Below, piece by piece: positions 1 to 64,000 of a stretch of DNA of 64,000 nucleotides; the stretch's first letter is position 1, and each line of letters opens with the position of its first letter. A program made the translations under genes and the position numbers. The notes beneath the pieces are model-generated. The model was given only the letters and a program-made list of their open reading frames with translations, was not told the origin of the DNA and searched no databases. The stretch comes from Methanoculleus sp. 7T (lineage in GTDB: Archaea > Halobacteriota > Methanomicrobia > Methanomicrobiales > Methanoculleaceae), in contig NZ_JALPRP010000001.1 of the NCBI RefSeq assembly GCF_023195915.1, positions 1,240,001 to 1,304,000 on the forward strand. The letters are read 5' to 3'.

Positions 1-654
1 ACGATCCGAACTATCGAACCCCTCGGCGGCGTCCGGCTCGTCTCCGGCAACGGCACGGTCACCTATGTCGACCTCGAAGGCGGGTTCTACGGCATCGTCG
101 CCGACGACGGAGAACACTACCTCCCGCTCGGCCTGAGCGAGGCATGGCTGGTCGACGGCATGAACGTGACGTTTGTCGCCCGGGAGAAGGAGGGCGTCAT
201 GACCATCCAGCAGTGGGGAGCTCCGGTCGAGGTCCTTGCCATCGATAAGGCAGGAAACGCAACGTTCGTCGCTGCGAACGGGACGGTCACGTATGTCGAC
301 CTCGAGGGCGGGTTCTACGGCATCGTCGCCGACGACGGTGAGCGCTATCTCCCGCTCGGGCTTGAGGAGCGCTACCGCGTCGACGGGATGCAGATCACGT
401 TCGCCGGGAAGGTCGCACGCGACACCGTCACCATCCAGCAGTGGGGAACCCCGGTTGAGGTCGTCGCTGTCCCGTGGGCCTGCTCCCGGTGCGGCGGCAG
501 CGTCGGCATGGCCGACCCGGCCGCGGTCTGGTGCATAGAGCAGGGCCACACCTACGAGACCCGGAAGAACCCCGACGGCAGCGAGTACGGTGTCTGCATC
601 TTCGAGAACGGCACCGAGGTCGATGCGTGGGACTACTACCGGCAGACCCACTAA
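1..654 (+). CDS. Repeat-containing protein with C-terminal DUF333 domain, 5' end outside the window
   Basis: The reading frame is open from base 1, so the N-terminus lies outside the window; the first internal ATG (160) is only an in-frame Met. Two units about 76 residues apart share a block that reads NGTVTYVDLEGGFYGIVADD, and each unit ends in a TIQQWG.PVEV motif. The underlying DNA is also nearly identical (around 49 and 277), pointing to a recent internal duplication. After the second unit comes a Cys-containing linker (CSRCGG) and a domain with GMADPAAVWCIEQG, YGVCIFENG and W.YYR motifs, which is the DUF333 pattern, often found in secreted proteins. No function can be assigned; extracytoplasmic location is likely but the signal sequence is not visible. 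Confidence 0.8.
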   Translation, partial: TIRTIEPLGGVRLVSGNGTVTYVDLEGGFYGIVADDGEHYLPLGLSEAWLVDGMNVTFVAREKEGVMTIQQWGAPVEVLAIDKAGNATFVAANGTVTYVDLEGGFYGIVADDGERYLPLGLEERYRVDGMQITFAGKVARDTVTIQQWGTPVEVVAVPWACSRCGGSVGMADPAAVWCIEQGHTYETRKNPDGSEYGVCIFENGTEVDAWDYYRQTH

Positions 655-756
655 CACTCTTTTCCCGGAAGGCCGCGGCCGCGCCGTAAAACCGATCAGT
701 TTTCCCGTCGGTGCGTCCAAGAGCAGTATAGGCATCAACCGTGCCGAGGTTTGAGG

Positions 757-1071
757 ATGAAGAACAACACCATCAACGACCTGATCGAGGTTCTCCGAGA
801 CGGGGAGAGCGCCGACCGGATGGCGGCCGCCGAGACCCTCGCTGCCCTCGGTTCGGCCGCCCTCCCGGCACTTTCCAACGCGCTCGGTGACGCCGACCCC
901 CGCCTCCGGATGTGGGCCGCCTACACCCTCGGGATGGGTGGGGACGTAAAATCGGTCCCGGCGCTCACCCGGGCGCTCGACGACGGCGATCCCGGGGTGG
1001 CGCGGTGGGCGGCCGCCGCCCTCCGCCGGATCCGGGACGCGGCCGGGGGCTGCGGCTGCCGGTTCTGCTAG
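757..1071 (+). CDS. Small HEAT-repeat protein
   Basis: A 104-residue protein made of about three HEAT-like helical pairs (motifs AAETLAALGS, WAAYTLGMGG, WAAAALRRIRDA), the pattern of PBS-lyase type HEAT repeats, followed by a Cys-rich tail CGCRFC. ATG 757 is preferred to the in-frame TTG 751 because GAGGT lies six bases upstream of the ATG. HEAT repeats are protein-protein interaction scaffolds; nothing here identifies the partner. The terminal cysteines could bind a metal, but that is speculation. Confidence 0.8.
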   Translation: MKNNTINDLIEVLRDGESADRMAAAETLAALGSAALPALSNALGDADPRLRMWAAYTLGMGGDVKSVPALTRALDDGDPGVARWAAAALRRIRDAAGGCGCRFC

Positions 1072-1078
1072 CGCCTCC

Positions 1079-2095
1079 TCACCGGCGTCTGCCGATGAGG
1101 AAGACGGCGATGCCGAGCGCCCCTATGGCTGCCCAGGCCGGGAGCGGCGCCGCGGTCGGCGTGGGGGTTGCCGGGACCGTCGTTGCGGTCACTGCCGGCG
1201 TGGCCGTCTCCGTCGCCGGTGCGGTGGTGGGCAGGGTCGTCGGGGCTGCTGTCGTCGGCGGCGTGGTTACCGTCGGCATGGGCGTTGCGGTCGCGGCAGG
1301 TGTCGGCGTCCCGGTCTCGACCCCGACACGTTTCCCGACCGTGAACGTCACCGGCTCGGAGTCGGGAGCGTAGGCGTCGAACGTTGCAGGCTCTCTCCAC
1401 TCGGCCCGGACGGTGTAGGTCCCCACCTCACGGAGGCCGGAGAGCGCGATCGCGCCCGGCCTGCCGGGGTCGTCGGTGTAGAACTGGGTCGAACTCACGT
1501 TGAGCCCGGCGAGGTTCAGCCCCCCGATGACCGTGCTCTCTGCGCCGCCCGGATGGGTGACCACGATGTCTATCGTCGCCGGGTAGACGCCGTTTGCGGT
1601 GTAGAAGGCCCCGACATCGGGAGACGCTATCTTAAACGCGATCCTGGTGTTCTCCGAGACGGAAAGCCCTGCCAAGGGTTCGTTGTGGTAGGGGTTTGCG
1701 AGCACCACATCGAGGAATATCTTCGGCTCCCGGATCATCACCGGCTTTGTCGTGCCGTCCTCCGGGCTGAAGGCGTAGTAGGTCCCGTACTCCCCGCCGA
1801 CGAGCAGGTCCTGCACCTCAAAGTCGGTGTCGTCGGCGACCGGGATATTCTTTATGAGCGATTTGTCGGGGTTGTCGTCCTGGTACCTCTGGAGCGCCGT
1901 GATGGAGTTATTCGTGGTCGCGTTGCGGAGCTGCGTGAGGTTGAGCCCCTCTTCGTAGACGAAGATCGTATCGTAGGGCTGGATATCGCTGATGGTCGGG
2001 CCGCGGGCCCCTGCCTGCCCCACACAGAGGGCAAAGATGCAGACGGCGAGGAGGAGGGTCGGAAATCCTCGCTTGCGGATCCAATTCGGTGCCAT
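1079..2095 (-). CDS. DUF3821-type surface protein with Thr-rich stalk and C-terminal membrane anchor
   Basis: About 338 residues. An N-terminal signal peptide (MAPNWIRKRG then a hydrophobic stretch ending near GQAGA) is followed by a globular region with GPTISDIQPYDTIFVYEEGL, which matches the DUF3821 family common in Methanomicrobiales. An Ig-like region precedes a long Thr/Pro/Ala-rich stalk, then one transmembrane helix and a terminal RRR. This is the usual architecture of archaeal cell-surface proteins anchored through the S-layer. The longer frame to 2167 would add residues ahead of the signal peptide. A TATA-like box at 2120-2129 lies about 28 bases ahead of ATG 2095, consistent with a leaderless transcript. 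Confidence 0.85.
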   Translation of the reverse strand: MAPNWIRKRGFPTLLLAVCIFALCVGQAGARGPTISDIQPYDTIFVYEEGLNLTQLRNATTNNSITALQRYQDDNPDKSLIKNIPVADDTDFEVQDLLVGGEYGTYYAFSPEDGTTKPVMIREPKIFLDVVLANPYHNEPLAGLSVSENTRIAFKIASPDVGAFYTANGVYPATIDIVVTHPGGAESTVIGGLNLAGLNVSSTQFYTDDPGRPGAIALSGLREVGTYTVRAEWREPATFDAYAPDSEPVTFTVGKRVGVETGTPTPAATATPMPTVTTPPTTAAPTTLPTTAPATETATPAVTATTVPATPTPTAAPLPAWAAIGALGIAVFLIGRRR

Positions 2096-2119
2096 GGTAT
2101 CCCATGTACAGATTCTGCT

Positions 2120-2129
2120 GATATATTTT
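2120..2129 (-). promoter_or_regulatory. TATA box of the DUF3821-type protein
   Basis: AAAATATATC on the minus strand, centred about 28 bases before the ATG at 2095. The spacing implies transcription starts at or next to the start codon. Confidence 0.5.
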
Positions 2130-2207
2130 GGCGTGGTGTCGGCATGATCCGAAACAACCCGTATCAACTATAGTCCCTCAAACCGAGTGCGATTTCAATT
2201 CCGCAGG

Positions 2208-2215
2208 CTTAAATA
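2208..2215 (+). promoter_or_regulatory. TATA box of the DASS transporter
   Basis: CTTAAATA centred about 26 bases before ATG 2238; again consistent with a leaderless or near-leaderless mRNA. It forms a divergent promoter region with the surface-protein gene. Confidence 0.5.
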
Positions 2216-2237
2216 ATCCTTTCTCCTAGGATTTAGG

Positions 2238-3746
2238 ATGAAAAAGGTCGCCTCCATCCTTGCGGCATTCCTCGTCTTTTTTGCGATCTTGGCGATCCCC
2301 ATCGATCCCACTGTTCTGGCCCCCGAGGCGAAGTCCGTTGCGGCAGTGACAATCCTTATGATCTTGCTCTGGGTGACGGGCGCGATTCCCCTGGAGGCGA
2401 CCGCCCTGCTCCCGCTGATCCTCTTCCCGGTACTCGGCGTCCTCTCCCCGGCAAAGACGGCGGCATCCTACGGAGACCAGGTCATCTTCCTCTTCCTCGG
2501 GGGGTTCATCATCGCCATGGCGATGCAACGGTGGGGACTGCACCGGCGCATCGCCCTGCACATCATCAGAGTTGCGGGGACGAGCCCGAGACGTCTGGTG
2601 CTCGGGTTCATGGTCGCCACGGCGTTCCTCTCGATGTGGATCTCCAACACCGCCACGGCCATGATGATGATCCCGATCGCGGTCGCGATCATCCTGACAA
2701 TCATCCCCGGGACCGACCGGGCGCTTGAGAACCTCGACGGAGAAGAGCAGGCGCTCGCGCGGTGCCTGATCATATCCATCCCTTACGCCGCAAGCATCGG
2801 AGGCATCGCCACGATCATCGGCACGCCCCCGAACGGGATCTTCATCGCCCAGCTCGAGACGATCTTCCCGGGGGCTCCCACAATCGATTTCTTCACCTGG
2901 ATGGAGTTCGGCGTCCCGTTCGCTGCCATATTCCTCTTCCTCGCCTGGGCCTGGCTGACTCGCGTTCCCTACCGCCGGATGTCTGCGAGTCTCCCCAACG
3001 CAGCCGGGATCATCCGTGACGAACTGGAGAAACTGGGGCCGATCTCGAAGGGCGAGCGTTGGACGCTTGCGGTCTTCGTGCTGACCGCCCTCTCCTGGAT
3101 ATTTGCGCAGACAAAGGAGATCGGCGGCATCACCATCCCGGGTCTCGACATGATCTTTCCCGGCATCCACGACTCCACGATCGCGGTCTTCGGGGCGTTC
3201 CTCCTCTTCATCCTCCCCGTCGACCGGAAGGAAGGCGTCTTCACCATGGACTGGGAGTGGGCGGTGAAGATCCCGTGGGGCATCCTGATCCTCTTCGGCG
3301 GCGGCATCGCCCTCTCGAACGGGTTCATCCAGAGCGGGCTTGCCTCAAGCATCGTGGGATCGCTCACCCTCATCCACGGGCTCCCCATCATCCTCCTGGT
3401 CCTCGTCGTGGCGCTGGTGGTCTCGTTTGCGACGGAGATCGCCTCGAATACCGCTATGGCCGCCGTCCTGATGCCGATCATGGCGGTCACGGCCGTCAGC
3501 ATAGGCTTAAACCCGATCATCCTGATGATCACCGTCGCGGTCTGCTCCTCGATGGCCTTCATGTTCCCGGTCGCGACCCCGCCGAACGCCGTCGCCTACG
3601 GGAGCGGCTATATCACCGCCGAGGACCTTCTCCGGTCCGGTTGGGTGCTCGACCTCATCGGCGTCGCGCTCTGGACGTTCTTCCTCTTCACGGTCGTCCT
3701 CTGGGCGCTCGGAATCACCTTCGAGCTCCCCGCCTGGGCGCTCTGA
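2238..3746 (+). CDS. DASS/SLC13-family anion:cation symporter
   Basis: 502 residues with about a dozen hydrophobic segments. Motifs typical of divalent anion:sodium symporters are visible: SNTATAMMMIPIA, the GGIATIIGTPPNG loop, a second SNTA (EIASNTAMAAVLMP) and a second ATPPNAVAYGSG loop; these paired SNT and TPPN motifs build the sodium and substrate sites. Length matches the family. The substrate could be a dicarboxylate or sulfate; the sequence does not settle it. The gene stands alone, with the F390-synthetase-like gene starting 44 bases downstream from its own TATA-like box. Confidence 0.9.
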   Translation: MKKVASILAAFLVFFAILAIPIDPTVLAPEAKSVAAVTILMILLWVTGAIPLEATALLPLILFPVLGVLSPAKTAASYGDQVIFLFLGGFIIAMAMQRWGLHRRIALHIIRVAGTSPRRLVLGFMVATAFLSMWISNTATAMMMIPIAVAIILTIIPGTDRALENLDGEEQALARCLIISIPYAASIGGIATIIGTPPNGIFIAQLETIFPGAPTIDFFTWMEFGVPFAAIFLFLAWAWLTRVPYRRMSASLPNAAGIIRDELEKLGPISKGERWTLAVFVLTALSWIFAQTKEIGGITIPGLDMIFPGIHDSTIAVFGAFLLFILPVDRKEGVFTMDWEWAVKIPWGILILFGGGIALSNGFIQSGLASSIVGSLTLIHGLPIILLVLVVALVVSFATEIASNTAMAAVLMPIMAVTAVSIGLNPIILMITVAVCSSMAFMFPVATPPNAVAYGSGYITAEDLLRSGWVLDLIGVALWTFFLFTVVLWALGITFELPAWAL

Positions 3747-3762
3747 ACCCCACCGGCACCCA

Positions 3763-3770
3763 TTTTATCT
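3763..3770 (+). promoter_or_regulatory. TATA-like box of the PaaK-family gene
   Basis: TTTTATCT centred about 25 bases before ATG 3791, just after the transporter stop codon. It suggests separate transcription of the adenylating enzyme gene. Confidence 0.4.
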
Positions 3771-3790
3771 CGCGGGTATATTCCGCCCGG

Positions 3791-5146
3791 ATGGCAGACG
3801 GTCGGTACCACAACCCGGCAGTTGAGACGCTTGCCCGCCCGGACCTTGATGTGCTCATCGACGAGCGGGTCCGCTATACGGTCGGATATGCAGACGAACA
3901 CTCCCCCTTCTACCGCCGGTGGTTCGAGCGGCACGGAATCAGGCCGGCGGCGGTTCGGGAGCACGAGGACCTCCGCGACCTCCCGATCGTCTCCGGGGCG
4001 ACGATCCGGCGCTATCAGCCGCCTCAGGCGGGGGAGTTCTGCTTCAAGAGTGTACCCTGGGAGGCGGTCTTCACGATCAACGAGACTTCCGGGACGAGCG
4101 GTGTCCCGAAGAGTTTCTTCCTCACTTGGGAGGACTGGGAGCGATACGCCGAGAAGTACTCCCGGATCTTTGTCTCGCAGGGGTTCCGGGCCGGCGACCG
4201 GGTGGTGGTCTGCACCTCCTACGGCATGAACGTCGGCGCGAACACCATGACCCTTGCCGCCCGGGACCTTGGGATGACGATCGTCCCGGAGGGGAAATGC
4301 ACCTTCCCGGTCCGGGTGATGGCGCATTATCGCCCGACGGCGGTGATCGGGAGCGTCTTCAAACTCCTCCGGCTCGCCCGCCGGATGGAGGCGGAGGGGT
4401 TGGCGCCGCGGGACGCGGGCGTTGCGCGGCTGGTCGTCGGGGGCGAGAGTTTCGCTCCGGAGTCCAGGCGCTACCTGGAGGAGGTCTGGGGATGCCCGGT
4501 CTACAACACCTACGGGAGCACCGAGGGAACGATGTGCGGCGAGTGCATCCACCAGGCCGGGCTCCACGTCCCCGAGGATCTGGTCCACTTCGACCTCTAC
4601 GATCCCCGGATGGAGCGGTTTGTCCCGGACGGCGAGACCGGGCGGCTGGTCTATACGACCCTTCTTGCGCCCGGTGAACGGGCGGGGACGCTCCTCATCA
4701 ACTACGATACCGAGGATACCTGTTCGGTCCTCTCCCGGGAGCGGTGTAGGTGCGGGCGGACGCATATGCGGATCGACTATCCCCGGCGCGAGGCGGAGAC
4801 GTTCCGGATCGGGGAGGTCCCGCTCACCCGGGTGGATCTGGAGGCGGCGGTCTTCCAGCCCGAGAACATGGTCTCCCTGAACGGGGAGTATGAGGCGTTC
4901 ATCTACGGCGGCGACGAGGCGGGGGAGACCGTTCTGCGGGTGAGCATGGAGTGCGTCGACCCGGCCCGCGTCGACCCGGCGGCCGTTGAGGAGACGTTCC
5001 TTACCGCCCTCTTCAGGTCGGCCCCGGGCCTTTCGGCGGCGTACGAGGACGGATCCCTCCGCATCCTCTGCAACGTCATTCCCCCGGGAGGACTCGAACT
5101 CCACCGGGCGCCCGGCCGGCCGAAACGGATCGTGGACCGACGATAA
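3791..5146 (+). CDS. PaaK-family adenylate-forming enzyme, probable coenzyme F390 synthetase
   Basis: 451 residues. The AMP-binding P-loop ETSGTSGVPK, the YNTYGSTEGTMCGE segment (A5 type) and the D-containing A7 region (GRLVYTTLL, LINYDTEDT) place it in the phenylacetate-CoA ligase superfamily. In methanogens this group includes coenzyme F390 synthetase, which adenylylates or guanylylates coenzyme F420 during oxidative stress, and the overall sequence resembles that subgroup. A small Cys set (CRCGRTH) near residue 315 is seen in PaaK-like enzymes. ATG 3791 is chosen because the frame further upstream only overlaps the transporter gene. An ordinary aryl-CoA ligase remains possible. Confidence 0.75.
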   Translation: MADGRYHNPAVETLARPDLDVLIDERVRYTVGYADEHSPFYRRWFERHGIRPAAVREHEDLRDLPIVSGATIRRYQPPQAGEFCFKSVPWEAVFTINETSGTSGVPKSFFLTWEDWERYAEKYSRIFVSQGFRAGDRVVVCTSYGMNVGANTMTLAARDLGMTIVPEGKCTFPVRVMAHYRPTAVIGSVFKLLRLARRMEAEGLAPRDAGVARLVVGGESFAPESRRYLEEVWGCPVYNTYGSTEGTMCGECIHQAGLHVPEDLVHFDLYDPRMERFVPDGETGRLVYTTLLAPGERAGTLLINYDTEDTCSVLSRERCRCGRTHMRIDYPRREAETFRIGEVPLTRVDLEAAVFQPENMVSLNGEYEAFIYGGDEAGETVLRVSMECVDPARVDPAAVEETFLTALFRSAPGLSAAYEDGSLRILCNVIPPGGLELHRAPGRPKRIVDRR

Positions 5147-5170
5147 GGCTTGAAAAAAGAGTCTCCGGTC

Positions 5171-5725
5171 CTACCGCCGCCGCACCAAGCAGCCGGCCGC
5201 TGCCGCTGCGAGGGCCGCCGCCACCGGCAGAGCGGGTCCAGCCGCGGTCGGGGTGGGCGATGTCGTCGGCGCCGTCGTGGTCGCCGGTGCCGGCGTGACC
5301 GCCGGCGCCGTCGTCACCGTAGTTGCGGGTGCCGCTTCGCCGACCATGAAGGTGGTGCTCGCGGCGGCGTCCCCCTCCACCCAATCCACGGTCACGGTAT
5401 ACTCGCCGGGCTCAAATCCGGTAGTATTCGCCTCAAACGACCAAGTGTTCGCGGTGGCGTTCCCCTTCTGCACAACGACCGTCCCCGAGGTGCCTGCCGC
5501 CCCGCTCGGCGCGGACTTGTTCGTCGGTGCAAAGCCGACCGGCGTCACCGTGACGGTGAGGTGGTTGCCGGGCGCGATGTTCGTCGTCCCCGATATGGTG
5601 ACCGTCTCCCCGGCCGTGACGTTGCCGACCTCATCGATACTCATCTGCTGTGCGGCGGCGACGCCGCAGACCCCTGCTGCAAGCAGGAGCACGACCGCGA
5701 GCCCGATAATCCCTCCGGCGTTCAT
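5171..5725 (-). CDS. Anchored Ig-like surface protein with Thr/Pro stalk
   Basis: About 184 residues: signal peptide (hydrophobic stretch ending CGVAAAQQ), an Ig-like domain with TAGETVTISGTTN and GEYTVTVDWVEG, a Thr/Ala/Pro-rich stalk, a C-terminal hydrophobic helix and a final RRR. The layout copies that of the protein at 1079-2095 in miniature. ATG 5725 is preceded by GGAGGGGAG at a good distance; ATG 5743 is an alternative. It is probably exported and held in the envelope; its ligand is unknown. It is divergent from the glutaredoxin gene. Confidence 0.75.
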   Translation of the reverse strand: MNAGGIIGLAVVLLLAAGVCGVAAAQQMSIDEVGNVTAGETVTISGTTNIAPGNHLTVTVTPVGFAPTNKSAPSGAAGTSGTVVVQKGNATANTWSFEANTTGFEPGEYTVTVDWVEGDAAASTTFMVGEAAPATTVTTAPAVTPAPATTTAPTTSPTPTAAGPALPVAAALAAAAAGCLVRRR

Positions 5726-5830
5726 GGCTTCGCTCCCCTCCATCTCGAACCACCCCTTCAGGCCCGGGGTTGAAAAAGATATCCGATCCCTGCCGTAAGG
5801 GTTAAGTGGAGCCCCGGAACCTCTGGTGGC

Positions 5831-6112
5831 ATGGAACCTGTACACGTGCCGGGCGAGGACCGCGGCAGGATCATGCTCTACGCTCTGAGCACCTGCGGCT
5901 GGTGCGCCCGGACAAAAGATCTCCTCACCGACCTCGGCGTCGAGTTCTCCTATCTCTACGTCGACCAACTTGAGGGTGAGGAGCGAGACCTGGTCGTGCG
6001 AGAGGTGGAGCGGTGGAACCCCCGGCTCTCGTTTCCGACGGTCGTCATCAACGATGCAAAGGTAGTCGTGGGCTACCGGGAGAGCGAGATCCGGGAGGCC
6101 CTCAATGCCTGA
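5831..6112 (+). CDS. Glutaredoxin-like protein
   Basis: 93 residues with an active-site CGWC near residue 20, the cis-Pro motif SFPTVVIND, and a C-terminal GYRESEI helix, all standard for the glutaredoxin/thioredoxin fold. It overlaps the following gene by 8 bases, so the two are translationally coupled. The partner is a ferredoxin:thioredoxin-reductase type protein; together they form a plausible electron route from ferredoxin to protein disulfides, as has been described for related Methanosarcina proteins. Methanogens lack glutathione, so the reductant is expected to be the reductase next door. Confidence 0.88.
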
Positions 6113-6617
6113 AGGGGTGAGCGACCGAGACGTGGACCGATTCATGCTCGAACTCGACCGCGAGGCTGAGGCCGGCGGCTACCATCTCAACCCTGATCGG
6201 GAGTTCACTCGGGGCCTCGTCTTGGGGCTGCTTGCGAACCGGAGCCGCTACGGCTACATATCCTGTCCCTGCCGGCTCGCGTCCGGGGACCGGGAGAGCG
6301 ACCTTGACATCATCTGCCCCTGCGATTACCGAGACCCCGATCTTGCCGACTACGGCGCTTGCTACTGCGCCCTCTACGTCACGGCCGATGTCAAGGCCGG
6401 CAGGCGCGCCGCCGAATGCGTGCCGGAACGGAGACCGCCGCCGTCGGAGCGGCAGCGCCGGAATGAGGAGCGGGCGGAGGCCGCACGAGCCCCGGAAACC
6501 CTGACCTACCCGGTCTGGCGGTGTCGGGTCTGCGGTTACCTCTGCGCACGGGACGAACCGCCGGAGACCTGCCCGATCTGCCGGGTGCCCCGCGACCGGT
6601 TCGAGCGGTTCATGTGA
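6105..6617 (+). CDS. Ferredoxin:disulfide reductase: FTR catalytic domain fused to rubredoxin-like domain
   Basis: 170 residues. Residues 40-90 hold the FTR catalytic-chain signature: CPC, a second CPC about 17 residues on, then CYC, which together ligate the 4Fe-4S cluster and supply the redox-active disulfide. After a charged linker, residues 130-170 carry CRVCGY and CPICR, a rubredoxin-like iron site. The same fusion is known as ferredoxin:disulfide reductase in Methanosarcina. It starts inside the last codons of the glutaredoxin gene. Its stop overlaps the stop region of the convergent permease gene by 8 bases. Confidence 0.88.
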
Positions 6618-7875
6618 ACCGGACGAGGCAGGCGTAGACGAGGAACGCAACGGCGATCCCGTTCGCCGGAGGGATGCCCGGGACCACGAGGGCGGCAAGA
6701 GACCCGGCGGCGTAGGCCGCGAGCCCCTGCCGGTTGAACCGGGGAATGACCGCCCCCTCGATCGCCGGGTAAAGCCCCCGGTACCGGATGAAGAAGTCGG
6801 CCATGATCGCCCCGCCGAGCGGAGGGATGAAGACCCCGAGGAGGGTCATGTAAGGGATCAGCCAGTCATACATCCCGAGGAGGGCGAGCAGGGTCCCGGC
6901 GGCGGCACCGGCGAAGGTGAACAGCCGCCGGCGTTCGGTCCTGAAGAAGTGGCACCCGGCGACCGAGAAGTTGTAGATGGTGTTGTCTTGGGTCGTCCAG
7001 ATGTTGAGGAAGAGCATCAGGACGCCAGCGGAAAGAAGGCCCTGGACCGCCAGCACCTCGACGATGTCTGAGAGGCCGTAGACCGCGGCGCCGACGGCCC
7101 CGACGGCGACCATCAGTCCGTTTCCGAAGAAGAACGCAAGGAGGGTGGATCCGACCGCGGCTCGTGCCGACCCGGCGAACCGCGTCCAGTTGGCGACCTG
7201 GGTGCCGCCGGCGACGAAGGTGCCGACGACGATCGTGAGGGCTTCGGCGAACGTGAGCGCGCCCGCCGTCCCGGAGGGGAGGAGACAGGCCCCGTTCCCG
7301 AGATCCCGAAGTGCGACCGAGCCGCTCGCGGCGATGAGGAGGAGCATCGTTGGGACCGAGACCCGTGAGAGGGCCGCGAGCCCCCGGCAGCCGATGTACG
7401 CCGTCATGCAGAAGGCGAGGCCGAACACGACCATGAGGGGGGCCTCCAGACGGGGGTCGAGAGCGAGCAGGCGGGCGAGAACGATCGTGATCGTCGCTGT
7501 CCCCCAGGCGTACCATCCTACCTGGGTGAGCCCGAGGAGGATGTCGGACCACCGGCTCCCCACGTCGCCGAAGGCGAACCGGGCGGAGAGGACGGTGGAG
7601 AGGCCGCTCCGGTAGCCGACGTATCCGAGCCCGGCAACGTAGACCCCGAGGATCGCGCTTCCAAAAACGATGATCCCGACGAGGTCGGGCCAGAACCGGG
7701 ACGCAGCCCCGATCCTCGCGCCGCCCCACATTGTGGCCGAGAAGAAGGTGAACCCGAGCAGCACCATGGCGATCGGCCAGAACCCCTGTCTGGCGTCGCT
7801 CGGGACGGCTGAGAGCGGGTAGTCCTCCGTGCAGCTTCGGTTTGCCGCGTCGCCGCCTCCCTCTGCCCGAATCAC
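6610..7875 (-). CDS. NCS1-family nucleobase (cytosine-type) permease
   Basis: About 421 residues with roughly 12 membrane segments. [20 protein letters not shown] near the N-terminus, VGWYAWG in the middle and [12 protein letters not shown] are typical of the CodB branch of the nucleobase:cation symporter-1 family. The start is uncertain: GTG 7875 gives a normal short N-terminus, TTG 7944 would add 23 residues of basic sequence. The substrate is probably cytosine or a related nucleobase, but no salvage gene lies beside it. It converges on, and overlaps by 8 bases, the ferredoxin:disulfide reductase gene. Confidence 0.85.
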
Positions 7876-8118
7876 TGCCGCTCTCGCAATAGTTATGTGT
7901 CTCTGCTGCGACGAGAAATTCTTTCCGAGTTTTCTGCGGCGCAAAAGCCCGCGCGTCGGCCCACACTGATGCGAGGGCCGGCCCGGCGCCCCCTCCCTTC
8001 CTACGCCCCATTCCTTTCCGGCGGGAGGGAGGAAAACAAGTCGTTCTACCCGAAAAAGCCTGTTGCGGCCGGCCGCCGATCCAGAGGTGTCATATACCGG
8101 GCCGGACGATTCTCATGT

Positions 8119-8343
8119 ATGTCGCGAGTGAGGATCACCAACGGAGACCTGCTCTCCGGGGCCGGCGTTGAGGGAGGCCGGAGGAAGAAGCATCAAGAGA
8201 CCCCACCCGCCCGGCAGGAGCCGGCAGAAGAGCAGCCTGATGCCGTTGAGAAGCCGACGGAGCAGAGCGCGCGGAAGCCCCGTCAGGGGCGGCCCCTCTT
8301 CGGGGATGCCGACGACGCCGATATCTTCTATTCCCGGAAGTAA
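8119..8343 (+). CDS. Small charged hypothetical protein
   Basis: 74 residues, rich in Lys, Glu, Gln and Pro, predicted mostly disordered, ending in DADDADIFYSRK. ATG 8119 lies about 30 bases after a CATATACC TATA-like box (8090s), which supports this start over the longer frame from 7897. I recognise no domain. It could be a lineage-specific small protein or a chance frame; codon use resembles its neighbours. Confidence 0.4.
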   Translation: MSRVRITNGDLLSGAGVEGGRRKKHQETPPARQEPAEEQPDAVEKPTEQSARKPRQGRPLFGDADDADIFYSRK

Positions 8344-8354
8344 TCCCGGAGGGT

Positions 8355-8729
8355 TCAGTCTCCCCGGGGCTGAACCCGAATATCCCCGGCGGAGGCCACC
8401 ACTACCTCCCTCTTCCCACGATAGGTCTGCACGATGCCGTAGAGCGTAACGCTTTCGTTCTCGTGGAGATCGAGGTTGCCGGCCACGTTTTCGGGAAGAA
8501 AGACTCGGGTGCCGTTGACGGTGAGGAGCCGGTGCCCGCCGGTTGCGGTCTTTTTAACCTCCTCGATACTCCCTTCGAGGATGACCAGCGCCCCGTCCGG
8601 CACCTCGTCCGAGTACGGGGCCGCCACCAGCGGCCTGGCAAAGGCGTCGAAGAGGAGATGCGTCGCGAGGACGACCATGACCACGCATACGAGTACGAGA
8701 AGTGCCGTTTTCTCCTGGCGCTCCAGCAT
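8355..8729 (-). CDS. Membrane-anchored OB-fold protein
   Basis: 124 residues. An N-terminal transmembrane helix (residues 8-28) is followed by a beta-rich domain, GALVILEGSIEEVKK, LLTVNGTRVFLP, VTLYGIVQTYRGKREV, which is the spacing of a tRNA_anti-like OB fold. The domain should face outside the cell or act as an anchored nucleic-acid or ligand binder. It is transcribed divergently from two HTH regulators; the intervening 70 bases carry a symmetrical GTTAAC pair. The substrate is unknown. Confidence 0.7.
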   Translation of the reverse strand: MLERQEKTALLVLVCVVMVVLATHLLFDAFARPLVAAPYSDEVPDGALVILEGSIEEVKKTATGGHRLLTVNGTRVFLPENVAGNLDLHENESVTLYGIVQTYRGKREVVVASAGDIRVQPRGD

Positions 8730-8776
8730 AGGTACCCAATGGGTTTCCGGGGATATAACTTCCGTCAGTTTGATAT

Positions 8777-8791
8777 GTTAACGGTGTTAAC
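8777..8791. promoter_or_regulatory. GTTAAC-GGT-GTTAAC palindrome between divergent genes
   Basis: Two copies of the self-complementary hexamer GTTAAC separated by GGT, ending 9 bases before the ATG of the winged-helix regulator. It sits where a repressor would block that gene's initiation region, so autoregulation is a natural guess. Confidence 0.4.
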
Positions 8792-8799
8792 TGATCTGT

Positions 8800-9033
8800 A
8801 TGGATGAAGTGAACCTCCCCCCATCTTCCCGGAAGATCCTCGTACTGCTCGAAGACGGGGGCGCCCTGACCCACAAGGAACTCGTCCGCCTCAGCAACCT
8901 AGCACCCAGAACCGTCCGCTATGCCTTAAAGAAACTCAAAGACAACGATATGATCGTGGAGAAGTTTAACTTCAGGGACGCCCGGCAGATCCTCTACGAG
9001 TACAAAGACTCCCAGATGGTGTCGGCACCATGA
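8800..9033 (+). CDS. Winged-helix transcriptional regulator (MarR-like)
   Basis: 77 residues forming a single winged-helix domain: LTHKELVRLSNLAPRTVRYALKKL is a clear helix-turn-helix with recognition helix, followed by a wing ending in RQILYEY. The small size and sequence are typical of methanogen one-domain MarR/ArsR-like regulators. It overlaps the next regulator by the four bases ATGA, so the pair is coupled. The palindrome just upstream may be its operator. Confidence 0.8.
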   Translation: MDEVNLPPSSRKILVLLEDGGALTHKELVRLSNLAPRTVRYALKKLKDNDMIVEKFNFRDARQILYEYKDSQMVSAP

Positions 9034-9347
9034 CCGAGCTCCCTTCCTGCGACATCATGCGCTGCGACACGCTCGCCCGGAGGCTGCTCCCTCAGATGCG
9101 CGCCGAGATGGTCTATCGTCTGGTGAACGAGCGCGGCATCAGCCAGAGCGAGGCTTCGAAGCGGCTTGGGATCAGCAGAGCCGCGATCTCCCAGTACATG
9201 AGCAGGAAACGCGGATTTACCCGGCAGGACTTCCCCGGCGAGCTCGAGGTGGTCATCGAGCGGTGGGTCTCCGCCGTCGCCTCGGGCGAAGGGACGATCA
9301 CCATCTGCGACGTCTGCCGCTCCGCCGGCCTCTCCGGGAAGCGGTGA
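9030..9347 (+). CDS. HTH regulator with C-terminal CxxC motif
   Basis: 105 residues. Residues 30-60 form an XRE/sigma-like HTH (GISQSEASKRLGISRAAISQ). The C-terminus holds TICDVCRSAGL, a CxxC pair that could bind metal or sense redox, together with an early Cys (SCDIMRC). Similar small regulators are widespread in methanogens as predicted transcriptional regulators of unknown target. It is coupled to the winged-helix gene by a 4-base overlap. Confidence 0.78.
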   Translation: MTELPSCDIMRCDTLARRLLPQMRAEMVYRLVNERGISQSEASKRLGISRAAISQYMSRKRGFTRQDFPGELEVVIERWVSAVASGEGTITICDVCRSAGLSGKR

Positions 9348-9360
9348 TGCACCGCCCGTT

Positions 9361-11037
9361 TCAGCACCGTCCCCGTCGGTAGAAGTAGAGCGCCGCAAGC
9401 CCGACCAGTATGCACGCTGCCGCCGCTATTTTGAGCCGATCCTGCCCGTAAGCATCCCCTGCTCCGCCCTCCCCCGAGGCATCCCAATCGTCCTCGAAGA
9501 CCCCGGCGTAGTAGGCGGCGATATCGGGGTGCTCGATGATCACGCCCGCTTCCCGGTTGAACCCCGGCGAGTTGGCGTTCCAGTTGATGCTGCTGACGAG
9601 CACCGCCCGTTTGTCGACGACGACGCCCTTGTTATGGATCTTTGCGAGGTTGTTTGCTTCGAGGTCCGCGAGCCGCGCCTCGAGGCGCAGCCCCTCGGCC
9701 GCGGCGATCCGGTTGACGATCTCGACCATCTCGTCGTTGTCCGCATCGCCCTCGGTGTTGAACCACGCGGCGTCGAGGAGCACCTGCACCGAGACACCCC
9801 GCCGTGAGGCGTTGATTGCGGCCGCAAGGTAGGGGTTCAGTTCGTACTTCGTCTGGTTCGTGATGTAGGCCTGCTCGATGGCGATGCTCTCCTCCGCCTC
9901 TTCGAGCAATCGGGTGATAAGGTGGCTCGTGTCGGGGGATACGACCGGCGTCACCCGCGCCCCCTCTGTGCGGCAGGGCGCGAACTCCACCGTGTAGGAG
10001 GGCGCCCAGGGTGTGTGGAGCTCGCCCCCCGTCCCCTCGAACGGGACGATATCCCCGCCCCGGGTATCGAAGAGGAAGACCTCCCGGAAGTAGGCGGCAA
10101 GCTCCGGGTCGGTGAGGCATACCCCCCACCCCCGATTGCCCTGCAAGCCCGGCGCCGGGTAGCCGCCGGGCTTGTAGTTCTCGCTCCCGATGAGGACCGT
10201 CTGTTTGTCGACGACCAGATACTTGGCGTGGTCGTAGCGGTACTTTGTGTGAGCCGCGTCGGTGTTTGCCATCGCGAGGACCACGATGCCGCTTCTGTTG
10301 AGGGCGCCTGCGATCGCCCGCTCCTCCGGCGGGACTCCGCCGACCGGGCCGCCCTCGAGGAGGACGGTCACGGCCACGCCCCGCTCGCGGGCGTGGATGA
10401 GGTCCTCCGCCATACCCGGGTCGGTGAACTCGTAGACGTTTACGAGGATCTCGCGCTCTGCCGACGCGACGGTCGAGGAGAAGACCTCATACGCACAGTC
10501 GGGAGCGGCGAAGGCAGTCACCGTCACGCCCTCGAAGGTCGCGGGCGAGAAGCGCGACTGTCCGATGAAGAGCGGGCGCGGGTCCCAGACGCCGTCTTCG
10601 AGGTAGTGGATCTGCCCTTCCCGAGGGTGGACGTCGGCGGGCCAGGCGACCTGCTGGACGAGGGTGGTGCCCCGGTAGAGGTAGAGTTCGTCGGCCCGGT
10701 TCGCCATCAGGAGGTTCCCGTTCGGGATCACGTCCGGTATGGTTGGGACATGGTCTTCGATCTCGAAGTCGGGTGGGTGGCCGTGGGTCCGCTCGAACGC
10801 AGGGCCGTTCCGGGCGACCACCAGTCGCCCGCTGATCCGGGTTCCCGGGGGGAACCGGAACCCGCCTTCGCCGTCCGAGAGGACGAAGCCGTCGAGCACC
10901 CCATCTCCTTCGAGCACCAGGTACTCGTCGGGATCGCCGGGAAGGTAGGGGTCAGGGCAGAACTCGGTGATCAGGATGCCGCAGGCTGTGCCGGTAAGGA
11001 GGCAGAGGAGCAGGACGGCCGCGGCGATCCGGCGCAT
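9361..11037 (-). CDS. Exported phospholipase D-like protein with lamin-tail-like domain
   Basis: 558 residues. A signal peptide (LLLCLLTGTACG) precedes a lamin-tail-like beta domain (ILITEFCPDP, VLEGDGVLDGFVLSDGEGG). Two phospholipase D HKD motifs follow: H-A-K-x4-D in YDHAKYLVVDKQTVLIGSEN (about residue 263) and H-N-K-x4-D in KIHNKGVVVDK (about residue 460). A final hydrophobic helix and YFYRRGRC tail anchor it. It should act outside the membrane on phosphodiester bonds, either lipid or nucleic acid. The TGTACG segment near the cleavage site could also be read as a lipobox. Confidence 0.88.
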   Translation of the reverse strand: MRRIAAAVLLLCLLTGTACGILITEFCPDPYLPGDPDEYLVLEGDGVLDGFVLSDGEGGFRFPPGTRISGRLVVARNGPAFERTHGHPPDFEIEDHVPTIPDVIPNGNLLMANRADELYLYRGTTLVQQVAWPADVHPREGQIHYLEDGVWDPRPLFIGQSRFSPATFEGVTVTAFAAPDCAYEVFSSTVASAEREILVNVYEFTDPGMAEDLIHARERGVAVTVLLEGGPVGGVPPEERAIAGALNRSGIVVLAMANTDAAHTKYRYDHAKYLVVDKQTVLIGSENYKPGGYPAPGLQGNRGWGVCLTDPELAAYFREVFLFDTRGGDIVPFEGTGGELHTPWAPSYTVEFAPCRTEGARVTPVVSPDTSHLITRLLEEAEESIAIEQAYITNQTKYELNPYLAAAINASRRGVSVQVLLDAAWFNTEGDADNDEMVEIVNRIAAAEGLRLEARLADLEANNLAKIHNKGVVVDKRAVLVSSINWNANSPGFNREAGVIIEHPDIAAYYAGVFEDDWDASGEGGAGDAYGQDRLKIAAAACILVGLAALYFYRRGRC

Positions 11038-11076
11038 ACACAGGGTTATGTGCTCCCCGGTTTAATAACAGGCGAT

Positions 11077-11679
11077 ATGACTTCACTCGTATCTCCGCTG
11101 GTCGTCAAGGTTGGGGGAAGCCTCTTCGACCGGGTCGTCCCCCTGCTCGGCATCTTCCGGGAAGTCGGCCGCCCGGTGCTGATCGTGCCGGGCGGCGGGA
11201 AGTTCGCCGACCTTGTCCGGCGCCTCGCCGTCTCCGACACCGCCGGCCACTGGATGGCTATCGCCGGCATGGAACAGTTCGGGTGGTATATCGCGTCCCA
11301 CGGCGTCCCGACGACCGCCGGGCTTGCTCTCCCTGCCGAGGTGACGGTCCTCCTTCCCTACTGCGCCCTGCGCGAGGCCGACCCCCTCCCCCACTCATGG
11401 GAGGTCACCTCGGACACCATCGCCGCATGGGTCGCAAAAGAACTCTCGGTCGACCTCCTCCTCCTCAAATCGGTGGACGGCATCCACCATCACCGAAAAC
11501 TCGTCTCCAAGGTCGAGGACCCCTCCCTCACCTGCGACGAGGTCGACCGAGAGTTCATCCCGTTCGTCTTCGAGCACGGCATCCGGGCCCGAGTGGTCAA
11601 CGGGAGGCACGACGACCGGGTCAGGGGGGCTCTCCGGGAAGAGGCGGTCACCGGGACGCTTATCGACCCGAGATTTTAA
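11077..11679 (+). CDS. mfnE: Amino-acid-kinase-family protein, probable MfnE-type kinase of methanofuran biosynthesis
   Basis: 200 residues of the amino-acid/uridylate kinase fold: VVKVGGSLFD at the N-terminus, LIVPGGGKFADLVR, and the nucleotide-binding KSVDGIHHH and VNGRHDDRVRG segments. Archaeal members of this length correspond to MfnE, which phosphorylates the aminomethylfuran phosphate during methanofuran synthesis. Family placement is firm, the exact pathway role is inference. ATG 11077 is chosen because the frame upstream overlaps the divergent phospholipase gene; GTTTAATAAC lies just ahead of it as a weak TATA-like element. Confidence 0.75.
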   Translation: MTSLVSPLVVKVGGSLFDRVVPLLGIFREVGRPVLIVPGGGKFADLVRRLAVSDTAGHWMAIAGMEQFGWYIASHGVPTTAGLALPAEVTVLLPYCALREADPLPHSWEVTSDTIAAWVAKELSVDLLLLKSVDGIHHHRKLVSKVEDPSLTCDEVDREFIPFVFEHGIRARVVNGRHDDRVRGALREEAVTGTLIDPRF

Positions 11680-11723
11680 CTGCTCCTGGGGAGATATGAT
11701 AAGCTACTCTTCGAGGAAAAACG

Positions 11724-11888
11724 ATGACAGCGAGAGATCGATGTACCTCCTGCAACGCCACGTTGGCCGAGACCGGCTCCACCCGGTTCTCGTGCCCAGA
11801 GTGCGAGCATGAGATCAACAGATGCTACCGGTGCAGGGAGCAGAGCATAGCCTATACATGTCCGAATTGCGGGTTCCGGGGGCCGTAA
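11724..11888 (+). CDS. Small zinc-ribbon protein
   Basis: 54 residues with four CxxC knuckles: CTSC, CPEC, CYRC and CPNC. This is the small archaeal zinc-ribbon RNA-binding family that classically precedes the aEF-1 beta gene (as in haloarchaeal HVO_2753). The stop is three bases before the next ATG, so the two genes form an operon. Two zinc sites are expected, with a role in RNA or ribosome-linked processes inferred only from context. Confidence 0.85.
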   Translation: MTARDRCTSCNATLAETGSTRFSCPECEHEINRCYRCREQSIAYTCPNCGFRGP

Positions 11889-11891
11889 TCG

Positions 11892-12146
11892 ATGGGAAAC
11901 GTCGCCATTATCGTGAAGATAATGCCCGAGTCCCCCGATGTCGACCTTGAAGCGCTCAAATCCGCAGTCAAGGCAGCTGTTCCGGTAAACGACATCAGAG
12001 AAGAGCCTATCGGGTTCGGCCTTGTGGCACTGAAAGCCGCCGTCGTGGTTCCCGACAAGGCGGGGGCTCCCGACGAAGTCGAAGCAGCGCTCCGGAATCT
12101 TAAGGATGTCGGAAGCGCCGAGATCATCGAATCCACACTCGTCTAA
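11892..12146 (+). CDS. ef1b: Translation elongation factor aEF-1 beta
   Basis: 84 residues, full length for the archaeal factor. MGNVAIIVKIMPESPDVD, PIGFGLVALK and a C-terminal VGSAEIIES segment are diagnostic. It is the nucleotide-exchange factor for aEF-1 alpha, with a ferredoxin-like fold. It follows the zinc-ribbon gene with a three-base gap, a conserved archaeal arrangement. Confidence 0.95.
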   Translation: MGNVAIIVKIMPESPDVDLEALKSAVKAAVPVNDIREEPIGFGLVALKAAVVVPDKAGAPDEVEAALRNLKDVGSAEIIESTLV

Positions 12147-12173
12147 GGTGGATTCCCGATACTCACTTTTCCT

Positions 12174-13127
12174 CTAGCGGGCCTCTTCCAGCCGTTCCAT
12201 CACATCGTCGGTGATCTTTCGGATCTTCTGGACCGACTCTCGGAACCCGACGACCTCGTTCTCTTCGAGCCTGATGGGGACAGGGAAGACGCCGTTTCGG
12301 TTGAGACGGGCAGGCACGCCGATACAGACGCCGCCAATCTCATGGATCTCGCTCGTGATGTAACTTGAGACGGTGAGGATCCGGTTCTCGTCACCGAGGA
12401 TCGTCTGCACGAGGGTTGCAATCGCTTCCCCGGGTCCGTAAACCGTAGAGCCCTTATCCCTGATGATCGCTTGGCCGCTTGTGCGGACCGTATCGATCAT
12501 TTCCTGAGCGGGCAATCCTGAGAACGTAGGCAGGTTGCGTATCTGGATACCGCCGATCGTCGTCGAAGACCAGAGCGGCACCATGCTCTCGCCGTGCTCG
12601 CCGATGATACGGGTATGCACCTCGCTGACGTGGACCCGGAAATACCGGGCAATCAGGGATTTTAAGCGCATCGAGTCCAAGTGCGTCCCGAGGCCGAAGA
12701 CCTGCCTCGGTTGGAACCCCGAATACTTCAGAGCGACGGCGGTCATAACGTCGACGGGGTTCGTGACCATAAAGAGAATAGCGTCCGGCGAACACCTGCC
12801 GATGCCCTCGGCGGTGTCGGCGACAATTTTAGCGTTCTCGAAGGCGAGGTCGATCCGGTCCTGGCCGGGCCGTCGGGGTACTCCTGCTGTGCATATGATG
12901 ATATCCGAGCCTTCCGCATCGTCAAGCCGGGTGCTGTATGAGAGCCGGATGTCGATGCCTCGTGCAGCGAACGAATCGGATAGGTCACGGCAGCAACCTG
13001 AGAGAAAATCTTCGCGTCCCGGTCTCCCGACGAGCAGCATACTGCTGACATGCGGGATCTCGGATATGGTATGGGCCGCAAACATGCCGACGTTCCCTGT
13101 AGCCCCGAGAATCGTTACCTTTGCCAT
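12174..13127 (-). CDS. mdh: Malate dehydrogenase (LDH/MDH family)
   Basis: 317 residues. The Rossmann motif is ILGATGNVGMFAAHTI; catalytic and substrate residues sit in VTNPVDVMT, GLGTHLDSMRLK and the IIGEHGESMVPLW segment with its catalytic His. The Arg in GVPRRPGQDR is the mobile-loop substrate arginine. The GxTGNVG form fits the archaeal NADP(H)-or NAD-using MDH group. ATG 13127 is chosen since the open frame beyond it runs through the SRP RNA gene. It starts only 14 bases after the 3' end of that RNA and may share its transcript. Confidence 0.92.
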   Translation of the reverse strand: MAKVTILGATGNVGMFAAHTISEIPHVSSMLLVGRPGREDFLSGCCRDLSDSFAARGIDIRLSYSTRLDDAEGSDIIICTAGVPRRPGQDRIDLAFENAKIVADTAEGIGRCSPDAILFMVTNPVDVMTAVALKYSGFQPRQVFGLGTHLDSMRLKSLIARYFRVHVSEVHTRIIGEHGESMVPLWSSTTIGGIQIRNLPTFSGLPAQEMIDTVRTSGQAIIRDKGSTVYGPGEAIATLVQTILGDENRILTVSSYITSEIHEIGGVCIGVPARLNRNGVFPVPIRLEENEVVGFRESVQKIRKITDDVMERLEEAR

Positions 13128-13140
13128 GGAGATCGCCGTT

Positions 13141-13447
13141 GGGGACGCGTCCTCGGTCGACCGTGCGCACAAGCATTCACCACTGCACCCCTCCTCCACC
13201 CCGCAACCCCATGGGCGCCGAACGTCCACGGTAAGTCTGCTCCCTTCCGGGCCTGAACCGGTACCCGCGGCAAGAGGTCGCCGCCCCCTCCGGGACTTTG
13301 GTGCCTCTCCGCCGACCTCATGGGACGAGGTTTCTCCGTCGGGGCGCAGCGGCTCCTGCAGGCCGCTGCGGCCTTCCTCGGACTTCGCCCCCCGCGTGAC
13401 GGCGGTTTCGGGTGACAGGTGACGCCGAGCCACCCGGGCTAGTCCCC
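13141..13447 (-). ncRNA. Signal recognition particle (7S) RNA
   Basis: About 307 nt, the normal archaeal size. On the minus strand the universally conserved helix 8 motif CCGGAAGGGAGCAG is present near 13235-13250, and the 5' domain carries the archaeal CACCTGTCACCCGAAACCGCC-like stretch (13400-13425). The ends pair: GGGGAC at 13447-13442 with GTCCCC at 13146-13141, forming helix 1. A box A (ATATTTTTAT) lies 26 bases upstream of the deduced 5' end. SRP RNA scaffolds SRP19 and SRP54 for membrane targeting of nascent proteins. End positions are deduced from pairing. Confidence 0.92.
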
Positions 13448-13461
13448 GTATATAGTGGGGT

Positions 13462-14487
13462 CTATGGGATAAAAATATCTCCGCCTACCCGTGCCCGCCA
13501 AGCTGCGGCGATCCGGCTGACTTTCGCGGCGTCCGCCTTTTCGAAGAGGTCGAGGGCGGAAAGGTCGATATTTTGCGGGAGTACGGCATCGAGGAGCCGG
13601 AGGTCGCCCTGATAGACCTCGACCTCTTGTGCGCCGGCGGCGGTGGCGACGAGAGCTGGGTCCCGCGCGACCGGACGGCGCCGGAGGTCGTCGTATGACC
13701 GGTGGACCGTCACCTCCTCGATCGCAAGGAACTCCCGGTTCACCCGGAGGTTGCAGGCGGTCCAGTAGGCGGCCGCATACCAAGCGTCGTTGCAGACAAC
13801 CCTGGGGACGCCCGCCCGGGCGGCGGCTATCCCGAGGGTGCCGGCGCCGGAGCAGGCGTCGACGAACGTCCGGGGATGGTGCCGCTCGATCTCTCGTTCA
13901 AGGGAGAGGATCTTCGCATCAATCCCTCGCGGGAACTCGATGTGCAGGACCGACTGCTGCTTGTAGACGACGACCGGCCCCGCCCGGGTGGGAAAGACGT
14001 CGGCCCGGACATCGCATCCTGCAAGCAGAGTGTGTGCGTGGGGTTCGGCGTCGGTATCGGCGATCCCCGGCGTCCCGGCCCCCGTCCGGACCACACCCCT
14101 GACCTCCGGGACCTCGGCGACCAGGCGGGCGGCGGCCCGCTCCCCGACTACCTGTGAGAGGAGGACGAGCGATCCGGGCGGGAGGTAGGGGGGTTGCCGC
14201 AACGCGAACCCGGGGTGGACGAGCGGCGTCCCGACGGCGGCGAGCGGCTCGGTCCCGGCGAGGTCGCCCTCATCGGCCATCACCCGGTAGATCTGGGCGA
14301 AGACCTCGTCGATGAACCGCTTTCCGCAGGAGGAACAGGGCTCTGCCACGTCGATATCGGGCGGGGGGAGGCGTTTGTCGTAGACGAGCCCCATGCAGTC
14401 GGGGCAGGGGGCGAAGCGTTCCGGGAGGGCCGCAAGAAGTTCGCGGGCGTCCGTGACGCAGTCGTGCCCGCAGACGGGACAGTGCAT
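13462..14487 (-). CDS. Zinc-ribbon class I methyltransferase
   Basis: 341 residues. The N-terminus has CPVCGHDC, CPDC and CSSCGKRF metal knuckles. The C-terminal half carries a SAM-binding motif I (TFVDACSGAGTLGIAAARAG), followed by VVCNDAW, so it is a Rossmann methyltransferase, probably acting on RNA or a cofactor. ATG 14487 is preferred to ATG 14526, which overlaps the permease stop by ATGA, because a TATATAGG box at 14511-14518 lies 27 bases before 14487 and would otherwise fall in coding sequence. The substrate is not recognisable. Confidence 0.75.
   Translation of the reverse strand: MHCPVCGHDCVTDARELLAALPERFAPCPDCMGLVYDKRLPPPDIDVAEPCSSCGKRFIDEVFAQIYRVMADEGDLAGTEPLAAVGTPLVHPGFALRQPPYLPPGSLVLLSQVVGERAAARLVAEVPEVRGVVRTGAGTPGIADTDAEPHAHTLLAGCDVRADVFPTRAGPVVVYKQQSVLHIEFPRGIDAKILSLEREIERHHPRTFVDACSGAGTLGIAAARAGVPRVVCNDAWYAAAYWTACNLRVNREFLAIEEVTVHRSYDDLRRRPVARDPALVATAAGAQEVEVYQGDLRLLDAVLPQNIDLSALDLFEKADAAKVSRIAAAWRARVGGDIFIP
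13469..13478 (-). promoter_or_regulatory. Box A of the SRP RNA gene
   Basis: ATATTTTTAT on the minus strand, centred 26 bases before the deduced RNA 5' end at 13447. A second TATA-like block (CTATATAC, 13448-13455) abuts the RNA end and is too close for that start. Confidence 0.6.
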
Positions 14488-14510
14488 ACCCGATGGGTTG
14501 GGGTCCGGGG

Positions 14511-14518
14511 TATATAGG
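14511..14518 (-). promoter_or_regulatory. TATA box of the methyltransferase gene
   Basis: CCTATATA on the minus strand, 27 bases before ATG 14487. It decides the choice of that start and implies a leaderless mRNA. Confidence 0.5.
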
Positions 14519-14522
14519 CGTT

Positions 14523-15521
14523 TCATGCCGCCTCTTCGGCCGGTTCCATCAACGCCGCGAGCCAGCGGGTGTCGTCGACGGCGCCGAGCACCGCCTTCAC
14601 AAGGAGCGTCAGCGGCACGGCGAGGAAGAGCCCCGGGACACCGAGCACAAGGAGCCAGAAGAAGACCGAGAGGACGATGACGAGCGGGGAGAGTTCGAGT
14701 TCCCGTTCCGCAGGGTGGGGGGTGAGCAGAGTCCGGGAGAGGAAGTCGACGACCGCGATCCCGCCGGCGACGACCACCGCCCCGGCGAGCCCGTAACGGA
14801 GCCAGGCGAGGCCGATAGGCGGGACTGACGCGATGGGCAGGCCGAGGAACGGTATGTAACTGAAGAGGACGATCAGGATTGCCCAGAGCACCGGCGCGTC
14901 GATTCCCATGACCCAGAGCAGAAATGCGACCACGGCACCGGTGACGAGGCTCCCTCGAGTCCTGATACCGAGATACCCGTTCAGGCTTCGGCAGAATGCG
15001 ACAAACTGTCCTTCAAAGCCTGTGCTGCCCCCGGGCGCGGTGCGGAGCTTCTGCCGGAGCCCGGCGATCTCCAGCAACATGAAGACCGTGACGATGATGG
15101 TCACCAGAAAATCGATCGCCAGTTCCGCAAGCCCCGCGATGATGGTCTCGATAGAGGGGAGGAGAGATACGTTCTCGGACGACCCCGGGAGTTGTCCGGC
15201 GAAGTCGGGCCCCATGCCGTCCAAGAGCGTCAACTGCTCTTGCAAGAGTTCCTGGTAGGCGGGAAGCGCTCGGTCGATCTGGAGGAGCGATACGCCCAGG
15301 ACGGCGAGCAGGAGCAGGCTCGCCCCGGCGAAGATCCCGACGACCGCGAGCGCCGCCATCCATCGCCGGAGGCCCCGCTGTTCCAGCCGGTAGACGGCCG
15401 GAGAGGCGATGACGGATATGACAAAGGCTACAAGGACCGGGTTTACCAGCGGGGCGGCAAGGTGCATCCCGGCGACCAGAATGGCGCCGACAACAAGGAC
15501 GCGGGTGAGCGAGGCGAGCAT
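14523..15521 (-). CDS. AI-2E/PerM-family membrane transporter
   Basis: 332 residues with about eight membrane segments arranged as in the AI-2E transporter (PerM) family: paired N-terminal helices, a soluble stretch around residues 75-125, then helices with FSYIPFLGLPIASVPP and a C-terminal LSPLVIVLSVFFWLLVLGVPG block. Members have been linked to export of signalling molecules or Na+/H+ exchange, but most archaeal ones are uncharacterised. A second family member lies at 22731-23753. Confidence 0.88.
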   Translation of the reverse strand: MLASLTRVLVVGAILVAGMHLAAPLVNPVLVAFVISVIASPAVYRLEQRGLRRWMAALAVVGIFAGASLLLLAVLGVSLLQIDRALPAYQELLQEQLTLLDGMGPDFAGQLPGSSENVSLLPSIETIIAGLAELAIDFLVTIIVTVFMLLEIAGLRQKLRTAPGGSTGFEGQFVAFCRSLNGYLGIRTRGSLVTGAVVAFLLWVMGIDAPVLWAILIVLFSYIPFLGLPIASVPPIGLAWLRYGLAGAVVVAGGIAVVDFLSRTLLTPHPAERELELSPLVIVLSVFFWLLVLGVPGLFLAVPLTLLVKAVLGAVDDTRWLAALMEPAEEAA

Positions 15522-15551
15522 AGGCGGGATGGGCCGGGGGTCCGCCCCTCC

Positions 15552-16082
15552 CTAGTCGTGCGCCATCTGGTCGATCGCGGCCGCGATTGCAAGGACCAGC
15601 GCGTCGTCCTGCCCCGGAGCGACCTCCACGCCGTAGGTGTCCCTGACCCGGAACCACTTCTTCGAGACCTCGGCGACCCGCTCCCGCCCGGCACTGATCT
15701 GGTACTCGTGGTCCAGGATGTTCCCCTGGACCTCCATCTCCGGACCGTCCGTCACCTTGACCGTCCACCGATCGCGGAGCGGGGCGATCAGGGCTTTCTT
15801 GATCGTCGCCGCCACGCCGCCGCCGGCCCGCTCGATCTCCATGGTGTCCTTGATGCGGAGCATCCTCTCCTGGATCCGGTAGAGGTCCTGTCCCTCCTTG
15901 TTCTGGAGGACTAGGGTGTTTCGCAGCCGCAGCGCCTTGCCGTCCACTTTAAACGCTCGTTCTCCGGCGAAATCCTCGATCCAGTAGTCGTCTCCGATGG
16001 AGACGAGCCTCTCGCGCATCTTGTAGCGGTGCGCACCCTCCTCGCGACCCCCCTGACCGCCAGCCATCCTTCTTCGCATCAT
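15552..16082 (-). CDS. LURP-one-related (tubby-like fold) protein
   Basis: 176 residues. YKMRERLVSIGDDYWIEDFAG, a VDGKALRLRNTLVLQN block and a C-terminal KWFRVRDTYGVEV are hallmarks of the LURP-one-related (DUF567) family, a 12-stranded barrel similar to scramblase and tubby domains. Archaeal members are soluble and of unknown role. ATG 16082 is used; the family core begins near residue 20, so a later start is possible. It may be expressed with the downstream permease gene 30 bases away. Confidence 0.82.
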   Translation of the reverse strand: MMRRRMAGGQGGREEGAHRYKMRERLVSIGDDYWIEDFAGERAFKVDGKALRLRNTLVLQNKEGQDLYRIQERMLRIKDTMEIERAGGGVAATIKKALIAPLRDRWTVKVTDGPEMEVQGNILDHEYQISAGRERVAEVSKKWFRVRDTYGVEVAPGQDDALVLAIAAAIDQMAHD

Positions 16083-16171
16083 AGATCATCGCCTCACCGA
16101 TTTCTTCCGGCCGGGCTTGCCCGCGGCAGGAATGCCGTTGCCGCCGGATACGCCTCACGGAGACCCCCGGC

Positions 16172-16192
16172 GTCGGGGCGAGAGGCCCCGAC
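16172..16192. other. GC-rich perfect hairpin
   Basis: GTCGGGGC and GCCCCGAC form an 8-bp perfect stem around a five-base loop. It lies about 90 bases upstream of the LURP-one gene with no T-run after it, so it may be an RNA structure in the leader rather than a terminator. Confidence 0.45.
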
Positions 16193-16530
16193 CGGATAAC
16201 GGTCGTCTAACAGTATAATAGGATAAAAATTCGTTGGTCGTCGGGGTCGACCCTCAGCGCGGTGTCCTCTCCGGACCGGCCGGATGGGTGCGGGTTCCGG
16301 GGGCCGGGAGCTTGCGCAAAACGGCTTTGTTGAATCCCTACTGTTGCCCCTCGATAGTTGCGCTCATGGGGCACTCCGGCACACGGCTTTTCACCGTAGG
16401 CCGCCACGGTCCACTGCAGGGAGACATACCAAGGGAAAAATGGCCGATCCCAGGGGCAAGCTTGGTCCAGCACCACCCTCATCGGGGCAGGGAAAGACCC
16501 GAACAGGGTTTCAGCAGAGCCCCCAACACC
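16193..16530. other. Gap without a supported gene
   Basis: A TATA-like AATAGGATAAAAATTC is near 16211. One frame on the minus strand (16207-16482) gives 91 residues but no recognisable motif and Pro/Arg/Gly-rich composition. I see no RNA gene, so it may be a decayed segment. Confidence 0.4.
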
Positions 16531-16926
16531 TCATTGCGGGGCCAGAACTACTTGGACCAACCCCTCCCGCAGCCAGCCCCAAGCGTCCCTGAGGCGCCCT
16601 TCCGGGAAGTAGCGGACGTCGATGTCGGTAAACCCGACGAAGAGCCCGGGCATCCGGTTCATCCACTCCCGCCACCGCTCGCCGCCGACGACGGCTATCC
16701 GGTCGACTCCCTCTATTCCGGGCCACTGCCTGAAGGCTTCCCAGCCCTCCCCAGGCCTCCAGCTGCGGAAGCCCTCGATCTTGAAGAGGACCCGGACGTT
16801 CTGCTGGTCTTTCATCGCTCGTTCGAGCTCCGGGATCAGGACGAGGGCGTAATCGCTCTCGCTCAGTTTCCCGTCGAACCGGAAACCGAGAACGGATCCT
16901 GAACTTTCCTTCATCCGGTCAAGCAT
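16531..16926 (-). CDS. SpoIIAA-like (STAS-superfamily) protein
   Basis: 131 residues. MLDRMKESSGSVLGFRFDGKLSESDYALVL is shared in pattern with SpoIIAA-like (PF11964) proteins, in which a short strand and helix precede a central VLFKIEGF strand and a RIAVVGGERWREWM helix. The family is soluble and often associates with membranes or lipids; no partner is evident. ATG 16926 has AAGGGG five bases upstream; the frame beyond it has no family similarity. Confidence 0.8.
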   Translation of the reverse strand: MLDRMKESSGSVLGFRFDGKLSESDYALVLIPELERAMKDQQNVRVLFKIEGFRSWRPGEGWEAFRQWPGIEGVDRIAVVGGERWREWMNRMPGLFVGFTDIDVRYFPEGRLRDAWGWLREGLVQVVLAPQ

Positions 16927-17029
16927 GGGTGCCCCTTCGGCGCCTGAAGAGAAAAAGGCTACGGCCCTTTCCCTGCGGCGGGCACAGAGGAGGCCGGCGG
17001 CCGGTCCCGCGGCATGACGCCGGAATTCG

Positions 17030-17581
17030 TCATGCATGCATCCGGACCGCAAGGATGATTGCGAGGATCCCCCCGATGATGGCGAGGATCGCGAGGACCA
17101 CGACCAAGGCGAGAGCCGCGATGAACGGGTGTGCAATCAGGATGAGCCCGAATATGATGCTCACGACGCCGAGAATCCCGGCTCCCCAACCGGCGCCCCC
17201 GAGGCCACGAGCCAACTGGACCGCCCCTATGATCAGTCCTTCCACGCCGATGATGATGGCAAGGAATGTCGGGAGAAGGATGGTGCTGTAGAGCGGGTAG
17301 ACCAGGACCAGGATGCCGCCGAGGATGCCGAGGACGCCGACGAGCATCTTCCACCCCCAGTCCGACCTGTTCGAATAGAGGCTTGCGAGGATGAAGATGC
17401 CGTTAATCAGCCAGTATACGCCGAGAAATACGACAAGAACGACAAGTGTCCCGACCGGGTACACCAAGAGCAGAATGCCGAGGGCAAGGGCGACGATGCC
17501 CTGGAGCAGCACGAGCCACCTGGGCAGGGAGGCAGGTCCGGTAAGTCCGGGCGTTCCGATGCCGAATGTTGCGTCAACCAT
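17030..17581 (-). CDS. HdeD-like (DUF308) membrane protein
   Basis: 183 residues with six membrane helices in three repeated pairs (for instance LGILLLVYPVGTLVVLVVFLG and GILGGILVLVYPLYSTILLP), the pattern of the HdeD/DUF308 family linked in bacteria to acid stress. Function in archaea is unknown. ATG 17581 is supported by a TATA box (ATTTATATGC, 17611-17620) at a fitting distance and GGTGG just upstream. Confidence 0.88.
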   Translation of the reverse strand: MVDATFGIGTPGLTGPASLPRWLVLLQGIVALALGILLLVYPVGTLVVLVVFLGVYWLINGIFILASLYSNRSDWGWKMLVGVLGILGGILVLVYPLYSTILLPTFLAIIIGVEGLIIGAVQLARGLGGAGWGAGILGVVSIIFGLILIAHPFIAALALVVVLAILAIIGGILAIILAVRMHA

Positions 17582-17610
17582 AACGCCACCACGGGAAGGA
17601 TTCGGTTCTG

Positions 17611-17620
17611 GCATATAAAT
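17611..17620 (-). promoter_or_regulatory. TATA box of the HdeD-like gene
   Basis: ATTTATATGC on the minus strand, about 35 bases before ATG 17581, leaving a leader long enough for the GGTGG ribosome site. Confidence 0.5.
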
Positions 17621-17727
17621 GTATGCTTCCCCGGCGGCAGGCACCCTTATGGCTATGGCCTGGCGAATCGCTGAAAACCCCAGGTGGTTGGGTGTATGTA
17701 TGCCAGGTCATCACGGCATAGGAAAGA

Positions 17728-17737
17728 GATATATGCC
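17728..17737 (+). promoter_or_regulatory. TATA box of the COG2426-type gene
   Basis: GATATATGCC centred about 38 bases before ATG 17771, leaving a short leader with a GGGAG ribosome site. Confidence 0.45.
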
Positions 17738-17770
17738 GCACCGCTCTCCCTGCTTGCAAGGGCGGGAGAG

Positions 17771-18307
17771 ATGTTCTCAGCTGTGCTGATCTGGCTTCGC
17801 CAAGCCGCAAGGGCGCTGGCGGCGTTGTTTCTCTTTGCTACACTCCTTCCCCTCGTTCTCGGCCTCGTCCTCGGCATCCCGACGGCGCAGGTGCTCGCGC
17901 TTATCTCGTCCACCGTCGTTCTCCAGGCAAACGCCGCCTTCGTCGGCGTGGGGATGGGGATGCACCCTGCTGCGGTCCTCGTGATCATGACGCTGGTCGA
18001 GGTCGGCAGCGTGCTTGCCATCTACTTCATCTGCGATGCGTTCGCCATGCAATCGGCACGGGTCAGGAATATGCTCCGGCGCACCGAGGAGAAGATGCAG
18101 AAGGTGCCGCTCCTTGAGAAGTACGGTGCGGTAACCCTCATCGTCCTCCCGGCGATGCCGATCGTCGGCCTCTACTCAAGCGCCGTGATCGGCTGGATCC
18201 TCCAGTGGGACAGAGGTCTCTCCCTCCTCTTCATCACCATCGGGTGGGTCGCCGTCACGGTCTTTCTCATACTTGTCGCACTCGGGTTCGTGCACGTGCT
18301 CACCTGA
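17771..18307 (+). CDS. Small multidrug-export-type membrane protein (COG2426 type)
   Basis: 178 residues with about four hydrophobic segments and a conserved central EKYGAVTLIVLPAMPIVGLYSS, which resembles the small multi-drug export (COG2426) family. The actual role is unproven. ATG 17771 has GGGAG directly upstream and a GATATATGCC box at 17728-17737; the frame extended back to 17684 would run through that promoter. Confidence 0.75.
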   Translation: MFSAVLIWLRQAARALAALFLFATLLPLVLGLVLGIPTAQVLALISSTVVLQANAAFVGVGMGMHPAAVLVIMTLVEVGSVLAIYFICDAFAMQSARVRNMLRRTEEKMQKVPLLEKYGAVTLIVLPAMPIVGLYSSAVIGWILQWDRGLSLLFITIGWVAVTVFLILVALGFVHVLT

Positions 18308-18405
18308 CAGGCCGGAGGCGTCCCGCTGCCCGACAGATACACGCATATACTCCCCGTGCAGAGATGGAGTGATGTGCCCGGTTCCGGCAGGGAGGCAGCA
18401 GCAGA

Positions 18406-19839
18406 ATGGAACTTGAGTTCTTACTCGCCATCATCCTGATTCTCAACATCGTATTCGCCGTCACCATCGTCTTCTTCGAGCGGAGAAACCCGACGGCGGC
18501 CTTAGCCTGGCTGGTGGTCCTCTTCTCCCTGCCGACGGTCGGCTTTGTGCTCTATCTGCTCTTCGGGCAGAACTACACACGGCAGAGAATGTTCGTCGTC
18601 AAGGAGCAGGAAGACCGCCGTTTCCTGCAAGAGGTCTTCCTGGAGCAACTCCGCGAGTTCGTCGACCGCCGCTACCGGTTCGCCACCCACGAGGCGGAAG
18701 AGTTTCGCGAGACGATCGTTCTCCTTCTTCAGAACAACAGGGCGTTCCTGACCGAGAAGAACCGGATCGATCTCTATACCCGCGGCGAGGATAAGTTCGA
18801 CGCGCTCTTTGCCGCGATTCGGGGGGCGCGCCACCACATCCATCTCGAGTACTTCATCGTCAACAACGACGACCTCGGGCGAGCGGTCGTCCGCGCCCTC
18901 GCGGAGAAGGCACGGGAGGGCGTCGAGGTCCGCCTCCTCTTCGACGCGATGGGAACCCGTGCCGGGGGCGGGTCGCGGAAGGCGTTCTCGGAGTTGACGG
19001 ACGCAGGCGGGAAGATCGGGGTCTTCTTCCCCTCGGTCTACCGGGTCAACTACCGCAATCATAGAAAGATCGCGGTCATCGATGGGACAGTGGGGTTCAT
19101 CGGCGGGTTCAACATCGGGGACGACTATCTCGGGAAAGGCCCCTTGGGCCCTTGGCGCGACACCGCCTTCCGGATTGCCGGGCAGGCCGTCAAACTTCTT
19201 CAGCTCCGGTTCTTCCTCGACTGGCACTACGTGACCGGCGAGTACCCGGGGCCCCGCCCCCTCTACTTCCCGGACCCCGGAGATCCCGGGACGACGCCCG
19301 TCCAGATCGTCTCCGGCGGCCCGGACACCAGGTGGAACCCGATCAAAGAGGGTTACATCAAACTGATCAACTCGGCCCGGGAGTCTGTCTATATCCAGAC
19401 GCCCTACTTCGTGCCCGACGAGAGCGTCACCGACGCCCTCCGGCTCGCGGCGCTCTCAGGCGTCGATGTCCGGGTCATGATCCCCTGCAAACCCGACCAC
19501 CCGTTCGTGTACTGGGCGACACTCTCGTTTGTCGGCGACCTCCTCGACGCCGGGGTGCGGGCCTACACCTACGACGCCGGGTTTCTCCACGCAAAGACGA
19601 TCGTCGTCGACGGAAAAGCGGGGTCGGTCGGGAGCGCAAACTGGGATGTCCGGAGTTTCCGGCTGAACTTCGAGGCGAACGCCTTCTTCTACGATGCGGC
19701 GGTCGGGGCCGAACTTGCGCGGGCCTTCGAGGAGGACCTTGCCGTCTCGACCGAGATCACGCCGGAGCGCTACCGGGCGCGGTCCCGCTGGGTCCGGGCG
19801 AAGGAGTCGGTCTCCCGGCTCTTCTCGCCGCTTGGGTGA
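18406..19839 (+). CDS. cls: Cardiolipin synthase-type phospholipase D enzyme
   Basis: 477 residues. Two N-terminal membrane helices and a PLDNc-like segment (NPTAALAWLVVLFSLPTVG) lead into two catalytic HKD motifs: NHRKIAVIDG (about residue 217) and LHAKTIVVDG (about residue 396), each followed by GG/SANWD anchors. The architecture and length match bacterial-type cardiolipin synthase, which joins phospholipid head groups; in archaea the product would be an ether-lipid cardiolipin analogue. GGAGG stands ten bases before the ATG. It converges on the PHP gene with seven bases between. Confidence 0.92.
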   Translation: MELEFLLAIILILNIVFAVTIVFFERRNPTAALAWLVVLFSLPTVGFVLYLLFGQNYTRQRMFVVKEQEDRRFLQEVFLEQLREFVDRRYRFATHEAEEFRETIVLLLQNNRAFLTEKNRIDLYTRGEDKFDALFAAIRGARHHIHLEYFIVNNDDLGRAVVRALAEKAREGVEVRLLFDAMGTRAGGGSRKAFSELTDAGGKIGVFFPSVYRVNYRNHRKIAVIDGTVGFIGGFNIGDDYLGKGPLGPWRDTAFRIAGQAVKLLQLRFFLDWHYVTGEYPGPRPLYFPDPGDPGTTPVQIVSGGPDTRWNPIKEGYIKLINSARESVYIQTPYFVPDESVTDALRLAALSGVDVRVMIPCKPDHPFVYWATLSFVGDLLDAGVRAYTYDAGFLHAKTIVVDGKAGSVGSANWDVRSFRLNFEANAFFYDAAVGAELARAFEEDLAVSTEITPERYRARSRWVRAKESVSRLFSPLG

Positions 19840-19846
19840 ACCGCTC

Positions 19847-20713
19847 TCACCCGTTCAGCCGGGCCCTGACGAACTTCTTGATCCGCGGGAGGTTCTGCTC
19901 CCAGCGGGCCTGCAGGATAGGGATGGCGTAGGGGAGATGGTGCGGGAGGACTGCGGTCCCCATCACCGCCTTCTCGACGAGCGGCCGCTCGTGGCCGATG
20001 ACGACCGTCTCTCTTCTACGGATGGCTTCCAAGAATCCCTCCACGGTATCGGCCTCTGCGCAGGTGACGACCCCGCCGAGTTCGTGGAGGAGATGGCCGT
20101 CGGTCCCGCCGGTCCGCCCGAGGCTGTGAGCGGCGGCGAGTTCGGCCGCCTTCTGGTTGTGGGACCTAGTCATGCCGCCGCAGATCACTTCGAGGGCGTC
20201 GAGTCGGGAGAAGACCCCTTTGTCGATGCACTCCCCGGCGACGCACCGCTGGACTCCCCGGTTCAGGAAGGCGTAGCCGCAGGGGTGGGCCTCGGCCGCG
20301 ACGCAGGGGTAGCCTTCGCTCGCTTCGAGGATCGCCGCAGTGTCGAGGCGTATCGCGGTGAAGGGACCGCTCCTCCGGTTCTTCTCGACGTGAAGGCGGT
20401 AGAAGTCGACGAGGTCGGGGACCGCGGAGAAGTAGAGGAGGATGTGCGGGCCGTCGTTGGCGCTGACCTCGATCCCGGGGATGAGGGGGACGCGGCTCTT
20501 TTGCCGCGCCGCTTCGATAACGCCGCCGACCTCATTGTGGTCGGTGATCGCAAGCCCGATCCCCTGCCGCGCCGCGAGTTTCAGCGCGTCACGCACACGG
20601 GTGGCCGAGTCCGAGTAGCGGGTATGGAAGTGCAGGTCCGCAGGAAGCAGCCCGAGCCGCCGGATCGTCTCCGGCACGGGCTTTTCAAATATGATATCCT
20701 TATAATAGCGCAT
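19847..20713 (-). CDS. PHP-domain metal-dependent phosphoesterase
   Basis: 288 residues. DLHFHTRYSDS near residue 25, ITDHNEVGG, PGIEVSAND, EAHPCGY and GGTDGHLLHELG supply the metal ligands of a PHP phosphoesterase. The sequence resembles the predicted phosphoesterases of the PHP family in methanogens, with possible nuclease or phosphatase activity. ATG 20713 is used; a TTTTTTACC box lies about 42 bases upstream. Confidence 0.88.
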   Translation of the reverse strand: MRYYKDIIFEKPVPETIRRLGLLPADLHFHTRYSDSATRVRDALKLAARQGIGLAITDHNEVGGVIEAARQKSRVPLIPGIEVSANDGPHILLYFSAVPDLVDFYRLHVEKNRRSGPFTAIRLDTAAILEASEGYPCVAAEAHPCGYAFLNRGVQRCVAGECIDKGVFSRLDALEVICGGMTRSHNQKAAELAAAHSLGRTGGTDGHLLHELGGVVTCAEADTVEGFLEAIRRRETVVIGHERPLVEKAVMGTAVLPHHLPYAIPILQARWEQNLPRIKKFVRARLNG

Positions 20714-20842
20714 GGGATCGCCGGCCGTCTGATCAACGGTGGGTCGTCGGGGTAAAAAAGGGTTCCTTGTCACACCGTGCCCTCCCTTCGACCCTGCTCC
20801 GGTAGTCGGTCGAGGGCCGCCGCCGGGTGGTTGCTCTCGCGG

Positions 20843-21454
20843 TCACTCTCCCCCGGGTTCTTTGTGGACCATCTTTCTTGTGATCTCCTCCTTTGAGAAC
20901 CGGGAGAGGTACCGGTTCCCGGCGAGTGCGACGACGACCGCGCCGACGAGGACGAAGATCATATCGAGCATGGTGTCGTCGAGGCCGTGCTGGAGGGATG
21001 TTCCGAGGAAGGTGTCGAACAACCACTCGTAGATCTCCCAGAACCCCTCCATCGCCATTGCGAAGATGATGACGAACCCGACGATCATCCGCCGGGAGAG
21101 GTTGAGCCTGCTGAACCGGTCGAGGAGCAGGACGGCGACGAAGGCGAGCACCGAGACGGTTATTCCGGAGATGAGGTGGGCGACCTTGTCGTAGTAGGGG
21201 TAGTAGATCTCGTAGAACCCCCGGACCCCGCCGGCGACATGGAGGTAGAGCGAGAGGGCGACGAGGAGGTTGATCTCCCAAGGGAGCGTGATGTATCCTC
21301 TGCGGGTGACGGCGGCGGGGACCATCGTCAAGCCGAGCGCGAGGACGCCTCCGAAGACCTGCGAGTATTCTCCGAGCGAGAATGCGACGAGGATGTTTCC
21401 TGCGATGAGGAACTGGAAGAGGTAGGCGAGGTAGAGGCCGAGGGGTCTCTTCAT
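20843..21454 (-). CDS. YjdF/DUF2238-like membrane protein, copy 1
   Basis: 203 residues with five to six membrane helices. The conserved YYDKVAHLISGITVS, EGFWEIYEWLFD and LQHGLDDTMLDMI motifs match the YjdF-like (DUF2238) family; acidic residues and the His lie within the membrane and suggest a metal or lipid-phosphate site. A paralogue with the same motifs is at 58669-59334. Function is unknown. Confidence 0.8.
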   Translation of the reverse strand: MKRPLGLYLAYLFQFLIAGNILVAFSLGEYSQVFGGVLALGLTMVPAAVTRRGYITLPWEINLLVALSLYLHVAGGVRGFYEIYYPYYDKVAHLISGITVSVLAFVAVLLLDRFSRLNLSRRMIVGFVIIFAMAMEGFWEIYEWLFDTFLGTSLQHGLDDTMLDMIFVLVGAVVVALAGNRYLSRFSKEEITRKMVHKEPGGE

Positions 21455-21517
21455 ACATTCATATTCGGCGGCGCACCGTTAAACATCCACCTGCCGGCCG
21501 GGGCCCGTTCTCCGGGG

Positions 21518-22078
21518 TCACCGCCCCTCGATCCTGATGTCCATTTCCGAGAGTTTCCGGTAGATCCGGCGCTTTCGCGCGAGTTTTCGGTAGTCGTAGA
21601 CGAAGTACTCGTAGGTGTCCCAGATCGTCACCCAGTTTAGGATAGTGATCAGCCCGCCGAGCAGGATGACGCCGGGTTTCTCGAGGGTTCCGGAGAAGAG
21701 CGTGACGAAAATGATTGCGACAGCCGCGTTGAGGGCGGCGAGGGCGAGGCTGATCTTCTCCTCCCGGAGAGAGACCCACATATCATGGTCGAGGTCGCCT
21801 GAACGGAACAAGAAGTGCCGCCGGATCGTCTCCGGAAGGAGCGCGGCCTCCTCCGGGGAGAGCGAATCCTGCGGGAGGCCGACAGCGATGCCGGCGATCT
21901 CTTTGATGTTGCAGCCGTCGAGGTAGCCGGCGATAAACTCCTCGGCGAATTCGGTGAGTTCCCGGTCGGGGAGTGGAGACGGGTCGTCGGGGTCAAGGAC
22001 TTGACCCGCTGCCTTGAACCTGAACGCTATCTCTACCGCCCCATCCCGCTCCGTGCGGACGACCCCGACTTCCCTCAT
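21518..22078 (-). CDS. Hypothetical protein with C-terminal membrane pair
   Basis: 186 residues. The first 100 residues are soluble (FAEEFIAGYLDGCN, GLPQDSLSPEEAALLPETIRRHF); two hydrophobic helices follow (SLALAALNAAVAIIFVTLF and GVILLGGLITILNWVTIW), then a basic tail with RKLARKRRIYRKL. ATG 22078 has GGGAG upstream. I do not recognise the family. It lies between two membrane-protein genes on the same strand, without overlap. Confidence 0.7.
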   Translation of the reverse strand: MREVGVVRTERDGAVEIAFRFKAAGQVLDPDDPSPLPDRELTEFAEEFIAGYLDGCNIKEIAGIAVGLPQDSLSPEEAALLPETIRRHFLFRSGDLDHDMWVSLREEKISLALAALNAAVAIIFVTLFSGTLEKPGVILLGGLITILNWVTIWDTYEYFVYDYRKLARKRRIYRKLSEMDIRIEGR

Positions 22079-22120
22079 GCTCCCGCCGGTCCCCGTATGC
22101 CGCCGGTGACGGCCGGGCAC

Positions 22121-22642
22121 TTACGCGACGGGCGGCGGCACTTCCGCTTTTGCCGCTCTCCCGGCCCCGAACGCGTCGCGGAGGTTCGCCTCATCCGTCT
22201 CCGAGAGCGACGTCCTGATGACGTGGCCTCCGTAGTCCTTGATGGCGTCGACGACCTTGTCCGGCGTCATCTTCTTGATGAGCAGGAAGACCGCGGAGTT
22301 GCCCGGGCCGACGCTCTCCGCGACCTCTTTGATGAAGTTGTCGTCGATGCCGTAGTCGGAGAAGCGCCCGGCGAGTGCGCCGGCAATAGCCCCGACGGCA
22401 AGCCCGAAGATCGGGGCAAAGAAGATCAGACCGATCAGAAGCCCCCAGAAGGCGCCGGAGAGCGCCCCCATGCTTGTCAGGTCGGTGGACTGTTTGATCT
22501 CGGTCTTCCCGTCCCGGTGGTGGACGACGACCACTAGGTCCTCCAGTTCGATGACGTGCTCCTTCGTCAGGCTGACCAGACGGTCCTTGACTCGGAACGC
22601 GGTATCCTCGCCATCGTAGGCGATGGCAACCAGATCGCTCAT
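22121..22642 (-). CDS. DUF1269-family membrane protein
   Basis: 173 residues. LVAIAYDGEDTAFRVKDRL at the start, a central glycine-rich double helix (GALSGAFWGLLIGLIFFAPIFG) and SAVFLLIKKMTPDKVVDAI match DUF1269, a family resembling a ferredoxin-like domain interrupted by a glycine-zipper membrane hairpin. ATG 22642 follows GAGGTTACGT and a TATATA box at 22688-22698. Function is unknown; stress association is known for some members only. Confidence 0.85.
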   Translation of the reverse strand: MSDLVAIAYDGEDTAFRVKDRLVSLTKEHVIELEDLVVVVHHRDGKTEIKQSTDLTSMGALSGAFWGLLIGLIFFAPIFGLAVGAIAGALAGRFSDYGIDDNFIKEVAESVGPGNSAVFLLIKKMTPDKVVDAIKDYGGHVIRTSLSETDEANLRDAFGAGRAAKAEVPPPVA

Positions 22643-22687
22643 ACGTAACCTCCTGCGCAATTGTATTCGGCACAGGGTATACAATGG

Positions 22688-22698
22688 AATATATAATT
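22688..22698 (-). promoter_or_regulatory. TATA box of the DUF1269 gene
   Basis: AATTATATATT on the minus strand, about 50 bases before ATG 22642, leaving a roughly 25-base leader with GAGG. Confidence 0.5.
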
Positions 22699-22730
22699 CC
22701 TGTGGTCGGCCTGAGAGAGGGATCTGCCGC

Positions 22731-23753
22731 TTACTCTCGCCGTCCTCCTGCGTCCATCAGCTCCCCGATCCACCGGGTCTCTTCCCAACTCTCCAGGAAG
22801 AGTTTCACCGCGATCGTCAGCGGTATGGCGAGGAAGACCCCGACCGCCCCGAGGATGAGGCCCCAGAAGACGACGGAGAAGAGGACGACGAACGGCGAGA
22901 GGTTGAGCCCCCGGCTTGCTATCTGGGGGAAGACTAGGTTCTCCGCGGCGGCGTCGATGAGGGCGATGGCTGCGATGACGGCGACCGCTCCCGCCGGGCC
23001 GATCCTGACCAGGGCGAGGAGTGTGGGGGGAATTGCGGCTGCGATGAGGCCGATGTAGGGGACGTAACTGAGCACGAAGGCGACGAAACCCCAGAGCGCC
23101 GCGAACTCGACCCCGAGGGCGTAGAGGAAGAGCCCGGTCCCGACCCCGGTGATCAGGTTCACTTTGGTCCTGACCACTACGTACTCGACGAGGAGCCGGC
23201 CTGATTGCGAGAAGTGCCGGTAGAGCGGGCTCTCCGCCCCCAGGTGCCGCTTGAGTCCCTCCGCGAGCCGGGGCGCCTCAAGGAGGAGGAACCCGATGGC
23301 GATGAAGACGAGGAATGCGTCGAAGGTGATGCCTCCGACCTGCCGGGCGAGCCCGGCTACTTGTTGGACGACCGTTCCTTGGTCGATGTAGTCCCAGACC
23401 CTGATACCGCCGAGGTCGATGCCGTACTCGGAGAGGGCGGCCGCCTGGCCCTCGAGCGCAGTCCGGTAGCGCGGCAGAGAGAGGAGGAACTGCGTGAAGG
23501 CCGCACCGAGGAAGAGGGCCATCCCGACGAGGATCCCGAAGAGCCCTGCGACCACAGTCCCGGCGGCGACGACCGGCGGCATCCCGCGGCGGGTCAGCCA
23601 CGCCATGACGGGCGCGGTGATCATGGCGAAGAAGACGGCGATGAGGAACGGGCCGAGGATCGGCGTGGCCGCCCTGACCCCTGCGAGGACGATGACGACC
23701 GCCGCGCCGACGATCGCGATACGGGCTGGGGGTGAGAGGCTTTTACCGGTCAT
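22731..23753 (-). CDS. AI-2E/PerM-family membrane transporter, second copy
   Basis: 340 residues with the same topology as the protein at 14523-15521: paired N-terminal helices, a soluble insert with two short amphipathic helices, FVLSYVPYIGLIAAAIPPTLLAL and the C-terminal NLSPFVVLFSVVFWGLILGAVGVFLA block. The two are clearly paralogues. ATG 23753 is selected because the frame beyond it enters the SulP gene's end region without family similarity. Confidence 0.85.
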   Translation of the reverse strand: MTGKSLSPPARIAIVGAAVVIVLAGVRAATPILGPFLIAVFFAMITAPVMAWLTRRGMPPVVAAGTVVAGLFGILVGMALFLGAAFTQFLLSLPRYRTALEGQAAALSEYGIDLGGIRVWDYIDQGTVVQQVAGLARQVGGITFDAFLVFIAIGFLLLEAPRLAEGLKRHLGAESPLYRHFSQSGRLLVEYVVVRTKVNLITGVGTGLFLYALGVEFAALWGFVAFVLSYVPYIGLIAAAIPPTLLALVRIGPAGAVAVIAAIALIDAAAENLVFPQIASRGLNLSPFVVLFSVVFWGLILGAVGVFLAIPLTIAVKLFLESWEETRWIGELMDAGGRRE

Positions 23754-23808
23754 ATCCACAGAACAGGTATTGGGGTTTTCCGGAAGAAAGAGTTTTTCGG
23801 GCCGGGCA

Positions 23809-25452
23809 TTATTCGCCGGCCGCCCGGAGCGCATCAAGGATCGACTCGCCGATGACCGGCGTCGCGACAAAGATATTCTCCGGGCCGATGACCTCGGCTG
23901 CTCCGGTCTCTTTGAGGCCTGCAAGGAGCCCGGGGTTGACCTCGGCGAGGATGAGCCGGTTCCCATGGGCGCGGACCTGCCGTGTATACCGCTCCAGCAT
24001 CCGGAAGAGCCCGGTCCCGGCCTCGACCTGCCCCCGGAGGGCGAGGATCACGACGGCGTCTCTTGCCCCTTCGGGGGATGGGAGCGACCGCTCGATGGCC
24101 CGGAGGGTGGCGAAGAAGACGTTGCCTGAGATCGAGAGGACGGTGACCCGGCCCTCCGGAAGCCGGTCCGGCGCCTGCTCTTCCCGGAACATCCCTCCGC
24201 CCGCCGGCACGAGGCGCACAACGGCGGCCTCACGTGTGGAGGTGATCAGGTAGACGGCAAGCGAGAGGAAGACGCCGATATAGATGCTGTACTGGAGCGG
24301 GAGCACCTGGGTGGAGACGAAGGTGGCGACCATCGCCCAGCGCCCGGAGCGGGAGTACTTCCAGATGCAGGCGATCTCGTGCGGCCGGTACATGAGTTCA
24401 GCCCCGATGAGGATCAGGAGTCCGGCGAGGGCCGGGAGGGGGATCAGTTCCGCGAGGGGTCCTGCGAGGACGATGACCACCCCGACGACGGCGCCCGAGA
24501 AGAGGTTTGCCATCCGGGTCTCCGCCCCCGCGCTGACGTTGAGCGCCGTCGCCGAGAGCGACCCGCTTGCCGGTGCGCACTGGAGGAAACTGCAGATGAT
24601 GTTTGTGGCTCCTTGCCCCCGGAAGTCCTGGTTCACGTCGGCGATGGTCCCGTCGGGCTCCGGGGTCTTCTCTGTGACCCCGACGGCCATCACGAGCCCG
24701 AGGATGGCGAGGGCGAGCGCCGGGACGAGGAGCCCGGGCGCAAGGGTGAGGTCGGGGACGACGGGTGCGGGGAGGCCTGCCGGGATGGCGCTGATCTCGC
24801 TGACGAGCGCGACCTCGAGGTCTGCAGCCCAAACGAGGATGGTTGCTATGATGATCGGGAGGAGCAGGGCGGCGGTGCGGAGGAGCGGCAGCCGCCGGAG
24901 GGCGAGGATGAGCCCGATGGTGAGGAGGCCGACGGCGAGGGCCCAGGGGTTGATATCGCCCGCGTGGCTGAGGAGGTCGGCCGCCGCGAGGAGCCGGATC
25001 CCGTCTTTCTGGAGCTCGTAGCCGGTGAGGTTCCCGAGTTGCCCGAGGATGATGAGGAGCGCTCCCCCGATGATGAACCCGGTGAGGACGGCGTTTGATA
25101 TGAACCGGGTCAGGCTGCCTGCCCGGACAAGCCCGAACCCGAGTTGGAAGAGCCCGACGAGGAGCGTCAGGACGAAGAGTGTTGCCGGGACGTCGGCCTC
25201 CGGGACCGGGGCGAGGACCGAGTAGATCGAGACCGCGAGGATGTTTGAGAGCATCACCTTGAGGTAGGAGGATCCGGTGACGAGCGCCCCGATCGCCGTC
25301 GAGAACGTGGCGGTGTAGAGACCGTAGATCGGGTTGATCCCAGCGACGATGGCGAATCCCATCGCCTGCGGGATCCCGACGAGGGCGGTGGTCGCCCCGG
25401 CCGCGAGGTCGGCGGGGAGGCTCTTCCTCCACTGCGGTTTACCGGCGGGCAT
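23809..25452 (-). CDS. SulP-family anion transporter with STAS domain
   Basis: 547 residues. The transmembrane part begins with DLAAGATTALVGIPQAMGFA, IYGLYTATF and contains NQDFRGQGATNI, all SulP signatures. After about residue 410 a soluble STAS domain follows (VTVLSISGNVFFATLRAIERSL, VVILALRGQVEAGTG). SulP proteins move sulfate, bicarbonate or other anions. The predicted STAS phosphorylatable Ser/Thr position is replaced by GTGLFRM here. It is followed by the AI-2E permease gene but with 55 bases between. Confidence 0.9.
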   Translation of the reverse strand: MPAGKPQWRKSLPADLAAGATTALVGIPQAMGFAIVAGINPIYGLYTATFSTAIGALVTGSSYLKVMLSNILAVSIYSVLAPVPEADVPATLFVLTLLVGLFQLGFGLVRAGSLTRFISNAVLTGFIIGGALLIILGQLGNLTGYELQKDGIRLLAAADLLSHAGDINPWALAVGLLTIGLILALRRLPLLRTAALLLPIIIATILVWAADLEVALVSEISAIPAGLPAPVVPDLTLAPGLLVPALALAILGLVMAVGVTEKTPEPDGTIADVNQDFRGQGATNIICSFLQCAPASGSLSATALNVSAGAETRMANLFSGAVVGVVIVLAGPLAELIPLPALAGLLILIGAELMYRPHEIACIWKYSRSGRWAMVATFVSTQVLPLQYSIYIGVFLSLAVYLITSTREAAVVRLVPAGGGMFREEQAPDRLPEGRVTVLSISGNVFFATLRAIERSLPSPEGARDAVVILALRGQVEAGTGLFRMLERYTRQVRAHGNRLILAEVNPGLLAGLKETGAAEVIGPENIFVATPVIGESILDALRAAGE

Positions 25453-25587
25453 GCTCCGGGGAGAGTGCGGGGCGCAGGGTATATGTGTTGCCCCCGGATG
25501 CCGACTGCTTGTTCCCTTCCGGTGCGGCGATGGGGCACAGGACCCCGGTTGGTTGGACGCCCCGGTGGCCCGGGCGGAGTGGTCTAG

Positions 25588-25640
25588 TGGTCTAGCTGGT
25601 TGTGACGTCGCCGTGGATAGGCGAGGATACGACTAGACCA
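25588..25640 (+). repeat. tRNA-like repeat unit 1 (D-arm plus anticodon-arm, no T-arm)
   Basis: The unit starts with TGGTCTAG and ends with CTAGACCA, an 8-bp perfect inverted repeat; an extra TGGTCTAG precedes it at 25580-25587. Inside lies TAGCTGGTTGTGACG, which reads as a tRNA D-arm, and a 5-bp stem TCGCC/GGCGA enclosing the 7-base loop GTGGATA. No TTCRANT T-loop is present, so it is not a normal tRNA gene. Confidence 0.6.
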
Positions 25641-25728
25641 CGGAGGCTTGGGAAAGACCGTCATCTCGTCATTCCATGCCGATACGGCCGCGATGTGCGG
25701 CCTCCAGGGGTGCGCCTGATGAGCGTAA

Positions 25729-25790
25729 CGGTCTAGCTGGTTATGACGTCGCCTTGGTAAGGCGGAGTCGGCTGGACTACCACTAGACCA
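25729..25790 (+). repeat. tRNA-like repeat unit 2
   Basis: This copy shares GGTCTAGCTGGTT.TGACGTCGCC with unit 1 but has a different loop (TTGGTAA, which would give a GGT anticodon) closed by CGCC/GGCG. It ends in the same CTAGACCA. The stems are kept while the loop differs, as in tRNA relatives. Again there is no T-arm. Confidence 0.6.
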
Positions 25791-26067
25791 TGGGGCCCCG
25801 GGCCGGCGAAGACGCAGTTCTATCGGCACCAGGTTGCCGCATTCGTGGCTCTGGTCATGGTAACTTTTCTTATGCTTGAGCACACGGGTGAGGGAACCGA
25901 GAGGGGAGAGGCTCTCCCGCGCGACGAGGCACGGCGGCGCCACATACTCATTCGAGGTGGACGGCACGACCCTCCGCCGCCATCCGCCCCCGAGAGCACC
26001 TTGTTCTACCCCATTAAGTATCTTCATATATTTTCGCGCATATGTGTAAAAATGGAGGTGATACACC
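25791..26067 (+). other. Gap before the DUF5320 gene
   Basis: No supported coding sequence. A CATATATTTTCG TATA-like box near 26026-26037 precedes the DUF5320 start, and a full GGAGGTGAT ribosome site is at 26053-26061. Confidence 0.5.
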
Positions 26068-26265
26068 ATGCCAGGTTTTGATAGGACCGGACCGTCCGGC
26101 AGCGGCCCCCTGACGGGCGGCTGCCGGGGCCGGTGCGCCCTGCCTCAAGCTGCGGCGACGGGAGGGGAATCCCCCGCACCGGTGCTCCGCGGTCTCGGCC
26201 GGGGCGGTATCCCGTGGGGATGCGGCCGCGGCTTCTGCGGCGGCCGGACACGGGGCCGGTGGTAA
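26068..26265 (+). CDS. DUF5320-type small protein
   Basis: 65 residues beginning MPGFDRTGPSGSGPLTGG, the start of the DUF5320 family (normally MPGGDGTGPMGMGPMTGRG). The rest is Gly/Arg/Cys-rich. The start follows a near-perfect ribosome site, GGAGGTGATACACC. These small proteins travel with DUF134 regulators and NifX-like proteins in methanogens; their role is unknown. Confidence 0.75.
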   Translation: MPGFDRTGPSGSGPLTGGCRGRCALPQAAATGGESPAPVLRGLGRGGIPWGCGRGFCGGRTRGRW

Positions 26266-26322
26266 CCCCGGTACCGGAGCGAAGGCACTATCTGCACGGG
26301 GAACGGATCTCTTCCACAAGAG

Positions 26323-26739
26323 ATGGTTGCCGCTATGAATGAGAGGGAGCCAGGCGAGGGGCGCGGCCGCCGTGGGCGGGGCCGGCCCAGGGTCCGCAGA
26401 AGGATCAGGGAGGGGGCCGCCTTCCGCTGTTTCGGCCCCCTCTGCGGGAGGCCGGGCGAGGTCGTCCTCCTTCTCCCCGAGGAGGTCGAGGCCCTGCGGC
26501 TCGTCGACCTTGCGGGGCTCGAACAGGAAGAGGCCGCCCAGGTCCTCGGGGTTTCGCGGAAGACCCTCTGGCGCGACCTCCACGAAGCACGGGGGAAGGT
26601 CGCCGACGCCCTGGTGCACGGGAAGATGATCCGGATCGCCGGGTGCGGTCGGCGGCGGGGGGAGGGGTGCCCTGAAGATGAGGATGCCTCTTCCGACCCC
26701 GCCTCGCCGGGCCGCTCCCGGACTCGGGTTCCGGAATGA
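26323..26739 (+). CDS. DUF134/UPF0251 DNA-binding protein
   Basis: 138 residues. A basic arm (RGRRGRGRPRVRRRIRE) and a Cys pair (CFGPLC) precede a sigma70-region-4-like HTH: LPEEVEALRLVDLAGLEQEE followed by AAQVLGVSRKTLWRDL. This is the UPF0251 layout. The C-terminus is Cys/Arg-rich (GCGRRRGEGC). ATG 26323 or 26335 could start it. It is a likely regulator of the adjacent DUF5320 gene, by position only. Confidence 0.82.
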   Translation: MVAAMNEREPGEGRGRRGRGRPRVRRRIREGAAFRCFGPLCGRPGEVVLLLPEEVEALRLVDLAGLEQEEAAQVLGVSRKTLWRDLHEARGKVADALVHGKMIRIAGCGRRRGEGCPEDEDASSDPASPGRSRTRVPE

Positions 26740-26823
26740 CGAGGTGCTTCCATCGGCCCATGGCCGTACCGCCACGCTCGGATATAAGGATCCGGGCCGG
26801 GTAAAAACAAAAAATGGATCCGG

Positions 26824-28050
26824 TCAGGGAAGCCGGACAACGGCCCGGTTTTCAGTGAGGTTGTTCTCCTGCGACACCGGTTGCGGAGAGAGCGTGACGA
26901 AATCGCCAAATTCCGACCATAATCGGTTTATCGGGTAGTCGGGCCCGGACGTCTTCTCTTCTGCAAGCGCCTGGTCGACCCCGCCGATCACGTCGAATGA
27001 ACGGTACACATGCGGATAGCCCTCGGCGCCGAGGAAGGAAGGAGTATCCGTCACGACCTGGAAGTGGAGGTGCGGGAGATCGGAGTTCCCGCTGTTCCCC
27101 ATCAGGCCGAGGACCTCTCCCTCCGTAACGGTGTCGCCGACCCCGACACGGATCGAGCCGGGGACCATATGGGCGTAGCAGGCATATTTTTGGTTCCCGA
27201 TATCGACGATGACGTAGTTTCCGGCCGCGGTTGCAACGGTCGCCGGCGGGGCGGAGTAGATGGTCTCAAGGTCGGGGAGCCCGTCCATGACGTCCACCAC
27301 CATCCCGTTGGCGACTGAGTAGATCTCTCTTCCATATCCGAGGAAGTTCTTTGCCGGCGTCACGTTCCCGGTGGCCGCCTGCCCGGTGACCGGGTCCAGG
27401 TATATCCAATCCTGTGCGTAGCGCTGGGGGACGCGGGTCGCTCCGTTCATCGTGATCTGGGTAAGGAAGTGGTGGGTTACGGGAGCCGTGGTCTCGATCG
27501 CCGTCCAGCCCGCGCCGCGCACCGGCGAACCGATGACCACCGGCGCAAGGTCGTTGCGCACCGTGACGTTGCCGCCGGTGAGCGTAACCGGCGCGAGCCC
27601 GCTCTCGGTCCGGTTCAGAGTGAGCCGATGGACGAGCCGGTCCGGTACGGCGTCCGGACCAACCTTGAACCAGAGGGAGATTCTTGGGACGGGTAGTTTC
27701 CCGGTACCGCTCTCGAGTTCTGCCGCCGTCGGCGGGGGGTCTGCGGCCGGGTGGTAGAGCGCGGCCAGCAACTCCCCATCAAGCGACCAGAGTATAGCCC
27801 CCGTGTCGGGGTCGATGACCTCGACCTTTTCCGGCACGAGCGTCCGGTTTCCTATCGGGGAGACCTCAAGTTCGTAGGCAAGGTTGACACCGTCCTGACT
27901 GGAGACCGGGATGGGCGGAAACGGGACGGTCATATTCACCGACGGGGCCGCAGGTGCCGGTTGCGGTTCCACTACGGTTTGCATACATCCGGCAGCAAGG
28001 ATCGCCGCCGTCACGATGGCGAGGATGAGGATCTGGCGAACGGCCGACAT
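26824..28050 (-). CDS. Lipoprotein with M23-peptidase-like fold
   Basis: 408 residues. A signal with lipobox LAAGC is followed by an N-terminal beta region and, in the last third, an M23-like domain: GMVVDVMDG, NYVIVDIG, YAHMVPGSI and the HLHFQV motif. The first zinc-ligand pair of canonical M23 enzymes (HxxxD) is not clear; only RYAQDW is in the expected place. Because this archaeon should lack murein, the domain may act on another polymer, a bacterial neighbour's wall, or be non-enzymatic. ATG 28050 is chosen for its signal peptide. Confidence 0.8.
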   Translation of the reverse strand: MSAVRQILILAIVTAAILAAGCMQTVVEPQPAPAAPSVNMTVPFPPIPVSSQDGVNLAYELEVSPIGNRTLVPEKVEVIDPDTGAILWSLDGELLAALYHPAADPPPTAAELESGTGKLPVPRISLWFKVGPDAVPDRLVHRLTLNRTESGLAPVTLTGGNVTVRNDLAPVVIGSPVRGAGWTAIETTAPVTHHFLTQITMNGATRVPQRYAQDWIYLDPVTGQAATGNVTPAKNFLGYGREIYSVANGMVVDVMDGLPDLETIYSAPPATVATAAGNYVIVDIGNQKYACYAHMVPGSIRVGVGDTVTEGEVLGLMGNSGNSDLPHLHFQVVTDTPSFLGAEGYPHVYRSFDVIGGVDQALAEEKTSGPDYPINRLWSEFGDFVTLSPQPVSQENNLTENRAVVRLP

Positions 28051-28111
28051 GATAACAGCATTCGGAGAATTGTTGCGGTAGATGATAAACAGGAAGGGTT
28101 TGTGATCACAG

Positions 28112-28146
28112 TAGCGGAAGTCCCACGGCTTTCTTCGTGGGAATAG
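28112..28146 (+). mobile_element. Possible IS200/IS605-type right-end hairpin
   Basis: GAAGTCCCACGGCTTTCTTCGTGGGAAT-like sequence forms a 7-bp TCCCACG/CGTGGGA stem, resembling the hairpin next to tnpB ends in IS200/IS605 elements. No complete tnpB is adjacent, so this would be a remnant. Confidence 0.35.
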
Positions 28147-28592
28147 TCGCGCCGCAGGCTTGTGAAGATGAGTAGTACGGGTGCCCGGGTGGGAACGCCA
28201 TGAGCAACCCATTGTCGTCGTGTTGATGTCGCGGTCGTGGTGGACCCCGCAATCGGACGGATCCATCCTCTACCCGAGAGGGTGAGATCTTGGCTGATGT
28301 TGTCCATACTGGCTACATTTTGTTGAGAAGGAAGTGATCTCTTGCTCTTGAGGATCGTCCGCCCAGACTACTAGCACTGCCAACAGAGTAATTAGTGAAT
28401 GGCTAAAGCGGTTTCAGCCGCTCCGCCTTGTAGCTCCTCATCCCTGCCTGTGTGCCCCGTACTGCTACCTATCCTGACAATCCTGGTGTTATTTGTTCCA
28501 TGCAATTTGAGAAGTACCTAATGGAGCAGATAGAGGGAAAATGGAAGAAAACTCTGGCTGGGTGAAGGTCGAAGAGCGGATGGATTGACTAA
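28147..28592. other. Gap of about 450 bases without a supported gene
   Basis: No long frame or RNA gene is evident. Two tiny frames start at 28521 and 28541 just ahead of the 28593 gene; they are 14-15 codons and may be chance. The region may hold decayed insertion-element sequence. Confidence 0.4.
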
Positions 28593-28886
28593 ATGCTGTT
28601 GCCGGTCCGGGTCTCACCACACCGCCGCGTGTGGGCTGATGTTTCGTTCAGATATGAGAAGCACATCTATGCCGGGTCCACAGAGGATGTTGCCAGGTAT
28701 ACCCTCAAATATGGCCGCGTGAACGGCGTCTATGAGGACGAGGAGATCGCGCATGATCTCAAGCGCACCGTTGCCGGGATGCTCCGGCGTGGGGTGCCGC
28801 GTCAGCAGGTTGTAGAAGAGACCTCCGCGCTGTACGGCATCCCGGAAGAGTGTGTGGAAGAGGTAGTGGCCGCGGTCCCGGCGTGA
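28593..28886 (+). CDS. Hypothetical protein, 97 residues
   Basis: A soluble, mixed-charge protein with predicted helices (VARYTLKYGRVNG, EIAHDLKRTVAGMLRRGVPRQQVVEE and IPEECVEEVVAAV). The C-terminal half looks like a three-helix bundle. No domain is recognised. GC content is host-like, whereas the downstream PIN gene is AT-rich, so this gene may mark the last host-type locus before the island. Confidence 0.55.
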   Translation: MLLPVRVSPHRRVWADVSFRYEKHIYAGSTEDVARYTLKYGRVNGVYEDEEIAHDLKRTVAGMLRRGVPRQQVVEETSALYGIPEECVEEVVAAVPA

Positions 28887-29033
28887 GGCTTTCAGCCCTA
28901 TCCCAATACTTATTTAGATTGACCGGTAGCGCATTCAAATCCTTCGTACATATTATTCATGTCAATTGAGTTTCAAGCCATCTCAAAATCTATATTGCTT
29001 TCTTCTACATAATGTTGCTATGTTGAGGTTATC

Positions 29034-29918
29034 ATGAAGATCTTTATTGACACCAATATTTTCTTAGGCTTCTACCAGGCCAATTTTGATCACCTCCAAA
29101 AAATTATGGATCTATCTAACATTAAGGGAAAGATAGTTTTAGTAGACCACTGTTGGAATGAGTACCTTCGAAATCGGTCCAATATTTTTGAGATTCTCTT
29201 GAAAGAAATTAAAAATCATAAGCCAAAAAATATCCACACTACATCCTTTATTTCTAGTTTTGATGAATATAAGTCTGCAGATGACTTAAATAAGCAAACT
29301 GGAAGTGCTATTGATACTTTAATCAAAAAAGTCGAGGCAATCAAAAGTAAACCCGATGATGATATTGTGTATCGCCAGATACTTAGTTTTTACAATGATC
29401 CTGGTATCACGATATTTAAGATAACACCGAGTATTTTTGATCGAGCAAAGGACAGGAAATACTTAGGAAATCCCCCATTTTCAAAGGATAAGTATTCAAT
29501 CGGAGATGAAATTATTTGGGAAACACTATTGGAAAATATAGATGATGACTTAATCATTGTAAGTCGAGATAAGACATTCAATACTCATCGTGAGTTTTTA
29601 GAGCATGAATTTTCGAATAAGAAGCAAAAAAATCTTTTTGTCTTTGAAAAATTAAAAGATGTGTTCGTGAAACTTGGAAAGGAAGCTCCAAGAGACTTAG
29701 TTGAGTTTGAGACGACCGAAAAAGAACCTGTGGTTTACCGGACAGAATCGGGTTCTGTGGAGACTGGGGATTTGGTCCAAGTTGCAACCTCCTCAAATGT
29801 GTTTAGTGCATCAGTACCCACGTTTAACACTGACCTCATCTGTTTCCGATGTGGCCATGTGCATGATCGATACACCCCTAGATGCATAAAGTGCGGATAC
29901 TGGATGTCGTTTGACTAA
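29034..29918 (+). CDS. PIN-domain nuclease-like protein with C-terminal zinc ribbon
   Basis: 294 residues. The N-terminus MKIFIDTNIFLGFYQ carries the first PIN acidic residue, and acidic residues follow in DDDIVYRQ, GDEIIWETLL and DDDLIIVSRDKTF, the DUF4935-like PIN arrangement. After a linker, the C-terminus has CFRCGHVH...CIKCGYW, a zinc ribbon. PIN enzymes cut RNA. The gene is markedly AT-rich (Lys/Asn/Ile-rich protein) compared with its surroundings, a strong sign of horizontal transfer. No antitoxin overlaps it; the RHH gene 360 bases on is a candidate partner. Confidence 0.85.
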   Translation: MKIFIDTNIFLGFYQANFDHLQKIMDLSNIKGKIVLVDHCWNEYLRNRSNIFEILLKEIKNHKPKNIHTTSFISSFDEYKSADDLNKQTGSAIDTLIKKVEAIKSKPDDDIVYRQILSFYNDPGITIFKITPSIFDRAKDRKYLGNPPFSKDKYSIGDEIIWETLLENIDDDLIIVSRDKTFNTHREFLEHEFSNKKQKNLFVFEKLKDVFVKLGKEAPRDLVEFETTEKEPVVYRTESGSVETGDLVQVATSSNVFSASVPTFNTDLICFRCGHVHDRYTPRCIKCGYWMSFD

Positions 29919-30090
29919 ACAAAGGACAACTCCGCAGATAATTTTCTTTAAATCGCTTGGTTGTCTCCATTTTAGCAATCTCTCCGAAGCGCGAGGTGAA
30001 GCTCCCTGCCAACAGGCCCTTCCCGTGCGGCTAACCCTTCTGATCGCCCCGCCCGACTCTGGCACCCTCTCATGCATAACCCCCCGCAAA

Positions 30091-30116
30091 GTTAGGCTAT
30101 CCGAAACTGTCCGCAC
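30091..30116 (+). repeat. 26-bp imperfect direct repeat, copy 1
   Basis: GTTAGGCTATCCGAAACTGT followed by CCGCAC; matches copy 2 at 22 of 26 positions. Confidence 0.6.
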
Positions 30117-30202
30117 ACTTTCGGCCGTCTGAAACATCACGGCGTCCCCCGAAAACGCCCCCGTTTTTGGTTACCACCTCTTTAAGACCCGTCCCACAGA
30201 GA

Positions 30203-30228
30203 GTTAGGATACCCGAAACTGTGCGGAC
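30203..30228 (+). repeat. 26-bp imperfect direct repeat, copy 2
   Basis: GTTAGGATACCCGAAACTGT followed by GCGGAC. It runs into the paired TGCGGACAG sites just ahead of the RHH gene. Confidence 0.6.
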
Positions 30229-30250
30229 AGATACAGCACTATGCGGACAG
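30222..30250 (+). promoter_or_regulatory. Paired TGCGGACAG sites, candidate operator
   Basis: Two identical nonamers start exactly 20 bases apart (30222 and 30242), about two helical turns, and end 27 bases before the RHH gene. The inverted core TGTCCGCA occurs at 30108-30115. This spacing suits a dimeric RHH repressor. Confidence 0.45.
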
Positions 30251-30277
30251 TAGAAAAGAAACAGGAGAAATGAGAAA

Positions 30278-30475
30278 ATGGCAAAAGAAAAGGAATACGA
30301 GCGAAAGAGGAGAAGATTGAACATTACGATCTCGGATCAGGCGCATGATTTTCTGAAAAACCGGGTTACGAATGCATCCCGTTTCATAGAACAACTAATA
30401 GTAAGTGCTGAAAACGAAATCCAAGCAACGATTGTTACGATTTCCCCGATTAAAGGTGGGCCCGGAGGGATTTGA
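30278..30475 (+). CDS. Ribbon-helix-helix-type DNA-binding protein
   Basis: 65 residues. RRRLNITISDQAHDFLKNRV forms a basic ribbon and first helix, and NASRFIEQLIVSAENEI the second helix, as in small RHH repressors and antitoxins. The last residues (GGPGGI) are encoded by the 3' end of the tRNA gene on the opposite strand, so the stop codon is supplied by the tRNA. The gene lies in the AT-rich island and repeated sites precede it. Confidence 0.65.
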   Translation: MAKEKEYERKRRRLNITISDQAHDFLKNRVTNASRFIEQLIVSAENEIQATIVTISPIKGGPGGI

Positions 30476-30531
30476 ACCCACGACCGCCCGGTTATGAGCC
30501 GGGCGCTCTGACCGGACTAAGCTACGGGCCC
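30457..30531 (-). tRNA. tRNA with CAT anticodon (elongator Met or Ile2)
   Basis: On the minus strand a full cloverleaf reads: acceptor GGGCCCG/CGGGCCC, D-arm TAGCTTAGTCCGGTCAGAGC, anticodon arm CCGGCTCATAACCGG with loop CTCATAA, and T-arm GTGGGTTCAAATCCCTC. The anticodon is CAT; whether it is elongator Met or the agmatidine-modified Ile tRNA cannot be settled without modification data, although the G-C rich acceptor resembles archaeal Ile2. CCA is not fully encoded. The 3' end faces the AT-rich island. Confidence 0.92.
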
Positions 30532-30675
30532 CAAAACAACTGCTTAAGTGTCAGGGATATGGAAACGTCACGCATTGCTGCGATTTCCCGAACCCCTGAG
30601 AACCCCGGTGCATATAAACATCTCCCTTTTACGATAAATACGTTGTGCGGGCCGATCAGCGGCCCCTGCGCCGGG

Positions 30676-32022
30676 CTACACCACCTTCGCGCCCGGGTCG
30701 GTCTTTCGGATGACCCCGAGGACCTCCTGCTTCTTCTCGTCCATTAGGCCCACTGTATCCGCTTCGAGGTTCAGCCGCACCACCGGCTCGGTGTGGGAAC
30801 GGCGGATATTGAACCACCACTCCGAGTAGGTCGCCGTCAGCCCGTCGAGGTGGTCGAGGTCCGCGTCCCGGTAGCGCGCCGCAAGCGCCGCCATCACCAC
30901 GTCGGGGTCGCTCACCCGGAGGTTGATCTCCCCGGTCGAGGGGTAGCGGTCCAGCGGCCGCACAAGTTCGGAGAGGGGCCGGCCCCTGGCCGCGAGGAGG
31001 TTTAAGACTTGGACCATCATGAGGAGCCCGTTGTCGGTGAACCCCATATCCCGGTAGTAGTAGTGCCCGGAGAGTTCCCCGGCGAATATCGCGTCCTCCT
31101 CCCGCATCCTGGCCTTGATGAAGGCGTGGCCCACCCGGGACCGGACGCCCCGCCCTCCGGCCCGCTCGATCGCCTCACGCACGGCCCGGCTCGACCGGAG
31201 GTCGTAGAGGATGGTCGCCCCCGGGTTCCCTTCGAGCAGGAACTCCGCGATGAGCCCGGTCACCAGGTCCTCCCTGACCCGCTCGCCCCGCTCATCGATG
31301 AACCCGCACCGGTCCGCATCGCCGTCGAACGCGACCCCGAGGTCCGCGCCCTCGGCCGTGACCCGGTCCTGGAGTTCCCGGGTGGTCGCGGGGTCGAGCG
31401 GGTTTGCGTGGTGGTGGGGGAACCTCCCGTCGGGTTTGAGGTACATCGGCACAAGATGCCATTCCGGGACCCGGGAGAAGAGGAGAGGGATCTCCGGCCC
31501 GGCCATACCGTTCCCTGCGTCCACAATGATCCTGAGCGGTCTTGGGTTTTGGACAAACCCGGCCACCTTCCCGACGTAGGCATCCAGCATATCGACCCGG
31601 CGGCAGGACCCGGCGGTGCGCGCCGTCGGCTCCTCCCCGACCATCGCCTCGAGGAGCGGGAGGCCCCGGTCGCCGGAGAGGGGGACCGCGTCCCTGCCCG
31701 CGAGTTTGAGCCCGTTCATCTCCCCGGGGAGGTGGGATGCCGTCACCATCGCCCCGCCGTCGAACTCCCCCGCGATTGTGGCGTAGTTGAGGAGCGGCGT
31801 GCTCACCTCTCCGGCGTCGGCAACCTCCGCTCCGGCTTCAATCGCGCCTTCGGCGAACGCCCGCGAAAGCGACGCCGACGAAAGCCGCATATCCCGCCCG
31901 ACGACGACCCGCTCCGCCTCAAGGAGGCGGACGAACGCATTCCCGATCCTCCGTGCCGTCGCCTCGTCCAGTTCGTCCGGGTAGCGCCCCCGGATATCGT
32001 ATGCCTTGAAGATACCTGCCAT
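30676..32022 (-). CDS. Phosphomannomutase/phosphoglucomutase
   Basis: 448 residues with the four-domain alpha-D-phosphohexomutase signature: FKAYDIRG at the start, catalytic Ser in TASHLPGEMNG, metal loop DGDADRCG, sugar-binding GELSGHYYYRD, and phosphate-binding RRSHTEPVVRL. The Ser loop has Leu where most have Asn (TASHNP). It interconverts hexose 1- and 6-phosphates for surface glycan and glycolysis/gluconeogenesis. It starts 660 bases before the NifS gene's end, on the same strand, but not overlapping. Confidence 0.92.
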   Translation of the reverse strand: MAGIFKAYDIRGRYPDELDEATARRIGNAFVRLLEAERVVVGRDMRLSSASLSRAFAEGAIEAGAEVADAGEVSTPLLNYATIAGEFDGGAMVTASHLPGEMNGLKLAGRDAVPLSGDRGLPLLEAMVGEEPTARTAGSCRRVDMLDAYVGKVAGFVQNPRPLRIIVDAGNGMAGPEIPLLFSRVPEWHLVPMYLKPDGRFPHHHANPLDPATTRELQDRVTAEGADLGVAFDGDADRCGFIDERGERVREDLVTGLIAEFLLEGNPGATILYDLRSSRAVREAIERAGGRGVRSRVGHAFIKARMREEDAIFAGELSGHYYYRDMGFTDNGLLMMVQVLNLLAARGRPLSELVRPLDRYPSTGEINLRVSDPDVVMAALAARYRDADLDHLDGLTATYSEWWFNIRRSHTEPVVRLNLEADTVGLMDEKKQEVLGVIRKTDPGAKVV

Positions 32023-32058
32023 CTGCCTCTTCTCTCTGCTCGCGACCTTATAAATTCC

Positions 32059-33237
32059 TCACGCCCGCCCGGGCCCGAGCGGGGACATCTGCCGCAGGCG
32101 CTCGATCACCCCGGGGAGGACCGAGAGGACGTAGTCGACGTCGTCTTCGGTGTTCCCTGACCCCAGGGTGAGCCGGAGCGACCCGTGGGCGTGCTCGGGC
32201 GGGAGGCCGCAGGCGGTGAGGACGTGCGAGGGCTCAAGCGACGCCGAGGTGCAGGCGCTCCCGGTGGAGGCGGAAACCCCGAGTGCGTCGAGCATGAGAA
32301 GGATCGACTCCCCCTCGACGTAACGGAACGCCACGTTCACGTTGTTCGGGAGCCGTTCCGTCGGGTGGCCGTTCAACCGTGTATCCGGGACCGCGTCGAG
32401 GATCCCCCGGATCAGCCGGTCCCGCATCGCGGCGATCCTGGCGGAGTTCCGGGGCATCTCGGCAACCGCGAGTTCGATTGCCCGACCAAGCCCGACGATC
32501 CCCGGGACGTTCTCGGTCCCGGCCCGCCGTCCCCGCTCCTGCGCCCCGCCGTCCATGAACGTCTCAAGCCGGGTTCCTTTCCGGACGTAGAGCGCTCCCG
32601 TCCCTTTCGGGCCGCCGAACTTGTGGGCAGAGAGCGCGAGGAGGTCGGCCCCCATCCCGTCCACATCCACCGGGAAGGCCCCGATCGCCTGGACGGCGTC
32701 GGTGTGGAAGAGGATGCCGTGGTCGTGCGCGACCTTCCCGATGGCTGCAACCGGCTGGATAGTCCCGATCTCGTTGTTCGCGGCCATCACCGAGATGAGG
32801 ATGGTCCGGTCGGTGACGGCATCCTCGACGGTACCCGGGTCCACCCGGCCGAACTCGTCGACGGGCAGGTAGGTAACCCGGTAGCCCTTCCTCTCCAGGG
32901 CCCGGCAGGGATGGAGAACGGCGTGGTGCTCGATTGCGGAGGTGATGATGTGGTCGCCCTTCCCTCGGAGGGCCGCCGCCACCCCCTTGACCGCCCAGTT
33001 GTCGGCCTCCGTCCCCCCGGAGGTGAAATAAACCTCCTCCGGCCGGGCCCCGATCGCCGCCGCCACCTGTCCCCGGGCCTCTTCCACCGCCTCCTTCGCC
33101 TCGCGGGCGAGGGCGTAGAGCGAGGATGGGTTCCCGAACCGCTCCGAGAAGTAGGGGAGCATCGCCTCGACGGCCTCCGGCCGCGTCGGCGTCGTCGCCG
33201 CATGGTCCATGTATGCCGATCGTCGTCTTCGCTCCAT
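32059..33237 (-). CDS. nifS: Cysteine desulfurase (NifS/IscS)
   Basis: About 392 residues. [26 protein letters not shown], the PLP-lysine [10 protein letters not shown] and the catalytic Cys loop [17 protein letters not shown] are all present. The enzyme takes sulfur from cysteine for Fe-S and thio-cofactor assembly. ATG 33237 is used; a GTG at 33246 would overlap the stop of the Lon-like gene by GTGA, so translation is in any case coupled to it. Its operon companion is the protease, which is unusual. Confidence 0.93.
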
Positions 33238-33242
33238 CCCGG

Positions 33243-35639
33243 TCACTTCATCATCGTCGGCTGGAACCCGCGCATCGTCTCCGCCATCTCCCGAAGCCGC
33301 CGGTCCACGAGATAGTTCACCGTCCCCTCCTCGTAGGTCCCGTCCTCCCGGCGAGTGCCCGCCGGGACGCCCGTGAGGATCTCGATCCCCTCGTCGATCG
33401 TCCGCACCGGGTAGATCCGGAACCTCCCGGCCTTCGCGGCCTCGACGACCTCCTCCTTGAGCATAAGGTTCTGGGCGTTGCTTGCCGGGATCAGCACCCC
33501 TTGGTTGCCGTTGAGGCCTTTCGCCTTGCAGACCTCGTAGAACCCCTCCAACTTCTCGTTGACGCCGCCGATTGCCTGGACCTCCCCCTTCTGGTTCACC
33601 GAGCCCGTGACGGCGAGGTACTGTTTTAAGGGGAGGCCCGAGAGCGCCGAGAGGAGGGCGTAGAGCTCGGTGCTCGACGCGGAGTCGCCTTCGATGCCTT
33701 CGTAACTCTGCTCGAAGACGAGCCTCGCCGAGAGGGAGAGCGGCTTGTCGCGCGCGTAGTTGTTGTTGAGGTAGCCGTTGATGATCAGGACGCCTTTTGT
33801 ATGGATCGGCCCGCCGAGCGCCGCCTCCCGCTCGATATCCACGATCCCCTCGCGCCCGACCCCGATGCTCGCGGTCACCTTCGACGGCCGGCCGAAGGCG
33901 AAGTCCCCGAGGCCGATGACCGAGAGGCCGTTCACCTGGCCGACCTTCTCTCCCTCCGTATCGATGAGGAAGATCCCCCGCTGGATGTACTCCTCGATCT
34001 TCTTCTGGATCAGGTTCGAGCGGTAGACCTTCTCCTCAATCGCCTTCGTGACATGCTGCTTCTCGATCTGGTCCGCCCCGTCTCCTGCGGCGTAGAAGTT
34101 CGCCTCTCTGATGAGGTCAGCGATGGCGGCGAACCGGGTCGAGAGTTTCTGCTGGTCCTCGGCAAGCCTTGAGCCGTACTCGATCACCCGGGCGATCGCA
34201 TCCCTGCCGAGGTGCCGGAGTTTCTCCTCCCGGACGAGGTTGCACATAAAGTCGGCGTACTTCCCGGCGTTCTCGTCGTTCCTATCCATCACGACATCAA
34301 AGTCTGCCTTGACCTTGAAGAGTTCCTTGAAGTCGGGGTCAAGCCGGTAGAGGAGTTGGTAGAGCATCGGCGTCCCGATGAGGGTCACCTTGATATCGAG
34401 GGGGATGGCCTCAGGCTTGATAGTCTTTGCCGTGATGAACCCCATCCGCTCTCCCGGCTCCTCGATGACGGCTTTTCCGGTCTTCAAGGCTGTCTTGAGC
34501 CCTTCCCAAGAGAAGGGGTTGCGCAGGAGGTCTTCGACGCTGAGGACGAGGTAGCCGCCGTTGGCCATATGAAGCGAGCCCGACCGGATCATCGTAAAGT
34601 CGGTTGTGAAGATGCCGAACTGAACCTCCTTCTCGACCTTCCCGAGGAGGTTCTGGAAGGTGGGGTTCTGCTCGACGATCACCGGCGCCCCCTTGATGTC
34701 GGCGTTATCCACGACGACGTTCACGTCGTACTTCCGAAACGGGAGTTCCCGGATGAAGGCCTGGAACTGGGGCGGAACTTCGGGCTGCTCGGCGACCCCG
34801 AGGAAGGTCTGGAGGTTCTCGAGGATGTCGTTCTGGACGGCGTCGATGTAGGCCGGGACCTCCGGGACGTCGGCATACTTCTCTTTGAGTTCGGCGACGA
34901 GGTTCCCTATCGCGTAGAGGGCGATGTCGTGGTTCAGACTCCTGACGGCCTCGGCGCCCTGGCGCTCGATGTCCTGCACCTGCCGGAGCACGCTCCGGAG
35001 TTCGGTGTTGAGGGTGTCCCGGCGCCGCTGGACCTCGGCCCGTACTTCTTCGGGGAGGGTGATGACCTCCTCCTCGGGGATTGGTCTCCCGTTGATGACC
35101 GGGATAGTCAGGAGGCCGATAGGGCTCATCTGGATGACAAATCCCTCCTCCTGGGCGCGCTGGTTGATCCGGGCTATGAGGTCGGTCCTCCGGCCCTGGA
35201 GCGATTTGAGGGTGTTGTCGCGCCGTTTGGCGTATTCCTCGCTCTCGAACGCTCTCGGGAGCGCCTGGCGTGCCTCTTCGATGAACCGTTTCATGTCCTC
35301 CCTGAACCGGACGCCCCTCCCCGCCGGGAGGGCGATGGCGTCCGGTTCGTATTGGTTCTCGAAGTTGTGGACGTAGACCCAGTCGTTCGCCCGGGGTTTG
35401 GCCTTCGCGAGTTCGTCAAGGAAACTCCGGACGGCGGTCATCCGACCGGTGCCCTGGGCGCCCGAGGTGTAGACGTTGAACCCGGGTTCCCGGATCTCAA
35501 GGCCGAACCGCAGCGCCCGCAGCGCCCGTTCCTGGCCGATGATCTCCTCCAGCGGCCGCATCTCTTCGGTGCTGGCGCACTCTACCTTTCCCGGCTCGTA
35601 AACGTTCCGGTACTTTTCGATATCCAAAGGCTGAACCAT
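33243..35639 (-). CDS. Lon-like ATP-dependent protease (AAA_32/LonB-like)
   Basis: 798 residues. The N-terminal AAA-type region has GAQGTGRMT in place of the Walker A, with Arg for the usual Lys. A long coiled-coil insertion (about residues 130-270) follows. The C-terminal Lon proteolytic domain carries EGDSASST with the catalytic Ser and [18 protein letters not shown] with the Lys. This is the AAA_32/Lon_C family found in bacteria and methanogens, distinct from the membrane-bound archaeal LonB. ATG 35639 has GGTGAG upstream. Whether it hydrolyses ATP is unclear given the altered P-loop. Confidence 0.9.
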
Positions 35640-35827
35640 CAGTCTCACCACAGTCCTAGTCGCAGGTATACGGCAGGATGCCTGCAGTCTTTAAAAAGAT
35701 TCCCCGGTCCCGTACCCCTGCCGCTCATCGGATGCCCCGATGGATTGTTTTAATCGAATTCGCGCTTATGTGTACTATGTTCACATGCGGCTCTCTCTGC
35801 ATCGGAGCCGCCGAAACAGGTGAGATC

Positions 35828-36184
35828 ATGAGGATTGCGATTGCGCAGGACGGAAACCAGGTGTCCGGGCACTTCGGACACTGCGAAGGGTATGCGATCT
35901 TTGATGTCGAGGGGTCGGTCATCTACCGGAGGAACGACCTCCCGAACCCCGGCCATGAACCCGGGCGGCTCCCGGCCTTCCTTGCAGAGCACGGGGTCGA
36001 CCTGATCATTGCAGGCGGGATGGGGCCGCGGGCCGTCGACCTCTTCCACGAAAAAGGGATCGAGGTGCTCCTCGGTATCAGCGGGAACGTCGACTACATC
36101 GCGCAGGACTACATCGCCGGCCGTCTCTCTCCGGGAGAGAGTACCTGCCACCACGAAGACGGCGGGGAGTGCGGCGGGCATTGA
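35828..36184 (+). CDS. NifX-like iron-molybdenum cofactor binding protein, copy 1
   Basis: 118 residues: MRIAIAQDGNQVSGHFGHCEG is the classic start, with HFGHCEGY as the cofactor-linked motif and GGMGPRAVDLF later. The C-terminus is His/Cys-rich (CHHEDGGECGGH). The family binds Fe-S/Fe-Mo type clusters. It begins the NifX/ATPase run. ATG 35828 is chosen because residues upstream show no similarity. Confidence 0.9.
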   Translation: MRIAIAQDGNQVSGHFGHCEGYAIFDVEGSVIYRRNDLPNPGHEPGRLPAFLAEHGVDLIIAGGMGPRAVDLFHEKGIEVLLGISGNVDYIAQDYIAGRLSPGESTCHHEDGGECGGH

Positions 36185-36250
36185 GTGGGTGTGCACCTAC
36201 CTATAGGATTATGCCCATATGAGTAATAATTCCGAGTGGAGTGTATCAGT

Positions 36251-36583
36251 ATGACAGTCTGTATCACGGCACGTGCCGCAGGCACGGATGCGCCTGCCGA
36301 GCAGCGGTTCGGCCGGGCACCCTGTTTCGTCTTCATCGATACCGAGACGGGGAAGTCGGAATCGGTTGAGAACCCCTTTACCGGGGTTGCCGGCGGGGTT
36401 GCGCCCCGGGCGGTCCAGGTGCTCTCGGAGCATGGCGCAACGGTCCTCATCACCGGGCAGATCGGCGGGAACGCCGCCCGGGCGCTCGAGGCGGGTGGGA
36501 TCAAGGCATACGCCTACCGCGGAAGCGGCAGCGTGGCCGACGCCCTCGCGGCGTATACCGCAGGGAACCTGAAGCCGCTATGA
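36251..36583 (+). CDS. NifX-like protein, copy 2
   Basis: 110 residues. ITARAAGTDAPAEQRFGRAPC, GGVAPRAVQVLSEHGATVLITGQIG and KAYAYRGSGSV show the NifX/NafY fold, but the HFGHC motif of copy 1 is replaced by RFGRAPC. It overlaps the following ATPase gene by four bases (ATGA). A role with the ATPases in cluster handling is inferred from context. Confidence 0.88.
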   Translation: MTVCITARAAGTDAPAEQRFGRAPCFVFIDTETGKSESVENPFTGVAGGVAPRAVQVLSEHGATVLITGQIGGNAARALEAGGIKAYAYRGSGSVADALAAYTAGNLKPL

Positions 36584-37422
36584 GGGTCGCGATTGCGAGC
36601 GGCAAAGGCGGGACCGGGAAGAGCACGGTGGCGGCAAACCTCGCCTGGGCGCTCGCTCGTTCCCGCGATGTAGCGCTCGTCGACTGCGATGCCGAGGAGC
36701 CGAACCTCCATCTCTTCTTCCCGGCCCCGGCGACGGACGTTCCGGTGACGACCCCGGTCCCGGAGATCGATGCCGCCCGTTGCACCCTCTGTGGGGAATG
36801 CGGGAGGTTCTGCCGGTTTGGGGCGCTTACGGTGCTGAAGGACCGCGTCCTTATCTTCCCGGAACTATGCCGCTCTTGTGGAGGTTGTTCTCTTGTCTGT
36901 CCGCAGGGGGCCGTTCGGGAAACCTCGCGCACCATCGGCCGGGTCGCCTGCTCCCGGCCGTCACCTCACCTCACTCTGATCGGCGGGATCTTAAACGAGG
37001 GGGAGGTGCAGGCACCGGGGGTCATCAGGGCGGCAAAGACGCTCGCTGAGGGGCGCCCGCTCACCATCTACGACGCGCCGCCCGGGACGTCCTGCCCGGC
37101 CGTCGAGACCCTCGAGGGGAGCGATGCCTGTATCCTGGTCACGGAGTCGACACCGTTCGGGCTGCACGACCTCCGCCTCGCAGTGGAGGTGGCTGAGACT
37201 CTCGGCGTCCCCACCGGCGTCGTGATCAACCGGAGCGACGGGCAGGATGAGGCGACCGTTGCGTTCTGTCGAGAGCGCGGGCTTCCCGTCCTGATGACCA
37301 TCCCGTTCTCCAGGGAGATCGCCGCCGTCCAGAACCGGGGCGGGCTCATCAGCCGCGATCTCCCCGGGTGGGAGGAGCGGTTTGCCGGCCTCTTCGAAGC
37401 GGTCCTGGGGGTGAGCCCGTGA
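36580..37422 (+). CDS. MinD/Mrp-type P-loop ATPase with ferredoxin insert, copy 1
   Basis: 280 residues. The deviant Walker A is SGKGGTGKSTVAANLA. Around residues 65-110 an inserted two-cluster ferredoxin carries CTLCGECGRFC and CRSCGGCSLVC. The Walker B-type YDAPPGTSCP and NRSDG follow. Such ATPases occur in pairs beside NifX-like proteins in anaerobes; they are thought to bind and move Fe-S clusters. Overlaps: ATGA with NifX copy 2, GTGA with the next gene. Confidence 0.92.
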   Translation: MRVAIASGKGGTGKSTVAANLAWALARSRDVALVDCDAEEPNLHLFFPAPATDVPVTTPVPEIDAARCTLCGECGRFCRFGALTVLKDRVLIFPELCRSCGGCSLVCPQGAVRETSRTIGRVACSRPSPHLTLIGGILNEGEVQAPGVIRAAKTLAEGRPLTIYDAPPGTSCPAVETLEGSDACILVTESTPFGLHDLRLAVEVAETLGVPTGVVINRSDGQDEATVAFCRERGLPVLMTIPFSREIAAVQNRGGLISRDLPGWEERFAGLFEAVLGVSP

Positions 37423-38288
37423 TCAGGCTCGCGGTCGTGAGCGGCAAGGGCGGTACGGGGAAGACGATGGTGACGGCGGCGCTCGCGGACATCGGCGGGG
37501 TGCCGCAGGTCCTCGCCGACTGCGACGTGGACGCCGCGAACCTGGCTCTCCTCCTCGCGCCCCGGCGACTCACCACGGAGGAGTTTCGGGGGCTTGCGGC
37601 GGCCCGGATCGACCCTGCGCGGTGCCGCGACTGCGGGATCTGCGCGGACCGCTGCCGGTTTGGGGCGATCGTGCGCCGAGACGATGCCTGGACGGTGGAC
37701 GCCCTGCACTGTGAGGGGTGCGGCGTCTGCGCCTACGCTTGCCCGATGGGGGCGATCTCGATGGAGCCCCGTGTCTGCGGCGAGATCTACACCTCGACGA
37801 CCGACTTGGGCGATCTTGCCCACGCCCGGCTCTTCCCGGGTTCCGGGAACTCGGGGCTGCTCGTCACCGAGGTGAAGAAGCGGGCCGCGGCCCTCTCGAA
37901 GGGTGCCGACCTGATGCTCGCCGACGGTCCCCCTGGGATCGGGTGTCCGCTGATCGCGACGGTCGGCGGTATGGGCGCGGTTCTCATCGTGACGGAACCG
38001 GGCATCTCGGCGCTCCACGACCTCGGAAGGCTGGTGACGGTCTGCCGGCGGTTCGACGTCCGTATCTTCGTCGCGATCAACCGGTTCGACCTCGCGGAGG
38101 ATATCTGCAGGGAGATCGAGGACTACTGCGCGAAGGAGGATATCACCGTGGCCGGGAAGATCCCGTTCGACCCGGCGGTGGTCGCGGCGGTGCAAAGCGG
38201 CCGGCCCGCAACCAGGGGCGACTCCCCGGCGGCGGAGGCGCTCCGGGCTCTCCGGGATAACCTCTTCCGGGAACTTGGGCTCCAATGA
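37419..38288 (+). CDS. MinD/Mrp-type P-loop ATPase with ferredoxin insert, copy 2
   Basis: 289 residues from a GTG start that overlaps the upstream stop (GTGA). SGKGGTGKTMVTAALA, CRDCGICADRC, CEGCGVCAYAC, and ADGPPGIGCPL repeat the layout of copy 1. The two probably form a heterodimer. The four-gene run (two NifX, two ATPases) ends here. Confidence 0.92.
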   Translation: MIRLAVVSGKGGTGKTMVTAALADIGGVPQVLADCDVDAANLALLLAPRRLTTEEFRGLAAARIDPARCRDCGICADRCRFGAIVRRDDAWTVDALHCEGCGVCAYACPMGAISMEPRVCGEIYTSTTDLGDLAHARLFPGSGNSGLLVTEVKKRAAALSKGADLMLADGPPGIGCPLIATVGGMGAVLIVTEPGISALHDLGRLVTVCRRFDVRIFVAINRFDLAEDICREIEDYCAKEDITVAGKIPFDPAVVAAVQSGRPATRGDSPAAEALRALRDNLFRELGLQ

Positions 38289-38377
38289 ACCCGCCGCCCT
38301 TATCTTCCCCGTGAGCTGCGCCGCTCCGAGGGGGGTGAAATATTGCCTGTTCTCGGCGAAAAAGAGAGTTTGTCGGT

Positions 38378-38572
38378 TTAGAACCGGGGTTTTCTGTGCT
38401 TCGGGAGGCAGTCCTGGCAATATACGGGTCTGCCTTCGGTCGGCTTGAAGGGGACTTCGCACTCTTTCCCGCAGTCCGAGCAAATAGTCTTCGTCATTTC
38501 CCGGGGGCCGCCGAAGTTCCTCGGACCGCCGAAATTTCTGTTGCTTCTGTTATAATCCATTGGATTGCTCAT
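38378..38572 (-). CDS. Small CxxC zinc-ribbon protein
   Basis: 64 residues. A Asn/Gly/Arg-rich leader (NRNFGGPRNFGGPR) precedes CSDCGKECEVPFKP, then CQDCLP, the CxxC-(x)n-CxxC zinc ribbon of small archaeal and bacterial proteins of unknown function. It is convergent with the ATPase run and divergent from thiC. Confidence 0.8.
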   Translation of the reverse strand: MSNPMDYNRSNRNFGGPRNFGGPREMTKTICSDCGKECEVPFKPTEGRPVYCQDCLPKHRKPRF

Positions 38573-38752
38573 GCAGATAGAACACTGCCTGTAGAGTTAT
38601 GGGGGTATAGTATATAAGGTGCTTCACCCGTGGGGAGTGGTGTTCCGGGTCTGCTTCCACGCCCGGAGGACGGGTTCCCGGAGAGTCTCCGGCACGGGAC
38701 GGAGCGCTCCCGGCAATCCCATCATCACGGGCTTTTTTTGGTTTGCCGCTCA

Positions 38753-40003
38753 ATGTATAAGGAGATGAAGACCCAGATCGAAGAGGCCCGGGAGGGAACC
38801 ATCACCTCCCGGATGGCAGCGGTCGCATCGGCCGAAGGGATCGATGCGGAAGACCTCCGCTACTCCGTCGCTGCCGGAGAAGCCGTCATCATGACACGGG
38901 GATCATGCTCGATCGGCATCGGCCGCGGGCTGCGGACAAAAGTCAATGTCAACCTCGGGACCTCAACCGCCCGGGTTCGCCCCGCGGAGGAGGTCGAGAA
39001 GGCCCGGACCGCCGAACGGCACGGCGCGGATACCATCACCGACCTCTCCGCCGGAGGGGAGATCTCGGCGATTCGGCAGGCGATCTTTGCCGCCACCACC
39101 CTCCCGGTAACCACGGTGCCGATCTATCAGACCGCCGCCGAGATCGGCCTCGATGCTATGACCGCTGAGGATATCCTCGCCACCATACGAAGCCAGGCAG
39201 AGGAAGGAGTCTCCTCGTTCGTCCTCCATGCCGTCGGCAGGGAGATGATCGATGCCGCTTGGGACGGGGAGCGGATCATGGGGGTCGTCTCGAAGGGGGG
39301 ATCGATCACCGCCGCCTACATGCTTGCCCACGACGTCGAGAACCCCTTCGTCGAGCACTTCGACGAGATCCTCGCCATTCTCAAGGAACATGATATCGTC
39401 CTCTCCCTCGGCAACACGATGCGGAGCGGATGCATCCACGACGAGATGGATGAGGCCCAGAAGATGGAGATGCGCTGGAACGCACGGCTTGCCGCCTACG
39501 CCCACGAACGCGGCGTCCAGACGATCATCGAGGGGCTCGGCGGCCATGTCAGGGCCGACCGGATCCCCCGTTACCTCAGGCGCTACCGGGAGTACTCCCC
39601 TGCGCCGCTCTTTGTCGCCGGCCCTCTTCCCATCGACACCGCCGTCGGCTACGACCATATCGCCGGGTGCGTCGGCGCAAGCATCGCAAGCGGCGCAGGC
39701 GCCGATTACCTCTGCTACCTCACCCCGGCCGAACACCTCGGTCTCCCGACCCCGGACCAGGTGCGGGAGGGGCTCATCGCCTTCAAGATCGCGGCTCACA
39801 TCGGCGACTCGATCAAGTACGGTCTGGACGACGAGGACCTCGCCCTCGCCCGCTCTCGTTCCCGCCTTGACTGGGATGGGCAGGTCGCCCATGCCGTCGA
39901 CCCGGAGACCGCGCGAACCCTCGCCCCCGAACCCGGGCCATGCACGATGTGCGGCGACTTCTGTGCGGTGGCCATGATGAAGCGGCTCAAAGAGCAGAGG
40001 TAG
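38753..40003 (+). CDS. thiC: Phosphomethylpyrimidine synthase ThiC (radical SAM)
   Basis: About 416 residues. VNVNLGTST, GADTITDLSAGG, GGSITAAYM, GNTMRSGC, GPLPIDTAVGYDHI and the C-terminal CTMCGDFCAV are the family marks; the cluster ligands form CX2CX3C rather than the bacterial CX2CX4C. The enzyme converts aminoimidazole ribotide into the thiamine pyrimidine. ATG 38753 or 38765 could start it; AAGGAG directly abuts the second. A CGGGCTTTTTTT run upstream looks like the end of another transcript, and I see no TPP riboswitch. Confidence 0.93.
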   Translation: MYKEMKTQIEEAREGTITSRMAAVASAEGIDAEDLRYSVAAGEAVIMTRGSCSIGIGRGLRTKVNVNLGTSTARVRPAEEVEKARTAERHGADTITDLSAGGEISAIRQAIFAATTLPVTTVPIYQTAAEIGLDAMTAEDILATIRSQAEEGVSSFVLHAVGREMIDAAWDGERIMGVVSKGGSITAAYMLAHDVENPFVEHFDEILAILKEHDIVLSLGNTMRSGCIHDEMDEAQKMEMRWNARLAAYAHERGVQTIIEGLGGHVRADRIPRYLRRYREYSPAPLFVAGPLPIDTAVGYDHIAGCVGASIASGAGADYLCYLTPAEHLGLPTPDQVREGLIAFKIAAHIGDSIKYGLDDEDLALARSRSRLDWDGQVAHAVDPETARTLAPEPGPCTMCGDFCAVAMMKRLKEQR

Positions 40004-40109
40004 GGATCTTCTCTCCCTCTTCCCATCCTCCCGGCGGTCGTCGAGTTCCACCCGAGACGATCGTTCTGCGTTGGATGCCGGAGCCGAGGAAGGCGAAATT
40101 TGGAAGTGT

Positions 40110-40390
40110 GGGATCCCGTCGCAGACATACACCGTGTCCTCCTCGACGGCACGGAAGAGCCTCGGTCGCCGGGCAATCCCTCCCTTCAGGGCGAGGCGCA
40201 CGGAGACGCCGAGCATCCTTCCCAGGTCCTCTTTAAGGTCCGCGACATCCCGCCCGAGGGTCTGTCGAGGTCGACCCGGATGTCCGAATCGCTCTCCGGA
40301 CCCTGCTCGCCTCAAGCATAGGGACCAAAGATGCGGATCTCCCGGACACGATACCTTGCTCAAGTAGGGTTTTGCCTTCCTCAAAGCCTG
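40110..40390 (-). pseudogene. Decayed MNT-type nucleotidyltransferase (antitoxin-like)
   Basis: Across two frames on the minus strand one can read REIRIFGPYA (with TGA in place of Arg) GEQGPESDSDIRVDLDRP, then after a shift at a G run VADLKEDLGRMLGV and ALKGGIARRPRLFRAVEEDTVYV. This is a minimal nucleotidyltransferase (MntA-like) broken by an in-frame stop and at least one frameshift. No HEPN partner remains beside it. Confidence 0.75.
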
Positions 40391-40441
40391 TGAGAGATCC
40401 CCAAAGTTTATAGATCTGCAGGCGATTCTCTGGACCGGTGA

Positions 40442-40699
40442 ATGATGATGGACATCTCCCGTCTGAAGTACAGGGTCGAGGTTCTCGGTGGCCATGGCGA
40501 CATCGAGCGCTACGGCCCGTTCAACGAACAGAAGGCACGGGAATTCTTCGAGGTCGAGGAGAGTTTCGGCGGGACTGCCCGGATTGTGCGGCTGGAGGAG
40601 GGTATCCAGCAAAAGTGGGAGGTCCTCACCGCGTGCGGGGACTGGGACGACTACGAGAGGGGGCGTCATGAGAAGAAGAAAGCGGAGGTACCCCTGTAG
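40442..40699 (+). CDS. Hypothetical protein, 85 residues
   Basis: A soluble protein with a beta-alpha start (LKYRVEVLGGHGDIERYGPFNEQKA) and FEVEESFGGTARIVRLEEG, suggesting a small alpha/beta fold. The start has three consecutive ATG codons; the first is used. A TTTATAGATC TATA-like box near 40408 lies about 30 bases upstream. No family is recognised. Confidence 0.6.
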   Translation: MMMDISRLKYRVEVLGGHGDIERYGPFNEQKAREFFEVEESFGGTARIVRLEEGIQQKWEVLTACGDWDDYERGRHEKKKAEVPL

Positions 40700-40770
40700 C
40701 GAGGGGTCTTTGACCGGAGAACCGCCCCGGCAGAAAGAGAGGGGAAGGTATCCCGCCCTCCTGATTGGGG

Positions 40771-41682
40771 TTAGGAAGACTCGCCTGCGTTGTTCCACAG
40801 GTCAAGTTGCTCGGCAAGGGTGATCATCGTAGCCCGGTCGCCGCTCGATATCGCCGCGTTCACCTCTCCGATAATCCAGCAGATGCCGGGAGCCTGGTAA
40901 CAGTCCCCGAACGTCGCCTCGTTCAGGACGGCGGCCACCGCAGCGCGCAGCAGGATCCGCTCCGCCCCGTCAAGGCCCGATCCGCCCCCGAAGTTGAGGG
41001 CATCCATGAGTGTCGTCCCCCCGTAGGTGGAGTCGGCAAAGACAGACCCGACCGTCAGCCCGGGGCAGTAGCCTACCCATGCGTCAGGGTGGTTCTTCCA
41101 GTACCCCGGCGTCAGGCCACAGTACTCGGGCTCCTCACAGCAGGGCGTGAAGTAGCCGCAGAAGACGAAGTGGCTGATCCCGGGCCAGTTTTCGCCCGGG
41201 TTCTTCGGGGGGTAGAGGCCGATATCTCCCTTGGACCCAATGTACTTGTAGACGAATGAGCCCGGACCGCCCTTCACGGCGATATCCCCGGTAAACGTGC
41301 CGCCCTGGACCTCCCAGTCAAGCACGTACATACCGTTGGCTTCCCCTATGGTGACCGTACCAACGATCTCTCCTCTATCATCCACGATGGGAAACTCCCC
41401 GATAGGATCATCCTCAATCTTGATGCTGACCCTGTAACTCCCCGCCGGGACCTCGACGTCACCACATTGGTAGTTATCCTTTGGAGGGAGCCATGCGTAT
41501 GGCATTAGACCCGATCCCGTACCCGGACCCCAGTCACTTGGCGGCTCTTCAGTTTCAGTTGGCTTTGCCAGCGGCACCTCGGCCGCCTGGACCACATCCC
41601 CGGATCCCACCTCGGCCGCCACGGGCGTTGCGAGCAGCAGGAGAGACGCAAGGATCATTGTTGCAATAACGGTTGCCTTCAT
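40771..41682 (-). CDS. Secreted Cys-rich protein with LTPGYWKNH motif
   Basis: 303 residues. A signal peptide (MKATVIATMILASLLLLATPVAA) leads to an acidic linker, a beta-rich domain (VEVPAGSYRVSIKIEDD), and a C-terminal region with Cys-rich CCEEPEYCGLTPGYWKNHPD, a motif of secreted proteins found also in bacteria. The rest is helical. Function is unknown. ATG 41682 or 41691 may start it. Confidence 0.78.
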   Translation of the reverse strand: MKATVIATMILASLLLLATPVAAEVGSGDVVQAAEVPLAKPTETEEPPSDWGPGTGSGLMPYAWLPPKDNYQCGDVEVPAGSYRVSIKIEDDPIGEFPIVDDRGEIVGTVTIGEANGMYVLDWEVQGGTFTGDIAVKGGPGSFVYKYIGSKGDIGLYPPKNPGENWPGISHFVFCGYFTPCCEEPEYCGLTPGYWKNHPDAWVGYCPGLTVGSVFADSTYGGTTLMDALNFGGGSGLDGAERILLRAAVAAVLNEATFGDCYQAPGICWIIGEVNAAISSGDRATMITLAEQLDLWNNAGESS

Positions 41683-42305
41683 AAAGACCATCTCGTCATC
41701 ACACCCTTCCCTGTGCGGAGAACTGGTTGCCCGGCAACGTCCTCCTCCGGCGCAAGGTTCCGGCAGCAGGGGGTGGCGGGGCGGGCGGTGTTTATGGGAT
41801 GGTTGGCGGTTGTTCTTTCGTTCTGGTGTTTCGTGATTGAGCTTTTCGTCGCTCGCGAGAGGGGTGCGATGGCGGCCTAAGTAACGCTCTCCTATATAAA
41901 TTTTATTTTCCGGGAGTCGGGGGGTTTTGGGTGATAATGGGGCGCGATTTCGGCGAATATCCTCGTTATATCACTCATTTGTGCCGGATCTGTATGCATG
42001 GCCGGATTGAATAATTTTTGTTGATCGGGGGGACCGGTTCTTCTGTCTCCGGGAGCATCGCCTGCCGCTCTCCATCCCATACTTTCATGAAAACAGCTCT
42101 CCCAAACCTCACTCTACTCTCCCGCGGATGTTGTCCCGGAACGTTCTCTCGACTTGCGGATTGCGCGGCACCCCTTCAACCGGTACCCGGTCCTGTTCCT
42201 CCCTCCTGTCAGGAGTACCGGGGCAACAGCCCCGCCAACACCCGGCCGGCCCCAGTGCACCGGCCATCAGAAAAGTTACCGGAGGGAAGCGGACCCGGAG
42301 CCCGC
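41683..42305. other. Gap of about 620 bases
   Basis: A strong TATA block (ATAAATTTTATTTT and its complement, 41893-41906) lies about 200 bases before the secreted-protein start; if used it gives a leader of about 180 bases. The remainder has short frames without motifs, and no RNA gene is apparent. Confidence 0.45.
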
Positions 42306-43160
42306 TCACCTCCGCGGCCTTAGCCCGGCGGCCGCAAAGACCTCATACTCTCCGACCCGCCCCATCAGTTCCCCGAGCCTCTCGCCGGGCTGTGCGTTCT
42401 CCCTGAAGTAGTCAAGCAGCCTTCCGACGATCTCAAGGGCCTCCTCTTCCGGGACAAGCCCTTCGGCCTCGGTCCCGACCTGGAGGACGCGCCCCGACCT
42501 CCCGCCGATGTAGAGGCGCAACCCTTCCGAAGCGACGCCGATCGCATCCTTCGGACAGATTGCGATACAGTCGCCGCAGCCGACGCAATCCTCCCCGGAG
42601 AAGAGGACCTCGCCGTCGACAACCCGGACAGCCCCCTCCCGGCAGACCTTCTCGCACGCACCGCAGCCCTCGCAGTCCCCGGCATGGAACGCCGGGAACC
42701 TCCGGCCCATAATTCCGATATCGTTGATTTGGACCCGTGCGCAGTTGTTCGGACACCCCGCGACCGAGATCTTCAGTTTCCTCGGGAGTTCGCACCCGCC
42801 GTACCGCTCCTCGATGGCCCGGGCGAGCCCCTGCGTGTCGCAGCACCCGTGCCTGCAGACCGTGCCCTTGCATGCGACGACCGACCGCAGGGTCGCCCCG
42901 GTGCTCCCGGGCTCGATCCCGGCCTCCCGGAGCCTTTCCGCGACCACCCCTGCATTCCGGCGGTCGACGAAGGGGATCTCCACGTTAAGCCGGGCCGTCA
43001 TGGCGACCTCTCCGTCGCCGAACTCCTCTGCAATCCGGGCTACCGCCGCCATCTGCGATGCGGTCATCACGCCGGCGGGAATCCGCCCCCGTACGGCGAC
43101 CTTTCCCTTCTCTCGGAGGCGGAGGACCCCCTGGTTTTTGCTCTTCTTTTCGTCGGTCAT
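42306..43160 (-). CDS. Small dissimilatory-sulfite-reductase-like protein (siroheme plus ferredoxin)
   Basis: 284 residues. CKGTVCRHGCCDTQ and GCPNNC supply the siroheme-4Fe4S ligands; an inserted ferredoxin has CEGCGACEKVC and CVGCGDCIAIC. This corresponds to the Dsr-like small proteins of methanogens, close to group I/II of the Fsr-related family. It may reduce sulfite or act with an unknown substrate. It stands alone, divergent from the DUF2298 gene. Confidence 0.88.
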   Translation of the reverse strand: MTDEKKSKNQGVLRLREKGKVAVRGRIPAGVMTASQMAAVARIAEEFGDGEVAMTARLNVEIPFVDRRNAGVVAERLREAGIEPGSTGATLRSVVACKGTVCRHGCCDTQGLARAIEERYGGCELPRKLKISVAGCPNNCARVQINDIGIMGRRFPAFHAGDCEGCGACEKVCREGAVRVVDGEVLFSGEDCVGCGDCIAICPKDAIGVASEGLRLYIGGRSGRVLQVGTEAEGLVPEEEALEIVGRLLDYFRENAQPGERLGELMGRVGEYEVFAAAGLRPRR

Positions 43161-43240
43161 GTCTTCTTGGCCTTAGGGTATGCCCGGACTCCGTGTTAAA
43201 CCATACCCGCAGTCTAGTCTCGGGCAAAGAACAAAAACCG

Positions 43241-43250
43241 CATATACCCT
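43241..43250 (+). promoter_or_regulatory. TATA box of the DUF2298 gene
   Basis: CATATACC centred about 24 bases before GTG 43268, indicating a leaderless mRNA and supporting the GTG start. Confidence 0.5.
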
Positions 43251-43267
43251 CCCTCGGATATCAGGGT

Positions 43268-45286
43268 GTGGACCCCATCCTGCAGGCATCCTATCTCCTG
43301 CTCTGGACCGGACTCCTAAAGGGGCTCCAGCTGGCACTCTGGCCCCGCCTCCGCCCCGCGCTCGGGAGCTACGCCTACCCGGCGGCATACCCAGCCTCTC
43401 TCCTCCTCTTCGCCCTTGCGACCTGGTACTGCGGCCTCCTCTGGATCCCGGTCGCCCTCGCCCTCCTTGTCTTTGTCGCCCTCGGAGCGTGGGGCCTCCG
43501 GCGGGGCGACTACCGGATCCGAGAACTCCGGGGGCTCCTCACCTGGGACGCGGTCTTTTTGCTCGGATTTTTATTCGCGCTCTCCGTCCGGTTCGTAAAC
43601 CCGCCCATCAACTACTTCAGCGAGCAGTACATGAACCACGCCTTCCTCGCTGCTATCATGAGGAACCCCGTGGTCCCGCCGCTCGACCCCTGGTTTGCGG
43701 GCGGGCACCTCACCGTCTACTACTACCTCGGCCACTGGATGATGGGTTGCCTCGGGATTGTTACCGGCGTTCCCTCGGAGGTGGTCTTCAACCTCATCCC
43801 GGCCACGGTCTACGGAATCTCGTTCGTGATGCTCTATGCCATAGGTAGCCTGCTCCTCAGGCGGTGGAGATGGCTTCCGCTCGCCGTCCTCCTCCTCATC
43901 CCACCGTCGGTCCCATGGTTCCTCGCCACCGGTTGGAACCTCTACGGGGCGTTCCAGGAGACCAACTGGATCGTCCCCGGGGCCCGGTTCGAGTTCCCGC
44001 TCTTCTCCCTCTTCCTCGGAAACGCTCATGCGTTCGAGATGGCCGCGTTCAACCAGTTCCTCCTCATATTTCTCCTCGGGTTCGCGTGGTTGCGGTGGGG
44101 CGGGCTCGATGCACGGGGGCGGCGGGGGCTTGCTCTTCTCATTGCGGTAAGCATAGGCTCGATGCCGCCCTTGAGTTCCTGGGACGCCCTCGTCTACGGT
44201 CCGGCCGTCGCCGTCTTCCTCCTCGCCCTCTGGGCGAGAGAACGGGATCACGATGCCCGGACGGCCGTCATCGCGGTCCCCGTGGTCGCCTTTCTTGCCT
44301 ACCTCCCCTACTACCTCCTCCTCGAGCCTGCGGGCGTGGGCGGGATCGGCTGGGGGTTCCCTCCCACCGACCCCCTTATCTTCATCGCGATCTGGGGAGG
44401 ATTCCTTGCGGTCGTCTATGCCGCCGTTGCCCGGGATATCAGGAAATCGCCGGTCTACCTCGCTGTCGCCCTCCCGTTCTTCGCCGCCGGCTACGCCGCC
44501 CTCGGGATCGTCGCGGTGCCGCTTGCCTACCTCCTCCGGAGGGATCGCTCGTTCCCCGACCTCCTCTGCATCGCAGGGCTCCTTGTGCTCGCCTTCTGCG
44601 ACCTCTTCTACCTCCGCGAGATGCTCCAAGGGGATTACAGCCGGTTCAACACCATCTTCAAGTTCTACTTCGACGCTTGGGTCCTCCTTGGGACCGGCTC
44701 CCTGCTCCTTGCCGGGCGGTGGCTTGCGGCACGGCGGCCGGTCCTCCCTGAAGGGGCACGAAAGGGCGCTCTCGTCGTCGCGGCGGTTGCCCTCCTCGCC
44801 GCCCCGTTCGCCCTCAATGTCGACATCGGGTGGGGCCTCCTCGGGATCGGCTACCCCTCGGGCTACGACACCCTGGACGGGCTCGCCTACCTCGACGCCT
44901 CCCGGCCCGGAGAGGCTGCGGCGATCGATTACCTGCGCTCGCTCGAAGGCGACCACCGGCTTGTGGAGGCAGAGAACGGGGACTACGGTTATTACTCCCG
45001 GGTATCGACGTTCACCGGCATCCCTACTATCCTCGGGCAGATCGGCCACGAGTTGACGTGGCGGGGGGACGGTGCATGGTATATCGAACGCCCGGCAGAC
45101 ATCCGGGCGATCTACGAGAACCCTGAGGAGGCCCTCGAGCTCATGGAGAAGTATAACGCGACCCTCCTCTACGTGGGGGAGCCGGAGCGTGAGCGCTACG
45201 ACGTCCGGCTGCCGGACCGGGGGCTTGCCCTCATCTACGACGAGGGCGGGGTCCGGATCTACGAACGGCTGTCGGGGCTTACCTAA
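43268..45286 (+). CDS. DUF2298-type membrane protein (YYY motif)
   Basis: 672 residues from GTG. About a dozen membrane helices, with the loop containing INYFSEQYMNH, LDPWFAGGHLTVYYYLGHW, NTIFKFYFDAW, and a C-terminal soluble domain (LSYLDASRPGEA, ELTWRGDGAWY). The YYY-like loop and length match DUF2298, a membrane glycosyltransferase-like family widespread in methanogens. The donor and target are unknown. Confidence 0.85.
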   Translation: MDPILQASYLLLWTGLLKGLQLALWPRLRPALGSYAYPAAYPASLLLFALATWYCGLLWIPVALALLVFVALGAWGLRRGDYRIRELRGLLTWDAVFLLGFLFALSVRFVNPPINYFSEQYMNHAFLAAIMRNPVVPPLDPWFAGGHLTVYYYLGHWMMGCLGIVTGVPSEVVFNLIPATVYGISFVMLYAIGSLLLRRWRWLPLAVLLLIPPSVPWFLATGWNLYGAFQETNWIVPGARFEFPLFSLFLGNAHAFEMAAFNQFLLIFLLGFAWLRWGGLDARGRRGLALLIAVSIGSMPPLSSWDALVYGPAVAVFLLALWARERDHDARTAVIAVPVVAFLAYLPYYLLLEPAGVGGIGWGFPPTDPLIFIAIWGGFLAVVYAAVARDIRKSPVYLAVALPFFAAGYAALGIVAVPLAYLLRRDRSFPDLLCIAGLLVLAFCDLFYLREMLQGDYSRFNTIFKFYFDAWVLLGTGSLLLAGRWLAARRPVLPEGARKGALVVAAVALLAAPFALNVDIGWGLLGIGYPSGYDTLDGLAYLDASRPGEAAAIDYLRSLEGDHRLVEAENGDYGYYSRVSTFTGIPTILGQIGHELTWRGDGAWYIERPADIRAIYENPEEALELMEKYNATLLYVGEPERERYDVRLPDRGLALIYDEGGVRIYERLSGLT

Positions 45287-45301
45287 GCCAGGGCAGGTAA
45301 C

Positions 45302-45310
45302 CTTTATAAC
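45302..45310 (+). promoter_or_regulatory. TATA box before the cupredoxin leader ORF
   Basis: CTTTATAAC, about 28 bases before ATG 45334, so the mRNA should begin at the mini-ORF. Confidence 0.5.
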
Positions 45311-45333
45311 CCCGGGGCAACAGGGTGGGGCTC

Positions 45334-45384
45334 ATGACGCAAGCAACCCTTCTGTCGAACGCCGCCGCGGAGGTGCAAACGTGA
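45334..45384 (+). CDS. 16-residue leader ORF coupled to the cupredoxin gene
   Basis: ATG 45334 opens a 16-codon frame (MTQATLLSNAAAEVQT) whose stop overlaps the GTG start of the next gene by GTGA. The TATA box is at leaderless distance. It looks like a translated leader rather than a signal peptide. Confidence 0.45.
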   Translation: MTQATLLSNAAAEVQT

Positions 45385-45716
45385 ACCCGAGGGTGACCAC
45401 GACCCAGCCCCGCGCCGCCGGAGGCCGGAGCGTGGCAGTCGAGATCGCGGCCGAGCATATGGTCTTCGACACGGACACGATCACCGTCCCGGCGGGTGCG
45501 GAGGTGACCATAGCCTTCGAGAACCGGGACAACGGCATCCCGCATAACGTCTCGGTCTATACCGACTCCTCGGCGGCCGAGGAGATCTTCGTGGGCGATA
45601 TCGTCACCGGCCCGGCGCGAGCCACCTACGTCTTCACCGCACCCGAGACGCCGGGGACCTACTTCTTCAGGTGCGATGTGCACCCCTCCATGAACGGGGA
45701 GTTCGTCGTGGCGTAG
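45381..45716 (+). CDS. Cupredoxin-domain protein
   Basis: 111 residues. The domain begins around residue 18 (VAVEIAAEHMVFDTDTITVPAG) and has the type 1 copper ligands: His in GIPHNVSV, Cys and His in FRCDVHP and Met in PSMNG. The start is GTG 45381 with GGAGGTG upstream. No signal peptide is visible, so it may be cytoplasmic, odd for a copper protein; an upstream frameshift could have removed one. Confidence 0.82.
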   Translation: MNPRVTTTQPRAAGGRSVAVEIAAEHMVFDTDTITVPAGAEVTIAFENRDNGIPHNVSVYTDSSAAEEIFVGDIVTGPARATYVFTAPETPGTYFFRCDVHPSMNGEFVVA

Positions 45717-45736
45717 GGAGGAAACATCTCATCGGA

Positions 45737-46618
45737 TCAGAGAACGGCGGCCGCGATGATCGTCGCCGCGTAGACGACCAGCGTCGCGTGGACGAGCGGG
45801 AGGGCCCGCATCGCCGCGCCCGCGAGCACCCGGTAGTTCGCAAGCCCTAGGATGACGATCCCTACGCCGAACCCGGCTATGGCGACCGGTCCGAGGGCGA
45901 GACCGAAGACGACCGCCATGACGGCGTGGGCGGCGGAGAAGAGGAAGACCCAACGTGCCGCCCCTGCCGTGCCGTAGAGGACCGGTATCGTCGCCATCCC
46001 CCGGGCTCGGTCGTTCTCGATATCGACGATGTCGTTGACCGCGAGGTGCGCAAGCGCCCAGGGGTAGAAGAAGAGGAAGCAGAGGACGGCGGTCGGATCC
46101 GGGCTGCCGTAGACGAGATACCCGGCGACGGGAAAGAGGGCGAGGTCCGTCCTCCCGACTATCTGGGCGACCGGAAGGGTCTGGCGCCGCTTTTTTGTCT
46201 GGTAGAACCACTCGACCGCGTAGGAGTAGCCCATGATCCCGAGGACGTAGAGGTTGTGGGGGGCAGGGAGGGTCGCGGCGAGCGCGGCCGCGGGCACGGC
46301 GAGAGCGAGGAAGACGGCAAACGCCGCCCGAGGTGAGATCCTCCCCGCCGGTATCGGGCGCTCACCGAACGGCCGCCAGTAGCGGGTGAGCGAGCCGTTG
46401 ATCTCCCGCCGGTCATATTCCCGGTCGACGTAGTCGTTTAAGACGAGCCCGGCCTCGAACCCGAGGAGGCCGATGAGCGCCGCCCGGCCGACGAGGCCCC
46501 ACGAGAACCCGCCGTAGTTCTGGAACGCGAGCAAAAGGCCTGAACAGAAGAGCAGGGGCCAGACGAAGAAGAAGTGGATGCGGGTCAGGTCGGCGAGCGC
46601 TGCAAGGGTCTCTCTCAT
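45737..46618 (-). CDS. UbiA-family prenyltransferase, copy 1
   Basis: 293 residues with about nine membrane helices. The two Asp-rich motifs are LNDYVDREYDRREINGS and NDIVDIENDRARGM. The family attaches isoprenoid chains to aromatic acceptors or glycerol phosphate; in methanogens it may supply a quinone-free lipid or the digeranylgeranylglycerophosphate step. ATG 46618 is taken since similarity starts there. Confidence 0.88.
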   Translation of the reverse strand: MRETLAALADLTRIHFFFVWPLLFCSGLLLAFQNYGGFSWGLVGRAALIGLLGFEAGLVLNDYVDREYDRREINGSLTRYWRPFGERPIPAGRISPRAAFAVFLALAVPAAALAATLPAPHNLYVLGIMGYSYAVEWFYQTKKRRQTLPVAQIVGRTDLALFPVAGYLVYGSPDPTAVLCFLFFYPWALAHLAVNDIVDIENDRARGMATIPVLYGTAGAARWVFLFSAAHAVMAVVFGLALGPVAIAGFGVGIVILGLANYRVLAGAAMRALPLVHATLVVYAATIIAAAVL

Positions 46619-46701
46619 GGTCACTATGTCCGGGTTGTGTGCTCCCACCCAAAAAAGGTTGCAACAGGATTAAGTTGGTTGCCGGGCCACTCCCCCTCGT
46701 G

Positions 46702-46887
46702 ATGATCATGCAGACCTACCGTTGCTCGATATGCGGGCATACCTACGACCCGAAGACCGGCGATGCGGACATTCTGCCGGGAACCGCGTTTGCAGACCTC
46801 CCCGCCGATTGGCGCTGCCCGGTCTGCCTTGCCGAGAGGAGCAGGTTCTCCCTGTTTGTGTCCCCGCTCAGCAGGCTCGGACTCTGA
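46702..46887 (+). CDS. Rubredoxin
   Basis: About 61 residues. YRCSICGHTYDPKTGDADI and WRCPVCLAERSRF are the two iron ligand knuckles. A short tail (SLFVSPLSRLGL) follows. ATG 46702 or 46708 starts it. It is a small electron carrier for oxygen or disulfide reduction. Confidence 0.92.
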   Translation: MIMQTYRCSICGHTYDPKTGDADILPGTAFADLPADWRCPVCLAERSRFSLFVSPLSRLGL

Positions 46888-47006
46888 CTTTTCATGTACA
46901 TCCATCCCTGTCATCTCTCGTAGGACCCACAGCGGCTCCGGCAGCGATGTCCGGTTCGTTGCCCTTAGGGAGATGATCGTGCAGATCCCTCCCGGGACTG
47001 CCCAAC

Positions 47007-47015
47007 CTATATATG
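47007..47015 (+). promoter_or_regulatory. TATA box of the DUF7282 gene
   Basis: CTATATATG about 48 bases before ATG 47060, leaving a leader with GGAGGT. Confidence 0.55.
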
Positions 47016-47059
47016 TCGTCGGGAGTATCTGCGCCCCCCCATGGGGGAGGTCAAACAGC

Positions 47060-47542
47060 ATGCAGAAGCACTGGCTGATTATTGCGGCGGTCCTGGCGGC
47101 CTGCTGCATCGGGTTCGTCTCCGCCCAGACCGCCACGGGGACGAACGAGACGACGAACGCCTCGATCACGGTGGCGGACCAGATGGTCGAGGGCGATGCG
47201 GTCGTCGGGAACGTTACGGTCGATGAGGTCGTGAGCAACGGCACCGGATGGCTCGTCGTCCACAACAACCTCTTCGGGCATCCCGGCGGGGTCATCGGGT
47301 ATGCGCCGGTCGAGTCCGGGGCGAACACGAATGTCACAGTCACCATCCATACCTTCGTCGCCACCGATACTCTCTTTGCCGTCCTGCACCACGATGCCGG
47401 GAGAGAGGGCGTCTTTGAGTACCCCGTCCCCGACGTGGAGCAGATGGTGGGAGGCGAGATCGTGATCGTGCCCTTCAACGTCACGGCGGAGAACGCCACC
47501 CTGCTGAACCTGACTTCGCTCTGTCCGGGCAACAGCACCTGA
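47060..47542 (+). CDS. Secreted DUF7282-type protein
   Basis: 160 residues. A signal peptide (LIIAAVLAACCIGFVSAQ) precedes one beta-rich domain with SITVADQMVEGDAVVGNVTV, WLVVHNNLFGHPGG and LFAVLHHDAG, which fits the DUF7282 pattern of archaeal exported proteins. Ribosome site GGAGGTC precedes the ATG. No anchor is visible. Confidence 0.82.
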   Translation: MQKHWLIIAAVLAACCIGFVSAQTATGTNETTNASITVADQMVEGDAVVGNVTVDEVVSNGTGWLVVHNNLFGHPGGVIGYAPVESGANTNVTVTIHTFVATDTLFAVLHHDAGREGVFEYPVPDVEQMVGGEIVIVPFNVTAENATLLNLTSLCPGNST

Positions 47543-47570
47543 GGGAACGGCGACGGGTCTTAACTCTACC

Positions 47571-47588
47571 TTTTTTTACCGTCTTTTT
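47571..47588 (+). terminator. T-rich terminator after the DUF7282 gene
   Basis: Two T runs (TTTTTTT and TTTTT) occur about 30-45 bases after the stop, the usual archaeal intrinsic terminator form. Confidence 0.45.
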
Positions 47589-47772
47589 GGGGCTTCCGGA
47601 ATGAGCAGCGGCGCTTCGATTCACGGCCTCCGGGACCCGGTGCAGGATTGCACGACCTGAGATGACCGCCCGATTGTCCCCGGTAGGAGAAAGTAGGCGG
47701 CATGCATTATCACGCCGCTGGATAGAACGTGATAAGAACGTGGAGAGCGGAGAATACAGCAGGGAGTTTTCC

Positions 47773-48048
47773 ATGGTGGATATCCTCGTGTATGGCGCAA
47801 TTCTGCTCGTCTTTCTGAACGTCATTTCGTTCTTTGCCTACCATCGCGACAAAGCGGCCGCACAGAAGGGTGCATGGAGGACGCCGGAGAGCAGTCTCCT
47901 CGTTCTTGCCCTCTTCGGGCCGTTCGGGGCCTATGGAGCGATGCGTACCTTCCGGCACAAGACCCAGAAGGCGAAGTTCTGGCTCGTTCCTATCTTCCTC
48001 TGCCTGCACATCGGGCTTCTCGCCGCGGTTGTCCTGTACCTCGTTTGA
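47773..48048 (+). CDS. DUF1294-type membrane protein
   Basis: 91 residues with two to three helices. FFAYHRDKAAAQKGAWRTPES and LALFGPFGAYGAMRTFRHKTQKAKF are the conserved DUF1294 blocks. Membrane location is certain, the role is unknown. GGGAG lies before ATG 47773. Confidence 0.88.
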   Translation: MVDILVYGAILLVFLNVISFFAYHRDKAAAQKGAWRTPESSLLVLALFGPFGAYGAMRTFRHKTQKAKFWLVPIFLCLHIGLLAAVVLYLV

Positions 48049-48061
48049 CAATATAGTTAAG

Positions 48062-48070
48062 TTAAATACG
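48062..48070 (+). promoter_or_regulatory. TATA-like box of the RNase III-like gene
   Basis: TTAAATACG about 28 bases before ATG 48094; leaderless start. Confidence 0.4.
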
Positions 48071-48093
48071 GTTCTTTGACAACTCTGGACCGT

Positions 48094-48735
48094 ATGGCGT
48101 ACGATTCCGGCCGGCTCTCCTGCCCGATCCAGGAGACCCTCGCGGCGATACAGGAAGGCCTCACGCGTGAGTACCGGGCGGCATACTTGCCCGCCCACCG
48201 GCGGTCGCCCCGGAGGACGAGGAGGCTCCGGCGGATACGGGGGTGGGGTAGGGAGACCGGCCGCCTGGTATCGGAGATCGACCGGGTAATGCAACAGACC
48301 CTCCCCCGCATCGAGCGTGATACCAGGCACACCTTCCGGGACCCGGACGGGATCCTCCGGATCCTGATGGACCCGTCCACGAAACGGCTCTTCTTCGGGA
48401 TACTCGCCGGGTTCCCGGAGCACGCCCTCCCGGCCCCGGCGAAAGACCTCGATCTGCTCGGGAAGTTCTCTGACGACGCCCGTGCCCTCGCCCTCATCGG
48501 GGACGTCACCCTGCGGCTGAGGGTCCTGCCCGGCCCGGATGCAGAGGTGGCCGGCCTTGCTCCTCTCTGCGACCGGTGGAGCCTCCACGAGAGCAAACTC
48601 GGCCTCGAATGCCGCCGCCGTCCGACCGGAGATGACCTGCAGCAGGAGAAAGAGACCCTCGCCGGTGCCGTCCTCGGCCTCATCTACGTCGAGGGCGGCG
48701 TCGATGCCCTCCGGGCTGCGGTGCCCCTGCTGTAG
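48094..48735 (+). CDS. RNase III-domain-like protein
   Basis: 213 residues. The N-terminal half is helical and basic (RRSPRRTRRLRRIRGWG). The C-terminal part resembles an RNase III domain: LALIGDVTLRL with a conserved Asp, DRWSLHESKLG, and ETLAGAVLGLIYVEGG, equivalent to the E.l.GAIY.dgG catalytic block. Archaea mostly lack RNase III, so this family is notable. ATG 48094 is preferred to TTG 48076. Confidence 0.65.
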   Translation: MAYDSGRLSCPIQETLAAIQEGLTREYRAAYLPAHRRSPRRTRRLRRIRGWGRETGRLVSEIDRVMQQTLPRIERDTRHTFRDPDGILRILMDPSTKRLFFGILAGFPEHALPAPAKDLDLLGKFSDDARALALIGDVTLRLRVLPGPDAEVAGLAPLCDRWSLHESKLGLECRRRPTGDDLQQEKETLAGAVLGLIYVEGGVDALRAAVPLL

Positions 48736-48793
48736 TGCGGCCGGGGAAAGGTTTACATACCGGCTCCCCGTTTTCGGAGCGGGAGACCGTCCC

Positions 48794-49717
48794 ATGAATA
48801 CCCGTGCCGTCCGGCAGTTCATCAGGCTCGGGAGGTTCCGCTTCCTCCTCTCGGGATTTATACCGTTCTGTGCCGGGGCGCTGCTTGCGCTCCTCCTCGG
48901 GGCACGGTTCACCCCGGCGCAGTTCCTCTTTGGGTATGCGGCCATGGCTGCGGCGCACCTCTCGGTCCACTACAGCAACGACTACTTCGATGCCGACGCG
49001 GACCGGTTCGTCGAACCGACGGCCATCTCCGGCGGGAGCGGGGTCCTCGTCGAGAACCCCGGTCTCAAACCCGCCGCGCTCTTCTCGGCCGTCGCCCTGA
49101 TGGCGGTCTCGGTTCTGATCGGGTACCTCTTCGTCACCGTCTACGCCTACCCGGCCGTTTTCCTTGCCTTCGCCGTCGGCGGCAACCTCCTTGGGTGGTT
49201 CTACACGGCGCCGCCGCTCGCACTCGCATACCGAAAACTCGGGGAGGTCACGAACATGATCACCTTCGGCCTCCTGATGCCGGGTGCAGGCTACTTCGTT
49301 GCGAAGGGGGAACTCGACCTCACCTTCTTCGCGTTCGCCCTCCCGCTCCTCCTCTATGGGCTTGTCTTCATCACCAGCGTCGAGATCCCGGATATGGAGG
49401 GCGACATCGCCGGTGGGAAACCGACGCTCGTCGCGAGAAAGGGCCGCATCTACGGATTTTGGGTCATCGCCGCCGCGGCGGCGTTTGCGACCGCGGCAAT
49501 CGTCCTCTTTGCGTATGGCGACGTCTTCTCTCCCGTGGATTTCCGGCCGATCGTCCTGATCTCCTGTATCCCGCTCGGCATCGCTCTCTGGGGCTTCTCG
49601 AACCGGTGCGCAGAGCGGGCATGCGCCCTCCGCTACGCGACCGCGAATATTATGGGTTACTTCCTCTTCCAAGGGCTGGTCGTCCTCTACTTCGTCTACA
49701 CGGCCGTTCCGGCCTGA
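48794..49717 (+). CDS. UbiA-family prenyltransferase, copy 2
   Basis: 307 residues with about nine membrane helices. The first Asp motif is HYSNDYFDADADRF, the second region VEIPDMEGDIAGGK. It looks like the MenA-like branch (1,4-dihydroxy-2-naphthoate prenyltransferase-like). The acceptor is unknown. It is not a close copy of the protein at 45737-46618. Confidence 0.88.
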   Translation: MNTRAVRQFIRLGRFRFLLSGFIPFCAGALLALLLGARFTPAQFLFGYAAMAAAHLSVHYSNDYFDADADRFVEPTAISGGSGVLVENPGLKPAALFSAVALMAVSVLIGYLFVTVYAYPAVFLAFAVGGNLLGWFYTAPPLALAYRKLGEVTNMITFGLLMPGAGYFVAKGELDLTFFAFALPLLLYGLVFITSVEIPDMEGDIAGGKPTLVARKGRIYGFWVIAAAAAFATAAIVLFAYGDVFSPVDFRPIVLISCIPLGIALWGFSNRCAERACALRYATANIMGYFLFQGLVVLYFVYTAVPA

Positions 49718-49737
49718 CCAGAAAAGGAGTGGGTGTT

Positions 49738-49935
49738 TTACTTCTTCATGACGAAAAAGTAGCCGACTGCTGCGATGATGATGGCAACGACAACGAAGAG
49801 GATCGTCGCCATGGGCAGACCTTCAGCGGGCTGCTCATCGGTTGGTGTGGTTGTTGTCACCGGCTCGGTGAAGAGTGCGTAGGTGCCGAAGTGCCTTATC
49901 TTCGCATCCACGCTCCTTGTGTTCTTCGTCCTATC
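49738..49935 (-). pseudogene. C-terminal remnant of an S-layer-type surface protein
   Basis: The frame reads TRSVDAKIRHFGTYALFTEP, which corresponds to the V.a.v.HFStFALF motif near the C-terminus of PGF-type surface proteins, then Thr/Pro linker VTTTTPTDEQPAEGLP and a terminal membrane helix ending GYFFVMKK. The N-terminal body is missing; the sequence before residue 8 or so has no matching motif. It may be a truncated gene. Confidence 0.65.
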
Positions 49936-50158
49936 CGGAGGCGCGAGCACGGTCGAGGCCTAGCCGGACAAGCGTCCTCGCACTGGACTGAACCGGGAGA
50001 CCCTTCCCCCCGCTCGGTTCGTGAAGCATTCACCGTTTCTAGAATACCCATCCTCAACGCACGGGTGCAGTCAGGTCGGGGAACCGCCTGCGGGTGGTTG
50101 AGGAGTGTCCAGCGGTTAGCTCCTCCCCTAGAGAGCACGGCCGGACGAGACTGGGGAA
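49936..50158. other. Gap next to the surface-protein remnant
   Basis: Contains GGAACCGCCTGCGGGTGG-like and CCAGCGGTTAGC stretches reminiscent of insertion-element ends, but no complete element or gene. Confidence 0.35.
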
Positions 50159-50440
50159 TTACCGGCGTGAATACTCCTTGTGGGCCCTCTCGATTGTTAC
50201 GATCTTCTCAACCTTGACGGTGTTAGCCTCATGTTCGATGATATAAAAAACGGTGAAGGACCTGCTGATATGGAGGCGATAGACTGCAGGGGGATGGGGA
50301 TACTCAAGTTTTTCCTTGTTCCCTCCCGGAAACGGGTCATCCTCAAGTTCCTGGATCTTTTCGACGACGATGCGTCGGGCTTTAGGGGGGAGCCTCTTTA
50401 AGAACTCCCGTGCCTTTTTTTCGATCAGAATGGCGAACAC
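50159..50440 (-). CDS. RelE/ParE-type toxin
   Basis: 93 residues: EKKAREFLKRLPPKARRIVVEKI, YRLHISRSFTVFYII and VEKIVTIERAHKEY are the RelE fold elements. The start is GTG 50440 with GGAG upstream. The antitoxin gene ends 21 bases before it. RelE toxins cut mRNA on the ribosome. Confidence 0.88.
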   Translation of the reverse strand: MFAILIEKKAREFLKRLPPKARRIVVEKIQELEDDPFPGGNKEKLEYPHPPAVYRLHISRSFTVFYIIEHEANTVKVEKIVTIERAHKEYSRR

Positions 50441-50461
50441 GATCTCCTGCTCCCCGGTGCA

Positions 50462-50692
50462 TCAGTCATCCTGCAGGATCTCGTCCGGGTTGAAGGCTAC
50501 GAACTCGCCGGTCTCCTCGATCTCGACAACCATCTTCCAGTCACGATAGTCCCGCTCGCGCCGGATCATCCGGGAAAGCAGTTCATCGTAACTCTCTCCG
50601 GCTTCTTTGAGGTCGTGCAGGTCCCTCCAAGTGGGCTCTTTCACGGGAATACGCTTGATCTGGCTGCCGGTATCGCTTGTGGCGGAAGACAT
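50462..50692 (-). CDS. Antitoxin of the RelE pair (VapB/DUF7557-like)
   Basis: 76 residues. IKRIPVKEPTWRDLHDLKEAGESYDELLSRMI gives a short strand then helices typical of RHH/VapB-like antitoxins; the C-terminal acidic tail (FVAFNPDEILQDD) would wrap the toxin. ATG 50692 is used; an ATAAATACC TATA box is near 50714-50722. Confidence 0.85.
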   Translation of the reverse strand: MSSATSDTGSQIKRIPVKEPTWRDLHDLKEAGESYDELLSRMIRRERDYRDWKMVVEIEETGEFVAFNPDEILQDD

Positions 50693-50713
50693 ACACACCC
50701 TTGTGGGTCGTTA

Positions 50714-50722
50714 GGGTATTTA
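50714..50722 (-). promoter_or_regulatory. TATA box of the toxin-antitoxin operon
   Basis: ATAAATACC on the minus strand about 26 bases before ATG 50692. Confidence 0.5.
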
Positions 50723-50962
50723 TTGATGTGCAAATTTGCCATGATGAATAAATGTGCCAAAATGAGCGCCCCGGTGGAGTAAGTAGTACAACGCCCGCTC
50801 CGACCCCGCCGCAACATCGCATCTTGCGGTGCTCCCGCCCCGCTTCACGAAGACCTTCGTCCTCCCGAAGGCCAAAGGAGGCCGCGCCGAACTCTTCCTC
50901 AAACGCAGCGGTCTAGGGGCCCTGTTGACTGTGGTTAAGGGTTCTCGCTATGTCCATGGACA

Positions 50963-51439
50963 TCACGAACTGGTATCGGCCTGACCAACCCGCACTTCCA
51001 CCGTCCGGTTGAACGGAACCTCGAAGGTCGCGATACCGTAGTCGAGGACTCCCGAACCGTTCACCTGGAGCGTGACCGCCCCGTCCCGCAGTGCCAGGAG
51101 GAACGCCTGCACGAGTCGCATGTTATCGACGGTCACCGGGATGGAGACAGAGGTGTTCCCGCTGGCCTGCACCTTAAACTCCCCTCGCTCTCCGTGCGCG
51201 AGGAAGACCGGCTGGCCGTCGTCGAGGAAATAGACGTCGAACGAGACCCGCGTCAGAGTGGCGCCGACGGGGTTTGGGTTATCGACGGTGAGCAGCAACA
51301 GGAGATCGACGCTCTCCAGCGTGATGTTCTCGATCTCGGCCCCGTCAACGGTGACGGTCGGCTCCTGGAGCCTGGGAACTGCGCAACCGGCGGTGCAGAG
51401 CAGGATGAGTATGAAGAGGGGGACGGCGGCACGCCACAT
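50963..51439 (-). CDS. LEA type 2 lipoprotein
   Basis: 158 residues. Lipobox LCTAGC sits at the end of the signal. The domain has ENITLESVDLLLLLTVDNPNPVGATL, the LEA14 (LEA_2) signature, and VSIPVTVDNM. It is membrane-anchored outside; LEA_2 domains may bind stress partners. ATG 51439 has a TATATCC box at 51463-51470. Confidence 0.82.
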   Translation of the reverse strand: MWRAAVPLFILILLCTAGCAVPRLQEPTVTVDGAEIENITLESVDLLLLLTVDNPNPVGATLTRVSFDVYFLDDGQPVFLAHGERGEFKVQASGNTSVSIPVTVDNMRLVQAFLLALRDGAVTLQVNGSGVLDYGIATFEVPFNRTVEVRVGQADTSS

Positions 51440-51462
51440 GCAAGCCCGGTGCACCTTCCCAG

Positions 51463-51470
51463 GATATAAG
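51463..51470 (-). promoter_or_regulatory. TATA box of the LEA lipoprotein
   Basis: CTTATATC, 27 bases before ATG 51439; leaderless. Confidence 0.5.
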
Positions 51471-51498
51471 CATACGCGACCGGGGTGAGGTGAGCACC

Positions 51499-52494
51499 TC
51501 ACCCCGGCGGTCCCGCGTAGATGAGCATCGGCTCGACGGGGGAATATTTCCTGACCCGGACGTTGTCGGCGTAGAAGTGGTGCGGCTCGCCCGAGTCCCA
51601 TGCGGAAGATCCGATCAGCGCGAAATCCGTAAAGACCGTCTCATTCGGGACCACCGAACCGTCCGAGAACCGCGGTGTCGCGTTCCCGATGTATTCGCCG
51701 TCAACCCAGACATGTTCGACGGCGTTCGGCGTATCCACGACGATCGTTACGTGATACCACGTATCCGTCTCCGCTCGGGTGTCTGCGGAGAAGTTGCGGT
51801 GGGCGCCGTCGTAGTACTGCACGGAGCCGTTCCGGAGATGGAGAGCGTACATTCGGTCGGCCCCGCTCCAGAGTTGGATATAGCCCGACCCGCACCACTT
51901 CCCGAACTCGCTGACCCGGAAGTCCCCCTCGATGACCACCGGACCTGCGGAGATGTTTGCGAGGCAGATCCGGTTGTTGGCGAGGTGCCTGAGGTCGGGC
52001 TCGGAGACGTTGATGTCGCCTGCGTATGCGCCGCCGTTGACGACGGCCGACTGAACCTCGGCGTTCGAACCGCAGAACGACCACCGCGAGAGGTCTCGGC
52101 GCTCGTAATCCTCAAAGAAGGTGAAGACGGCGTCGGGGTCGCTCGCGTCCCGAGCCTCCGGGTTGCCGTAGAGCATGGTCAACTCCTGCGTATCTACGGG
52201 GAGGGCAAGCCAGACGTGGGCGTAGGAGCCGTATGTGGCGTTTTCTATCCAGTAGGGAACTGGGGTCCCGTTCTCGTCTACAAACCGGACGTCGGCAAAG
52301 TCCGGCCGCATTCCCGGGAGGTATGTAGCGTTGAAGAAGACCTCCAGCCCCTCGATCGCAGAGGAATTGTCGACCGCTACCGCTTGCCGCCGGGTGAACT
52401 GCTCGGCGTCCAGATCGAGGGCCCCGGCAGGAACCGAGGCGATCAGAAGCGCCGCCAATACTCCTCCGGTGAGAATAAACCAGTCTTTGTCCAT
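51499..52494 (-). CDS. Exported DUF2341/LamG-like surface protein
   Basis: 331 residues. A signal (LAALLIASVPAGA) precedes RQAVAVDNSSAIEGLEVFFN and VPYWIENATY, VDTQELTMLYGNP, all of the DUF2341 domain, then a LamG-like region (DLSRWSFCGSNAEVQSAVVN, TWYHVTIVVDTPNAV, EHVWVDGEYIGNA). It is probably secreted or loosely wall-associated; no C-terminal anchor is visible. The 4-Cys set may form disulfides. Confidence 0.84.
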   Translation of the reverse strand: MDKDWFILTGGVLAALLIASVPAGALDLDAEQFTRRQAVAVDNSSAIEGLEVFFNATYLPGMRPDFADVRFVDENGTPVPYWIENATYGSYAHVWLALPVDTQELTMLYGNPEARDASDPDAVFTFFEDYERRDLSRWSFCGSNAEVQSAVVNGGAYAGDINVSEPDLRHLANNRICLANISAGPVVIEGDFRVSEFGKWCGSGYIQLWSGADRMYALHLRNGSVQYYDGAHRNFSADTRAETDTWYHVTIVVDTPNAVEHVWVDGEYIGNATPRFSDGSVVPNETVFTDFALIGSSAWDSGEPHHFYADNVRVRKYSPVEPMLIYAGPPG

Positions 52495-52618
52495 TGATAC
52501 CACCGTCCTTGCGGGAACTTCGGCCCCCTCATATGCCCCACCCCTATATGCAGATAACGGCCCGCCGCACCCCAATGCTGATGTTCCCTGGGGAGGCACG
52601 GGTATACGGACGATTGCC

Positions 52619-53857
52619 GTGAATGACGCCATCACAACTGTGATCATCGGAGGAGGCCCCGCCGGGCTCTTCTGCGCCCTGCAGGCAGCGGGCGAGGGGC
52701 GGAGCGTGATCCTCTTTGAGAAGAAGCCCGCGCCTGGGCGAAAACTCCTCCTCGCAGGGACGGGGCAGTGCAACATCACCCACGATGGGGAGATCTCTGG
52801 TTTTCTCTCCCGTTACGGCGATCACGGGGCGTTTCTCCGGCCCGCGCTCATGAACTTCACGAACCGGGACCTCATTGAATTCTTTGCCGCCCGCGGACTT
52901 CGCATGAGGGCGGAGCCGGGCGGAAAGATCTTTCCGGAGACGCGGAAGTCTGCAGACGTCCTCGCCGTCCTCCTCGCGGAGTGCGCCGGCCGGGGGGTGG
53001 ATCTCCGGTGCGGTGAGGCCGTGCGGGCCGTCTCTCGGGACGGGGACGAGTTCGTCATCCGGACTGAGAAGGCGACCATCCGGGCCGACGTGCTCGTCAT
53101 CGCAACCGGCGGGGCCTCCTACCCGGCCACAGGCTCGACCGGGGACGGCTACGCCTTCGCCCGGGAACTTGGGCAGCCGGTCACGGAGGTTGCCCCGGCG
53201 CTTGCCCCGGTGTATGTCCGGGACTACCCGTTTGCCGACCTTGCGGGGATATCGTTTGAGAACCTCTCGATCTCCGCCTACCGGGACGGGAAGCGGGTCC
53301 ACCGGCAGACCGGCGACCTCCTCCTGACCCACACAGGGCTCTCGGGCCCGGGCATCCTCGACGCCTCGCGCCACATCCTCCCGGGCGACGTGCTCAGGGT
53401 CGCGTTCCTCCCGGATGCGAACACGGAGGCGGTGCGGGAGCGGGTCGTCGATGCGGTCTCGGCGGGCGGGGTCAGGCAGGTAAAAACCGTTCTCTGCGAC
53501 CTCCCCCTTCCTGAACGGTTCGTCCGAAGGCTGCTCGATCTCGCCGGCATCCCGCCGGAAAAGACCTGTGCGCACCTTGAAAAGAAGGCCCGAAACGCCA
53601 TCGCAGCATCCATCGCGGAGTTCCCGTTCGTGGTGGAGAGGCTTGGGGGATTTGCCGAGGCAATGGCAACGAGGGGCGGAGTTGCTCTCGACGGGATCAA
53701 CCCAAAGACGATGGAGTCGCGGATCGTCCCGAACCTCTACTGCATCGGTGAGGTGCTCGATATCGACGGCGATACCGGGGGCTACAACCTGCAGGCTGCA
53801 TTCTCCACGGCGGCCCTCGCTGCACGGCAGATCGCCGCCCCCCGCCCGCCCAGGTGA
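52619..53857 (+). CDS. BaiN/HI0933-type flavoprotein
   Basis: 412 residues. Rossmann motif VIIGGGPAGLFCALQAA, FAD motif GRKLLLAGTGQCNIT, and C-terminal YCIGEVLDIDGDTGGYNLQ are the HI0933 family marks. It is a flavin oxidoreductase of unknown substrate. The GTG start follows a TATAC box. It overlaps nothing but is divergent to the DUF2341 gene. Confidence 0.9.
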   Translation: MNDAITTVIIGGGPAGLFCALQAAGEGRSVILFEKKPAPGRKLLLAGTGQCNITHDGEISGFLSRYGDHGAFLRPALMNFTNRDLIEFFAARGLRMRAEPGGKIFPETRKSADVLAVLLAECAGRGVDLRCGEAVRAVSRDGDEFVIRTEKATIRADVLVIATGGASYPATGSTGDGYAFARELGQPVTEVAPALAPVYVRDYPFADLAGISFENLSISAYRDGKRVHRQTGDLLLTHTGLSGPGILDASRHILPGDVLRVAFLPDANTEAVRERVVDAVSAGGVRQVKTVLCDLPLPERFVRRLLDLAGIPPEKTCAHLEKKARNAIAASIAEFPFVVERLGGFAEAMATRGGVALDGINPKTMESRIVPNLYCIGEVLDIDGDTGGYNLQAAFSTAALAARQIAAPRPPR

Positions 53858-54051
53858 CCCCGCCTTTTCCTGCGAATCAGGGGCCTGAGTCCGGGCCCCC
53901 TCGCTCACCAAGACCGCCCACAGGAGGTGCGCTGTAGGTGCTCTCCGCCGGCTTCCTCCTGGAAAAGGGCGTATCAGGAATATAAATGCCTCAATCAAAA
54001 TAGATATTTTATTATATACTCCAGATCATTAAATTGTATTGAGATAATAAC

Positions 54052-54597
54052 GTGTTTTGGAGCATTCTTCAAGCGATTCTCCTCCTCCCTGTACTCATCC
54101 CCCAAGGAAGCCTGATCTACGACGGCGGATCCGGCATTCCCGGGATCGGCATCGCCGGGGAGGCGTCGGTCGACGGCATTGCCGCTCTTTCCGCACGTTC
54201 GGACCCCTCCCCCGACGCATTCATCGACCAAGTGGATCGGGCGACGTTTGCCTGCGTCGACGGTACTCCCCGCCTCTTCCCGGTGGGTCTGAACACGACT
54301 CTCGCCTATGGGGTGGGCGATTGCACCGACCTCGCGCTCCTCAGGGTGGAGGTTCTCCGCCGAAACGGGATACCGGCCCGGCCGGTCCACGGCCTCATGG
54401 TCTGGGATGCTGAGACGTTCCGAACCGATGCCCTCCACATTGAGGTTCTCGGGAGGGGCGTCGCCGTCCACGACTGGGTCGAACTTGGGGATGGCCGGAC
54501 GATGGGCGCCTACGAAGGGGTTCCGGGAGTCAGATGCATAAAGACCGGGAACGGTGTCTGTCTCCAGCCGGCCTTCGAGGCGCTGGGCTACCTCTGA
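54052..54597 (+). CDS. Transglutaminase-like exported protein
   Basis: 181 residues from GTG. A hydrophobic N-terminus suggests export. YGVGDCTDLALLRVEVLRRNGIPARPVHG, DALHIEVLG and AVHDWVEL provide the Cys, His, Asp triad of transglutaminase-like peptidase folds. The substrate is unknown; the protein may have a role in surface maturation. Confidence 0.8.
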   Translation: MFWSILQAILLLPVLIPQGSLIYDGGSGIPGIGIAGEASVDGIAALSARSDPSPDAFIDQVDRATFACVDGTPRLFPVGLNTTLAYGVGDCTDLALLRVEVLRRNGIPARPVHGLMVWDAETFRTDALHIEVLGRGVAVHDWVELGDGRTMGAYEGVPGVRCIKTGNGVCLQPAFEALGYL

Positions 54598-54644
54598 GGG
54601 GCATTTCCGGGAAGGTTCAATACCTAGTGCGCCATACGGGCAGT

Positions 54645-54920
54645 ATGAGCGTACTTGCGGGGCTTCTCGCCCTGATCTTGGTGGTCCTTATCGCCGTCCT
54701 CCTCTTCAGGTTCCTCAAAACCATGATCGCCCTCGTCATCAACGCCATCGTAGGGGTGATCTTCCTCTGGCTCATCAACGTCCTCAACCTGATGAGCATC
54801 GTCGGCCGGCCCGATATCCCCATCAACCTGATCACAGTCCTCATCTGCGCCATCGGCGGGGTCTTCGGTGTGCTGATCACGGTGATCCTGCACCTCCTCG
54901 GGGTACCGCTGACGCTGTGA
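54645..54920 (+). CDS. BofA-like membrane protein
   Basis: 91 residues with three hydrophobic helices, with IGGVFGVLITVILHLLGVPL, as in the SigmaK-processing regulator BofA family. In archaea the family's function is unknown. ATG 54645 is chosen by similarity. Confidence 0.82.
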   Translation: MSVLAGLLALILVVLIAVLLFRFLKTMIALVINAIVGVIFLWLINVLNLMSIVGRPDIPINLITVLICAIGGVFGVLITVILHLLGVPLTL

Positions 54921-54951
54921 GGAGGGATAGGTCCTGCCGCCCTCGCTCCGC

Positions 54952-55443
54952 CTACGCGGCTGGTGCAGCCACTGCCACGATTGTCCGGGCCAACTCCTCG
55001 ACCTTTCGGTCGAACTGCCCGGTATCGACCTCGCTCTCAACCGTGAAGGCGGATGAGACGAACCGCATCCCCTTCGCCTCAAGGCTCTTCCTGACGATCG
55101 CGACCGCCTTCTCAGCCCCGGAACCCCCCATCTCGACGAGCACCGAGAACGGCTTTCCCGAAGCGTTCGTGACCCGGGAGAGGTACTCGTTGACGTAGGG
55201 CGGGATCTTCTGCGACCAGACCGGCGTCGCGACGACCAGAAAGTCGACGCCCGCAAGATCGGTCGCTGTGGGGCGTATCGCGGCCCGCATCCCGAACGCC
55301 GCCATCATGCCTTTCCTGAACATCCCCACCTCGGAGACCGGTTCGATCTTCGCAAGCCTGCCGCCGATCCGCTCCGCGAGCGCAGCCGCAACCTTCTCCG
55401 TATGTCCCTGCCAGGAGTAATAAACGATAAGGACCATCGCCAT
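54952..55443 (-). CDS. Flavodoxin-family protein
   Basis: 163 residues. LIVYYSWQGHTEKVAAAL is the FMN-phosphate loop; DFLVVATPVWSQKIPPYV and VEMGGSGAEKAVA complete the flavodoxin fold. It is an electron carrier or a NAD(P)H:quinone-type reductase. ATG 55443 is used, ATG 55437 is possible. Confidence 0.88.
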   Translation of the reverse strand: MAMVLIVYYSWQGHTEKVAAALAERIGGRLAKIEPVSEVGMFRKGMMAAFGMRAAIRPTATDLAGVDFLVVATPVWSQKIPPYVNEYLSRVTNASGKPFSVLVEMGGSGAEKAVAIVRKSLEAKGMRFVSSAFTVESEVDTGQFDRKVEELARTIVAVAAPAA

Positions 55444-55572
55444 CACGCCACGCGGCATAGCAGGTTCCTCCTATATATGAGTAACAGGGTGCAACTCGTG
55501 GGTGCCGCAGCGACCCCGGAAGAGGGTGCGGGGGCGTAACTATCATATTCTCGCCGCCCGCAACCTCAAGAC

Positions 55573-55752
55573 ATGCAGGAATACGCTCCCGGCATCGTTG
55601 GCGAGGTCAAATACGCCCGTCAGGACGGCGGGTACTACGTGCAGTTATACGACCGGGAAGGGACCCCGGTCGGCAGGACCGGGCTCTGGAGAACCGAGGC
55701 GAAAGCAAGGGAGGCGGCCCGGAAACTCGCGGAGAAGATGAGGGGGGAGTGA
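55573..55752 (+). CDS. Small hypothetical protein, 59 residues
   Basis: A short protein with a beta hairpin (VGEVKYARQDGGYYVQLYDREGTPV) and a charged helix (RTEAKAREAARKLAEKM). ATG 55573 sits 27-30 bases downstream of a TATCATATTC box. No family is recognised; host-like codon use supports it. Confidence 0.5.
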   Translation: MQEYAPGIVGEVKYARQDGGYYVQLYDREGTPVGRTGLWRTEAKAREAARKLAEKMRGE

Positions 55753-55756
55753 CCCC

Positions 55757-56701
55757 TCACGGTGTTCCCGGGTGCGCCTGGATGTAGCGGACGAGGCCGG
55801 CGATGCACCGGTTGTGCGGCGCCTCGATCCCGTGGCGCTCCCCGAGGAGCGCGATATACCCGTTGAGAAGGTCGATCTCGGTCCGGCGGCCCTGCCGGAC
55901 ATCGTAATACATCGAGGGGTAGACCGCGGCAAAGTCGGGGACCTGCACCTCAAAGAGGTAGGTCAGGTAGTCGTCGGCGGTTGCCCAGGGGAGCCGCACC
56001 CCTTCGGCGCCGGCGACGGCGAAGGTCTCGTGGATGAGGCCGGCAACGATCTCGCGGATATTCTCGTCGGCGGCCGCCCCGACCGGGGATCTGAGGACGG
56101 CGCATATCGGGTTCACCGCGATGTTGAGGAGCGCCTTGGTCCACTTCCCTGCCCGGATATCGTCGCTCGTCCCGACCGGGATGCCGGCGCGCCTGATGAT
56201 GGCGATAAGCCGTTCGAGCGCTTCGCCGCCGTCGCCGGACCAGACCCCGAAGCAGATCGGGGCGCTCTCGCTCTGGACCCGGACATGCCCCGGACCTGCA
56301 ATCGAGAAATTTGTCGTCACGGTCCCGCCGATGACGGTGTCGGTGTACTGAGCGATGATATCCTCGTTGCCGATGCCGTTCTGGAGGCTCGCTGCCGGCC
56401 GACCCCTGAGCACCCCAGCGTACTCCTCGCAGATCGCCCGGGTGTCGGTGCCCTTTGCGGTGATGATGACGAAGTCGACCCCGGGAGGGACCTCTTGCGG
56501 CCCCGCGACACAGATAATGCCGCCGACGGTGCCGGTCCCCCAGATGCCCTCCATCACGAGCCCTCGTTCCCGGATAGCACCGGCATGCACCGGCCGGCAT
56601 GCCGCGTAGACCGTCGCCGTCCCCGCCAGTTTGCCGGCGAGCGAGAGGCCGACCGCCCCTGCACCGAGGATCAGGACGACCGGGCGCTGTAACGCTTCCA
56701 T
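55757..56701 (-). CDS. Ketopantoate reductase family protein
   Basis: 314 residues. NADPH motif VLILGAGAVGLSLAGKL, NGIGNEDII, and a C-terminal helical region with GKWTKALLNIAVNPICA carrying the catalytic Lys are those of PanE/ApbA. It may reduce ketopantoate for coenzyme A synthesis; archaea also use other PanE relatives. It is convergent to the small 55573 gene with a 4-base gap. Confidence 0.88.
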   Translation of the reverse strand: MEALQRPVVLILGAGAVGLSLAGKLAGTATVYAACRPVHAGAIRERGLVMEGIWGTGTVGGIICVAGPQEVPPGVDFVIITAKGTDTRAICEEYAGVLRGRPAASLQNGIGNEDIIAQYTDTVIGGTVTTNFSIAGPGHVRVQSESAPICFGVWSGDGGEALERLIAIIRRAGIPVGTSDDIRAGKWTKALLNIAVNPICAVLRSPVGAAADENIREIVAGLIHETFAVAGAEGVRLPWATADDYLTYLFEVQVPDFAAVYPSMYYDVRQGRRTEIDLLNGYIALLGERHGIEAPHNRCIAGLVRYIQAHPGTP

Positions 56702-56845
56702 ATACTAGTAGCCTCTGTTGGACGCGGAAGAAGATAATGATACGGCACCCAAACCCATGCCGCGAATCCGGGAGCGCCCACCCTGTCAATCGTTCACGCA
56801 AGAAGCGTTCGCTTTTCATACCCGGCGCACAAGAGATCGTATCAG

Positions 56846-57676
56846 ATGAAGTACGTCACGAAGGCCGACGGCAGCCTGCAGCCGTTCGACCGGGGGAAGG
56901 TGCGGCGGACGCTTGGGAACCTGGGCCTCGGGGCTGGGGACGCCGACCGGATCGCCGCAGAGATCGAAGAGTCGGCACCGGATGGGGTGAAGACGGCCGC
57001 GGTCCTCCGGATGATCCGCACCCGGGCCCGTGCCGTCCGCCCCGCCGTCGCGCACCGGACCAACCTCCGGAGAGCCCTCGCCCTCCTCCGCCCGAAACCG
57101 GACTTCGAGGAGTTCGTGCGGGTCCTCCTCCGGGAGCACGGCTACCAGGTAGAGACGGGATGCGTCCTTGCCGGGCGGTGCGGGGAGCATGAGGTGGATG
57201 CGATCGCGCAAAAGGACGGCACTACCATCTTCGTCGAGGTGAAGCACCACGTCGACCATCACCGGATGACCGGCCTCGATGAAGGGCGGATCGCCCGGGC
57301 GATCGTGGAGGACCTCCAGGAGGGGTTCCGGTCCGGGAGGTGCACCGTCTCCATCGACGGCGCCCTGATCGTCTGCAACACCAAACTCTCCGAGCACGCA
57401 AAGCGCTACGCGACCTGCCGTGGGATCGGGCATATCGGATGGGACTACCCAAAGGTGCAGAACCTCAGGACGATGATCGAGGAGACGCAGTCCTACCCGG
57501 TCACCATCGTAGCGGGGGTAAGCCCATCGATCGCCGCCAGGCTGGCTGCTGCAGGGACCCTCACGGCAAAACAGATCGCCTACGGCGACGCCGGCACAAT
57601 CTCCCGCAACGCGGGCGTTCCGCTCCGGGAAGTGCTGCTGATCGCCGGACGCGCGCGTGCCATCCTCGAACCCTGA
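56846..57676 (+). CDS. ATP-cone plus restriction-endonuclease-like protein
   Basis: 276 residues. An ATP-cone like N-terminus (YVTKADGSLQPFDRGKVRRTLGNLG) is followed by a PD-(D/E)xK nuclease domain: HEVDAIAQKDGTTIFVEVKHH has the D...ExK core. The C-terminus (IAARLAAAGTLTAKQIAYG) resembles a helix-hairpin-helix. Known as a conserved archaeal type; could be a nucleotide-gated DNA nuclease. Confidence 0.85.
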   Translation: MKYVTKADGSLQPFDRGKVRRTLGNLGLGAGDADRIAAEIEESAPDGVKTAAVLRMIRTRARAVRPAVAHRTNLRRALALLRPKPDFEEFVRVLLREHGYQVETGCVLAGRCGEHEVDAIAQKDGTTIFVEVKHHVDHHRMTGLDEGRIARAIVEDLQEGFRSGRCTVSIDGALIVCNTKLSEHAKRYATCRGIGHIGWDYPKVQNLRTMIEETQSYPVTIVAGVSPSIAARLAAAGTLTAKQIAYGDAGTISRNAGVPLREVLLIAGRARAILEP

Positions 57677-57679
57677 CGA

Positions 57680-58600
57680 TCAGGAAGACCCGCCGATTGC
57701 CCGGAGTTGCTCTTCGGTCGGGTTGATCAGGACGATCTCGGGCCGGCAGTTGAACCGGAGGTCCACCCCGGCGACGCTCGCGCTGCAGACACCGCGGGAG
57801 ATGTAGGTCGGCGTCCCGTTCGTCTCGAACATCCCGGCAAGTTCGATGGCGCCGTGGTCGTTGAGCTGCTCGATGACCGGGAAGAGGAACTGGCCTCCGT
57901 GGGTGTGGCCGGCGAGGATGAGGTCGGCGTCCCAGTCGGCCCTGCAGGAGGGCTCGTGGATGAGGTAGACGGTGAATGCGTCGCTCGCCGGGATATCGGG
58001 CGGGTCGGCCATCCCGGCCCACCCGTCGTCGAGGCCGACGACGACGACCTCTTTGCCGCCGACTGGGACCCGGACGTAGTCGTTCCTGAGGACGTGTACC
58101 CCGTTCTCCTCCAGCACCGCGGCGAGTTCGTCGGCAAACACGGTGTCGGCGGAACCGTCCTTCAGGGCGGAGAGGTCGTATCCGGTAGCGGTGACGTCGG
58201 CCGACGCACGGACGGCAAGTACTCTCTCAAGGCCGGACGGGCCGTCGGTCCCCACCCGGTAATCGTGGTTCCCAAGCACGGCGTAGGCCGGTGCGTTGAG
58301 CGAACGCCAGACCGATTGGGAGGCGAAGTCCGACTCGTCGCCGGTCGTGAAGTCACCGCCGATCAGGACGAGGGAGGGGTTTAAGCGATTGACCTCGCCG
58401 ATTACCTCCCGGACGTGGTCGATGTTGGATGCCTTGACGTGGGGGTCGGTGATATAGACGATGCCTTCGGGTGCCCCGTCGATCTCGAGGACGGTCACGT
58501 CGACCGTCCGCGCCTCCCAGGCCATGTAGCCGGTCATAGTGGGGAGCATGATGAGCATGAAGAGGGCCAGGTACTTCGGGGGAGGCATCTTTTGGGTCAC
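57680..58600 (-). CDS. Membrane-anchored metallophosphoesterase
   Basis: 306 residues. An N-terminal transmembrane helix is followed by the calcineurin-like motifs ITDPHVK, GGDFTTGDE, GNHDYR, and AGHTHGGQF. YkuE-type length. The GTG start 58600 lies about 25 bases after a TATAAATA box at 58621-58630; ATG 58588 is an option. It probably acts on lipids or nucleotides at the membrane surface. Confidence 0.9.
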   Translation of the reverse strand: MTQKMPPPKYLALFMLIMLPTMTGYMAWEARTVDVTVLEIDGAPEGIVYITDPHVKASNIDHVREVIGEVNRLNPSLVLIGGDFTTGDESDFASQSVWRSLNAPAYAVLGNHDYRVGTDGPSGLERVLAVRASADVTATGYDLSALKDGSADTVFADELAAVLEENGVHVLRNDYVRVPVGGKEVVVVGLDDGWAGMADPPDIPASDAFTVYLIHEPSCRADWDADLILAGHTHGGQFLFPVIEQLNDHGAIELAGMFETNGTPTYISRGVCSASVAGVDLRFNCRPEIVLINPTEEQLRAIGGSS

Positions 58601-58668
58601 GATATTTATTCACTCTCTCGAATATAAATAGGGTCCGATGGGCTTGACCCTCTGGGGATGGGTGTGTG

Positions 58669-59334
58669 TCAGCGGCCCTCCGCCGGTTCGGCCGGATCGC
58701 CCCCTACGTCGCCCGGTCTCGGGTGGTGGGACGGGTCGGCAAAGAGCCGGATAAACTGGTGCCCCTCCACCTTCGCAAGCGCGATAGCGGCAAAGACAGC
58801 CACAATCGTCGCCCCGACGAGATCGACGAGAAGGTCCGACATGGTGTCGGTGTTCCCGAACTGGAGGTTTGTGCCGAAGACTTGGTCGAAGACAAACTCG
58901 TAGATCTCCCAGGCCGCTCCGGCCGCCAGCGTGAATATCAGGATGAAGACGACGATCGCCGGCCGGTTCAGCCGGACGTCCCCTTGGTGGTCGGCGAGGA
59001 TCGCCGCAAAGAAGGCGAGGAGCGCGACGGTTATCGAGGAGACGAGATGCGTCAGTTTGTCGTAGTAGGGCGCGAAGAGGACGTAGTAATCCCCGACGTG
59101 CCCCATGACATGGAGATAGAGGGAGACGGCGATGAAGAGGTTGACCTCCCAGGGCAGGCAGAGGCGCATGTTCCTGGTCATGAGGGACGGCACCATCGTC
59201 AGGAGAAAGGCGACTCCCGACGAGAACCCGAGGAAGTACTCGCCTATCGCGAGGCTGTAGGCTACGGAGAGGAGGATGAGCCCCTGGATGAAGTAGGTGA
59301 GGTAGACGCCGCGTGACGGGTCTGGGCACGTCAT
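58669..59334 (-). CDS. YjdF/DUF2238-like membrane protein, copy 2
   Basis: 221 residues with about six helices. YYDKLTHLVSSITVALLAF, AAWEIYEFVFDQVFGTNLQFGN and DTMSDLLVDLVGA correspond one by one to the protein at 20843-21454, so the two are paralogues. ATG 59334 is used; a TATATATT block lies near 59365. Function is unknown. Confidence 0.82.
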   Translation of the reverse strand: MTCPDPSRGVYLTYFIQGLILLSVAYSLAIGEYFLGFSSGVAFLLTMVPSLMTRNMRLCLPWEVNLFIAVSLYLHVMGHVGDYYVLFAPYYDKLTHLVSSITVALLAFFAAILADHQGDVRLNRPAIVVFILIFTLAAGAAWEIYEFVFDQVFGTNLQFGNTDTMSDLLVDLVGATIVAVFAAIALAKVEGHQFIRLFADPSHHPRPGDVGGDPAEPAEGR

Positions 59335-59515
59335 GACTGTATTTTGGTTGATATATTCTCGGCAATATATAGTCGTCCCCGGGGCGGTGGTCTTCGCCCG
59401 TCGGGAGATGATCGCTCGGCTCCGCCGGTATGGCGCCGCGGCCAACAGAAGCGAGATCTCCGGCCTTTGCGGTTGTGTCCGCACCCTCGGGAGAATACTT
59501 GATAAGTTAGAAGTT

Positions 59516-59523
59516 GTATAAAT
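59516..59523 (+). promoter_or_regulatory. TATA box of aIF1A
   Basis: GTATAAAT; a transcript starting about 26 bases on would have a leader of about 24 bases before CTG 59570. Confidence 0.5.
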
Positions 59524-59569
59524 AGGACGCACGGAAGAACCATATACTCTGACTGATGGGGTTGATGAA

Positions 59570-59896
59570 CTGACCGAGCCTACAAAGCGCAAACCCGATT
59601 CCAAAGGAGGAGAAGCGGGAGAAGAGATTATCCGCGTGCGCTTGCCGAACAAGAGGAACCGAGAGATGTTCGGAAGCGCTGAACTGATGCTGGGCGCAAA
59701 CCATATCAAAATCCGCTGCTTCGACGGCGTGACGCGCATCGGGCGGATCAAGGGCAAGATCAAGAAGAAGGTCTGGATACGGGAAGGCGATGTCCTGATC
59801 GTTGTTCCGTGGAGTTTCCAGGACGAGAAGTGCGATATCGTATACCGCTACACGAGACCCCAGGTGGAGTGGCTCCGGAAGAACCGGTATCTCTGA
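59570..59896 (+). CDS. eif1a: Translation initiation factor aIF1A with apparent CTG start
   Basis: 108 residues. [56 protein letters not shown] and the C-terminal [17 protein letters not shown] are aIF1A (OB fold). It helps place the initiator tRNA on the 30S subunit. The in-frame codons upstream of the first GTG (59636) contain no ATG, GTG or TTG back to the TAA at 59519; CTG 59570 would give a normal N-terminus ([13 protein letters not shown]) of family length. Confidence 0.85.
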
Positions 59897-59926
59897 TATT
59901 CTCCTTCTTAGGAACATATTTTTTAC

Positions 59927-59960
59927 ATGGCCGCCCGGCGGCGGGAGAGAGGGCGGCCAT
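59927..59960. other. Strong hairpin between convergent aIF1A and pilin operon
   Basis: ATGGCCGCCC and GGGCGGCCAT form a perfect 10-bp stem with a 14-base loop. It lies between the 3' ends of two convergent units, where it can stop or protect both transcripts; TTTTTT is just to its left. Confidence 0.6.
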
Positions 59961-59992
59961 TCTCTTGTGCGGATGCCGGAATCAAAAATAGA

Positions 59993-60751
59993 TTAGATGT
60001 CGTGGATTTTGATCTTGTATTCTTTTATGACGAGTTTATCGACGTTGTCGCGTGTGTATTCATTGTAGGCGACTTTATGCATCCCGACCGAACTGCCGGT
60101 CAGGTAGTTCTCCCACGCCACAGAGAGGTTGTTACCGGCGTCTTCCTTGTATTTCACCGTGACGGAGCCGGTGGGCAGTGAGTATGGTTGTGTGCTCGTG
60201 CTCTCCAGGCTCATCCTCATCGTCGCCATCCCAGACTTCGCCATCCCTTCGTCGGCGCTGATGTTCATGATGTAGATGACGAGCGTCTTCGTGGGTCCGT
60301 CGTAGAACCACCGCGGCTCGGCGAGCATCGCAGAACCCGCCGCTCCCTCCTGGCGTATCATCACCGCGCCGTTCTCGAGGGTGACCACCTCGGTGCCGCG
60401 GTCGGACCGGTAGATCAGTGCGCCGGGGGAGAACGTTATGGGGCCAAAGTCTGGGCCGAATATCTCAAACTCCGGTGTGGCCCCGCCGGTAGCACCGATC
60501 ACCTCGAGCGTCCCGCCGCTCACCTGCAGTGTCGTCTCCTTGTAGGGCACGTTCTTGAAGCAGAGGCTCTTCATGTCGTTCTGGATGACGATCATCGCCC
60601 GTTCCATGTTTTTGACGTCGGTGCTGCTCTGCTCCTTCACGAGCACCGGGTAGCCGTAGAGCGTAACGAGACCGATGCCGGTGAGCACGAGACCGAGGAT
60701 CAGGACAAACCCGATCGCCTCCGAGACCGCTTTTTCATTGAGTATCTCCAC
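59993..60751 (-). CDS. Archaeal pilin-like protein (last gene of the operon)
   Basis: 252 residues from GTG 60751, preceded by GGAGG. The N-terminus EKAVSEAIGFVLILGLVLTGIG resembles archaeal type IV prepilins, then a 200-residue beta-rich domain follows (VIQNDMKSLCFKNVPYKE). Likely processed and assembled or retained in the membrane. It ends the six-gene run. Confidence 0.8.
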   Translation of the reverse strand: MEILNEKAVSEAIGFVLILGLVLTGIGLVTLYGYPVLVKEQSSTDVKNMERAMIVIQNDMKSLCFKNVPYKETTLQVSGGTLEVIGATGGATPEFEIFGPDFGPITFSPGALIYRSDRGTEVVTLENGAVMIRQEGAAGSAMLAEPRWFYDGPTKTLVIYIMNISADEGMAKSGMATMRMSLESTSTQPYSLPTGSVTVKYKEDAGNNLSVAWENYLTGSSVGMHKVAYNEYTRDNVDKLVIKEYKIKIHDI

Positions 60752-60765
60752 GATTTTCTGCCTCC

Positions 60766-61188
60766 TTAGAATCCTTTCGAGTCGTACTGGATCATGTTCC
60801 ATCCCGCACCGGTGGTATTGCCGACGACACCCTTTGTCGCCCCGATCCCGGCGATGGCGATCTGGCTCTTGATGTCGCCGCCCTGCACTTGGATCGCCTG
60901 ACTTGCGCCCTCCATCGCCACGTTCACGAAGTAGCCCTTCCCGGCGACGTCGTCGGGGATATCGAACTTCGTGGCGATGGTTCCGTTGCCGGGAGCGATG
61001 ACGTAGAGGTCTACGATCCGGGTGCTGACTCCGTTCCCGATGTCCACGAAGGCGTGGTAGCGGAGCTTGTCCGCCGGCCCCTCCATGATCGAGGCGTTGA
61101 CGGAGAACATCATCACGACCATCAGCAGGAGGAGCACGCCGGTGATGATGATGTACTCCATGAGCCGGGTGACGCCCTCCTCGTTCAT
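60766..61188 (-). CDS. Pilin-like membrane protein 5
   Basis: 140 residues. MNEEGVTRLMEYIIITGVLLLLMVV is a short acidic leader plus hydrophobic helix, followed by a beta domain (FVDIGNGVSTRIVDLYVIAP). The layout is the same as its neighbours. The gap to the next gene is 14 bases. Confidence 0.75.
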   Translation of the reverse strand: MNEEGVTRLMEYIIITGVLLLLMVVMMFSVNASIMEGPADKLRYHAFVDIGNGVSTRIVDLYVIAPGNGTIATKFDIPDDVAGKGYFVNVAMEGASQAIQVQGGDIKSQIAIAGIGATKGVVGNTTGAGWNMIQYDSKGF

Positions 61189-61192
61189 CGGC

Positions 61193-61567
61193 TCAACAGT
61201 ACACGGTCTCATTGTATACCGTCACCCCGTTGTTGTAGTGGATGGTCACCGGGTAGAGGTTGCGCCCTGAGACTTCTACCTCACCGTCAACCGTGAAATT
61301 GACCACGGCGTTCTTCCGTTCGAGAGAGATTGCGATAATATCCTCGCGGACTGCTTTACTTTGGGGATTTGTGGTATCCCTGAATTTTTCAACGTAGTCA
61401 AAGATCTCCGACCGCAGATCCCTAATGTCGTTCTTCGGGAACTCGAGCACTCCCTCCGCGGTCGTCTGCCCGACGAGCGCCGACTGGTTGATGATCAGCG
61501 CGAGGAAGAACAGCGCGACGGCGACCAAGAGGCCCATCAGCACGATCCACTGGCCGTCTTCGTTCAT
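61193..61567 (-). CDS. Pilin-like membrane protein 4
   Basis: 124 residues. MNEDGQWIVLMGLLVAVALFFLALI precedes a helix (DIRDLRSEIFDYVEKF) and a small beta domain (VVNFTVDGEVEVSG). It is close in layout to protein 5 and overlaps the upstream gene by four bases. Confidence 0.75.
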   Translation of the reverse strand: MNEDGQWIVLMGLLVAVALFFLALIINQSALVGQTTAEGVLEFPKNDIRDLRSEIFDYVEKFRDTTNPQSKAVREDIIAISLERKNAVVNFTVDGEVEVSGRNLYPVTIHYNNGVTVYNETVYC

Positions 61568-62073
61568 GCACGCCATAGGAGCACCTCCACGAGGACGGCG
61601 TATGGGCCTGAGTTCCTAATGTCTGGAATACCGGAGGGTTTCTCCGTCAGTTGCACCCATCGGGTCACTCGTACAGTGTTCTCGCGCCCGGTGAACGACT
61701 CGTCTGGTGAGGAGAACAGGACTGTGTTTACGCTGCCGCTCGATGTCCGGTAGGAGAGGTCGACCTGAGCTCTGAGATCGGCGTCGGCATCTCCGGCCCG
61801 CATCCTACAGTTGTCTAGGAACTTATCCCGGAGATTGTTTCCCTGATTGTCCTTAACGAACTTGGCCAACTGGTTCTCGCCCCCCTCACTATCCCGTGTG
61901 TCCATCATCGCAAGCACGTCGCTCCCGAGCTGCTCAAGCTGCATATCCGGGATGTGGGTATCGCCCGTTGTGTAGACGCTCGTCGTGCTGACGACGATAT
62001 ACGCAGTGAGAAGCATGATAAGCCCCGCCGCCACGCCCTCCATCGTGTAGAGCTGCCCCGCATCGTTCACCAT
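61564..62073 (-). CDS. Pilin-like membrane protein 3
   Basis: 169 residues. MVNDAGQLYTMEGVAAGLIMLLTAYIV, then LEQLGSDVLAMMDTR and a beta region (QVDLSYRTSSGSVNTVLF). Overlaps protein 2's gene by seven bases and protein 4's by four. Confidence 0.75.
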   Translation of the reverse strand: MVNDAGQLYTMEGVAAGLIMLLTAYIVVSTTSVYTTGDTHIPDMQLEQLGSDVLAMMDTRDSEGGENQLAKFVKDNQGNNLRDKFLDNCRMRAGDADADLRAQVDLSYRTSSGSVNTVLFSSPDESFTGRENTVRVTRWVQLTEKPSGIPDIRNSGPYAVLVEVLLWRA

Positions 62074-63140
62074 ACCGCCACCTCCAGAACGCCGGTCTTC
62101 AAGTCGGTGCGGGTGACGTTCCGGTAGTCGTACAGATGGGTCCCGTTGATGAGGGCCCTTGGGGGGTCGTCCTCGAAGGTGAACCGAATGTCCAAGATGC
62201 TGTTCTGGTCGAGGGTGAAGACCGAGGTCGCCGCCGGTTTCAGGACGAGGGAGATGCTGGATTCGACCGGCACATCCGGTTTGAGCGAGTGCGGTTCGGA
62301 GGCGCCGTTGATGCGCAGGGTGTAGAGGTCCGGGTCTACCGTATCATACGAGAACGGGATGCGGGTGAACCGCGGGTTCGGCCTCGTCGGGTCCATCTTC
62401 CAGAACGTCACGCTCCGGAGCGTCGCGTTCTCGGCGGCGGGTACGGTCTGGTTAAGGTACGCACCGAAGTTCGTGATCGTCACGTTCACCGGCTCGATCC
62501 TCGGGTCGATCCGGTAGGCCGGGCCGACCGACTGGTTCAGCAGTTGGCTGAAGTTGAGTTGGACGGTGAATGTCTGGGTCGGGCTTGTAGGACTATTTGT
62601 CCAGTATGGCGGCCCCTGCACCCCCACAATCTCCGTCACTCCCGGCTCCTTGATCTTCACCACCCGGCGGATGTAGCCGTAGCCGAGGGGGAGGGGGTCG
62701 CCGGTCCTGTTGTTGTATGTCCCATCCTCGCTCCGGAGCGAGACGCTGTAGGAGTAAGGGTAGTCGCCGAAGATCACCTTGCTGCGGTAATCGTCCTCGG
62801 TGAAAAACGGGTCGTCCGTGGAGGCATTCTCAAAAAACCTCTCAACCTTCGTCGAGAGAAGGATGTTCGGCGTATCCTTCGAGACCGCAAGCCCCATCCG
62901 CTCAATCTCGTCTTTATGGTCCCGATCGTAGAGTTCCCATGGGGGATAGACCGGCCAGCCGGGGTCCTCGACGAGGATCACCCCTGTCCGATAGGCGACC
63001 GCGTCGTAGTCGATGCCGCTGCTCTCAAGGCCGGCGAGGAGGCCCGGCACCATGCTCACCACCATGATCAGGGCGAGCATGAAGATGGTGAACCCGGCGA
63101 GGAAGTCGAGCGACAAAACCCCGTCGTCGGTCCGCCTCAT
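62067..63140 (-). CDS. Pilin-like membrane protein 2 (large)
   Basis: 357 residues. MRRTDDGVLSLDFLAGFTIFMLALIM is the pilin-like N-terminus; the large beta-rich rest is exported (YDRDHKDEIERMGLAVSK, YGYIRRVVKIKEPG). It is the biggest member of the set, possibly a tip or adhesin subunit. Overlaps the lipoprotein gene by four bases. Confidence 0.75.
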   Translation of the reverse strand: MRRTDDGVLSLDFLAGFTIFMLALIMVVSMVPGLLAGLESSGIDYDAVAYRTGVILVEDPGWPVYPPWELYDRDHKDEIERMGLAVSKDTPNILLSTKVERFFENASTDDPFFTEDDYRSKVIFGDYPYSYSVSLRSEDGTYNNRTGDPLPLGYGYIRRVVKIKEPGVTEIVGVQGPPYWTNSPTSPTQTFTVQLNFSQLLNQSVGPAYRIDPRIEPVNVTITNFGAYLNQTVPAAENATLRSVTFWKMDPTRPNPRFTRIPFSYDTVDPDLYTLRINGASEPHSLKPDVPVESSISLVLKPAATSVFTLDQNSILDIRFTFEDDPPRALINGTHLYDYRNVTRTDLKTGVLEVAVW

Positions 63141-63712
63141 ACGACCGCCTCCCCGGTATCGGCCCGGAACGCGAGGGACTCCATCCCGGCGTCCGAACGG
63201 ATGGTGACGGTGTAGACCCCCTCTGCGAGCCCGATATCAACCGTACTCGCGCCAAGTCGCTCCATCATGGGGGAGATCCTCCCTTTCTGCGTTGCAAGGA
63301 GGTCCTCCGGAGTGACGACGTCGGCGAGGACCACCTCCTCCGGGGGCAGGGGGGCCCGGAACGAGATCTCCTTCCATCCCGCAAGACCAAAGGTCAGCCA
63401 CCGCACCTCATCCCTGTCCCTGAGCCCGAGGGCCCAAGTTGCTGCCCGGCCGTCGAGGCCGACGCCGCTGCCGAGCACCTGGTGCACAGCGGCCCCGGTG
63501 ACGTTCAGGTCTCCCTCGGCTTCGAGCAGGTCCAGTTCGCTGAGAGCCTCGGCGAGCGTGTACGCCTCTTGCGGTTCCGGCAGGTCGATGGGGGTTATAC
63601 CGCCGCCGGCGGGCGCGTCAGGCGGCGATGCGGAAGTACCAAGACAACCGCATGCGGTGCAGAGCAAGCATACTGCGGCAAGAAGGGTCAGGGCTCCCCC
63701 GGGGATTCTCAT
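63137..63712 (-). CDS. Lipoprotein heading the pilin-like operon
   Basis: 191 residues. The signal with lipobox-like CTACGC is followed by a domain with YTLAEALSELDLLEAEGDLNVTG and WLTFGLAGWKEI and VYTVTIRSDAG. Probably anchored to the membrane and part of the pilin-like assembly. Its promoter (TATATAAAT, 63739-63746) is a leaderless distance ahead. Confidence 0.8.
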   Translation of the reverse strand: MRIPGGALTLLAAVCLLCTACGCLGTSASPPDAPAGGGITPIDLPEPQEAYTLAEALSELDLLEAEGDLNVTGAAVHQVLGSGVGLDGRAATWALGLRDRDEVRWLTFGLAGWKEISFRAPLPPEEVVLADVVTPEDLLATQKGRISPMMERLGASTVDIGLAEGVYTVTIRSDAGMESLAFRADTGEAVV

Positions 63713-63738
63713 GTAAATCAGTCATTATACATCAGGGT

Positions 63739-63746
63739 ATATAAAT
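63739..63746 (-). promoter_or_regulatory. TATA box of the pilin-like operon
   Basis: ATTTATATA on the minus strand, about 29 bases before ATG 63712; the leader is close to nil. Confidence 0.6.
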
Positions 63747-63954
63747 AACCACCTCTCTTGTATCTTCAAAGATCTGCCGTTTTAACGGGATATTGGAAAC
63801 GTGCGGACGACATGCGGCAAAAATATTTCTTCAGGCGTGCGGGTTCGCGGACCGGGTGCTCCGATCCTTATATGTGCAGGACCCGCCCCGCCGCCGGCTC
63901 GTAGTAACCGGCACGTTTTCATAACATATATCAAGCCACTTGCAACAACATCTC

Positions 63955-64000
63955 ATGCAAGGTAAGCATATGTGTAATACTGCATCCGGAGACACATCCG
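63955..64000 (+). CDS. Possible start of a gene running off the right edge
   Basis: ATG 63955 opens a frame (MQGKHMCNTASGDTS) to the window end. An AACATATATC TATA box is about 26 bases upstream, at leaderless distance. Only 15 codons are visible, so identity cannot be given. Confidence 0.4.
   Translation, partial: MQGKHMCNTASGDTS

Follow-up and report, generated by a model that had tools for sequence, protein, structure and literature searches.

Paired hairpins derived from half of a tRNA-Val gene lie upstream of a SulP transporter gene in Methanoculleus

tRNA halves are known as ribosome-acting cleavage products, and tRNA genes as landing sites of genomic islands. In the split tRNAs of archaea, which are trans-spliced, the 5′ half of a tRNA forms a separate locus. 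Trans-spliced tRNAs are mentioned in PMC8450103. In Haloferax volcanii, a 26-nt 5′ fragment of tRNA-Val(GAC), Val-tRF, is abundant and bound to ribosomes, and its sequence is GGGTTGGTGGTCTAGTCTGGTTATGA according to the published probe (PMC3544259). On the archaeal small subunit, G19 and G20 of the D-loop of Val-tRF are positioned at the decoding centre (PMC11009984). At the DNA level, the anticodon loops and stems of tRNAs resemble recombinase core sites (PMC8371274), and the integrase of pTN3 has its attachment site in the 5′ half of a tRNA gene (PMC5495485).

The window analyzed here, a stretch of 64,000 nt from Methanoculleus sp. 7T (contig NZ_JALPRP010000001.1), contains two tRNA-like units in tandem on the forward strand, for which no description was found in the literature searched. 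Unit 1 (25588–25642) matched R1, a covariance model of the units that was run over 199 genomes of the order, with 69.2 bits (E 2.9e-15), and unit 2 (25727–25792) with 66.1 bits (E 2.1e-14). Unit 1 begins with a copy of TGGTCTAG (25588–25595), continues with an anticodon-like stem (TCGCC, 25608–25612; GGCGA, 25620–25624) around the loop GTGGATA (25613–25619), and has CTAGACCA at the end of its 3′ arm (25633–25640). Directly 5′ of it lies an extra TGGTCTAG (25580–25587). Unit 2 carries GGTCTAG (25730–25736), preceded by C rather than T, a stem of TCGCC (25749–25753) and GGCGG (25761–25765) around the loop TTGGTAA (25754–25760), an inserted GGCTGGACTA (25770–25779), and the same terminal CTAGACCA (25783–25790). 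When unit 1 is taken with its extra TGGTCTAG (25580–25642), the two units form a direct repeat of 31/35 nt (89% identity), 141 nt apart; the spacer between them (25643–25726) has a related counterpart in other two-unit genomes. The shared plan is GGTCTAGCTGGTT(G/A)TGACG, TCGCC, a 7-nt loop, GGCG(A/G), and, after 8 to 17 nt, CTAGACCA. The first-pass annotation had described two tRNA-like repeats without a T-arm, with a common D-arm-like segment, a 5-bp anticodon-like stem that persists while the loops differ, and an extra repeat ahead of unit 1, and we recovered each of these features; no T-arm follows either unit. Extra half-sites, 8–11 nt apart, occur in 4 genomes (G000, G011, G021, and G044). 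At L037, L040, L058, and L059, extra copies of TGGTCTAG or CTAGACCA lie 8–11 nt from the arm of the unit itself.

The same annotation had closed both units by stems that replace the acceptor and T-arm. These stems are present, but they compete with the D-stem, as both draw on the same bases (GGTC), and the preferred fold is not a T-armless cloverleaf but one long, imperfect hairpin. Unit 1 is the exception to this sharing; there, the extra TGGTCTAG could supply bases for both the D-stem and the closing stem. In single-unit folds compared with dinucleotide shuffles, the forward strand gave z-scores of −4.15 (unit 1) and −2.63 (unit 2), and the reverse strand was equally unusual, at −4.10 and −4.15, respectively.

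Neither ARAGORN nor Rfam called a tRNA on them, they do not make up a cloverleaf, and they were absent from the genome-wide list of RF00005 matches at E ≤ 1, so that true tRNA genes were rejected. The sole tRNA in the window, by ARAGORN and by Rfam at the gathering score, is a tRNA-Met (30455–30531). A lax Rfam scan of 25400–26100 gave no match, and none of 4,227 Rfam families matched the units at or near its gathering score. A dispersed repeat was rejected as well, as the genome itself holds only this single unit locus and 3 true tRNA-Val genes.

Judged by their sequence, the units are derived from the 5′ half of a tRNA-Val gene, in agreement with the tRNA origin that had been proposed. The 5′ arm of unit 1 is 96% identical to nt 7–32 of tRNA-Val, and that of unit 2 is 100% identical to nt 9–35. 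For most units, the homology starts at nt 1 or at nt 7–10, and its usual end, at nt 32–35, is inside the anticodon loop. Beyond this point, the place of the tRNA 3′ half is taken by a strand whose sequence complements the D-arm, and the 3′ arm of both window units approximates the D-arm's reverse complement. The complementary strand reaches as far as the acceptor strand in some relatives (GGGCTC...GAGCCC). The genes for tRNA-Val(GAC) in these genomes have the sequence GGGCTCGTGGTCTAGCTGGTTATGACGTCGCCTTGACATGGCGGAGG... Two relatives retain more of the tRNA. One unit (G010; L068) keeps the acceptor strand GGGCTCG with its partner GAGAGCCC and is the best partial Rfam match, reaching 27.5 bits to the tRNA model, for which the cut-off is 29, with the T-arm missing. 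Unit 1 of G001 retains remnant T-arm sequence and scored 23.5 bits. Read by eye, the reversed 3′ arm also resembles tRNA-Gly(TCC) (TGGTCTAGTGGTATGAC), the D-arms of the Gly and Val tRNAs being themselves alike.

In a DNA search of 41 genomes, several congeners proved to carry the units in pairs with a spacing of about 150 nt. Copies in other genomes, a criterion that the annotation had named, were thus present, and because like units occupy the same locus in related genomes, a chance origin is excluded. When the regions upstream of the SulP transporter gene were read, 1 to 3 unit copies were found in 19 of the 27 Methanoculleus genomes that carry this gene, including records named M. chikugoensis and Methanoculleus sp. 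UBA303, which bears out the genus that the annotation had given. Six genomes have SulP without units (G041, G007, G012, G016, G017, and G018), G008 has only a broken trace at the locus, and the upstream region of G015, counted among the 27, is an unreadable contig end. Units were also present on contigs of G006 and G047 in which SulP was not detected, and away from SulP in G001, which brings the Methanoculleus genomes that carry units to 22 of 35. Across the 199 genomes of the order, R1 found extra hairpins only in G032, G027, and G031, from 2 other families of Methanomicrobiales; in the family of G032, only 2 of 12 genomes have one. Nothing clear was found outside the order among 393 genomes of the phylum; matches of 38–43 bits there are taken to be tRNA-Val, judging from their uniform scores. 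A virus or plasmid origin was rejected, as plasmids, phages, and viral contigs (the last searched by the pattern used) yielded no unit. The one viral contig with the 24-nt arm bears a complete tRNA-Val.

The tRNA-derived part of the units is strongly conserved. Between distant genomes, the 5′ arm is about 87–100% identical (mostly at least 95%), against about 49–61% for its surroundings. Among the two-unit genomes of the main group, 46–50 of the 50 positions in the 25-nt 5′ arms are identical. Between species, the 5′ arm agrees at 48/50 or 38/39 positions and the rest of the unit region at 86/141 or 69/142, while four-fold sites of SulP are about 70% identical in the same comparison. This contrast is absent from the pair G019 and G044, in which the 5′ arm and its surroundings are both 88% identical. 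Across 36 distinct units, 11 positions in tRNA numbering are invariant (10, 11, 12, 18, 19, 28–31, 40, and 41), U33 is present in 34/36 and G34 in 30/36, and positions 32 and 35–37 are free to vary. Among the bases that make tertiary contacts in tRNA, G18 and G19 are present in 36/36 units, U8 in 33/36, A14 in 30/36, and A21 in 29/36. Outside these, the half-sites TGGTC and GACCA are kept on both sides. The pattern resembles that of a molecule that has kept a D-stem, its GG, and an anticodon arm, with an anticodon of no importance. It is unlike that of a valine tRNA, as neither A14 nor A21 is fixed and bases 35 and 36, the identity bases of ValRS, are free. With the tRNA-derived half so strongly conserved, the units probably do something.

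The annotation had considered a decayed tRNA pair, which is right as to the tRNA origin, but decay is too weak an account of a 5′ arm at about 87–100% identity in surroundings at about 49–61%. A fuller version would make the units relics of a tRNA-Val fragment that was copied in an ancestor, became palindromic by template switching, was duplicated locally, and is now decaying, its 5′ arm kept alike by gene conversion from tRNA-Val genes. The T-arm sequence in unit 1 of G001, the copy number of 1 to 3, the broken trace in G008, and single units that look as if unit 1 had supplied the 5′ arm and unit 2 the 3′ arm are all consistent with such a history. However, the 11 positions are invariant even in units far from tRNA-Val, and conversion would not spare only those; it would also be expected to bring along the anticodon loop, whereas the exact loop of tRNA-Val was found in no unit. 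We regard a relic as unlikely.

The annotation had also named a structured RNA derived from tRNA, for which the evidence from pairing was mixed. The long hairpin is paired in 87% of cells. The D-stem is 97% paired, because substitutions in the arm are mainly at 13–17, 21, 24, and 27; together with the anticodon stem the value is 96%. Covariation in the outer stem is modest: 5 pairs changed on both sides, with a score that was matched by 1 of 500 shuffles, which ignore relatedness. No double changes and no covariation were seen in the D-stem and anticodon stem, nor was there an excess in the extended inner helix. By parsimony, transitions of the G-U and A-C types stood at 11.5:5 on the 3′ arm (strand-blind expectation 2:1) and at 9.5:17 on the 5′ arm (1:2), so that neither arm showed a strand preference. 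An AT-rich box was found upstream of 10/41 model hits, some of these boxes belonging to neighbouring genes, as opposed to 19/23 tRNA-Val genes. Neither window unit has such a box, by a crude test with which a distant or non-canonical start would be compatible. Of the proposed structured RNA, the copies in other genomes and the modest covariation of the outer stem stand, while a promoter and a strand preference were not found. The strand and promoter results do not help an RNA gene, but a read-through transcript would be compatible with both.

The units lie next to a gene for a SulP-type anion transporter with a STAS domain (23809–25452, reverse strand; PF00916, E 1.7e-67), which is divergent from them. 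Between the units and its start codon, a TATA-like box was recognized by eye (25479–25487, reverse strand). A box of this kind (GGGATATAGG/GGGTATATG) is kept beside the SulP start in relatives, about 30–40 nt from the start codon. Because this conserved box, read by eye, separates the units from the SulP start, they are probably outside the SulP transcript, and a 5′-UTR element of SulP is disfavoured for the same reason. A second conserved hairpin (AACTATCCGG...CCGGATAGTT) lies between the TATA-like box and unit 1 in L022, L024, L025, L029, L054, and L060, with seemingly compensated changes in G024 (AACTGTTCGG...CCGAATAGTT); it is missing from the window.

This arrangement would allow a DNA operator, in which the repeated TGGTCTAG/CTAGACCA half-sites would be bound by a protein that regulates either the divergent SulP gene or the gene on the other side. 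The units are on the far side of the TATA-like box, their outer half-sites TGGTC/GACCA are kept on both sides, and the extra half-sites of G000, G011, G021, and G044 are 8–11 nt apart, all of which fits. However, the distance to the box varies from about 20 to more than 100 nt, the units of G001, G031, G032, and G027 lie apart from SulP, and 6 genomes have SulP but no units. Conservation, moreover, extends into the anticodon stem and U33, and the invariant D-loop would go unexplained. We consider an operator quite unlikely.

On the far side of the units, the next gene in the window encodes a DUF5320 protein (26068–26265, forward strand; PF17253, E 3.3e-8), which is found there in some relatives only. 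Gene content beyond the units varies: some genomes have DUF5320 and DUF134, others a nucleotidyltransferase, a PIN-like gene, or a YaaA-like gene (several identified by eye). Upstream of the DUF5320 gene (window 26000–26068), a CATATG-type palindrome (ACACATATGTGT in relatives) beside an AT-rich box is kept in relatives. From DUF134 to the tRNA-Met gene (window 26824–30531), there are an M23 peptidase and a PIN-domain-like protein (29034–29918, by eye); this stretch may be an insertion zone, because tRNA-Met is much nearer to DUF134 in some relatives.

All 4 loci that were read away from SulP, 1 in Methanoculleus and 3 in other families, are defence islands. That of G001 contains a type I restriction–modification system (type I methyltransferase and specificity subunit), that of G031 an RmrA-like regulator near BREX-like genes (the BREX call made by eye), that of G032 DruF, a type IV restriction enzyme, RmrA, and a PIN-like gene, and that of G027 a type II methyltransferase with type II and type I restriction–modification (the type I call made by eye). 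G001 and G031, although of different families, share a block of about 220 nt that starts at the hairpin loop, runs outwards, and is practically identical (L098:2700–2950 and L099:18100–18356, ~100%). This block may reflect a recent transfer, a shared island, or contamination of one assembly. About 190 nt past the hairpin, within the block, a D-arm and anticodon arm resembling those of tRNA-Asp (GGTAGTGTAGCGGCCTATCATGTCGGCCTGACAGGCCGACGAC) were noticed by eye (L098:2870–2950 and the matching stretch of L099). The annotation's suggestion of an element end gains some support from the position of the units, at a border between conserved and variable gene content and elsewhere in defence islands, although neither an integrase nor an element came to light.

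These surroundings bring up a rival at the DNA level, namely that the tRNA-Val-derived palindrome, whose inverted arms flank a 7-nt overlap that was once the anticodon loop, is a present or past attachment site or a rearrangement hot spot for islands. That the homology ends in the anticodon loop is what core sites of tyrosine recombinases would lead one to expect (PMC8371274), and the pTN3 integrase provides a precedent for the use of a tRNA 5′ half (PMC5495485). The loops vary while the arms persist, the arms are inverted around 6–8 nt as in attachment sites, and the substitution pattern is strand-blind. Gene content that differs beyond the units, the 4/4 other loci in defence islands, and the identity of G001 and G031 from the loop outwards point the same way. 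However, no PF00589 integrase was found near the hairpins in the 11 genomes searched, nor any copy in plasmids, phages, or viral contigs. The tandem loops are not identical overlaps (TTGGTAA and GTGGGTA in G010), a difference that should prevent strand exchange, and only about 85 nt lie between the units. Furthermore, G18 and G19 stay fixed although the bases opposite them change, something that a symmetric site does not need. On balance, a recombination site seems doubtful, if somewhat less so than a relic.

The units are real and conserved, they derive from half of a tRNA gene, and the sources searched do not describe them; for their function, an RNA mimic is the narrow favourite. Beyond the demonstrated derivation, location, conservation, and pairing, we tentatively favour, well short of confidence, a selected mimic of tRNA-Val without a T-arm, perhaps similar to Val-tRF. 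Selection would have kept the 5′ half of tRNA-Val (the D-arm and the anticodon stem with U33), while the 3′ half would have given way to a short complement of the D-arm, closing the molecule into a hairpin. It would be transcribed in the sense of the tRNA, probably at a low level or by read-through, and would present the D-loop and anticodon arm of tRNA-Val to a normal binder of tRNA. The best concrete candidate for this target may be the small ribosomal subunit, as with the Val-tRF of Haloferax, and the locus-encoded hairpin could act on the same target. The units bear GTGGTCTAG-CTGGTTATGA, compared with GGGTTGGTGGTCTAGTCTGGTTATGA in Val-tRF, and the GG of Val-tRF at the decoding centre is the GG that is invariant in the units. 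Against a mimic are the pair G019/G044, whose 5′ arm is no better kept than its surroundings, and the 6 SulP genomes without units. More specifically, the locus might be a gene of its own for an RNA of the tRNA-Val 5′ half, that is, a Val-tRF-like translation regulator encoded as a hairpin, with copies also in defence islands; from the sequences at hand, we rate this as improbable as an operator.

A long-kept locus for a 5′ half, in which the D-stem, the D-loop GG, and the anticodon stem are frozen and the anticodon is free, joins the themes of tRNA halves and island landing sites. With the half and the tRNA as separate loci that can be removed independently, a function of tRNA halves in their own right becomes testable.

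With the tRNA-Val (GAC/CAC/TAC) of Methanomicrobiales, the units share the sequence of the D-arm and anticodon stem and U33, and a few add the 5′ strand of the acceptor; unlike it, they have no T-arm, usually no acceptor stem, a scrambled anticodon, and mostly no upstream AT box. Archaeal split tRNA halves likewise place a 5′ tRNA half at a separate locus, but no 3′ half to go with the units was noticed, the anticodon of the units is not that of Val, and complete tRNA-Val genes are present elsewhere in the genome. Attachment sites of the pTN3 type have in common with the units a tRNA 5′ half up to the anticodon loop and dyad symmetry around a 7-nt loop, whereas the units have no integrase, no element between them, unlike loops, and palindrome arms of about 25 nt (PMC5495485, PMC8371274). 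The Val-tRF of Haloferax volcanii corresponds to the same part of the same tRNA (PMC3544259, PMC11009984), and the D-loop GG that touches the decoding centre in Val-tRF is the one that never varies in the units (PMC11009984). Val-tRF, however, is 26 nt long and cut from a real tRNA, whereas the units extend through the anticodon stem and are a locus of their own, known here from DNA alone.

Follow-up and report, generated by a model that had tools for sequence, protein, structure and literature searches.

Partitioned integrases of the SSV type (type I, or suicidal, as in SSV1 and SSV2, pTN3 and pT26-2) carry the att site within int, target tRNA genes and are split into int(N) and int(C) (PMC8371274). 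Within one such family many different tRNAs may serve as targets, the catalytic residues follow the pattern R...KXXR...Y, and the N-terminus of the SSV2 integrase has a role in multimerisation (PMC8371274). The words 'ribbon', 'arm-type' and 'arm sites' are absent from the available text of that review. In integrases of the lambda family, the N-terminal domain binds arm sites, and in KplE1 the IntS sites overlap the int promoter and Int represses its own gene (PMC2951348). SSV1 also encodes F55, a small RHH repressor acting on 11-nt sites repeated in promoters, its own promoter included (PMC9608457). The tRNA-integrated provirus ArcVen-P3 of Archaeoglobus veneficus has a split SSV-like integrase together with CopG-like RHH proteins (PMC4158269). 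The descriptions given here follow the available text of each paper.

The locus considered here lies in a window of 64,000 nucleotides, the whole stretch of DNA analysed, from the 2.6-Mb genome of Methanoculleus sp. 7T. The repeats that precede an RHH gene in this window probably form the array bound by the RHH domain at the N-terminus of a partitioned SSV-type integrase, whose int(C) was later lost. The RHH–integrase family shares with the SSV-type enzymes the att site inside int, the tRNA target, the split gene and the PF16795 catalytic domain, and differs from them, as reviewed, in its N-terminal RHH domain and in the phased array ahead of the start codon. No report of an N-terminal RHH domain in archaeal integrases was found in the literature searched, which lay largely outside subscription journals and included word checks of the available text of PMC8371274 and PMC6972569. 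Like F55, this is a small RHH protein with repeated promoter sites, its binding to them being putative; unlike F55, which is encoded by a separate gene and represses several transcripts, the RHH here is part of the integrase, and in the four elements scanned the box clusters stand only ahead of int. The available text on ArcVen-P3, by contrast, presents its RHH proteins as small and separate (PMC4158269).

The window gene is an ORF of 65 amino acids on the + strand (30278..30475), comprising a CcdA-like RHH domain and a tail read from the antisense strand of tRNA-Met. This tRNA (CAT; 30455..30531, - strand), the attachment site, is convergent with the ORF and overlaps it, and it supplies the stop codon, the TGA at 30473-30475 sitting in the T loop. 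Taken alone, the window protein has no Pfam match; only the MazE model comes up, with an E-value (0.009) below cut-off. The wider family was represented by 69 sequences (model A6), selected from 105 homologous matches as those without a stop and of at least 48 amino acids, with the window sequence replacing its own copy, L010. The CcdA profile matches 19 of the 69 at E ≤ 0.1 (best 2.4e-6), the MazE antitoxin model 18 and RHH_3 four, and the match to a solved CcdA has an E-value of 0.017. It is on these profiles, of modest strength, that the RHH assignment rests. An AF2 monomer predicted from a shallow alignment of seven sequences is a single long helix, for which Foldseek returned no match. 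CcdA itself, the best profile match of the family, carries a toxin-binding tail, in contrast to the proteins described here, whose C-terminus is read from att and tRNA and which have no paired toxin in the family. The region matched by the RHH model is free of stops in 87 of the 105 matches, and dN/dS is below 1 in all 12 pairs of copies without a nearby int(C), ranging from 0.14 to 0.67. Both observations fit a functional protein, but may reflect life in intact elements.

Most of the relatives of this gene that were found end at a tRNA. Matches resembling int(N) (model A3, E ≤ 1e-6) were found in 58 of the 232 genomes of the order, and seven of the nine named loci from the RHH search belong to Methanoculleus. 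Among the 105 homologous matches (unique matches of at least 25 bits in fetched loci, the frameshifted L219 gene being counted twice), 80 end between -10 and 60 bp from the 3' end of a convergent tRNA, a share that may run high because the seeds of model A3, which was trimmed of tRNA-derived residues, were themselves mostly tRNA-adjacent. Ten isotypes are represented beside the matches: Met, Val, Asn, Phe, Thr, Ala, Ile, Lys, Arg and Glu. The other 25 matches comprise 11 that lie 61-160 bp from a tRNA and are mostly partial, three that are kilobases from a tRNA but directly ahead of a fragment of a tRNA 3' half, and 11 without a called tRNA in the vicinity (contig ends, decayed copies and the unsplit gene described below). 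Outside the order, seven loci found with model A6 were examined, and six of these lie beside a tRNA, in two cases in sense orientation; in L316 and L321, which come from a different family of the phylum, the RHH ORF enters tRNA-Leu in the sense direction, a feature not shared by the other tRNA-adjacent loci. In L070 (7216-11301) there are three direct copies of the tRNA-Asn 3' half, the last two enclosing only about 570 bp with the array and RHH. A pattern-seeded scan of IMG/VR and searches of phages and plasmids yielded no RHH relatives, and two queries of IMG/VR yielded no relatives of the integrase.

The nature of the gene becomes apparent when the two ends of related elements are joined. 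Joining attR to attL yields a single ORF in five of the eight relative pairs that have both RHH and int(C), the order being RHH, a linker encoded by att and tRNA, and an archaeal integrase domain. Four of the restored ORFs have 468, 371, 482 and 440 codons, and PF16795 matches the catalytic part in L238, L229, L241 and L253 at E-values from 3.6e-18 to 3.4e-35; the fifth ORF, from G058, has 454 codons and an identical att of 45 bp. In the three pairs that do not rejoin (G064, G051 and G154), the RHH side is already interrupted or out of frame. In three elements of 16-18 kb, which have att repeats of 40-52 bp, and in the 2.5-kb L229, an ORF matching PF16795 lies just inside attL, and PHROGs returned integrase for the three that were scanned. 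Repeats of 44-52 bp duplicating the 3' half of the tRNA were identified in L238, L253, L229, L247, L228, L070, L079 and L073, of which L228 and L247 have no restorable integrase; in many other loci no att repeat was found. In the A5 integrase model R122, R198 and Y231 are invariant, their roles having been assigned by eye, and the K of KXXR is present in three of the five sequences.

An unsplit RHH–integrase also exists. A 425-codon ORF in the sister genome G019 (L210) scores 43 bits with the RHH model and matches PF16795 at E 1.5e-21. A 394-codon ORF of G154 links a truncated RHH (12.3 bits) to a truncated integrase across the att region; G056 is arranged likewise, with one stop, and is cut off where its contig ends. 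Matches to int(C) at E ≤ 1e-10 occur in 20 of the 232 genomes of the order, a figure obtained with a different model and threshold from that for int(N). In the genome of the window no int(C) was matched by model A5 at E ≤ 1e-10, and none was matched in the window by an earlier model. Because relatives rejoin, an unsplit gene exists and this genome lacks an int(C) match, the window gene is, as judged from comparison of sequences, an orphan int(N): it corresponds to the N-terminal part of a partitioned ('suicidal') integrase of the SSV type. The first-pass annotation had spoken simply of an RHH gene, a description that agrees with the RHH-type profile; what does not hold is the implied free-standing regulator, given the 80 of 105 matches at tRNAs, the five of eight pairs that rejoin and the unsplit ORF.

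Other identities were considered for the conserved unit. A MITE or IS end was rejected, as the unit ended at the tRNA in the loci first compared and the upstream ORFs, inspected by eye, were without transposase. An integrase-free cargo cassette was favoured at first, the PF00589 matches listed not lying beside RHH loci on inspection by eye, and was dropped once PF16795 integrases appeared in att-bounded elements.

The repeats themselves lie ahead of the start codon of the window gene. Two 26-bp blocks (30091-30116 and 30203-30228) are identical at 22 of 26 positions, and the nonamer TGCGGACAG occurs at 30222-30230 and again at 30242-30250, a spacing of 20 bp, with an inverted copy at 30107-30115; in each of these respects, including the inverted upstream core, the first-pass annotation proved accurate. 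Its two nonamers are better described as an array of three contiguous decamers (30220-30249), each box being 10 bp with the consensus TGTNNNNACA. Box 1 (TGTGCGGACA) is found at 30220..30229, box 2 (GATACAGCAC) at 30230..30239 and box 3 (TATGCGGACA) at 30240..30249, all on the + strand; in the window box 3 has one mismatch and box 2 is degenerate, the latter fitting the consensus in other subfamilies. The upstream block (30091..30124, - strand) holds an inverted box, read as TGTCCGCACA on the + strand at 30108-30117, and includes the first arm of an 18-nt inverted repeat whose arms are at 30107-30124 and 30213-30230. A conserved, TATA-like GTTACCACCTCTTTAAGACC stretch (30170..30189, + strand), to which a promoter role may be ascribed, is found ahead of several homologues, and a GGAG resembling a Shine–Dalgarno sequence (30264..30267, + strand) precedes the ATG at 30278. 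In dinucleotide shuffles of the region 30091-30277, a 26-mer pair as good was found in 0 of 200 and identical 9-mers at exactly 20 bp in 0 of 2000, while some repeated 9-mer with free spacing arose in 98 of 2000, so that the phasing counts for more than repetition alone. The nonamer is not enriched in the 64-kb window, where 17 matches with at most one mismatch compare with 18.2 expected.

Arrays of this kind are found ahead of many, but not all, of the homologous genes. Of 40 family genomes, 16 contain DNA related to the operator and 25 a related protein. The best triple of TGTNNNNACA boxes is significant (letter-shuffle p ≤ 0.01) in 53 of the 101 homologues with at least 130 bp of upstream DNA (four of the 105 were left out, and the L219 gene is again counted twice). 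In 49 of the 101 the significant array lies at -63..-46, including all five restored elements (L142, L180, L198, L229 and L181, the genes of L238, L241, L253, L229 and the G058 pair, respectively); 52 loci have no significant array at that position, and upstream of the unsplit integrase L210 the sequence differs. Conservation ahead of homologous RHH genes, on which the operator reading had been staked, was therefore found, both in the 16 of 40 family genomes and at a near-fixed offset in the 49 of 101 homologues.

The boxes vary in a manner that appears to be related to the protein. Within a locus, box 1 and box 3 agree on average at 2.79 of the four centre bases; between loci the figure is 1.64, and none of 5000 permutations was as high as the value within loci. 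The centre of box 3 is self-complementary at 2.47 of 4 positions, where about 1 is expected by chance. Good outer pairs were available at 45 of the 101 loci, or 43 after duplicates were collapsed. In this sample the distance between box centres correlates with the distance between residues 13, 15 and 17 of the strand, taken as the contact positions by analogy with Arc and CcdA, when the rest of the protein is controlled (partial r 0.228, 5 of 2000 permutations); random column triples reached this value in 3 of 500 trials. The signal is present but diffuse and weak, since position 13 alone (0.297), position 23 outside the strand (0.266) and the non-contact positions 14, 16 and 18 (0.169) correlate also. 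That box core and strand residues change partly in step favours the binding of the array by the RHH protein. When four restored elements were scanned with their own box at up to one mismatch, sites were found only ahead of int, apart from one isolated site with one mismatch; a global immunity repressor was rejected on these grounds.

Since the gene is read as int(N) and not as an autonomous regulator, the boxes may be understood as the operator of the int promoter, as arm-type recombination sites, or as both; in the likeliest case the integrase binds the array through its RHH domain and uses it as its own operator and/or arm-type site. The cooperative operator proposed in the first-pass annotation thus survives in its form, that of phased, near-palindromic boxes ahead of the RHH gene and conserved, but not as simply the operator of a free repressor. 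An element carrying int would have recombined at the 3' end of tRNA-Met. As att lies within int, integration would have split the gene and left int(N), with RHH and the array, at the tRNA; int(C) and most of the element would have been lost later, to judge from the relatives. In the intact element, RHH dimers would probably sit on the three tandem decamers, which follow the TATA-like box and precede the start codon. Bound Int would then repress int once Int had accumulated, and/or the array would serve as an arm-type site, roughly 200-240 bp away from the att core, that holds Int while the intasome assembles. KplE1 IntS provides a precedent for operator and arm roles in one site, the arm function being putative here; the lambda arm-binding domain is not known to be an RHH.

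The explanation that competes best with a functional array is that it is now an inert relic, bound by nothing today and persisting through recent insertion or transfer. This is a serious contender, to which somewhat less weight is given than would make it probable. It is consistent with the failure of int(C) models to match in the genome (A5, E ≤ 1e-10) or the window (earlier model), with the decay of the second genomic copy described below, and with the degenerate box 2 and the mismatch in box 3, but the RHH frame, the ribosome-binding site and the outer boxes look intact and dN/dS is below 1. That the array was purely an arm-type recombination site in the manner of lambda Int, without a role in transcription, is a rather doubtful alternative. 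It would account for tandem direct decamers ahead of the gene for the N-terminal domain of an integrase, with a nearly constant distance to the att core; however, the array follows the TATA-like box, precedes the start codon and in many loci nearly abuts the ribosome-binding site, which is the geometry of autorepression, and in KplE1 both roles coincide (PMC2951348, available text).

It is very unlikely that the gene encodes an independent RHH repressor or antitoxin that regulates itself through a cooperative operator, its position at the tRNA being incidental or a later re-use. The phased boxes do precede the RHH ORF, divergent toxin-like genes lie upstream of RHH in ten relatives, and the dN/dS values in 12 of 12 pairs and the 87 stop-free matches of 105 would suit such a protein. 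Against this, the ORF reaches the tRNA without meeting a stop codon and enters different tRNAs in different frames, it rejoins int(C) in five of eight pairs, and no second box cluster was found in the four elements scanned. The dN/dS values, moreover, may predate capture: the RHH–tRNA unit of the window (30092-30531) is 95% identical to that of L066 (14756-15195), as against 81-87% for the other aligned segments, with one exception, a 64-bp second tRNA fragment of 91% identity. This suggests a recent transfer or gene conversion of the unit between the two species, and domestication as an explanation of the dN/dS values was set aside because selection may predate capture of a unit that looks recently transferred. 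Chance repetition, for which the 98 shuffles with some repeated 9-mer might be cited, is practically negligible in view of the 0 of 2000 and 0 of 200 for the phased 9-mers and the 26-mer pair and the conserved near-fixed offset, which already refutes it.

With the window gene read as an orphan int(N), one class of small RHH ORFs, those at the ends of tRNAs (80 of 105), finds an explanation as integrase fragments, and a group of suicidal archaeal integrases gains a concrete DNA target for its N-terminal domain. The 43 non-redundant natural pairs of strand and box provide material for a recognition rule, and the combination of RHH, decamer array and tRNA may serve as a marker for decayed insertions. 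A wider proposal, speculative and unlikely to hold as a whole, would be that in an RHH clade of suicidal integrases the RHH is a combined arm-binding and self-repressing module in which few strand residues set the box sequence. The orphan int(N) proteins encoded at tRNA genes would then still be active as guards, occupying the boxes of incoming related elements and silencing or poisoning the integrases of these, and the strand and box types would amount to immunity groups.

The DNA adjoining the window gene bears the marks of an insertion. In three of the 29 loci compared around tRNA-Met of other genomes (L086, L087 and L095) the site is empty, the homologue of window positions 26678-26684 lying only 80-91 bp from the tRNA 3' end; in the remaining loci there is other DNA at that place or the sequence ends too early. 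About 3.7 kb is therefore inserted in the window, the DNA missing from the three relatives corresponding to 26690..30454 (left edge approximate). Neither attL nor an att repeat could be recognised in the window. A copy of 17-24 bp of the tRNA 3' end is present in L066 and L067 at the position of the empty site, some 2.5 kb from the tRNA, and on this placement is taken to be an attL remnant. The inserted region encodes as cargo a PIN_12-domain protein (29034..29918, + strand) whose C-terminal end resembles a zinc ribbon, below cut-off. It also contains ORF97 (28593..28886, + strand), a putative gene without assigned function, Pfam match above cut-off or PHROG, which recurs near int(N) in related elements; its family has matches in 21 of 40 family genomes and occurs in 12 distinct int(N) loci, often decayed. 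A second array with an RHH copy is found in the same genome beside tRNA-Val (L009 4440-4663; G000:C1:1410416-1410665), where the three decamers look intact and the reading frame is broken.

Cargo varies between int(N) sites. L238 (1675-17980), L253 (1100-17799) and L241 (200-17865, reverse) appear to be proviruses of 16-18 kb, possibly representing an undescribed group of archaeal viruses; L253 encodes a HerA/terminase-like ATPase, and L253 and L241 share, as judged by eye, a repeat-rich 'SLPKI' protein and another protein of 329 aa. A toxin-like gene divergent from int(N) is common to ten loci (L066, L068, L030, L046, L142 and others), its copy in L238 matching ParE at E 0.0018, below cut-off. 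A gene that is possibly an antitoxin is common to five loci, four of them among these ten, and L069 has a HicA-like gene (E 4.1e-4, below cut-off).
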